From positions 1-32,517 of the forward strand of contig CALPWK020000008.1 of NCBI GenBank assembly GCA_943327245.2: DNA of 32,517 nucleotides, given 5' to 3'. The translations under genes were made by a program, and so were the position numbers. This document shows positions 1 to 32,517 of this stretch, one piece after another. Origin of the DNA: Comamonas sp. lk. GTDB lineage: Bacteria; Bacteroidota; Bacteroidia; Chitinophagales; Chitinophagaceae. A model generated the notes under the pieces. It did not search any database, had not been told where the DNA came from, and saw nothing but the letters and a program-made list of their open reading frames with translations. Position 1 is the stretch's first letter, and each line of letters opens with the position of its first letter.

Positions 1-917
1 CGTCGCATGGTGTTCCAAAAAAAGCTACCATTAATTCTGAAAAGTTTTAAGGACCATAAAACAACTAGCACTAATAAAAGATAAGCCAAGCCACGATGTA
101 TAAAATGAATCCAAATAGTATTGTTCACTGCATTTAAAAAGAAACCTTCCTTGCTCATTAAGCCAGTAGGGATCCAAGCGCCATTAATAGTAGGCCAAGT
201 AGCTGCAACATTCGCTGCTTTATGTCCTGCCATAAGTGCACCATATATTAATTGAAAAAATAAAATAATTAAAATTAACCACGCCCAATTTTTAATACTT
301 GATAGGTGTTTTAAAAAAGCTTTGTCTTTATTGGCATTGGCCAATTCCGCTTGTTTCATTATAGGAGTCACTTTTAAGGAAAGTGCAAACCAATAGGTAT
401 AAGAAAGTAAACCTAATGCAAAAATAAAATGCAATGCTAAACGAGTGGGCTTTACATAAACCGCATCTCCTTCTAAACCGCTCGCTACCATGATCCAACC
501 AATCGCACCTTGCAGGGCACCTAATAAAAACAAAATTACTAATGGTTGTATCATTTTAGGCTGAAAGTATTTTTTTACTAAAAAATAAATAAACCCAAAT
601 GCAAAAACTAACCCAATAGTGCGCGCCCACAAACGATGGAACCACTCCCAGAAAAATATAAATTTAAAATTAGCTAGTGTAAAATCAAAGTTCAGCAATT
701 GAAACTGAGGTGTTGTTTTATATTTAGCAAACAAAGCTTGCCAAGCAGCTTCCGTCATTGGCGGCAATGCCCCTGTCACCACATCCCATTCGGTAATAGA
801 AAGGCCACTACCCGTTAAACGAGTTATTCCACCTAAAGCAATTTGAATCACAGTCATTGCTACCCCTAATAATAACCAATTCGCTACGGCACTGGATTTT
901 TGATCTTGTATTTCCAT
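1..917 (-). CDS. ctaA: Heme A synthase, COX15/CtaA family (3'-truncated by the window start)
   Basis: Reverse-strand reading from ATG at 917 gives MEIQDQKSSAVANWLLLGVAMTVIQIALGGITRLTGSGLSITEWDVVTGALPPMTEAAW...FFWEWFHRLWARTIGLVFAF, with the GGxTRLTxSGLSixeW and EWxHRxxaRxiG motifs of COX15/CtaA; frame runs off the left edge. Confidence 0.9.
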   Translation of the reverse strand, partial: MEIQDQKSSAVANWLLLGVAMTVIQIALGGITRLTGSGLSITEWDVVTGALPPMTEAAWQALFAKYKTTPQFQLLNFDFTLANFKFIFFWEWFHRLWARTIGLVFAFGFIYFLVKKYFQPKMIQPLVILFLLGALQGAIGWIMVASGLEGDAVYVKPTRLALHFIFALGLLSYTYWFALSLKVTPIMKQAELANANKDKAFLKHLSSIKNWAWLILIILFFQLIYGALMAGHKAANVAATWPTINGAWIPTGLMSKEGFFLNAVNNTIWIHFIHRGLAYLLLVLVVLWSLKLFRINGSFFWNTMR

Positions 918-1063
918 AAATTATTTGCAAAATAATGATAGCATAAAGGTACTAAGTAATACAAATGGATAATATTAAAATGGAGATTGATTCTCCCATT
1001 TTGTTAAATCATTTTGGTTTGTGAAAAAGATTCAGGAAATTTACAGGAAAGAATCATCAAATC

Positions 1064-1651
1064 TTGCCAACACTACTTAACCATTTCCAAGACCAACTAA
1101 TAGAAGCAGGCTGCGACGAAGCAGGAAGAGGCTGTTATGCAGGACCAGTTTTTGCGGCGGCGGTGGTGCTGCCCCATGATTTTTATCATCCCCTATTAAA
1201 TGACAGTAAACAGCTTAGTGAAAAACAGCGAAGCTTATTGGAACCCATTATAAAAGCATCCGCCCTTTCTTGGGCGATTGCATCGCAATCTGCCGCCGAC
1301 ATTGACGCTTCCAATATATTAAAGTGTTCCATAAAATGCATGCACTTAGCACTAGACCAACTTAAGAAAAAACCTAAGTTCATTGCAGTAGACGGGAACC
1401 GATTTTATCCTTATAAAAAAATTCCACATCAAACTATCATAAAGGGCGACGGCAAATATGCACATATTGCCGCTGCCAGTATCCTAGCCAAAACGGCCCG
1501 TGATACTTATATGTTGGCTTTGCATGAGCAGTACCCACAATATGGATGGGATAAAAATAAAGGATACGGCACGGCCGCGCACCGCGCGGCCATCGCCCAA
1601 TATGGTTTATGCTTTGAACACCGTAAAAGTTTTAAGATACTTCCGGAATAA
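1064..1651 (+). CDS. rnhB: Ribonuclease HII
   Basis: AGCDEAGRGCYAGPV motif, NDSKQLSEKQR, ASILAKTARD, GYGTAAHRAAI; the track uses a TTG start. Confidence 0.95.
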   Translation: MPTLLNHFQDQLIEAGCDEAGRGCYAGPVFAAAVVLPHDFYHPLLNDSKQLSEKQRSLLEPIIKASALSWAIASQSAADIDASNILKCSIKCMHLALDQLKKKPKFIAVDGNRFYPYKKIPHQTIIKGDGKYAHIAAASILAKTARDTYMLALHEQYPQYGWDKNKGYGTAAHRAAIAQYGLCFEHRKSFKILPE

Positions 1652-1683
1652 ATTGAATTATAAACTTGAATAGTTGAATTATC

Positions 1684-2292
1684 TTAATAATCCCAAACAC
1701 CAGCGCCTTGGCGGATTAAGCTGTACTCGTCGGTAGTGCAATCCACTACAGTGGAAGGAACCATGCCGCCAATGCCACCGTCAATAACCATATCAATTTG
1801 GTTGCCCCAGTTTTCATAAATCACTTCAGGGTCGGTATATTCTTCTACATCATTACCAGGAAAACTGGCAGATAAAATAGGATGCCCTAAAGTTTTAATA
1901 ATAGACAATGCAATATTATTATTAGGAATACGCAAGCCAATCGTTTTCTTTTTAGATTGTAAAATTTTAGGGACCTGTTTACTAGCAGGTAATATAAAAG
2001 TGTAAGGGCCAGGTAACAAACTTTTCATAATTCGGAACAAACCGTTGTCAATTGCCTTAGCATAGGTACTCAAATCACTTAGATCTGCGCAGATAAAAGA
2101 TAATTGTGCTTTTTCCGGATCCACTTTTTTTATTGCACAAATTTTCGCAATGGCTTCAGGATGAAAAATATCACAACCCAAACCATAGATGGTATCAGTG
2201 GGATACGCGATGATGCCACCTTTTTCCAAACAGTCTTTCACCATAGAAAGCTGTCTGACCTGAGGATTATCTGGATGAATACTAATTAGCAT
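1684..2292 (-). CDS. L-threonylcarbamoyladenylate synthase, Sua5/YrdC/TsaC family
   Basis: GGIIAYPTDTIYGLGCDIF...KxxxPEKAQLSFIC, LPGPYTFIL, GLRIPNN, STVVD motifs. Confidence 0.93.
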   Translation of the reverse strand: MLISIHPDNPQVRQLSMVKDCLEKGGIIAYPTDTIYGLGCDIFHPEAIAKICAIKKVDPEKAQLSFICADLSDLSTYAKAIDNGLFRIMKSLLPGPYTFILPASKQVPKILQSKKKTIGLRIPNNNIALSIIKTLGHPILSASFPGNDVEEYTDPEVIYENWGNQIDMVIDGGIGGMVPSTVVDCTTDEYSLIRQGAGVWDY

Positions 2293-2363
2293 AATGTCTA
2301 TGGTACAAATTTACCTCTTTTTATTCCAATCAGTAACTACTAAATTGAATTAAAATAAAGAAT

Positions 2364-3011
2364 ATGTTTAGTATTATTTACCTAGAAGAAAAAGTATTAA
2401 CAAGAACTTCCTTTCAAATGGCTATTGAAAAACAGGAAGACTGCAAAGTCATATACAGCAATGGTTCTATCCAGGAATTTTGTGAATACATTCATAAAGA
2501 ATCCAAGCATCCAGACTTATGTATTATTGCAGACAGTTATAATTATATTGAAATACTATCAGTCATAAAAGCGATCAAAGAAAAGAGCAATCATACATTT
2601 ATATTACTCAAGTCGGATTCGAAGTTTATGAAAGCTATATGTTATTTAATGAAAAATGGTTTGAATGGAATATTCTTCACAGACGAAGCAATCATTGATT
2701 TGAAAAAATGTGTACGTACTAAAACGAGATTCAATTTGTCGGCAGACAAATCCAAACTAATAACTAGTAATTTATTAGGTGACATTAATATAAAGGAGCT
2801 CAATTATAATAGCGCACCCCTCACTCAAAATGAAATCATATTTATACAAGCTTGCACCAAGGACTTAAGCTATGACGAGATTGCAACTAATTTACACAAA
2901 AGCGTAAACACCATTTATGGCTATAGAGACCGTGTATTTAAAAAATTACAAGTAAAACAAAGGACCGCCATGGTAATGACGGCCCTTAAAAGAAATTATA
3001 TTGACTTATAA
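2364..3011 (+). CDS. LuxR/NarL-type regulator with degenerate receiver domain
   Basis: C-terminal LTQNEIIFIQACTKDLSYDEIATNLHKSVNTIYGYRDRVFKKLQVKQRTAMVMTAL is a GerE-type HTH; N-terminus is receiver-like. Confidence 0.8.
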   Translation: MFSIIYLEEKVLTRTSFQMAIEKQEDCKVIYSNGSIQEFCEYIHKESKHPDLCIIADSYNYIEILSVIKAIKEKSNHTFILLKSDSKFMKAICYLMKNGLNGIFFTDEAIIDLKKCVRTKTRFNLSADKSKLITSNLLGDINIKELNYNSAPLTQNEIIFIQACTKDLSYDEIATNLHKSVNTIYGYRDRVFKKLQVKQRTAMVMTALKRNYIDL

Positions 3012-3053
3012 AAACTAAGTTAAAATATAATAGTTCAAGTAAATAACTCGATA

Positions 3054-4103
3054 CTATTTAATCTCCCAAGTCTCTCTGCCACGAATTAATTTATCTAAAT
3101 CACCCATTCCTTTACTAGTCATGGCTTCTTCAATTTGCAAAGCCATCATCTCTTCGTAGCAAGGACGTTCTGTAGCATAGAACACGCCAAAAGGACGAGG
3201 GAATACAGCACCTGGTTCGTTCGGATTATCAAATAAGCGCGTTAACACCTGTGCTTTATAAAAATCTGCTTCATCGTGAATCCATAAATCTTCAGCACTA
3301 TACTTTTCACCAATCGTAACTACCTGAGGGCGCATGCCGTCAAAACGGATACCCATTTCGCCATTCGCACCAAAAGTCAAAGGCTTTCCTTGCTCTAAAA
3401 ATAAAGCATATAAAGGTTTGGTAGATTTTTCAGTGAAAATTTCAAAAGCACCGTCATTAAAAATATTACAGTTTTGATAGATCTCTACAAAACTTGTACC
3501 CTGATGTTTTTCCGCTCTAGTTAAAGTAGCTTGTAAATGTTTAGGGTCACGGTCCATGCTTCTAGCAATGAAGGTAGCATCCGCACCTAAAGCTAAAGCA
3601 GCAGGATTAAATGGATGGTCAATGCTTCCCATTGGAGAACTCTTCGTGATTTTATTTATTTCCGATGTTGGAGAATATTGACCTTTTGTTAAACCATATA
3701 TTTGATTATTGAACACTAAAAAATTAACGTTCAAATTTCTTCTTAACATATGAATGGTATGATTACCCCCTATACTCATGGAGTCACCATCACCCGCAAC
3801 AATCCAAACACTCAATTCAGGGCGAGAAGCTTTAAGACCACTAGCAACAGTTGTAGCACGACCATGAATGGAGTGCATACCGTAAGTATTCATGTAATAA
3901 GGGAAACGGCTACTACAGCCAATTCCACTTATGATAACAATGTTTTCCTTTGCGACACCAATTGTAGGCATCACTTTTTGAACCTGTGCTAAAATTGAAT
4001 AATCACCACAACCTGGGCACCAACGTACTTCTTGGTCAGTAGCAAAATCTTTAGCGGTTAATGGAGTAGTTCCTGGAGTAATAGTTTCAACAGACATACA
4101 CAA
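3054..4103 (-). CDS. korB: 2-oxoacid:ferredoxin oxidoreductase, beta subunit (KorB-like)
   Basis: RWCPGCGDYSILAQVQK, GIGCSSRFPYYMNTYGMHSIHGRA, IVAGDGDSMSIGGNHTIHMLRRN...NNQIYGLTKGQYSPTS; TPP-binding beta subunit motifs. Confidence 0.92.
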   Translation of the reverse strand: MCMSVETITPGTTPLTAKDFATDQEVRWCPGCGDYSILAQVQKVMPTIGVAKENIVIISGIGCSSRFPYYMNTYGMHSIHGRATTVASGLKASRPELSVWIVAGDGDSMSIGGNHTIHMLRRNLNVNFLVFNNQIYGLTKGQYSPTSEINKITKSSPMGSIDHPFNPAALALGADATFIARSMDRDPKHLQATLTRAEKHQGTSFVEIYQNCNIFNDGAFEIFTEKSTKPLYALFLEQGKPLTFGANGEMGIRFDGMRPQVVTIGEKYSAEDLWIHDEADFYKAQVLTRLFDNPNEPGAVFPRPFGVFYATERPCYEEMMALQIEEAMTSKGMGDLDKLIRGRETWEIK

Positions 4104-4162
4104 AAGTATTAGAACACTAAATTACGAAAAATAGCCTTCTAACAGAATGTTTATTTCATGAT

Positions 4163-5296
4163 TTATTTCACCTTCCTACCCTTCCAGGTATAGGTCTTCA
4201 TTTGGCCAAAAAAGCCTGCCAAAATATTATAGCAGATATGTAAGGGCTGGTATAATACAAAATAGCGTAATTCCCCTTTAAGCTTATAAAAACGAGCCAC
4301 CGGGTCTAGAAAGAACAACTCAAAGAATGTTTTAAAAGCAAGGGCAATGAGTAAGCTACTAAAATCGCCCATGAGCAACATGATTAGAAAGCTAAAATTA
4401 AAAAGATACACCAAAGTCAAAACCCAAATAATGGAATTATCGTCATAGTATCTAGCTTTACTAGACCATCTAATTCTTTGCATGATAAAATCTTTCCAGG
4501 TAGTCATAGCAGCTGTTAAAACAATAGCACCAGGATGATATAAATAACCAATAGGTTTGGTTAAAGTTTGTTTCATTTTATGCATTAAGAACATATCGTC
4601 CCCGCTAGCAATATGGTCCACTCCCTGATAACCTCCCACAGCAATAAAAGCAGATTTTTCAAAAGCCAAATTGGCTCCATTACTCATAGAGTGTTTACCT
4701 GCGCCAACTGCAGCGGCAGTGATACCTTGTAATGCTAAAAAATCAAGTACTTGAAATTGATTTAAAATGCCTTTAGTTTTAATAAACATAACTGGAGCTG
4801 CAACAAAAACTGGCTTTTCTTTTAGTATATATTGATTGTATAAGTTCAACCAAGTGGGAGGTACTAAACAATCGGCGTCGGTCGTAATAATCCAATCCCC
4901 TTTTGCATGAGCTACTGCTTTTTCAATCGCCTTCTTTTTAAATGCTGTTAATTCCCCAGGCTTAAAATAGTCAGCCAAACGCATTAAACGCACATTGTCA
5001 TATTGCTGATGTAAGGTTTCCACAATAAAAGCGGTATCGTCCTCTGAAAAGTCATCCATCACAATCACTTCAAAAGCGTCTAAGGGGTAGCCCTGTAACA
5101 TGATAGAATCAACACAGGCTTTGATATTAGCAGATTCGTTACGAGCAGGAATGATAATAGTGAAACGAGTAAACTGAGTAACGGTCTCCTTCATCTCAAA
5201 TATGCTTAATTTACTAAACCAATAGCGGTACGCCATTAAAATAAGTGCGTATAAAATGGTTAAAATAGTAACAGACCAATCTAGGAAATTAAGCAT
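4163..5296 (-). CDS. Membrane-associated family 2 glycosyltransferase
   Basis: FTIIIPARNESANIKACVDSI, VIVMDDFSEDDT, WIITTDADCLVPPTWL, QRIRWSSKARYY; hydrophobic N- and C-terminal segments. Confidence 0.9.
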   Translation of the reverse strand: MLNFLDWSVTILTILYALILMAYRYWFSKLSIFEMKETVTQFTRFTIIIPARNESANIKACVDSIMLQGYPLDAFEVIVMDDFSEDDTAFIVETLHQQYDNVRLMRLADYFKPGELTAFKKKAIEKAVAHAKGDWIITTDADCLVPPTWLNLYNQYILKEKPVFVAAPVMFIKTKGILNQFQVLDFLALQGITAAAVGAGKHSMSNGANLAFEKSAFIAVGGYQGVDHIASGDDMFLMHKMKQTLTKPIGYLYHPGAIVLTAAMTTWKDFIMQRIRWSSKARYYDDNSIIWVLTLVYLFNFSFLIMLLMGDFSSLLIALAFKTFFELFFLDPVARFYKLKGELRYFVLYQPLHICYNILAGFFGQMKTYTWKGRKVK

Positions 5297-5399
5297 GCGG
5301 TAAAGTTAACCGGTTTTTTAAGGAATGAAGGTTTGATAAATGAGATTTTTTAAGAAATTCTTCTTTACTTACACTAAAATAAAATCCATGGGAGGCGAA

Positions 5400-6545
5400 A
5401 TGAAAAAAGTATTTGTAAGTGGCTGCTTTGATTTATTGCATAGCGGACATATTGCATTCTTAGAAACTGCAGCTTCTTATGGAGACTTATATGTTTGTAT
5501 TGGCTCGGATTCAACAGTGCATGAATTAAAAGGAAGGTATCCCATTATTACACAACAGGAAAGAAGGTATATGATACAAGCATTACGATGTGTAACCGAG
5601 TGTAGAATTAATAAGGGGTCTGGTATCATAGATTTTGAACAAGAACTAAATGAAATTCAACCAGACATATTTGTTGTAAATGAAGACGGTAATACACCTT
5701 CCAAAAAAGCAATATGCGAATCAAAAGGAATTGAATATTTTGTATTAGATCGAATCCCCTCAGAAGGCCTGCCAGTAAGGTCTACAACCAGTTTAAGAAC
5801 CAATTCAGTAATTCCATTTAGAATAGATTTAGCAGGAGGATGGTTGGACCAACCTTATGTAAATTCGCATCATACAGGGCCTGTACTTACTATATCTATA
5901 GAGCCCACAATAGAATTTAATAATAGAAGTGGCATGTCGAGTAGTACTAGAAACAAAGCCATTGAACTTTGGAAAGCGCAATTACCAGAAGGCGATCCGG
6001 TGATGTTAAGTAAGATATTATTTAGTTACGAAAATCCACCAGGGACCAAACATGTAGCAGGCTCACAGGATGCGCTAGGAATTGTAATGCCCGGCCTGAA
6101 TAAATTACATTATGAAACAAATAGCTATTGGCCAGCCCAAATAGAAACTATAAATGAAGATGAAATATTAGATTGGTTAGAAACCCATTTGTATTTAATC
6201 CCACTAGATCCTAGAAATAGCGATTACGACGTTTTAGCAAATACCCATATAGACGAGCAAGGCGCTAAACAACTTGCCCTAGCGGCAATTGGATGTTGGG
6301 AGGCCATCCAACAAAAAGACGCCAAAGCATTTGGAAAGTACTTTCTAGATTCCTTCCATGCGCAAATCCATATGTTCCCCAATATGATGAACCCAATTAC
6401 AGCAGAAATTATTGAAAAGTACAAGGGACATGGACTTGGCTATAAGTTGTCGGGTGCGGGAGGTGGAGGTTACCTTATTATAGTAAGCGAGCAGTCCATT
6501 GAAAATGCCATTCAAATAAAAATTCGCCGAAGAGCCTTAGATTAG
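5400..6545 (+). CDS. Fused cytidylyltransferase-like nucleotidyltransferase and GHMP-kinase domain protein
   Basis: N-terminal KKVFVSGCFDLLHSGHIAFL (HxGH); C-terminal PFRIDLAGGWLDQ, RSGMSSSTRNKA and LSGAGGGGYLIIV GHMP motifs. Start moved from the track's 5340 to ATG 5400, preceded by GGAGGCGAA. Confidence 0.85.
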   Translation: MKKVFVSGCFDLLHSGHIAFLETAASYGDLYVCIGSDSTVHELKGRYPIITQQERRYMIQALRCVTECRINKGSGIIDFEQELNEIQPDIFVVNEDGNTPSKKAICESKGIEYFVLDRIPSEGLPVRSTTSLRTNSVIPFRIDLAGGWLDQPYVNSHHTGPVLTISIEPTIEFNNRSGMSSSTRNKAIELWKAQLPEGDPVMLSKILFSYENPPGTKHVAGSQDALGIVMPGLNKLHYETNSYWPAQIETINEDEILDWLETHLYLIPLDPRNSDYDVLANTHIDEQGAKQLALAAIGCWEAIQQKDAKAFGKYFLDSFHAQIHMFPNMMNPITAEIIEKYKGHGLGYKLSGAGGGGYLIIVSEQSIENAIQIKIRRRALD

Positions 6546-6590
6546 GCTTAGAATTCCCAATATTTTTTGCTTCATTCCCCGAATTGGTTG

Positions 6591-6598
6591 TATTTTTG
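6591..6598 (+). promoter_or_regulatory. Candidate -7 element TATTTTTG, with an upstream TTG about 21 nt away
   Basis: Matches the Bacteroidetes TANNTTTG -7 motif with acceptable spacing to TTTTG ending at 6569. Confidence 0.5.
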
Positions 6599-6600
6599 AA

Positions 6601-6616
6601 TTAGTTGCATAACTAA
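6601..6616. promoter_or_regulatory. Palindromic candidate MarR operator TTAGTTGCATAACTAA
   Basis: Perfect 6-bp inverted repeat TTAGTT-GCAT-AACTAA just upstream of the marR start codon and overlapping the expected transcription start. Confidence 0.6.
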
Positions 6617-6620
6617 CTAT

Positions 6621-7076
6621 ATGTCAAACAACCAATTTAAACGAGGAGAATTATACAGTGTCATTAATGGCATGGCTACTACGGCTGTTGCAAGAAGACT
6701 TCAAAAAAACTTCCGAAACGCTGGCTTAGAAATCACCATTGAACAATGGTCGGTATTATGTCATTTGTGGAGAGAGGATTCACTAAGTCAGCAAGAATTA
6801 GGAACGCGCACTTTTAGAGACAAAGCAAGTATCACAAGACTCATTGATAATTTAGAAAAACAAGGACTGGTTACAAGAGTAGCAAGTTTAAGTGACAGAA
6901 GAATCAATTTAGTATGCTTAACAGAAACTGCTAGACCCTTACAAGAAAGTACTTACCATTTAGCGAATCAAACAATGAACGAAGCATTGTTGAATATTAC
7001 TAAAGACGAAATTGAAACAGTGAAAAATGTGTTTCAACGAGTATATGATAATTTAACCAATCCGGATTTAGTTTAA
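6621..7076 (+). CDS. MarR family transcriptional regulator
   Basis: ITIEQWSVLCHLWREDSLSQQELGTRTFRDKASITRLIDNLEKQGLVTRVASLSDRRINLVCLTE winged-helix signature. Confidence 0.93.
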   Translation: MSNNQFKRGELYSVINGMATTAVARRLQKNFRNAGLEITIEQWSVLCHLWREDSLSQQELGTRTFRDKASITRLIDNLEKQGLVTRVASLSDRRINLVCLTETARPLQESTYHLANQTMNEALLNITKDEIETVKNVFQRVYDNLTNPDLV

Positions 7077-7106
7077 TACTTATTCAAACTATTTTAAAAT
7101 ATAACC

Positions 7107-8891
7107 ATGGAAAACACAACAACAGCAATTAAAGGTGGAGAGTGGATCATTAAAGAAGTAGCTGCGAATGATATATTCATTCCAGAAGAATTTAATGAAG
7201 AACAAATTATGGTGCGCGACATGTGTACACAATTTGTAGACGGAGAAGTATTACCAGTGGCTGACCGTATTGATAAATTAGAGCCAGGATTAATGCCCGG
7301 TTTATTGGAGAAAGCAGGAGCACAAGGATTATTGGGTGTATCTGTCCCAGAGAACTATGGAGGACTAGGAAAAGATTTTATTACTTCCACCATTGTTGCA
7401 GAATACTTAGGAGGAGGTTATTCTTTCTCGGTGGCGAATGCTGCACATACAGGAATAGGAACATTGCCCATTTTATATTTTGGAACAGAAGCACAAAGAG
7501 AAAAATATATTCCAAAATTATCGAGTGGCGAATTTAAAGGAGCTTATGGATTAACAGAACCCAATAGTGGATCAGATGCATTGGGTGCAAAAACATCCGC
7601 TAAGCTTTCAGACGACGGAAAATATTATTTATTGAATGGACAAAAATGTTGGATCACGAACGGAGGCTTTGCAGACGTGTACACTGTGTTTGCAAAAATA
7701 GACGGCGAGTTATTCACTGCATTCATTTTAGAAAGAGGAATGGAAGGATTCACACAAGGACCAGAGGAACATAAAATGGGAATTAAAGGTTCAAGTACGG
7801 TACAATTATATTTTCAAGATTGTAAAGTACCCGTAGAAAATGTATTAGGGGAAATTGGAAAAGGACATATCATTGCATTCAATATTTTAAACATAGGACG
7901 TTTAAAGCTAGGTGCAGCAACACTTGGCGGAGCAAGAAGAGCATTAAGTACTACAGTTCAATATGCCATTACAAGAGAGCAATTTAAATTACCTATTGTA
8001 AAATTTGGTGCTATAAGACATAAGCTAGCAGAAATGGCGATTAGAATGTGGGTGGGAGAAAGTGCTTTGTATAGAGTATCAAAAAATATAGACGAGCAAG
8101 AATCAGAATTAGCAAAAGCAGGAAAGACATTGTCAGAATCTTTATTGGGTGCTGCAGAGGAATATGCAATTGAGTGTGCTATCTTAAAAGTATACGGAAG
8201 TGAATGTTTAGATTATATCGTAGACGAAGGTGTACAAGTACACGGAGGAAATGGATATAGCGACGAGTATTCTATTTCAAAAGCGTATCGTGATAGTCGT
8301 ATTAACAGAATTTACGAAGGCACCAACGAGATTAATAGATTGTTGACAGTGGACATGGTATTAAAAAGAGCAATGAAAGGGAAATTAGACTTAATGGGCC
8401 CTGCAATGAATGTTCAAAAAGAATTAATGAGTATTCCGGATTTTGGAAGCGAAGAAGAAGGTGCACTTGCAAAAGAGAAAAAAGCAATTTCCAATTTTAA
8501 AAAATGTATTTTAATGGTGGCCGGTGCTGCTGTTCAAAAACTAATGATGACCTTAAATAAGGAACAAGAAATATTAATGAATATTGCAGACATGTCAATT
8601 ATAACATTCCATGCAGAGTCAGCATTGTTAAGATTAGAAAAATTAACTGCATTAAAAGGAGCAGCAGCAACCGCTGTGCAAGCAGACATTGTAAGCACTT
8701 ATATTTATGATGCGGCAGATGCCATTAATAAAGCAGGAAAAGATGCATTGAATAGTTTTGCAGACGGAGATGAACTAAGAATGATGCATATTGGATTAAA
8801 GCGATTCACTAAAGTTGAACCATTTAATAGCAAGGAAGCGAGACGCAGAATTTGCGCACAGCTAGTTGCCGACAATGGATATAAATTATAA
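7107..8891 (+). CDS. Acyl-CoA dehydrogenase, long form with C-terminal extension
   Basis: GAYGLTEPNSGSDALGAKTSA, CWITNGG, MGIKGSSTVQLYF, GGNGYSDEYSISKAYRDSRINRIYEGTNEINR. Confidence 0.95.
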   Translation: MENTTTAIKGGEWIIKEVAANDIFIPEEFNEEQIMVRDMCTQFVDGEVLPVADRIDKLEPGLMPGLLEKAGAQGLLGVSVPENYGGLGKDFITSTIVAEYLGGGYSFSVANAAHTGIGTLPILYFGTEAQREKYIPKLSSGEFKGAYGLTEPNSGSDALGAKTSAKLSDDGKYYLLNGQKCWITNGGFADVYTVFAKIDGELFTAFILERGMEGFTQGPEEHKMGIKGSSTVQLYFQDCKVPVENVLGEIGKGHIIAFNILNIGRLKLGAATLGGARRALSTTVQYAITREQFKLPIVKFGAIRHKLAEMAIRMWVGESALYRVSKNIDEQESELAKAGKTLSESLLGAAEEYAIECAILKVYGSECLDYIVDEGVQVHGGNGYSDEYSISKAYRDSRINRIYEGTNEINRLLTVDMVLKRAMKGKLDLMGPAMNVQKELMSIPDFGSEEEGALAKEKKAISNFKKCILMVAGAAVQKLMMTLNKEQEILMNIADMSIITFHAESALLRLEKLTALKGAAATAVQADIVSTYIYDAADAINKAGKDALNSFADGDELRMMHIGLKRFTKVEPFNSKEARRRICAQLVADNGYKL

Positions 8892-8940
8892 AGAAGTTCT
8901 AAAAAATACTATTTTAATTTGAATTGTTGAATTAGGTTTT

Positions 8941-8974
8941 AGCGTCCCACAAGTAATTGTTGGGACGCTTTTTT
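8941..8974 (+). terminator. Intrinsic terminator downstream of the acyl-CoA dehydrogenase gene
   Basis: AGCGTCCCA-cAAGTAATTGT-TGGGACGCT followed by TTTTTT. Confidence 0.85.
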
Positions 8975-8975
8975 A

Positions 8976-9464
8976 TTATACAATTTTTACATTTCTAGAA
9001 AAGCTTTCTTCTAAAGAAATCAAAGTTTCTGTACGTTCAATCCCTTTAATTTTTTGAAGTTCATCATGTAAAACAAAACGTAATTGCTGAATGTCCTTAC
9101 AAACAATTTCCACAAACATGCTATAATTACCTGTAGTATAATTAACACGCACTACTTGAGGAATTGCTTTTAACGCTTGAGCCACATTATCATACATAGA
9201 ACTCTTCTCCAAATAAATACCAATGAAAGCAATAATGTCATAACCCAATACTTTAAGGTCCACAGCCAAACGCTTCCCTTGCACAATGCCTAGTTCTTCC
9301 AATTTTTTAATACGGACGTGTATGGTACCACCCGACACAAAAAACTGTTTCCCTAAATCTGCGTAGGAAACCTCGGCATCCTGCATCATAGCTTGAATAA
9401 TTTGCAAATCCAGCTTATCTAAGCTTTTGTCAATGTTCAATTTAGTATTAGATTTTGGCTCCAT
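8976..9464 (-). CDS. Lrp/AsnC family transcriptional regulator
   Basis: LDKLDLQIIQAMMQDAEVSYADLGKQFFVSGGTIHVRIKKLEELGIVQG plus C-terminal AsnC ligand-binding domain. Confidence 0.93.
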   Translation of the reverse strand: MEPKSNTKLNIDKSLDKLDLQIIQAMMQDAEVSYADLGKQFFVSGGTIHVRIKKLEELGIVQGKRLAVDLKVLGYDIIAFIGIYLEKSSMYDNVAQALKAIPQVVRVNYTTGNYSMFVEIVCKDIQQLRFVLHDELQKIKGIERTETLISLEESFSRNVKIV

Positions 9465-9535
9465 ATTTGTACAATTTTAAATATAATAGCAATTTATTAA
9501 ATATTTTCTACATTTTAAAAATATTAGTTAAAATA

Positions 9536-9567
9536 TTTGCAACATATAGGCTAATCCTTTAGTTTTG
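9536..9567 (+). promoter_or_regulatory. Candidate Bacteroidetes-type promoter for the tRNA-like RNA
   Basis: TTTG at 9536-9539, 20-nt spacer, TAGTTTTG at 9560-9567 (consensus TANNTTTG). Confidence 0.55.
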
Positions 9568-9625
9568 ATATATCAAATGAGGGAAATACACTAAGTAAAC
9601 CCCGTCAAATGAAAGTTCTTAATAC

Positions 9626-9788
9626 TGTGGGGTGATGAAATTTTGGCAGACATGCCCCCTTGTCTCGGGGGTGAGGATCACGGGATAAATATAGCATAGA
9701 GCCGTCTAGCAATAGGCGACCAGGGTCGACCACTGAACTTTGTGCTACAACTAACTGCCTCATGGAGGTTCGACCCCTCCCCCTACAG
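9626..9788 (+). tRNA. tRNA-like RNA with GUC anticodon and about 91-nt structured variable region
   Basis: Acceptor TGTGGGG (9626-9632)/CCCTACA (9781-9787), 7 bp with one G-U; TG linker; D stem ATG/CAT with AAATTTTGGCAGA loop; anticodon stem CCCCC/GGGGG around TTGTCTC (anticodon GTC 9662-9664); variable region 9672-9762 closed by TGAGG/CCTCA; T stem GGAGG/CCTCC with TTCGACC loop; G73 candidate at 9788; CCA not encoded. All paired by eye. Confidence 0.72.
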
Positions 9789-9798
9789 CAACTATTAG

Positions 9799-9837
9799 TC
9801 CCTATTATATTGTTAATCAATGTGATAGGGATTTTTT
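9799..9837 (+). terminator. Intrinsic terminator after the tRNA-like gene
   Basis: TCCCTATTATATTG-TTAAT-CAATGTGATAGGGA followed by TTTTTT. Confidence 0.8.
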
Positions 9838-9895
9838 ATTTGTGTTAAGTGACACTATTAGGGGAAGCTATTAGAAGTTTGCTCCTTATATGATT

Positions 9896-10939
9896 TTATT
9901 CAGTTTCAAATGCACCGGCGGATAAGTTGGTAGTAATAACTTCTCCAGCTTTAATATGCAACCATTCCCCTTTATCAATAGCCTCCTCGGGATGATTGGT
10001 AAACTTAGACGTCCAAGGTTCTAGCGCAACTGTGTAACACTTGCCCCACCATGGAAAATCTTGGGTCGCTTTTCTTTCCTGCCATAACCATAAACATTTA
10101 AATATATCAGCATCCCAGTTAACTTTAAACCCAACTTTTTGCGTGTTACTAATTATGCTATAGTAAGCATTATTAGTAGTGGTTTCAAAATTAGTTAAAT
10201 AGGAAAGATCACTGTAGGCAGGTGCTTCTGTGTCCGGAATAATACTTGCATTCAGTATATTACCTTCAGGGTCTTCTGCATTAGGCCATTCATAAATCTT
10301 ACCTTGTTTGAATCTTCTTGGAGATGATATGGTATCATGTACTTCCATTGTTTTAGCATTTGTTTCAATAGATGCACCATCGTTTAAAAAAGGAAGGCCA
10401 AATGCAATATGATGGCCCCACATAATATCTAAAGGTGTAGCACTCTCATTAGTTAATTGTTCTGTAATAAATAGATTGGCATTATTTTTTTTAATCGTTA
10501 ATGTTTTTTCAATTAATAAAGGCATTCTTAAAGGTCGTGTCCAAAATTTTACGGAAACTTCCTCAAATGTATCTTTGATGATAGCATACTTCCAAGGTAT
10601 TAAAGACACTTCTCCATGTAATCCTAAGGAAGCTCCTCGATAATTAAAAGACGGACTATTAGGCAGTATCTCTTGCCATCCACCATAATAATAATCTTCC
10701 GATTGATTCGTAGTGTCTCGCATTTGTGAAAACTCTTTTAAAGGATTGGAAATCCCTTTATCGAGTCTTAATAAAAAATCTAGGTCTAATGGTTTGTATT
10801 TAAACTCAAAAATATCAGAACCACGGTCAGCTAATATTCCAATACGTAAAAATGCATTTTCTAAATATATAACTTTCATGCCTTTGTAGGCCCAGTCGTC
10901 AGATATTGTACAATTTTGATTTTGTTTTGTTATTTGCAT
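9896..10939 (-). CDS. Galactose mutarotase-like / aldose 1-epimerase-like protein (possibly DUF4432 family)
   Basis: LENAFLRIGILADRGSDIFEFKYKP, GLHGEVSLIPW, ITEQLTNESATPLDIMWGHHIAFG pattern of mutarotase-like beta-sandwich proteins. Confidence 0.7.
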   Translation of the reverse strand: MQITKQNQNCTISDDWAYKGMKVIYLENAFLRIGILADRGSDIFEFKYKPLDLDFLLRLDKGISNPLKEFSQMRDTTNQSEDYYYGGWQEILPNSPSFNYRGASLGLHGEVSLIPWKYAIIKDTFEEVSVKFWTRPLRMPLLIEKTLTIKKNNANLFITEQLTNESATPLDIMWGHHIAFGLPFLNDGASIETNAKTMEVHDTISSPRRFKQGKIYEWPNAEDPEGNILNASIIPDTEAPAYSDLSYLTNFETTTNNAYYSIISNTQKVGFKVNWDADIFKCLWLWQERKATQDFPWWGKCYTVALEPWTSKFTNHPEEAIDKGEWLHIKAGEVITTNLSAGAFETE

Positions 10940-10952
10940 TATTTTATTTTTA

Positions 10953-12095
10953 TTAAATTATTAGCCACGCCAAGCTAACAGGTGATTTGATATTTTCAAC
11001 GATATTGAAAAAGCGAAGCGTGCCGTTATTAGGATTGATTGAAAAAATTGTAATTGTATCTGAATCTTGATGCGTTATTAAAAGCCATTTGCCAGTTGGA
11101 TCTATAATAAAATCCCTTGGAGTTGTACCCAATGTTTTATAGGTATCAATATGCTTAATAGTACCATTTACTTTATCAAAAGTATATAATCTAATAGTAT
11201 TATCACTTCTTATGGATGTATAAATATAATTCCCATTGTCCGATACCCTAATAGCTGCACCTCCATAATCACAATGTAAAGTAGATGGTTCTAACATTGG
11301 AAAAGTTCCAATAATATCATAACTATCAGCATTTTCAATGTTGTTTTTTATACCGTTATTTTTTATAATAGTCACAGACCCAGTAAGTTCATTAATAATA
11401 AACCCATGTTTGAATTTAGTATCAAAACAAATATGTCTTGGGCCGCTACCAGCTGGCAAATTGATAATTTGATGCAGTACAGCGGTTGATATACTATTTT
11501 CTTGTTGAATGGTATATACCCTTACTTCATCTAAACCTAAATCGGCTACAAGTATTTTATTTAAAGCATGGTCAAAGTAAACACAATGTGCATGGGCAGA
11601 AGATTGTCTTGTAGGATGTTGGCTATGCCCCTTATGTTGTATCGTCAATGGGTCCAATAATACCTTTTTATCCAAATTATATAAAATCACATTTCCTGTT
11701 TCATAACAGGAAACTGCTATTAATTTATTACTAATGTCATTGTTGATATAAGCTACATGACAAGGACAACCTCCCTCAATGACTTGTGAATTGATTAAAT
11801 TAAGTGTGTAGTTATTTTTATTAATACTATACGATTGTAAGCTAGGATTTTTGGAAGCTAATAATTCGGTACTAGTAAAAAGTATTGGCGCTTCTGAATT
11901 ATTTATGTATTGTAATTCTTTATTTACAATGCATAAATAACTTGGATTGATTTCTTTTTGAGTGTGTAGTAATTGTAAATTACCATTAACGGTGTTAAAC
12001 TGAAAACAATAAATACCTTCACCGTGACCTCCAAAATTGCCATCAACTATTTCGGTATAAGATCCACAATATAAAATTTGTATATTATTTTCCAC
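10953..12095 (-). CDS. Lactonase family protein, 7-bladed beta-propeller (6-phosphogluconolactonase-like)
   Basis: CGSYTE...GIYCFQFNTVNGNLQLL, SAHAHCVYFDHALNKILVADLGLDEVRVY, GSGPRHICFD, RLYTFDKVNGTIKHIDTYKTLGTTPRDFIIDPTGKWLLITHQDSDTITIFSINPNNGTL. Confidence 0.88.
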   Translation of the reverse strand: MENNIQILYCGSYTEIVDGNFGGHGEGIYCFQFNTVNGNLQLLHTQKEINPSYLCIVNKELQYINNSEAPILFTSTELLASKNPSLQSYSINKNNYTLNLINSQVIEGGCPCHVAYINNDISNKLIAVSCYETGNVILYNLDKKVLLDPLTIQHKGHSQHPTRQSSAHAHCVYFDHALNKILVADLGLDEVRVYTIQQENSISTAVLHQIINLPAGSGPRHICFDTKFKHGFIINELTGSVTIIKNNGIKNNIENADSYDIIGTFPMLEPSTLHCDYGGAAIRVSDNGNYIYTSIRSDNTIRLYTFDKVNGTIKHIDTYKTLGTTPRDFIIDPTGKWLLITHQDSDTITIFSINPNNGTLRFFNIVENIKSPVSLAWLII

Positions 12096-12096
12096 G

Positions 12097-13239
12097 TTAA
12101 GATTTTTCTATATTATAAGATACACTATAGCCTTCTTGTAAATTTTGTAATACGCGTTCAGCAGACGTATCATTTACTAAAAATGCATGAACAACTTCTC
12201 CTAACCATTGCTGAAACTTAGGCCAACCTGCGTATCTAGGTCTAACATACGCTTTAGATAAAGTAGCAAATGTATTGTTGAAAAAATTGTTAGTTAAATT
12301 ATTAGCAGCACCATCATGCCAAGCAAAAGCGTTTCCTGGCTGTCCTTGTTCATTTACGTAGATAGCTGCTTGAATATGATCACTACAAATCCAAGCAGCA
12401 TATTCGGCAGCAATTAAAGGCTCCTTACAAGTTGAAGTAATTGCAATACCTGCACCTCCTAAAACAGCATTGCTTATTTCGGGGGCATTATGAAAATGTA
12501 AAAGGTGTTTTCTAAAACCCTTTCTTGAATAATTGGTATAACAAAATGCTAGCGGGCTGTAAGCAATATCATTAAACGCTGACATATAATCATATAAAGC
12601 AATTGGATTCCATTGTAAAGCATTAGGATAAAATAGATCACGCATAGAACGCATCATATTCAAGGCCTTTAACCCAATTTCAGGGTCAACTAATAATTTA
12701 CTATTTTCTGTGATAGGGGAGCCAAGTTGAGCGGTAATACTTAAAAATGTACATAAACAATCGGTAGGGCAAAGTGCCATTCCTGTATATAAATTTTTTT
12801 GTTTTAATACAGCCGTTAATTCAAAAACCTCCTTCCAATTATTAGGTAGGGGTAAATCACCTAATAAATCGGGTCTAACACTTGCACATTGCATGGCTGC
12901 ATCAATAGGTAATGCCCATTGCTTATTGTGATAATGGTAACTTTCAAAGCTAGGGCCTGCGGATGCACTTTTAAATAAATTCAACTTTGTATCTGTTAGG
13001 ATATTATTTAATGGCAACAAGCATTTTGTAGCTTCTGCTACTCCTACATGCGGATGATCCATTATAATTAAATCAAATTGTCTAGAAAGCGATTCTAGGG
13101 ACTCGTCTCCAAAATTAGTGAGTGATCTTTTTTGCCATGAAACCTGTATCCCTTTCTCTTTTTCATAAAGAGCAGAAGCAGCTATAAGTGGCTCATACCC
13201 TCTTGCATGATCCCAAGTAATTCCCTTTAATTTCATCAT
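12097..13239 (-). CDS. Extracellular solute-binding-like protein (sugar ABC SBP fold) without apparent signal peptide
   Basis: KGIQVSWQKRSL, FDLIIMDHPHVGVAEATKCLLPLNNIL, WALPIDAAMQCASVRPDLLGD, AGIAITSTCKEPLIAAEYAAWICS; N-terminus MMKLKGITWDHARGYEP lacks a hydrophobic core. Confidence 0.7.
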   Translation of the reverse strand: MMKLKGITWDHARGYEPLIAASALYEKEKGIQVSWQKRSLTNFGDESLESLSRQFDLIIMDHPHVGVAEATKCLLPLNNILTDTKLNLFKSASAGPSFESYHYHNKQWALPIDAAMQCASVRPDLLGDLPLPNNWKEVFELTAVLKQKNLYTGMALCPTDCLCTFLSITAQLGSPITENSKLLVDPEIGLKALNMMRSMRDLFYPNALQWNPIALYDYMSAFNDIAYSPLAFCYTNYSRKGFRKHLLHFHNAPEISNAVLGGAGIAITSTCKEPLIAAEYAAWICSDHIQAAIYVNEQGQPGNAFAWHDGAANNLTNNFFNNTFATLSKAYVRPRYAGWPKFQQWLGEVVHAFLVNDTSAERVLQNLQEGYSVSYNIEKS

Positions 13240-13263
13240 TACTAATGGCTTTGCTTATTAGGA

Positions 13264-14052
13264 TTATTTCTTTTCCTGATTTTTATTAATACTATTATTA
13301 TAGAAAGCTTGTATTTTTTCTTGACCCTCTAAAGAATTATAAAATTTTCCTAAAGCAAATGCCTCTTGCTGTTGCAATTCAGGCGTAATACCATTAATGG
13401 CTTCCTGTGTTAATTGTTTAATAGTTTGCAACCTGTCAGGTAATTGATTAGCAATATTACTTGCAAATTCAGTGACGTTCTCTTTGAAACTTTCTCTAGG
13501 ATAAATATAATTGACAACACCACGCACTTGCATTTCTTCTGCTAAAACAGTGCGACCAGTCATAACAATTTCATTAGCTAAATTAACCCCAATTTTTTGG
13601 GCTAATCTTAAAGTGCCGCCACCGCCAGGAATCAAATTTAATAATATTTCAGGCAGACCCATTTTAGCACCTGCTGATGCTAAAATCATATCACATGCTA
13701 AAGCAATTTCAAACCCGCCCCCAAATGCATAGCCATTAATAGCAGCTATAATAACTTTTGAATTTTTTTCAATTGCAGTATAGAGTGAATGTCCTTTAAT
13801 TTGGAATGCATCAAATTCAGCTTGCGTTTGTTTTGCATATTCTTTAATATCTGCTCCTGCCATAAAGGCTTTGCCTGCACCAGTGATTACGACCACACCA
13901 ACTTCTTTACTATCTGCCTTATGCACCATATCTAATACCTGTATAATTTCGTCCATCATTATGGCATTCATTGCATTTAAATGTGCTTCCCTATTAAATG
14001 TAATCCAGGCAATTCTATTTTTTATTTCGAAAAGGATATGTCGATATTCCAT
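13264..14052 (-). CDS. Enoyl-CoA hydratase/isomerase family protein
   Basis: WITFNREAHLNAMN, GKAFMAGADIKEY, AINGYAFGGGFEIALACDMILAS, GLPEILLNLIPGGGGTLRL; both crotonase Glu positions appear retained. Confidence 0.93.
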   Translation of the reverse strand: MEYRHILFEIKNRIAWITFNREAHLNAMNAIMMDEIIQVLDMVHKADSKEVGVVVITGAGKAFMAGADIKEYAKQTQAEFDAFQIKGHSLYTAIEKNSKVIIAAINGYAFGGGFEIALACDMILASAGAKMGLPEILLNLIPGGGGTLRLAQKIGVNLANEIVMTGRTVLAEEMQVRGVVNYIYPRESFKENVTEFASNIANQLPDRLQTIKQLTQEAINGITPELQQQEAFALGKFYNSLEGQEKIQAFYNNSINKNQEKK

Positions 14053-14087
14053 TATATATTAATTTTTTAACCTGATTTTAAAAATAA

Positions 14088-15296
14088 TTATGCGTTCAAT
14101 TTTTCTACTGAAATGATTTTATCATTTAATAAATTTTCAATCATAGCTTCATCATAACCTAATTCTTTTAAAATTTCAGGACCATGTTCTCCAATCATAG
14201 GCGAGGGTCTTGTAATCGCACCAGGTGTTTCACTCATTGTAAATGGAATATTGGTAACAGAAAGATTACCAGCTTTAGGATGTTTGATGTTAACAAATGT
14301 ATTGTTATGAATTACCTGTGGATCTTGTGCCACTTCAGATTGATTATTAACTTGCGCTACCCATAAATCATATCCCAACATAATAGTAAGCCATTCCTGT
14401 GTCGTTTTAGAAATAGTAACCGCCTGGATACGGTAATAGATTTCATCTCTTTTATCAAATAAAATTTGACTATCATTATATACTAATAAACTAGGATCAC
14501 CCAATGCTTCAACTAGTGTGGCAAAAGGATTCATAGCAATGGCCAAATAACCATCTTTAGTTTTATATGTACCAAATGGGGCGGGATTACCAGGATGGCC
14601 AATGCCAGATTCAGGGCGTTCAAATTGTACCCCCAAATTCTGAATCGTAAAATAATCTTGCATTTGAAAAGCAATAGCAGAAGAAAGTAAATTAGTTTGG
14701 ATTTCTTGACCAATGCCCGTTTTTTCTCTAAAATAAAGTGCGGCTAATATTGCATAAACACAATTAAAGGCATTGACTTGATCACAAAGTGCAGTACCTA
14801 AAGCAACTGGGCCATCCGATTTTTTTCCACTTGTCATTATTGCACCACTAACGCTTTGCACCAGTAAATCCTGTCCAGGTCTTTTTAAATAAGGTCCATC
14901 ATTACCCCAACCTGAAGCAGAACAATAAATAATTTTAGGATTAATTTTCTTTAAAGCTTCGTAGCCATACCCTAATCTTTCCATCACCCCGGGTCTGAAA
15001 TTTTCAACTACAATATCAGCTTGTTCAATTAATTGTAATATTATTTTTTTACCGGCTTCTTTTTTCATGTCTATAGCAATAGAACGTTTGTTTCTATTCC
15101 AAGCCATAAAACAGGGTGATTCATTTCCTGCAATCCATTTATTAAAAAATGTCATGCCCCTATATATATCGCCCGTGCCATACCTTTCAATTTTGATAAC
15201 GTCGGCGCCTAAGTCACCAAGCATTTGAGTCGCATAAGGACCTTGAAGAAGTTGTGAAAAATCGATAACTTTTAAACCTGCTAAAGCCTGTTTCAT
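14088..15296 (-). CDS. CaiB/BaiF (family III) CoA-transferase
   Basis: LAGLKVIDFSQLLQGPYATQMLGDLGADVIKIERYGTGD, WNRNKRSIAIDMKKEAGK, NFRPGVMERLGYGYEAL, GTALCDQVNAFNCVYAILAALYFREKTGIGQEI. Confidence 0.95.
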   Translation of the reverse strand: MKQALAGLKVIDFSQLLQGPYATQMLGDLGADVIKIERYGTGDIYRGMTFFNKWIAGNESPCFMAWNRNKRSIAIDMKKEAGKKIILQLIEQADIVVENFRPGVMERLGYGYEALKKINPKIIYCSASGWGNDGPYLKRPGQDLLVQSVSGAIMTSGKKSDGPVALGTALCDQVNAFNCVYAILAALYFREKTGIGQEIQTNLLSSAIAFQMQDYFTIQNLGVQFERPESGIGHPGNPAPFGTYKTKDGYLAIAMNPFATLVEALGDPSLLVYNDSQILFDKRDEIYYRIQAVTISKTTQEWLTIMLGYDLWVAQVNNQSEVAQDPQVIHNNTFVNIKHPKAGNLSVTNIPFTMSETPGAITRPSPMIGEHGPEILKELGYDEAMIENLLNDKIISVEKLNA

Positions 15297-15319
15297 ATTA
15301 TTTGTAATTTTTAAAATAG

Positions 15320-16090
15320 TTATTCAGTATATCTAGGGAGTGTACACAATCCACCATCCACTTTTATGTCCTCCCCTGTAATAAAACCAGCTTCGTCAGA
15401 CGCTAGAAAAACAGCTGTCATTGCAACTTCCATGGGAGAACCTAGTCTTTGCATCGCATGCTGAGCAGCACTTTTTTCTAAGAAACCAGGTCCTTCCACT
15501 TCACTTCTTTTTGCATTCATGGGCGTTAAGATGGCACCTGGAGAAATACTATTAAATCGAACATTATATTCACCAAATTGTCCAGCTAATTGATTGGTCA
15601 TAGACAACATGGCCCCCTTTGCACCTGCATAGGCTGTCCAATTATGCCAACTTCTAAATGCTTGTGTTGAAGAAATATTAATTATACTACCCGACTTTTG
15701 CTTAACCATAAATGGAAGTGTCTCTTTAATAGTCCTGTAAATACTTTTTAAATTAATGTTCATCAAATTGTCCCAATCATCTTCTGGCATGTCCATAATA
15801 TTACCCCCAATAGCCACGGCTGCATTATTAACAAGAATATCAATTTTGCCAAATTCAGCAATAGTAGTTTGAATTAATTTTTTAACATCATCAGTATTGC
15901 CTACGTCACATTTTACACCCCGTGTTACTGCTCCATTAATAGCAAGCAGTTTAGTAACTTCTGAAACTTTTTGTTCCTCAATGTCAGCTAAAATAACAAT
16001 TGCGCCTTCTTGTACAAAAGCGGTAGCTATAGAAAGTCCAATACCATTAGCTGCACCAGTAACAATGGCTACTTTGTTTTTCAATCTCAT
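15320..16090 (-). CDS. SDR family NAD(P)-dependent oxidoreductase
   Basis: KVAIVTGAANGIGLSIA, DILVNNAA, SGSIINISS, YAGAKGA (YxxxK), SPGAI, FITGEDIKVDGG. Confidence 0.95.
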   Translation of the reverse strand: MRLKNKVAIVTGAANGIGLSIATAFVQEGAIVILADIEEQKVSEVTKLLAINGAVTRGVKCDVGNTDDVKKLIQTTIAEFGKIDILVNNAAVAIGGNIMDMPEDDWDNLMNINLKSIYRTIKETLPFMVKQKSGSIINISSTQAFRSWHNWTAYAGAKGAMLSMTNQLAGQFGEYNVRFNSISPGAILTPMNAKRSEVEGPGFLEKSAAQHAMQRLGSPMEVAMTAVFLASDEAGFITGEDIKVDGGLCTLPRYTE

Positions 16091-16095
16091 GCAAT

Positions 16096-17502
16096 TTATT
16101 TTTTAGCGTTTTTAGTAATCCAATATTGTTCAATTTCTTCAAGGCTCTTGCCTTTTGTTTCCGGAATAATTTTAAAAGATAAATATAAGGCAGGAGTTGT
16201 AACTAATGCAAATAGCCAAAAAGTACCAGCAGGATGTAATTTTTCTAAAAGTAGTGGGGTTAGTTGCGCCACTAAGGCAGTGCCTATCCATAAGGCGAAA
16301 GTTGCTAAAGCCATGGCTTGTCCTCTAATTTTTGCAGGAAATATTTCTGATAATAATACCCAAATAACTGGACCATAAGAAAATGCAAAACAAGCAATAA
16401 ACAATAAAATAAAAGTGAGTAATAAATAAGTGTTATTAATATTAAAATAAAATAATGCCCCTATAATAACTAATGAAGATAAAATTCCAATGACACCTAT
16501 AATTAATAATGGTCTTCTCCCTATTTGATCAATTTTCCAGATAGCAATTAGGGTAAATAAAACATTAACTAATCCAATGACAACCTGACTGCCTAGGGCG
16601 TCTGCAATGGGCAGTCCTGCTGATTCTAAAATGCCCGGTCCATAATAAATGATAGCATTAATGCCACTAATTTGAGTTAAAAAAGAGAGTGAAATACCAA
16701 TTAACATAGGTAGTCTAAAACTACCTTTAAATACTAAACTAAATCCCCCAGCTTCTCTCGATAAATTTGATTTAATATCTGTAATTTCTTTTGAAGCTTC
16801 TTCTATAGAAACAATTTTTTGTAAAATGGTCAACGCTTCCGATTCTTTATTTTGTATAGTAAGCCATCTAGGACTTTCGGGAACTATTTGCAAGAGTATT
16901 AAAAACAATATGGCAGGAATAGCAGAAGTGCCTAGCATAATTCTCCAAACTTCTGAAACCATTATCTGGTATAGTTTTCCAGTGGTATGCATAAAGAATT
17001 CAGAATGCGATAATTTAAGTAAGTATGCATTACTAAAATAGGAGCAGAGAATTCCGATGGTAATTGCAAACTGATAAAGCGCTACTAGACGGCCTCTTTT
17101 ATGTGCAGGGGAAAGTTCTGAAATATATAAAGGAGAAACCATAGAAGCTACACCAATACCAAGTCCGCCAATGAAACGGAAAATTACTAAATCAGTAAAC
17201 CCAATTGCAAAAGTGCATCCAACTGCAGAAACACCGAAAAATAATGCAGATAAAATTAGTACTTTCTTACGTCCATATTTATCACTTAAAATACCTGCCA
17301 TGGCAACACCGGTAATACAACCAACTAATGCAGAACTTACATACCAACCGGTAGACACTGCATCTAAACTAAATTGAGAAGCTACAAAATTGATGGTTCC
17401 AGAAATAACGGCTGTATCATATCCAAATAAAAAACCACCTAAAGAGGCAATGATAGCTAACGTATTAACATAGTTTTTTTTAGACTGGTCTGAAACTGTC
17501 AT
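16096..17502 (-). CDS. MFS sugar porter family transporter
   Basis: GGFLFGYDTAVISGTINF, SDKYGRKKVL, IGGLGIGVASMVSPLYISELSPAHKRGRLVALYQFAITIGI, VPESPRWL, IDQIGRRPLL, ETKGKSLEEIE. Confidence 0.95.
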   Translation of the reverse strand: MTVSDQSKKNYVNTLAIIASLGGFLFGYDTAVISGTINFVASQFSLDAVSTGWYVSSALVGCITGVAMAGILSDKYGRKKVLILSALFFGVSAVGCTFAIGFTDLVIFRFIGGLGIGVASMVSPLYISELSPAHKRGRLVALYQFAITIGILCSYFSNAYLLKLSHSEFFMHTTGKLYQIMVSEVWRIMLGTSAIPAILFLILLQIVPESPRWLTIQNKESEALTILQKIVSIEEASKEITDIKSNLSREAGGFSLVFKGSFRLPMLIGISLSFLTQISGINAIIYYGPGILESAGLPIADALGSQVVIGLVNVLFTLIAIWKIDQIGRRPLLIIGVIGILSSLVIIGALFYFNINNTYLLLTFILLFIACFAFSYGPVIWVLLSEIFPAKIRGQAMALATFALWIGTALVAQLTPLLLEKLHPAGTFWLFALVTTPALYLSFKIIPETKGKSLEEIEQYWITKNAKK

Positions 17503-17545
17503 GGTTTAAATATTAACGTTTAAGGAAAATAATGTCAAGCAAATA

Positions 17546-17570
17546 AAATCGTATCTGTAATATACGATTT
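17546..17570. promoter_or_regulatory. Perfect 9-bp inverted repeat AAATCGTAT-N7-ATACGATTT (candidate operator)
   Basis: Located 44 bp upstream of the MFS start codon in the only divergent intergenic region of the cluster. Confidence 0.4.
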
Positions 17571-17777
17571 CTTGGTACTCATAGTTATGGATAGAATGTT
17601 ATCTGACGAAAAAATATACAATCCTTTGACTATCAATTACTTCAATTAAATTCAGAGAGGTTTTAGTATTTAAATAGCGCTGGGACGTGAAATTTTTAAA
17701 GCGTGGGATAAACTTCATAATTATTGATTCAAATCATTAAATTTGGTAAGTGTATTTAACGATTGTAAACCAGCACC

Positions 17778-18803
17778 ATGAAAAGAAGAACTTTTTTAAA
17801 GGACAGTTCCTTGTCCACTATTAGCCTTATGATTACTACTAAATTAAATTCAACCCCTAATGGGCAGGTATATGGTCATAACCATATGAAATATAGGCTA
17901 GATCAGAACTGGGGGAAATTAAATGCAGACAAGACTCCCGTAAATGATTGTCATGAGATGATACAAGATAGTAAGGGAAGAATTTTACTACTTACCAATG
18001 AAACAAAAAATAATATTATTGTATATAATAAAAGTGGGAAGTTGCTAGAAAGCTGGGGGCATGATTTTCCAGGAGCTCATGGCTTAACCGTTCAGCATGA
18101 TGGAGATAATGATTATTTATTTATTACTGATACTGATAAACACGAGGTTTATAAAACTACAATAGACGGTAAAATAATATTTACAATTACTGCACCTAAA
18201 GACGTTGCTGCTTATGCAAATGCAACAGCCTTTGTACCAACTGAAACTACGGTCTTAGCTAATGGAGAATTTTATATTGCAGACGGTTATGGTGCCCAGC
18301 ACATTATGCACTATGATGAAAAAGGAAGATTAAAAAATGTATTTGGAGGCAGGGGCGAAGGACTAGCTCATTTTGATAATGCCCACGGCATTTGTGTTGA
18401 CAATCGTAGTGGTACTCCCACCCTACTAATTACCGACAGGACGCGTAATGCATTTAAGCGTTTTAGTTTAGAAGGTAATTTAATTGAAGTAATTAATTTA
18501 CCAGGTGCATGTGTTTGTCGCCCAGTTATTAAAGGTGATTATTTATATGCTGCAGTTTTACGTTCTCCAAATTTAGATACTGAACATTCGGGCTTTATAA
18601 CCATTTTAGATAAAGAAAATAAAGTGGTATCCAATATAGGCGGTAGCGAACCAATTTATATTAATGGTGTGTTACAGCCCATGTCACAGACAAGTAATAT
18701 TTTAAATCATCCACATGATGTTTGTGTAGACGAAGATGGTAATATATATGTCGCACAATGGGCTTCCGGAAAAGTATACCCTTTTAAATTTTCAAAAGTA
18801 TAA
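17778..18803 (+). CDS. Exported NHL-repeat/6-bladed beta-propeller protein with Tat-like N-terminus
   Basis: MKRRTFLKDSSLSTISLM (RRxFLK Tat-like motif); repeated NHL-type strands including HAHGICVDN, HPHDVCVDEDGNIYVAQWASGKVYPF. Confidence 0.75.
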   Translation: MKRRTFLKDSSLSTISLMITTKLNSTPNGQVYGHNHMKYRLDQNWGKLNADKTPVNDCHEMIQDSKGRILLLTNETKNNIIVYNKSGKLLESWGHDFPGAHGLTVQHDGDNDYLFITDTDKHEVYKTTIDGKIIFTITAPKDVAAYANATAFVPTETTVLANGEFYIADGYGAQHIMHYDEKGRLKNVFGGRGEGLAHFDNAHGICVDNRSGTPTLLITDRTRNAFKRFSLEGNLIEVINLPGACVCRPVIKGDYLYAAVLRSPNLDTEHSGFITILDKENKVVSNIGGSEPIYINGVLQPMSQTSNILNHPHDVCVDEDGNIYVAQWASGKVYPFKFSKV

Positions 18804-18805
18804 TC

Positions 18806-21127
18806 TTGAGATTAATACAAAATAAAAAAACAAGCGTTGTTCTGTTAATACTCATTGCTTTAATTACATTGAGTATCTATTATTTTGCTACTGAAAATAG
18901 AAAATTAGAAAAGCCAGTTTCCTATAATAAAGACATACGTCCCCTTTTATCAGATCGTTGTTTTACATGTCATGGACCTGATATAAATAAAATGAAAGCA
19001 GGTCTGCGACTTGATATGCCAACTAGCGCATTTGCAGAACTTCCAAAGAATAAAGGACATTATGCAATTGTACCAGGCAGTCCTGAAAAAAGTGAGTTAA
19101 TCAAAAGAATAGAATCTACAGACCCTAATATAGTAATGCCGCAACCAGAAAGTCATTTATCTAAACTTACTGTAGCCGAAATTAAAATATTCAAAAGGTG
19201 GATTAAAGAAGGTGCTAAATATGAAAAGCATTGGGCATTTGTATCGCCTCAAAAAAGCAGCTTACCAAAAATCGATAATGGGAAATGGGTGAAAAACGAA
19301 ATTGATTACTTTATTGCTGAAAAAATGGAAGAAAAGGGTTTGTCTCCAAATGAGCAAGCCAAGAAAGAAAATTTAATTAAGCGTGTATATATTGATTTAA
19401 ATGGACTGCCTCCAACTTATGAAGAGTTACAATACTGGACCAAGAACAATAATGAAAACTGGTATACTCAACTTATAGATCAGGTAATGAAAAAGCCTGC
19501 CTATGGAGAAAAAATGTCCCTACTTTGGCTTGACCTAGCAAGGTATTCAGATTCTTATGGGTACCAAGACGATAATATAAGAACACAATGGCCTTGGCGC
19601 GATTGGGTAATAAACGCATTTAATAGAAACATTCACTATGATGAATTTTTAAGACAACAAATAGCAGGCGACCTAATGCCTAATAGTAACAAAGAAACTA
19701 TATTGGCAACGGCTTTTTTTAGGAATCATAAATACACAGAAGAAGGTGGAGTAATAGAAGAGGAATATCGTGTTACCAATAATATAGATAAGACAAGAAC
19801 CTATGGTAAAGCTATATTAGGAGTAACTATTGAATGCGCTCAGTGCCATGATCATAAATATGATCCATTTTCTGCTAAAGATTATTATCAATTGTATGCC
19901 TTCTTTAATATTAGTAAGGAAAAGGGGTATGAGGGGGATGTGAGTGTTTCTACGCCAGCTAAAACTCCAAAGCTTTATATTAATATGGAGGATCGTAAAA
20001 ACATTTTAGCGTATCTAAATACAAAAGATACAAGTAGAATTGAAGTGTCCGTAATGGGTGATACGAATAGACCCACTTATATTTTAAGTAGGGGTCGATA
20101 TGACGCACCTGATAAGGAAGTAAAACCTGCAGCACTAGCGTCTATAATGTATTTTGATACCTTAAAATATCCACGTAATAGACTTGGCTTAGCTAATTGG
20201 ACTGTCAATAAAAAAAATCCATTAACAGCAAGGGTATTTGTAAATTTTATTTGGCAGGATATTTTTGGGAAAGGATTGGTCAAAACTTCAAGTGATTTTG
20301 GCTTGCAAGGAGAGCTGCCATCGCATCCGGAATTACTAGATTGGCTTGCTGTAGATTTTATGGATCACCAATGGGACATAAAATATTTGGTCAAAAAATT
20401 AATAACTAGTGCTACGTACACACAGTCAAGTAATATTAATAAAGATCATCTACAAAAAGATCCTGAAAATAATTATTATGCAAGGTCTCCTCGCATACGT
20501 TTAAAAGCTGAATTAATACGTGACTGGATATTAAGTACAAGTGGCTTGCTCAATAAAAATATTGGAGGCCCGAGTGTAAAACCTTATCAACCCAAAGGCG
20601 TTTGGGAAAGTACAACATCGGGAAGGGGTCAATTAGCAAACTATAAACAAGACCATGGTGAAGATCTATACCGAAGAGGCATGTATACCTTTATTAAATT
20701 AACGGCACCTCCACCCAGTATGATGTTATTTGATGCTAGTAATAGAGACCAGTGCGAAGCTAAGCGTTCAAATACCAATACCCCATTACAAGCATTAGCA
20801 ATGCTAAATGATCCTACCGTATTAGAAGCTTCTAGAGTATTAGCACAAAAATTAAGTGGCGAAAATTTAAGTCTGGATGAAAAAATTCAAAAAGCATTTG
20901 AACTAATTCTTATAAGGAAACCAACGTCTTCCGAAAAATCAAAGATTACTACTTATTTCAAAAATCAAGAGATTTATTTAAATGCCAATAAATTATTAGT
21001 GCAAAAAACATTAGCTGTAGGAGAATATAAAAATGGACAAAAAAGTAAAAATGAATTAGAAGCTGCAGCGTTAATGAAGACCTGTATGTTGTTATATAAT
21101 CTTGAAGAAACTATCACTAAATCATAG
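18806..21127 (+). CDS. Planctomycete-type cytochrome / DUF1549 / DUF1553 domain protein
   Basis: YNKDIRPLLSDRCFTCHGPD (PSCyt1-like), IDYFIAEKMEEKGLSPNEQA...RVYIDLNGLPPT, CAQCHDHKYDPFSAKDYYQLYAFFN, NRLGLANWTVNKKNPLTARVFVNFIWQDIFGKGLVKTSSDFGLQGELPSHPELLDWLA, SNTNTPLQALAMLNDPTVLEASR; TTG start in the track. Confidence 0.9.
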   Translation: MRLIQNKKTSVVLLILIALITLSIYYFATENRKLEKPVSYNKDIRPLLSDRCFTCHGPDINKMKAGLRLDMPTSAFAELPKNKGHYAIVPGSPEKSELIKRIESTDPNIVMPQPESHLSKLTVAEIKIFKRWIKEGAKYEKHWAFVSPQKSSLPKIDNGKWVKNEIDYFIAEKMEEKGLSPNEQAKKENLIKRVYIDLNGLPPTYEELQYWTKNNNENWYTQLIDQVMKKPAYGEKMSLLWLDLARYSDSYGYQDDNIRTQWPWRDWVINAFNRNIHYDEFLRQQIAGDLMPNSNKETILATAFFRNHKYTEEGGVIEEEYRVTNNIDKTRTYGKAILGVTIECAQCHDHKYDPFSAKDYYQLYAFFNISKEKGYEGDVSVSTPAKTPKLYINMEDRKNILAYLNTKDTSRIEVSVMGDTNRPTYILSRGRYDAPDKEVKPAALASIMYFDTLKYPRNRLGLANWTVNKKNPLTARVFVNFIWQDIFGKGLVKTSSDFGLQGELPSHPELLDWLAVDFMDHQWDIKYLVKKLITSATYTQSSNINKDHLQKDPENNYYARSPRIRLKAELIRDWILSTSGLLNKNIGGPSVKPYQPKGVWESTTSGRGQLANYKQDHGEDLYRRGMYTFIKLTAPPPSMMLFDASNRDQCEAKRSNTNTPLQALAMLNDPTVLEASRVLAQKLSGENLSLDEKIQKAFELILIRKPTSSEKSKITTYFKNQEIYLNANKLLVQKTLAVGEYKNGQKSKNELEAAALMKTCMLLYNLEETITKS

Positions 21128-21131
21128 CTGT

Positions 21132-22577
21132 ATGAATGAATTTCTAGAACATGGTTTAAACCAAAATAGAAGGAAGTTTTTATCTAAGCTTAGTTTAGGT
21201 ATAGGTGGACTTGCATTAGGTTCCCTAATGGTGCCAAGTATATTTGATGCAAAGAATGAAGATGATTTATTTAATAATATACTTCCTCATTTTGCCCCAA
21301 AAGCAAAAAGAGTGATTTATTTATTCCAGAATGGCGCACCTTCTCAGTTAGATTTATTTGATTATAAACCCATGTTACAAAAGATGCATGGAGAAGATTT
21401 ACCCGCAAGTATTAGAAATGGACAACGCTTAACTGGCATGACAGCAAGCCAAACAAAATTTCCATTAGCGGGTACTAGATTTAATTTTACTCAGAATAAA
21501 AATACTGGCGCTTATTTTAGTGAAACTATTCCTCATATAGCGAGCATTAGTGATGATTTATGTATAATTAGATCCTTATATACTGAAGCAATTAATCATG
21601 ACCCTGCGCTTACCTTTTTTCAAACTGGTGCTCAGGTTGGGAATCGTCCTAGTATGGGATCATGGATAAGTTATGGCCTAGGAAGTGAAAATAAAAACCT
21701 GCCCGCCTTTACAGTTCTATTGAGTAAAGGGAGAGGAAATGGACAAGGCGTGTATTCAAAATTATGGTCAAATGGATTTTTGGATTCAATTCATCAGGGA
21801 GTTCAATTTAGTAGTGGAGAAGAGCCTGTAAAGTATTTAAGTAACCCAGAATTTATAGACAGAGATGATAAAAGAAAAATGCTTGATGAGATTGCCGATT
21901 TAAATCAGCAGTCCTATAAAGAAATTGGAGACCCCGAAATTGTAACTAAAATTCAACAATACGAATTGGCTTATCGTATGCAAATGGAGGTTCCTGAGGT
22001 AACCTCTTTACAAAATGAACCTGAATCAATTATTAAAATGTATGGACCTGATTGTTTGTTACCAGGTACGTATGCAGCTAATTGCTTACTTGCCAGAAAA
22101 TTATCAGAGAGTGGAGTAAGGTTTGTGCAATTGTATCATCAAGGCTGGGATGGTCATAATAATTTACCCAATGAACTAATTGGACAATGTAAAGACGTGG
22201 ACCAGCCGTCTGCGGCCCTCATAAAAGATCTTAAACAAAGGGGTTTATTAGACGAAACATTAGTTATATGGGGTGGCGAATTTGGTAGAACTAATTATTG
22301 TCAAGGACCACTTACTAAAGATAATTATGGAAGAGACCATCATCCTAGGTGCTTTACCATTTGGATGGCCGGTGGTGGAGTAAAACCTGGTGTATATGGA
22401 GAGACGGACGATTTTGGTTATAATATAAATAGTCTGCCAGTGCATGTACATGATTTTCATGCAACGGTGATGCATTTAATGGGGGTAGATCATGAAAAAT
22501 TTACATTTAAACATTTGGGAAGAAGGTATCGATTAACAGATGTATCAGGTAATGTTGTAAAAGAAATTATTAGCTAG
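21132..22577 (+). CDS. DUF1501 domain protein (alkaline phosphatase/sulfatase-like) with Tat-like signal
   Basis: NRRKFLSKLSLGIGGLALGSL signal; KRVIYLFQNGAPSQLDLFDYKP, MGSWISYGLG, GWDGHNN, LVIWGGEFGRTNYCQG..GRDHHPRCFTIWMAGGGVKPGVYGETDDFG. Start moved to ATG 21132 to avoid the 26-bp overlap. Confidence 0.9.
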   Translation: MNEFLEHGLNQNRRKFLSKLSLGIGGLALGSLMVPSIFDAKNEDDLFNNILPHFAPKAKRVIYLFQNGAPSQLDLFDYKPMLQKMHGEDLPASIRNGQRLTGMTASQTKFPLAGTRFNFTQNKNTGAYFSETIPHIASISDDLCIIRSLYTEAINHDPALTFFQTGAQVGNRPSMGSWISYGLGSENKNLPAFTVLLSKGRGNGQGVYSKLWSNGFLDSIHQGVQFSSGEEPVKYLSNPEFIDRDDKRKMLDEIADLNQQSYKEIGDPEIVTKIQQYELAYRMQMEVPEVTSLQNEPESIIKMYGPDCLLPGTYAANCLLARKLSESGVRFVQLYHQGWDGHNNLPNELIGQCKDVDQPSAALIKDLKQRGLLDETLVIWGGEFGRTNYCQGPLTKDNYGRDHHPRCFTIWMAGGGVKPGVYGETDDFGYNINSLPVHVHDFHATVMHLMGVDHEKFTFKHLGRRYRLTDVSGNVVKEIIS

Positions 22578-22578
22578 G

Positions 22579-24699
22579 ATGAAAAAGATAACTAGCCTTT
22601 TATTCATTGAGAATATACTTTGGGTAATTAATCCATATTTGATACTGTTATGTGTTTTTAGTAATGATATTATTGTAGGCCCTTGGATATCATGGTTAGG
22701 CCAATGGCATCCAGTGGTTTTGCATTTTCCAATTGTAATAGGATTAATGATTAGTATTTATCTTTTAGCAAATTATAAATTAGCAAATAAGGAAGCTATA
22801 GAAAAGAATGTGTTTAGAATACATGCCCTCCTAACTAGCATAGTAGCAATTTTAGGAATTTTGATTTCATTAGGTGGGTCATATGACAAGTCTATAATTA
22901 TTTCACATAAATGGGGAGGATTAGCAATTACTTTAATTGCCTGGATTTTAGTATTGACACATAAAAATAATATTTTTAAAAACGTATTATTAAGAAAGTC
23001 TATTGGACTAATCTATTTACTCGTTATACTATTTTTTACACATAAAGGAGGACAACTTACACATGGCAAAGAAGCATTGTCTTTACCTAACAAGGTAAAA
23101 AATCAAATAATAACCAATAAACCAGATTCATTATTAACAGTATACGAAAAAGCGGTTAATCCAATTTTGCTTGATAAATGTATAAGTTGTCATGGAGGTG
23201 AAAGGATAAAAGGTAGCCTACAACTTACTAGTATCGAATTTATTAAAAAGGGGGGCAGGCATGGAAATGAATTATTAAATAGAATTCATTTGCCTTTAGA
23301 AGAAGAAAAACATATGCCTCCGAATGATAAGAAGCAATTAACGAAAGAAGAGCTTGCAATTCTTACAAAATGGATGCAGCTGGGAGGTGATTTAAATAAA
23401 GCTTTAAATAAATTGAATAAAAATGATAGTTTATATATACTAGCAAGCCAGTATATAGCTCCAAGAAATGATAAATTTAAAGAGCAGCCGGACTTATCTG
23501 CATATAATAGCAATTACGTTTTAGTTCAATATAAATTTCATGGTTCTGATAAAATAAATGTGTCTTTTTTTCAAGGATCTTTTTATAAAACGGAGTTTTT
23601 GCAAAAATTGATGGAAGTAAAAGATCAAATAGTTTCTTTGAATATGCAAAGTATCCCTTTACAAAAAAAGGATATGGAGATAATTTCTCAGTTTAATAAT
23701 TTAGAAAAGCTAAATCTTAATTATACTAAATTGACGTTTCAAGACATAGCTTCCTTAAAAGTATTAAAAAAATTAAACTCAATATCTTTAGCCGGAATTA
23801 TAATTGACAATAATAAATTAGACCAATTTTTACAAGAAGTGAAAGTTAAAAAAATTCAACTTTGGACAAATGGATTTAATCAAAAAGATATAGCTCCATT
23901 AAGCGTGAAATATGCTAATATTAGTTTTAGTGTAGGAGATAATTTAGAGGACTCCATCATGAAGTTAAATAATCCAATCATTGATCAGGATAGTACCATA
24001 ATTACGGATCGTATTTCTGTAAAATTAAAACACTTTTTAAAGGGGGTAACTATAAAATACACTTTAGATGATTCAGAGCCAGACAGCCTTACCAGTCCTG
24101 TATATAGTAAACCTTTACTACTCACTAAAAATGTCACTTTAAAAACGAAAGTGTTTAAATCGGGATGGCTAGCAAGTGATGTTATTCAAAAATCATTTTA
24201 TAAATCTGAACTGCGTCCTGATACTGTTATTTTAATTACCAAGCCAGACCCTAAATATATGGGTACTGGCGGAAATACCATCATAGACCATAAATTAGGA
24301 GAGCTCAATTTTGGCAATGGTAATTGGTTAGGATACGCTAAAGCTGATATGGTATTTGTAATGAAGTTTAAAAAAGCCACAATATTAAACGAAATAATAT
24401 TTAATGCATTAATTAATACAGGTAGTTATATTTTCCCAATACAAACAATTAAGGTGGAGGCTAGTGAAGATGGAAAACAGTTTCATGCAATTCAAAATGC
24501 AGATTATACCGCTATCACTAAATCATACAAAAAAGAACCAAATATAAATCAGGCACAGGCTTTTAAAGTAAATATTGTAAAAGCAAAAGCATCACAATAC
24601 TATAAATTCACAATTGGTAATTTAAAAAAAATACCAAGTTGGCATCCTGGTAAAGGAACGCCAGCTTGGATATTTGTAGATGAAGTATTTTTAAATTAA
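22579..24699 (+). CDS. Membrane-anchored c-type cytochrome (DUF2231-like N-terminus) with LRR-like segment and chitobiase/hexosaminidase C-terminal-like plus discoidin-like domains
   Basis: HPVVLHFPIVIGLMISIYLLA TM region; ILLDKCISCHGGERIKGSLQL heme motif; EKLNLNYTKLTFQDIASLKVLKKLNSISL; VTIKYTLDDSEPDSLTSPVYSKPLLLTKNVTLKTKVFKSGWLASDV. Confidence 0.75.
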   Translation: MKKITSLLFIENILWVINPYLILLCVFSNDIIVGPWISWLGQWHPVVLHFPIVIGLMISIYLLANYKLANKEAIEKNVFRIHALLTSIVAILGILISLGGSYDKSIIISHKWGGLAITLIAWILVLTHKNNIFKNVLLRKSIGLIYLLVILFFTHKGGQLTHGKEALSLPNKVKNQIITNKPDSLLTVYEKAVNPILLDKCISCHGGERIKGSLQLTSIEFIKKGGRHGNELLNRIHLPLEEEKHMPPNDKKQLTKEELAILTKWMQLGGDLNKALNKLNKNDSLYILASQYIAPRNDKFKEQPDLSAYNSNYVLVQYKFHGSDKINVSFFQGSFYKTEFLQKLMEVKDQIVSLNMQSIPLQKKDMEIISQFNNLEKLNLNYTKLTFQDIASLKVLKKLNSISLAGIIIDNNKLDQFLQEVKVKKIQLWTNGFNQKDIAPLSVKYANISFSVGDNLEDSIMKLNNPIIDQDSTIITDRISVKLKHFLKGVTIKYTLDDSEPDSLTSPVYSKPLLLTKNVTLKTKVFKSGWLASDVIQKSFYKSELRPDTVILITKPDPKYMGTGGNTIIDHKLGELNFGNGNWLGYAKADMVFVMKFKKATILNEIIFNALINTGSYIFPIQTIKVEASEDGKQFHAIQNADYTAITKSYKKEPNINQAQAFKVNIVKAKASQYYKFTIGNLKKIPSWHPGKGTPAWIFVDEVFLN

Positions 24700-24710
24700 G
24701 CTATTCAATA

Positions 24711-25250
24711 CTATTTAATTGAAACTGGAACGTCTAAATGTTCCCAGCTCAATACAAAACCATTCTCGTTAATAGTGTATACTAGGCGCTCATTCATGCT
24801 AACTGATTGCTTTGATTTAACAGTTACGCGCATAACGTCTTTAGCAGGATCCAATGTTGTTGAACCATCATGATTCATACCAGATTGACCAGTTACCGAA
24901 TTAATAATGATTACCCAATCTTGCTGACCAGGAATTGCATAGATACTGTATTTGCCAGCAGCTAGGGTTTTGCCTTCTACTTTAACATCCTTATCGGTTT
25001 CAATAAGTGTAGCGTTGTTTGCACCAGCTCTCCATACTTTATCAAAAGGAACTAATGCTCCCCAGATTGCTCTTCCTTTAACGGAAGGACTAGAATAACT
25101 AATAGTAATATGCGCACCATTTTTTAAAGTACCAGTTGCTGTAGCCCCTGGACTTGCAGGAGGCTTCGCCTGAGCAAATATGAAAGTAGTTGTTGTTAAC
25201 AAAAGGGCGAAAGTCGTTACAAGCCCTTTAAGTAATTTTGATGGGTTCAT
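24711..25250 (-). CDS. DUF2911 domain secreted protein
   Basis: Signal peptide; ITISYSSPSVKGRAIWGALVPFDKVWRAGANNATLIETDKDVKVEGKTLAAGKYSIYAIP. Confidence 0.9.
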   Translation of the reverse strand: MNPSKLLKGLVTTFALLLTTTTFIFAQAKPPASPGATATGTLKNGAHITISYSSPSVKGRAIWGALVPFDKVWRAGANNATLIETDKDVKVEGKTLAAGKYSIYAIPGQQDWVIIINSVTGQSGMNHDGSTTLDPAKDVMRVTVKSKQSVSMNERLVYTINENGFVLSWEHLDVPVSIK

Positions 25251-25359
25251 TTTATTTTATTTATGACTACAAGTTAAGTGTAAAAAAGTATTTTAGTTGT
25301 TAGTTTAACAAAATCAGCAAAAATTTAACTATTAAATTAAGTAAGGATTGTCTTAAAAT

Positions 25360-26337
25360 TTACATGATTAGATTAAAAATATAGCCAGACAGTATAATAC
25401 AAAGGGCAACAACGGAGAAAAAGATCATTAACATCTTAGTAGTCATTATCTTTTTAAGTAACAAACCTTCGGGTACCGAAAGACCTACTACCGCCATAGA
25501 AAATGCAATGACCGTTCCTAGAGGAATACCCTTTTCAACCAGCACTTGCATGATTGGTAAGATACCAGCAGTATTACTATACATAGGCACTCCAATAAGA
25601 ACTGCAATTGGAACGGCGAAAGGATTGTCCTTACTAATATACGCTTCGAAGAAACCTGTTGGAATAAATCCGTGCATCAACCCTCCTATTGCTATTCCAA
25701 CTATAATATAGAGTGAAACCCCTTTTACAATACCCAGGGCTTCCTTTATAATTACTGGAACTCGTTTTATAAAACTTTCCGGAACATCTATTGAGTCATT
25801 TTCCATTGACTGATTTTTAGCTAAAAGTGTTTTCACCCAGTCTGTTAAAAGACCTTCTAATTTTAACTTACTCAGAATAAAGCCCGCTATCATAGAAAGT
25901 ATAATTCCACTGGTCACATAAATGATAGTGATTTTCCAACCAAACATGCCCCAAAATATGGCAACAGTAACCGCATCAACTAGTGGAGAAGAAATTAAAA
26001 AAGCCAATGTAACACCCAAAGGAATACCACCTTTTACAAATCCAATGAATAATGGAACGGAAGAGCAAGAACAAAATGGAGTGATAGTACCAAAAAAAGA
26101 AGCAACAAAATAATCCAAACCATACCATTTTCTTTTAGTCAAAAAATTACGGACTTTCTCAATTGGAAAATAGGAATTAATCATACCCATTAATAAAGTC
26201 ACCGTAAATAGTAGAATGAAAATTTTGATCGTGTCAAAAATAAAAAAATTAATAGTGTCGCCTAATTTACTATGCGACGCGATTCCTAGCACATGATAAA
26301 CTAGCCAGTTTGCAAATTTTTGTACCCAATCGAACAT
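25360..26337 (-). CDS. Permease, COG0701/DUF318 family (ArsP-like)
   Basis: YFVASFFGTITPFCSCSSVPLFIGFVKGGIPLGVTLAFLISSPLVD, NTAGILPIMQVLVEKGIPLGTVIAFSMAVVGLSVPEGLLLKK; multiple TM segments. Confidence 0.9.
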   Translation of the reverse strand: MFDWVQKFANWLVYHVLGIASHSKLGDTINFFIFDTIKIFILLFTVTLLMGMINSYFPIEKVRNFLTKRKWYGLDYFVASFFGTITPFCSCSSVPLFIGFVKGGIPLGVTLAFLISSPLVDAVTVAIFWGMFGWKITIIYVTSGIILSMIAGFILSKLKLEGLLTDWVKTLLAKNQSMENDSIDVPESFIKRVPVIIKEALGIVKGVSLYIIVGIAIGGLMHGFIPTGFFEAYISKDNPFAVPIAVLIGVPMYSNTAGILPIMQVLVEKGIPLGTVIAFSMAVVGLSVPEGLLLKKIMTTKMLMIFFSVVALCIILSGYIFNLIM

Positions 26338-26342
26338 GATAT

Positions 26343-26582
26343 TTAATTTTTGGCTTGTAAAAATTCTTTGATTTCACTTAACTCCGCAACTCGTCCTTTT
26401 ACTTTAACCACGTCGTCAATCATTAAAACAGGTGTAGTTAATACATTGTATTTCATGATTTCCTCCATGTCTTCAATCTTAACAACTTCCGCCTCCAATC
26501 CTGTTTCTTTTAAGGCTTCAATTACATTGTTGTAGGTGATTTTACACTTAGTACACCCCGATCCAAGTATTTTTATATTCAT
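26343..26582 (-). CDS. Small thioredoxin-like redox-active disulfide protein
   Basis: MNIKILGSGCTKCKITYNNVIEAL (CxxC), TTPVLMIDDVVKVKGRVAELSEIKEFL. Confidence 0.92.
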   Translation of the reverse strand: MNIKILGSGCTKCKITYNNVIEALKETGLEAEVVKIEDMEEIMKYNVLTTPVLMIDDVVKVKGRVAELSEIKEFLQAKN

Positions 26583-26630
26583 GTCTTTTAATTTATATCG
26601 TGAAATTACGATTGTATTTAATTATTGATG

Positions 26631-26644
26631 GTGATAAAAATCAC
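26631..26644. promoter_or_regulatory. CRP/FNR-type palindrome GTGATAAAAATCAC
   Basis: Perfect inverted repeat GTGAT-N4-ATCAC (also GTGA-N6-TCAC) in the divergent trx/ric intergenic region. Confidence 0.5.
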
Positions 26645-26750
26645 ATATGTAATTTATCTACTGTTTACATTAAGCATCAACAAGCCAGCTTTTGATTTCC
26701 GGAAAAATGATATAGAATAATCTCGGAATGACCATTATCATTGTTAAGGT

Positions 26751-26787
26751 ATTTATATAATTTGAATTTTATATAAATTATATAAAT
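26751..26787 (+). promoter_or_regulatory. 13-bp perfect inverted repeat abutting the ric start codon
   Basis: ATTTATATAATTT-gaattttatat-AAATTATATAAAT, ending one nucleotide before ATG 26788. Confidence 0.5.
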
Positions 26788-27519
26788 ATGGAAAACCTAA
26801 AAGATAAAACCCTAAAGAGTATAGCTATTGAACATTTTGATTTAATTCCAATACTAGAAAAATATAGCTTGGACTTTTGTTGCAAGGGTGCAAAAACATT
26901 GAGTGTTGCCTGTGCTGAAAAAAATATATCTGTTGATGCGCTTATAGCAGAATTATCCGATTCTAAGAATAGTATAAGTAGCAGTAAAACTCAAATGCCA
27001 TTTAATCAAATGAGTGCTGAACAATTAATCTCTTATATATTATTACATCACCATTTTTATGTTAAAACAGCAATACCCACTATTTATAATCATCTACAAA
27101 AAGTAGTGGTAAAACATGGTCCAAGATATCCGCATATGGAAAAGGTTTTGGCTTTGTTTACAGAAGTTGCAGACGACTTAATATCGCATATGAAAAAAGA
27201 AGAGGAAGTACTTTTCCCTAGAATTAGAACCTTGTATTCTAATGAAGAAGCAGAAAAAGCAGCCCATTTTGTAGCAGGTTATATTGATGCACCCGTTTCT
27301 GTAATGGAGCAGGAGCATGAAAATGTAGGAGCATTGCTTTTTGAAATAAGAAACTTGACTAGCCACTATACACCGCCAGCAACTGCATGCACAACGCATA
27401 GAGTATGTTTGGACGAATTAAAAGCATTTGAAGAGGACTTACACCAACATGTACACTTGGAAAACAATATTTTATTCCCAATGGCAGGAATAAAAATGCA
27501 AGAACATGCATTAAATTAA
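26788..27519 (+). CDS. ric: Iron-sulfur cluster repair di-iron protein (RIC/ScdA/YtfE family)
   Basis: DFCCKGAKTLSVACAEKNI N-terminal domain followed by hemerythrin-like HHHFYVKTAIPTI, HMKKEEEVLFPRI, EQEHENVG, HVHLENNILFPMA. Confidence 0.93.
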   Translation: MENLKDKTLKSIAIEHFDLIPILEKYSLDFCCKGAKTLSVACAEKNISVDALIAELSDSKNSISSSKTQMPFNQMSAEQLISYILLHHHFYVKTAIPTIYNHLQKVVVKHGPRYPHMEKVLALFTEVADDLISHMKKEEEVLFPRIRTLYSNEEAEKAAHFVAGYIDAPVSVMEQEHENVGALLFEIRNLTSHYTPPATACTTHRVCLDELKAFEEDLHQHVHLENNILFPMAGIKMQEHALN

Positions 27520-27531
27520 ATCACAATTTTT

Positions 27532-27555
27532 TAAAATTAAAGTGTTTTAATTTTA
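27532..27555. terminator. AT-rich 10-bp inverted repeat between convergent genes, possible bidirectional terminator
   Basis: TAAAATTAAA-gtgt-TTTAATTTTA. Confidence 0.35.
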
Positions 27556-28655
27556 CCGCTATTCTTTTGAAAACGAGGCACTAGTAATAAGTTTTTTTGT
27601 AAGGTATGTTTCAGATGAGCTTTAACTAGCTGCCCCATCGTTTTAATTTTTTTATAATATTTGTCGTCCTTATAAAATTCAATCAACGCGGCTTTTAAGG
27701 CGTTTGTTTTTTCAGGAGTGGAAATATTGTCTTTGGTCATTACTTCCATTAAGTCTTTAATTCGATATCTGGCAGAAGCTAATCTAAAAGTCATCATGGT
27801 GCGCTCTTCCGCTTGGTATTGTGCAATAGACTCGGTATTTAAATGCGCAGTAACTAAATCAACGAAGGATTTATTTTCCTTAAAAAATTGTGGCAGGTAT
27901 AAATTTTTTCTACCTTCATAAGACTGCTGATCAAAGTCAATTGCACGTATACGATATTGAACATCCTCCACGTCGGGTATCACATTCACTACGTAATTGT
28001 AGGAACGCATATCTCCCAATAACTGAACAAAACAACGTTCATTAAATTTTACAAATTCTTTAGCAAGTCTAATTTTATTGGTATCAGGACGGTCTAAGTA
28101 ATCCTTAACAAAAATATCTCCAGGAATACCTGGGATATGGTCTTCTATTAATGTTTCATTATTGGTAAGGTAGCTAATACGATTAGGAGACAAAATATGT
28201 TCTAACTCCAATCCATAAACTCTATTGGCATCTGCTTTCTTAATATAGTAATGATCGTAATTGTCATTAAACTTGTTTACAATTCGTATTCTAAAGGGTT
28301 GACTATTTCCAAAATAACAAAAGTCAATACGTGCCACGTCTAATTGATTTACAAAACTTAAATCCCCTTCGGTTTTTAAAGTTGCATAGGTTTCCACCAA
28401 GGCATCTCTTAAATGCCCCCACTGATTCATATCAAATGACAGTTTATCCCAACTACTATTATTTCCCTTTTTGTCTTTTAAAGGAGTTGAAAATGTGAAT
28501 CGGAGTAAGTCATTATAATTAATTGGAAGTCTAACCTCGCGACGATACTTCACTAGATAAGAACGCAAGTCCTTAGATATAGGAATGCAGGGCTTCTTTT
28601 TAGAAGGTTTGTCTAATGCTCCCGATTCGCTAATATCTTCAAAATTTTGAATCAA
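27537..28655 (-). CDS. Uncharacterised protein with kinase-fold-like motifs
   Basis: YYIKKAD...YGLELEHIL, EDHIPGIPGD, CFVQLLGDMRSYNYVVNV and YRIRAIDFDQQSYEGRK resemble Lys/Glu, hinge, catalytic-loop D-x4-N and D-F-D positions; family not recognised. Confidence 0.6.
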   Translation of the reverse strand: MIQNFEDISESGALDKPSKKKPCIPISKDLRSYLVKYRREVRLPINYNDLLRFTFSTPLKDKKGNNSSWDKLSFDMNQWGHLRDALVETYATLKTEGDLSFVNQLDVARIDFCYFGNSQPFRIRIVNKFNDNYDHYYIKKADANRVYGLELEHILSPNRISYLTNNETLIEDHIPGIPGDIFVKDYLDRPDTNKIRLAKEFVKFNERCFVQLLGDMRSYNYVVNVIPDVEDVQYRIRAIDFDQQSYEGRKNLYLPQFFKENKSFVDLVTAHLNTESIAQYQAEERTMMTFRLASARYRIKDLMEVMTKDNISTPEKTNALKAALIEFYKDDKYYKKIKTMGQLVKAHLKHTLQKNLLLVPRFQKNSGKIKTL

Positions 28656-28676
28656 TGAAATAGGTTTGTATGTAAT

Positions 28677-29396
28677 TTACAAAGACATTGGCACTTCCAT
28701 TAATAATATTTCTGCGTCCGCACTTAAGGATTTTAAAGCAAAAGCATCCGTATCCCAAATCCCTAAAGCATCTCTTTTATTTAATTGTTGCCCTTCTATT
28801 TCAAAACTACCTTCTAGTACAAAAGCGTATACCCCATTCCCCTTCTTATTAATAGTATAGTTAGTTGATATGTCATTGTCAAATTTACCTAAGTTGAACC
28901 AGGCGTCTTGATGGATCCAAACACCTTCATCTTCAGGATTAGGCGATAAAATTTGTTGTAACTTATTATGACGCTCTTCTTGCTTCAATGTAATTTGATC
29001 ATATCTAGGCGTTACGTTTTGCTTATTTGGAATCACCCAAATTTGTAAAAACTTAACTAAGCTCGTTTTATTCTTATTGTATTCACTATGCGCAATTCCT
29101 GTTCCGGCACTCATAACTTGTATATCCCCATTCTTGATGACTGTTTGATTCCCCATATTATCCTTGTGCTCTAAATCTCCTTCTAAAGGGATACTAATAA
29201 TTTCCATATTATCATGTGGGTGCGAACCAAAACCCATACCTGCAGCAACCGTATCGTCATTTAAAACTCTTAATACTCCAAAATTCATCCGTTCAGGATT
29301 ATAATAACCGGCAAAACTAAAAGAGTGAAAGCTATTTAGCCAACCGTGGCTAGCATGCCCTCTACTGTCTGCAGTGTGTAAGATTGTGTTTGCCAT
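28677..29396 (-). CDS. Pirin family protein
   Basis: GHASHGWLNSFHSFSFAGYYNPERMNFGVLRVLNDDTVAAGMGFGSHPHDNMEIISIPLEGDLEHKDNMGN, MSAGTGIAHSEYN. Confidence 0.96.
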   Translation of the reverse strand: MANTILHTADSRGHASHGWLNSFHSFSFAGYYNPERMNFGVLRVLNDDTVAAGMGFGSHPHDNMEIISIPLEGDLEHKDNMGNQTVIKNGDIQVMSAGTGIAHSEYNKNKTSLVKFLQIWVIPNKQNVTPRYDQITLKQEERHNKLQQILSPNPEDEGVWIHQDAWFNLGKFDNDISTNYTINKKGNGVYAFVLEGSFEIEGQQLNKRDALGIWDTDAFALKSLSADAEILLMEVPMSL

Positions 29397-29502
29397 AATT
29401 ACTAGTATTATTCGTCTTTTATTAATTTATGTATATTCTAAATTATTCGTATTCAGTCAACTTTACAAAGATAGAAAACAAATAACGTATAAAATTAAGA
29501 TA

Positions 29503-30042
29503 ATGGAAAATCAAGCAAGATGGGTATTTGATGCATCACATAGTGAGATAGTTTTTAAAATCAGACATTTGATGATCTCCAATATAAAAGGAGAATTCCG
29601 AAAATTCGATGCAACACTTGTTGCTCCCGAACCAGATTTTAATAATGCAAGTGCAAGGGCTACAATAGACGTAAGTTCCATATTCACCAATAATGATGAC
29701 AGGGATAATCATTTAAGAAGTGCAGACTTTTTTGATGTAGAAAAATTTAAGGAAATAAAATTTGAAAGTACCACATTCACAAAATTCAATACAGAGAATG
29801 GACAGTTAAAGGGTAAGCTAACCATTAAGAATATCACAAAAGAAGTAATATTCGAAGTAGAGTTTGGAGGGATTAGCAAAGATCCGTTTGGCAATGAAAA
29901 AACAGGGTTCTCCATTACTGGAAAAATTGACAGGGCAGACTTTGGACTTATCTGGAATTCCGCACTAGAAACAGGTGGAGTATTAGTGGGAGATGAAATA
30001 AAAATTACAGCAGAAGTCCAGTTTATGAAGCACGCAGTATAA
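29503..30042 (+). CDS. YceI family protein
   Basis: WVFDASHSEIVFKIRHLMISNIKGEFRKFDATL, DDRDNHLRSADFFDVEKFKEIKFEST, ITGKIDRADFGL. Start moved to ATG 29503 because the track's upstream extension overlaps the pirin start. Confidence 0.94.
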   Translation: MENQARWVFDASHSEIVFKIRHLMISNIKGEFRKFDATLVAPEPDFNNASARATIDVSSIFTNNDDRDNHLRSADFFDVEKFKEIKFESTTFTKFNTENGQLKGKLTIKNITKEVIFEVEFGGISKDPFGNEKTGFSITGKIDRADFGLIWNSALETGGVLVGDEIKITAEVQFMKHAV

Positions 30043-30123
30043 AATTATCCTTCCCCCAACTTTCATTAGCTTTCCTCCATTTTTATCCTTCCCCCTTCCC
30101 CCAACTATTAAATAAAAGCTGGT

Positions 30124-31650
30124 TTATAAAATACTTTTTAAACCAGTGTAATAAAAATGATGAACTGTGGTTTTATCAGCAGATCTTAATTCAAATTTAG
30201 AAAACGCTTCAGTTGGGAAGAATATTTCTGTCATTACAGAAAGTCCTCCGTCGGCAAAAAGCTCAACACTAGCAACGTCAATAACTAATGACATGTCAAG
30301 CTGCGCAGAAGTACTGAAACGTGGTGCAGTATGTACTGCAGCAAACGCTGGGTAAAATTCAGAACGACCTGCTTTAGTTCTATCTATAAAATATTGGTTT
30401 GCCTTTGCGTCATATCCAATAATTAATTGTTCACCTTTATTATTTGATAAAACCAATTCAATGTTCTGAGCTTTTAATAAAGACAAATTAATGCGACATG
30501 GGATAGTAGCTTTTTTAATAGTATCAGAAATTACAAAAGTTTTATCCAGCTTAATATTTTTTAAGTTGACATTATTATACGCTATCGATGCTAATTCTTT
30601 AATAGGCTTAGATGCGACACGATAGTCCTTCCCAATTTTAACCAAACTTAAGTCTCTTGGAATCGTGAGGCCATTTCTCCATTTTTCTGTAGGCACGCTA
30701 TTTGCATATAACCAATTGCTCATCCAACCACCAAGAATAATTCTAGCTCCTGTATTAGACCAAGTAACACCAGCATAATTATCTGGTCCATAGTCCAACC
30801 ATTTAGCCTCTCTAGAAAGGGGCGTAAATTGATGCCCGTCGAAATCGCCCACAAAATATTGAGTACCTGAACCTTTATTAGGAGCACCTGGGTTAACGTT
30901 CACAATTAAAACCCACACCTTTTTACCATGGTCGTCGAAAGATAATAAATCAGGGCATTCCCAATTACCATCATGCACGCCCATACCTGCACCACCCACT
31001 TCAGACTCCTTCTTCCAAATCTTTAAATTGGGTGAGCTGTAAAATTCAATATTAGGACCAACCGCTAAGGACATGATCCATGTCTTATTAGCTGCATACC
31101 AAAAAACTTTAGGGTCTCTAAAATCTTTTAGATGAGGTGTTTTAATAACAGGGTTACCTGAAAAGGTCTTCCAGGTTTTTGCTTCATCCAAACTAACAGA
31201 AATACTTTGGTTTTGGTAGTCGTCTCTACCCGCTTTCTCCCCGTCCATATTATGCTGAGTATAGATAGCAACTAATGGTACCTGAGTTCCTTTGCCAAAC
31301 CCACTTGTATTGTTATAATCAACAACCGCACTACCAGAGAAGATGGTACCCAAGGAATCTGGATAAATACCAATTGGCAAATGCTTCCAATGAATTAAGT
31401 CTTTACTTGTAGCGTGCCCCCAATGCATAGGGCCCCAAACAGGAGCACCCGGGTTATGCTGATAAAACAAATGATAAACCCCTTTGTAAAAAACCATACC
31501 ATTCGGATCATTCATCCAATTTGCCGCTGGCGTGAAATGGATCCTAGGACGATACAATTGTTCATTTATTGTATTAAGCTGCGCAGATACATTAAATACC
31601 AAGAACAGAAAGGCAAATTGAACAATGCATTTTTTTACTAAAGAATTCAT
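30124..31650 (-). CDS. Secreted glycoside hydrolase family 32 (fructanase/levanase/invertase-like)
   Basis: Signal peptide; RIHFTPAANWMNDPNGMVFYKGVYHLFYQHNP, FSGSAVVDYNN, FRDPKVFW, WECPDLLSF. Confidence 0.96.
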   Translation of the reverse strand: MNSLVKKCIVQFAFLFLVFNVSAQLNTINEQLYRPRIHFTPAANWMNDPNGMVFYKGVYHLFYQHNPGAPVWGPMHWGHATSKDLIHWKHLPIGIYPDSLGTIFSGSAVVDYNNTSGFGKGTQVPLVAIYTQHNMDGEKAGRDDYQNQSISVSLDEAKTWKTFSGNPVIKTPHLKDFRDPKVFWYAANKTWIMSLAVGPNIEFYSSPNLKIWKKESEVGGAGMGVHDGNWECPDLLSFDDHGKKVWVLIVNVNPGAPNKGSGTQYFVGDFDGHQFTPLSREAKWLDYGPDNYAGVTWSNTGARIILGGWMSNWLYANSVPTEKWRNGLTIPRDLSLVKIGKDYRVASKPIKELASIAYNNVNLKNIKLDKTFVISDTIKKATIPCRINLSLLKAQNIELVLSNNKGEQLIIGYDAKANQYFIDRTKAGRSEFYPAFAAVHTAPRFSTSAQLDMSLVIDVASVELFADGGLSVMTEIFFPTEAFSKFELRSADKTTVHHFYYTGLKSIL

Positions 31651-31734
31651 AAGTTATAAGATTTAAGCAAATCTAAATTACAACAAAGCGGTTGAAATTA
31701 CTTGATATGGAATATTAATTATAATAAAATTATT

Positions 31735-31926
31735 TTACTGTTGGACTTTATTATTTATTCGTATCATATAAATTGTAAAAAGTAGACTAAGGATTGACAT
31801 AGAAATTAAAGTCATGCTTGTTTCGTCGTCTCCAATAAACACAAAAGTATATATACCTGATAAAAATAAAAAAATAGTTGAAATAATATATATCACTTCC
31901 ACTAACGATAAGGTTTTATTTTTCAT
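31735..31926 (-). CDS. Small hypothetical protein with two TM segments
   Basis: VEVIYIISTIFLFLSGIYTFVFIG and TLISMSILSLLFTIYMI hydrophobic stretches; ORF only. Confidence 0.5.
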   Translation of the reverse strand: MKNKTLSLVEVIYIISTIFLFLSGIYTFVFIGDDETSMTLISMSILSLLFTIYMIRINNKVQQ

Positions 31927-31959
31927 AAAAATATAGTTTTACTAAAGTTACAAATTATT

Positions 31960-32517
31960 TTAATTTATAGCACACGCAAGTGCTGCGCCTGCAACACAAC
32001 TAAATAATGCAGCTGTACATAAAGAAGCACAAACCCAATCGCTTCCGCATACTTGCATAATACATCTATTCATACAGGCATGCATGGTCTCATTAGACTT
32101 TATGCTATTGTTTTTAAAACTAAGATTAGTTGACTTGTTATTAAAAGTACTTCTCAAGGGTACATCTTTGAATACATGCCAATTTCCAATTTTGTTATTT
32201 GTATTAATTTCTAATTGATAATACGATATATTATTGGGAGATGCGATTGTAATTTTACGATTTTGATTATTTAGAATTTCAATACTCATTTTAGTAATTA
32301 CATGTTTATTATTTGAAATATAAACATTGTAATATACTTCCTTCGAAGTTAGCATTGATCCCAATACAGGGAAAGAGGCAACTTTGATATTAGTTCCAAA
32401 ATAGCTAGTTAAAGTAATGTTCTTATAGTCTAAATTGACATTCTTGCTAATTTTGCTCCATTCTGAATTGTCATATAAACTATCAAAAATATTATTACTA
32501 TAATTAATTGTAGAAAC
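31960..32517 (-). CDS. Hypothetical protein with Cys-rich C-terminus (5' end beyond the window)
   Basis: The reverse frame stays open past the TTG start used by the track to the window edge (...VSTINYSNNIFDSLYDNSEWSKISKNVNLDYKNITLTSYFGTNIKVASFPVLGSMLTSKEV); C-terminus CMNRCIMQVCGSDWVCASLCTAALFSCVAGAALACAIN. Confidence 0.65.
   Translation of the reverse strand, partial: VSTINYSNNIFDSLYDNSEWSKISKNVNLDYKNITLTSYFGTNIKVASFPVLGSMLTSKEVYYNVYISNNKHVITKMSIEILNNQNRKITIASPNNISYYQLEINTNNKIGNWHVFKDVPLRSTFNNKSTNLSFKNNSIKSNETMHACMNRCIMQVCGSDWVCASLCTAALFSCVAGAALACAIN

Follow-up and report, generated by a model that had tools for sequence, protein, structure and literature searches.

The tRNA-like RNA at the window locus

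The window, which is the whole stretch of 32,517 nt that was analyzed, contains a tRNA-like RNA and, 160 bp away in the divergent orientation, a gene for an AsnC-type regulator of the Lrp family (Table 1). The RNA folds into a cloverleaf with complete pairing in all its stems, which have 3 bp in the D arm, 5 bp in the anticodon arm, 5 bp in the T arm, and 7 bp in the acceptor, the last extended by a C-1:G73 pair. The encoded C74 is ordinary in this genome, as the listed tRNAs of the same genome also have a C after the discriminator. A Sec-like acceptor of 8 bp was considered and dropped, because some homologs have A or G at position -1 and C74 is normal in the window genome. When the variable region was folded alone, its minimum free energy corresponded to a z-score of -3.0.

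The candidate promoter of the RNA was read from the sequence, and we take its underlying consensus to be of the Bacteroidota type; TAnnTTTG-like sites recur upstream of homologs of the RNA. A recurring GTTCTT element (9615-9621 in the window) precedes the RNA by about 10-25 nt, and it is present somewhere in 94 of 263 homolog upstream regions. Downstream of the RNA, a run of genes on the opposite strand (9896-17502) encodes a DUF4432 protein, a lactonase, a solute-binding protein, an enoyl-CoA hydratase, a CoA transferase III, an SDR protein, and a sugar transporter, and it has the appearance of a catabolic cluster that is not connected with the RNA.

Table 1. Positions of the tRNA-like RNA, its parts, and its flanking features in the window
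Feature	Position	Strand	Remark
AsnC-type Lrp-family regulator	8976-9464	-	Divergent from the RNA; assigned by Pfam
Candidate promoter, Bacteroidota type (assumed)	9536-9567	+	TTTG (9536-9539), 20 nt, TAGTTTTG (9560-9567)
tRNA-like RNA, C-1 to C74	9625-9789	+	Match to covariance model R1, 111.7 bits; every arm paired; C-1 is 9625, U1 9626, G73 9788, C74 9789
Acceptor, 5' strand	9625-9632	+	CUGUGGGG (C-1, then U1 G2 U3 G4 G5 G6 G7)
D arm	9635-9653	+	AUG/CAU; G18 G19 C20 A21; no nucleotide 20a
Anticodon arm	9655-9671	+	CCCCC-UUGUCUC-GGGGG; loop UUGUCUC 9660-9666
Anticodon GUC	9662-9664		Position 37 is U (9665); C38 at 9666
Variable region, 92 nt	9672-9763	+	V stem UGAGG/CCUCA at the base
Variable region, lower helix	9681-9683 with 9755-9757		CGG/CUG
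Variable region, internal loop	9684-9689 facing 9751-9754		GAUAAA facing CUAA
Variable region, tip			Long helix and two hairpins
T arm	9764-9780	+	GGAGG-UUCGACC-CCUCC
Acceptor, 3' strand	9781-9789	+	CCCUACA, discriminator G73, encoded C74; no encoded CCA
Intrinsic terminator	9797-9837	+	16-bp stem (within 9797-9833), then U tract

Conservation and covariation of the RNA in Bacteroidota

Homologs were searched for with BLAST, and then with the covariance model R1, which was built from 16 core sequences. They were found throughout the genus, the order, and the class, as well as in one family elsewhere in the phylum, and when the class was sampled evenly, R1 gave matches at E ≤ 1e-12 in 74 of 396 genomes. 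The tally of the order search (252 of 299) was left out because ordinary class-II tRNAs with weak E-values are counted in it, as were the matches of 85-87 nt that were obtained outside the class with E-values of 1e-11 to 1e-12. Where R1 matches had odd 3' ends, the RNAs turned out to be complete and to have longer arms. In named genomes, a pattern scan gave matches in Chitinophaga, Segetibacter, Niabella, Flavihumibacter, Cyclobacterium, Belliella, Marivirga, Neolewinella, Portibacter, and others. Judged by its AsnC and its variable arm, the window probably comes from the Chitinophagaceae.

Among the 16 core sequences, the 28 modeled pairs formed in 100% of cells, and the covariation score was 0.368, whereas shuffles scored 0.196 and slid registers no more than 0.104. 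The larger alignment of 127 distinct rows was fitted to the model, and it showed pairing in 98.6% of cells, changes on both sides in 21 of the 28 pairs, and a covariation score of 0.344 (shuffles, 0.173; slid registers, 0.100 or less); an alignment made with MAFFT (A2) gave the same picture. Every helix covaries, including helices 4 and 5 of the variable arm. The structure of the RNA is not a product of chance. The variable arm is not a single helix; its parts are a V stem of the Leu type, another covarying helix of 3 bp, an internal loop formed by GAYAAA and CUAA, and a tip that branches. Its core is common to the family while the tip varies, and the length of the variable region ranges from 38 to about 170 nt. 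The GAYAAA-like strand was present in 84 of 97 homologs and the strict CUAA strand in 86 of 97, and together they resemble the UAA/GAN internal loop in sequence.

Several members of the family have unusual forms. Variable arms of up to about 170 nt were seen in Chitinophagaceae-type genomes (L148, L179, L253, L256, and L170, the last one with an insertion in the D loop). Tandem arrays of at least three copies of the RNA were found at loci L107, L106, L100, L113, L172, and L213, and in some of these arrays the variable arms differ. In genome G035, a copy at L041:6400-6517 has the 5' GAYAAA strand deleted, and this genome keeps AsnC and GatB.

An initial annotation, made from the window alone, had described a tRNA-like RNA with four paired arms, a GUC anticodon, and a giant variable region of about 91 nt. 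The sequence and the covariation confirm the arms and the anticodon, and the length given for the variable region is close to the one found here. The same annotation had named a lack of homologs with compensatory changes and a match to an existing Rfam family as grounds against its reading. Such changes were seen in most pairs, as described above, and an Rfam search, at the gathering threshold and at E ≤ 5, returned no family matching the RNA. ARAGORN, run on the window, did not call the RNA. The suggestion that the RNA could be a tmRNA-like derivative was rejected, as neither Rfam nor ARAGORN gave a tmRNA match. A search of the open-access literature yielded no account of this RNA. The RNA represents a previously undescribed conserved family present in many Bacteroidota.

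Identity elements and decoding features

The nucleotides expected to determine charging and decoding were counted in 97 distinct homologs found without the pattern scan. U35, C36, C38, G73, C74, and the pairs U1:A72 and G2:C71 were each invariant (97/97), and G34 was present in 95 of 97. Nucleotide 20a was absent and the D-loop GG was followed by YA in every sequence. Thus, the set of AspRS substrate elements G34, U35, C36, C38, and G73 is present, as are both features of a GatCAB substrate, U1:A72 and the absence of U20a (97/97). The exception is position 10, which was A in 85 homologs and G in nine, while G10 is listed among bacterial Asp identity elements (PMC9976931). Position 33 was U in 75 homologs, and the 23% with another nucleotide comprised 12 with G and 10 with C; position 37 was U in 92, C in three, G in two, and never A. 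By contrast, of 60 canonical tRNAs from the same group of bacteria, all had U33 and 59 had a purine at position 37.

An ordinary tRNA-Asp that decodes, or a precursor that would lose its variable region to yield one, could account for the complete cloverleaf, the GUC anticodon, and the canonical T loop. This explanation is nevertheless highly improbable, as U33 is not kept, A37 is lost, and the variable arm has covarying helices of its own. Moreover, of 10 genomes searched, all but the draft window genome had the canonical tRNA-Asp as a separate gene. In relatives the canonical tRNA-Asp starts with GG and has the anticodon loop CUGUCAC; of its features, which include U33 with A37 and a class-I body with G1:C72 and U20a, the RNA has the GUC anticodon but neither a conserved U33 nor A37, and its body is of class II with U1:A72 and no nucleotide 20a. 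It also differs from the tRNA-Asn (GUU) of known tRNA-dependent asparagine synthesis, as its anticodon is GUC and decoding features have been lost.

The body of the RNA and the geometry at the base of its variable arm are of the tRNA-Leu type, and the nearest ordinary tRNA is tRNA-Leu(GAG). The RNA could be thought of as a seryl or leucyl acceptor with an irrelevant anticodon, that is, a class-II tRNA charged either by SerRS, given its long variable arm and G73, or by LeuRS, given the Leu-type geometry. We regard this as very doubtful. SerRS and LeuRS do not need the anticodon, and yet U35, C36, and C38 never vary and G34 hardly does; moreover, LeuRS needs A73, and the variable arm has a Leu-like and not a Ser-like geometry at its base. 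As judged from its nucleotides, the RNA is a combination of AspRS identity and GatCAB signals on a body of the tRNA-Leu type that appears unsuited to decoding.

These data bear on the other parts of the initial annotation. Its class-II, tRNA(Leu)-like body agrees with the variable-arm geometry and the nearest tRNA, and the AspRS identity elements that it saw in the anticodon and the discriminator G are conserved throughout the family. The pyrimidine at position 37, which it had called atypical, is a family trait. Of the conserved features that it listed, the D-loop GG was found in all 97 homologs, while U33 did not hold, with C33 or G33 in 22. Of the roles that it had suggested, the one of a dedicated aminoacyl donor is supported. 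Its overall reading as a non-canonical tRNA derivative stands apart from the tmRNA link, and the U1:A72 signal, the AsnC gene, and the connection to GatCAB and asparagine are additions to it.

Two sequences of one genus (L123:1501-1619 and L130:1501-1612) have the anticodon UUC (Glu) in place of GUC, while U1:A72, G73, and the adjoining AsnC gene are kept. It is possible that they represent a natural switch to Glu-to-Gln conversion, which by the same logic would make glutamine, or they may be decaying copies.

The AsnC gene as a neighbor of the RNA

In NCBIfam, the regulator encoded next to the RNA scored 160 bits against AsnC and 63 bits against the next model; as the AsnC cut-off of 227 was not reached, AsnC is its nearest relative and not a certified assignment. 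Its best match in the PDB was E. coli AsnC (2cg4), and it is 43% identical to E. coli AsnC. A gene for AsnC was divergent from the RNA and immediately upstream of it in 124 of the 176 loci with enough flanking sequence, while a search for other conserved neighbors around the RNA loci found none that recurred widely. In five RNA-containing genomes of family f19 (Saprospiraceae-type), AsnC was present and not adjacent to the RNA. AsnC was found in 21 of 21 genomes with the RNA versus four of 26 without it, and one of those four is a contig-end case. No RNA was detected at the AsnC loci L315, L320, and L322 when they were searched with filters off. An AsnC orthologue without a detectable RNA was seen in genomes G300, G066, and G334, of which G300 has an E. 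coli-type AsnB and no GatB. The same layout is seen in E. coli, where asnC is divergent from asnA, and E. coli AsnC activates asnA in a manner damped by asparagine (PMC8707732).

Co-occurrence of the RNA with GatB and asparagine genes

The presence of GatCAB was scored by GatB, and genomes were called RNA-negative after a limited scoring of candidates. All 46 genomes with the RNA had GatB, versus 12 of 34 without it (Fisher's P = 2e-11, ignoring relatedness), and within family f1 alone the respective values were 23 of 23 and two of 13. The losses recur in several genera; in the window genus, three genomes (G001, G014, G029) are without the RNA, AsnC, and GatB together. An E. coli-type AsnB, recognized by a split TIGR01536 match calibrated on E. 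coli AsnB, was found in none of the 46 genomes with the RNA versus nine of the 34 without it. No AsnB was seen in ten RNA-containing genomes of the window genus, while many RNA-containing genomes outside this genus have AsnB homologs of another type, 600-680 aa long. We take these longer homologs to be of the EPS-cluster type, and they might make asparagine. In the complete RNA-containing genome G017, of which 61% was read, GlnRS and one AspRS were present, and GatCAB is thus not needed there for Gln-tRNA; motifs of AsnA and AsnRS were not found in this 61%, which cannot show their absence. Bacteroidetes have been counted among the bacteria that have AsnRS, GlnRS, and GatCAB but no asparagine synthetase, and for which a non-discriminating AspRS was supposed (PMC4206432).

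The genomic associations also bear on two other roles. The RNA could be a regulatory mimic of tRNA that AspRS and GatCAB charge or simply bind, and that reports the aspartate and asparagine status or titrates these enzymes, with no net asparagine made and with the large variable arm as the effector domain. The size and structure of this arm with its conserved internal loop, the divergence from AsnC, and the tandem multi-copy arrays would all fit such a role. We nonetheless consider it unlikely, as it leaves the absence of E. coli-type AsnB in RNA-containing genomes unexplained, and apart from AsnC no conserved target gene was found near the RNA. It is still less probable that the RNA is an aspartyl donor that is not amidated, with Asp-RNA feeding a modification of lipids, the cell wall, or peptides. 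A model for it is the non-translating tRNA-Gly that serves staphylococcal peptidoglycan, and the AspRS identity set and the non-decoding loop are what it would lead one to expect. However, it does not explain the invariant U1:A72, the missing nucleotide 20a, or the co-occurrence with GatB, and no transferase gene recurs beside the RNA.

A proposed carrier for asparagine synthesis

The explanation that we favor, and consider probable, is that the RNA is a dedicated non-decoding carrier under the control of AsnC, which would be charged with aspartate and amidated by GatCAB for RNA-dependent synthesis of asparagine. According to this proposal, the RNA would have a promoter of its own, controlled by the divergently encoded AsnC, and its transcript would then be trimmed and supplied with CCA as other cellular tRNAs are. 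AspRS would load aspartate by recognizing G34-U35-C36, C38, G73, and possibly G2:C71. GatCAB would then convert Asp-RNA to Asn-RNA, and it would be expected to accept the RNA because of U1:A72 and the missing nucleotide 20a, which distinguish it from tRNA-Asp. An Asn-RNA with the GUC anticodon would place asparagine at Asp codons, and therefore a safe carrier would need to lose U33 and the purine at position 37. The loop with non-U33 and a pyrimidine at position 37, along with the large variable arm, would bar Asn-RNA from Asp codons, so that the asparagine could leave the RNA, by release or by transfer, and be used by the cell. The broader proposition, that many Bacteroidota make asparagine on a dedicated noncoding RNA that stands in for asparagine synthetase and never decodes, has in our view slightly less than an even chance of being correct. 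The data show the sequence and fold of the RNA, its covariation, its combination of identity elements, the neighboring AsnC gene, and the co-occurrence with AsnC and GatB, while the regulation and all biochemical steps are inferred, most of all the way in which asparagine would leave the RNA. The free-asparagine end point is for this reason less certain than the carrier.

Several observations count against the carrier. The E. coli AspRS element G10 is replaced by A10 in most homologs, GatB is kept in 12 genomes without the RNA, G066 and G334 have both AsnC and GatB with no RNA detected, many RNA-containing genomes have the longer AsnB homologs, and the two sequences L123 and L130 have a UUC anticodon.

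Comparison with known systems

In the known tRNA-dependent synthesis of asparagine, Asp-tRNA-Asn is amidated by GatCAB in Deinococcus, Thermus, and Bdellovibrio (PMC4206432). The system described here is similar in having a U1:A72 RNA, GatCAB in the genome, and no E. coli-type AsnB seen in RNA-containing genomes, and the RNA would likewise be loaded with aspartate. It is different in that the known route uses a real tRNA-Asn (GUU), a non-discriminating AspRS, and a product that decodes, while this RNA has GUC and looks unable to decode. The locus also resembles the E. coli asnC-asnA locus, as AsnC is divergent from the element expected to be under its control, although this element is an asparagine synthetase gene, asnA, in E. 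coli and a structured RNA here.

Among unusual tRNAs, the Bacillus cereus pseudo-tRNA tRNA-Other is also a tRNA-like RNA acting outside translation (PMC3399842). It is a poorly charged RNA with a Trp anticodon that occurs next to a genomic island in some Bacilli, and it is not known to have a structured giant variable arm. The allo-tRNAs, with 8/4 or 9/3 acceptor branches (PMC7609411), are unusual class-II tRNAs as well, some of them with GUC, but they are serine-type and have other acceptor and T-stem lengths. The RNA described here has instead a T stem of 5 bp and an acceptor of 7 bp plus the -1:73 pair, as well as a far larger variable arm. The tRNA-Leu(GAG) of the same bacteria is the best ordinary tRNA match of the model and shares the D loop and the geometry at the variable-arm base, while the RNA differs from it in the anticodon loop, the discriminator, the first pair, and the variable arm.

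The RNA family adds a conserved class that is invisible to the standard annotation tools tried. If the carrier explanation is true, an amino acid of primary metabolism would be made outside translation on a purpose-built RNA carrier, whose anticodon would be a charging signal and not a decoding one. It would also provide a concrete answer to the published puzzle of Bacteroidetes that have AsnRS, GlnRS, and GatCAB and no asparagine synthetase, and would remove the need for the non-discriminating AspRS supposed for them (PMC4206432).
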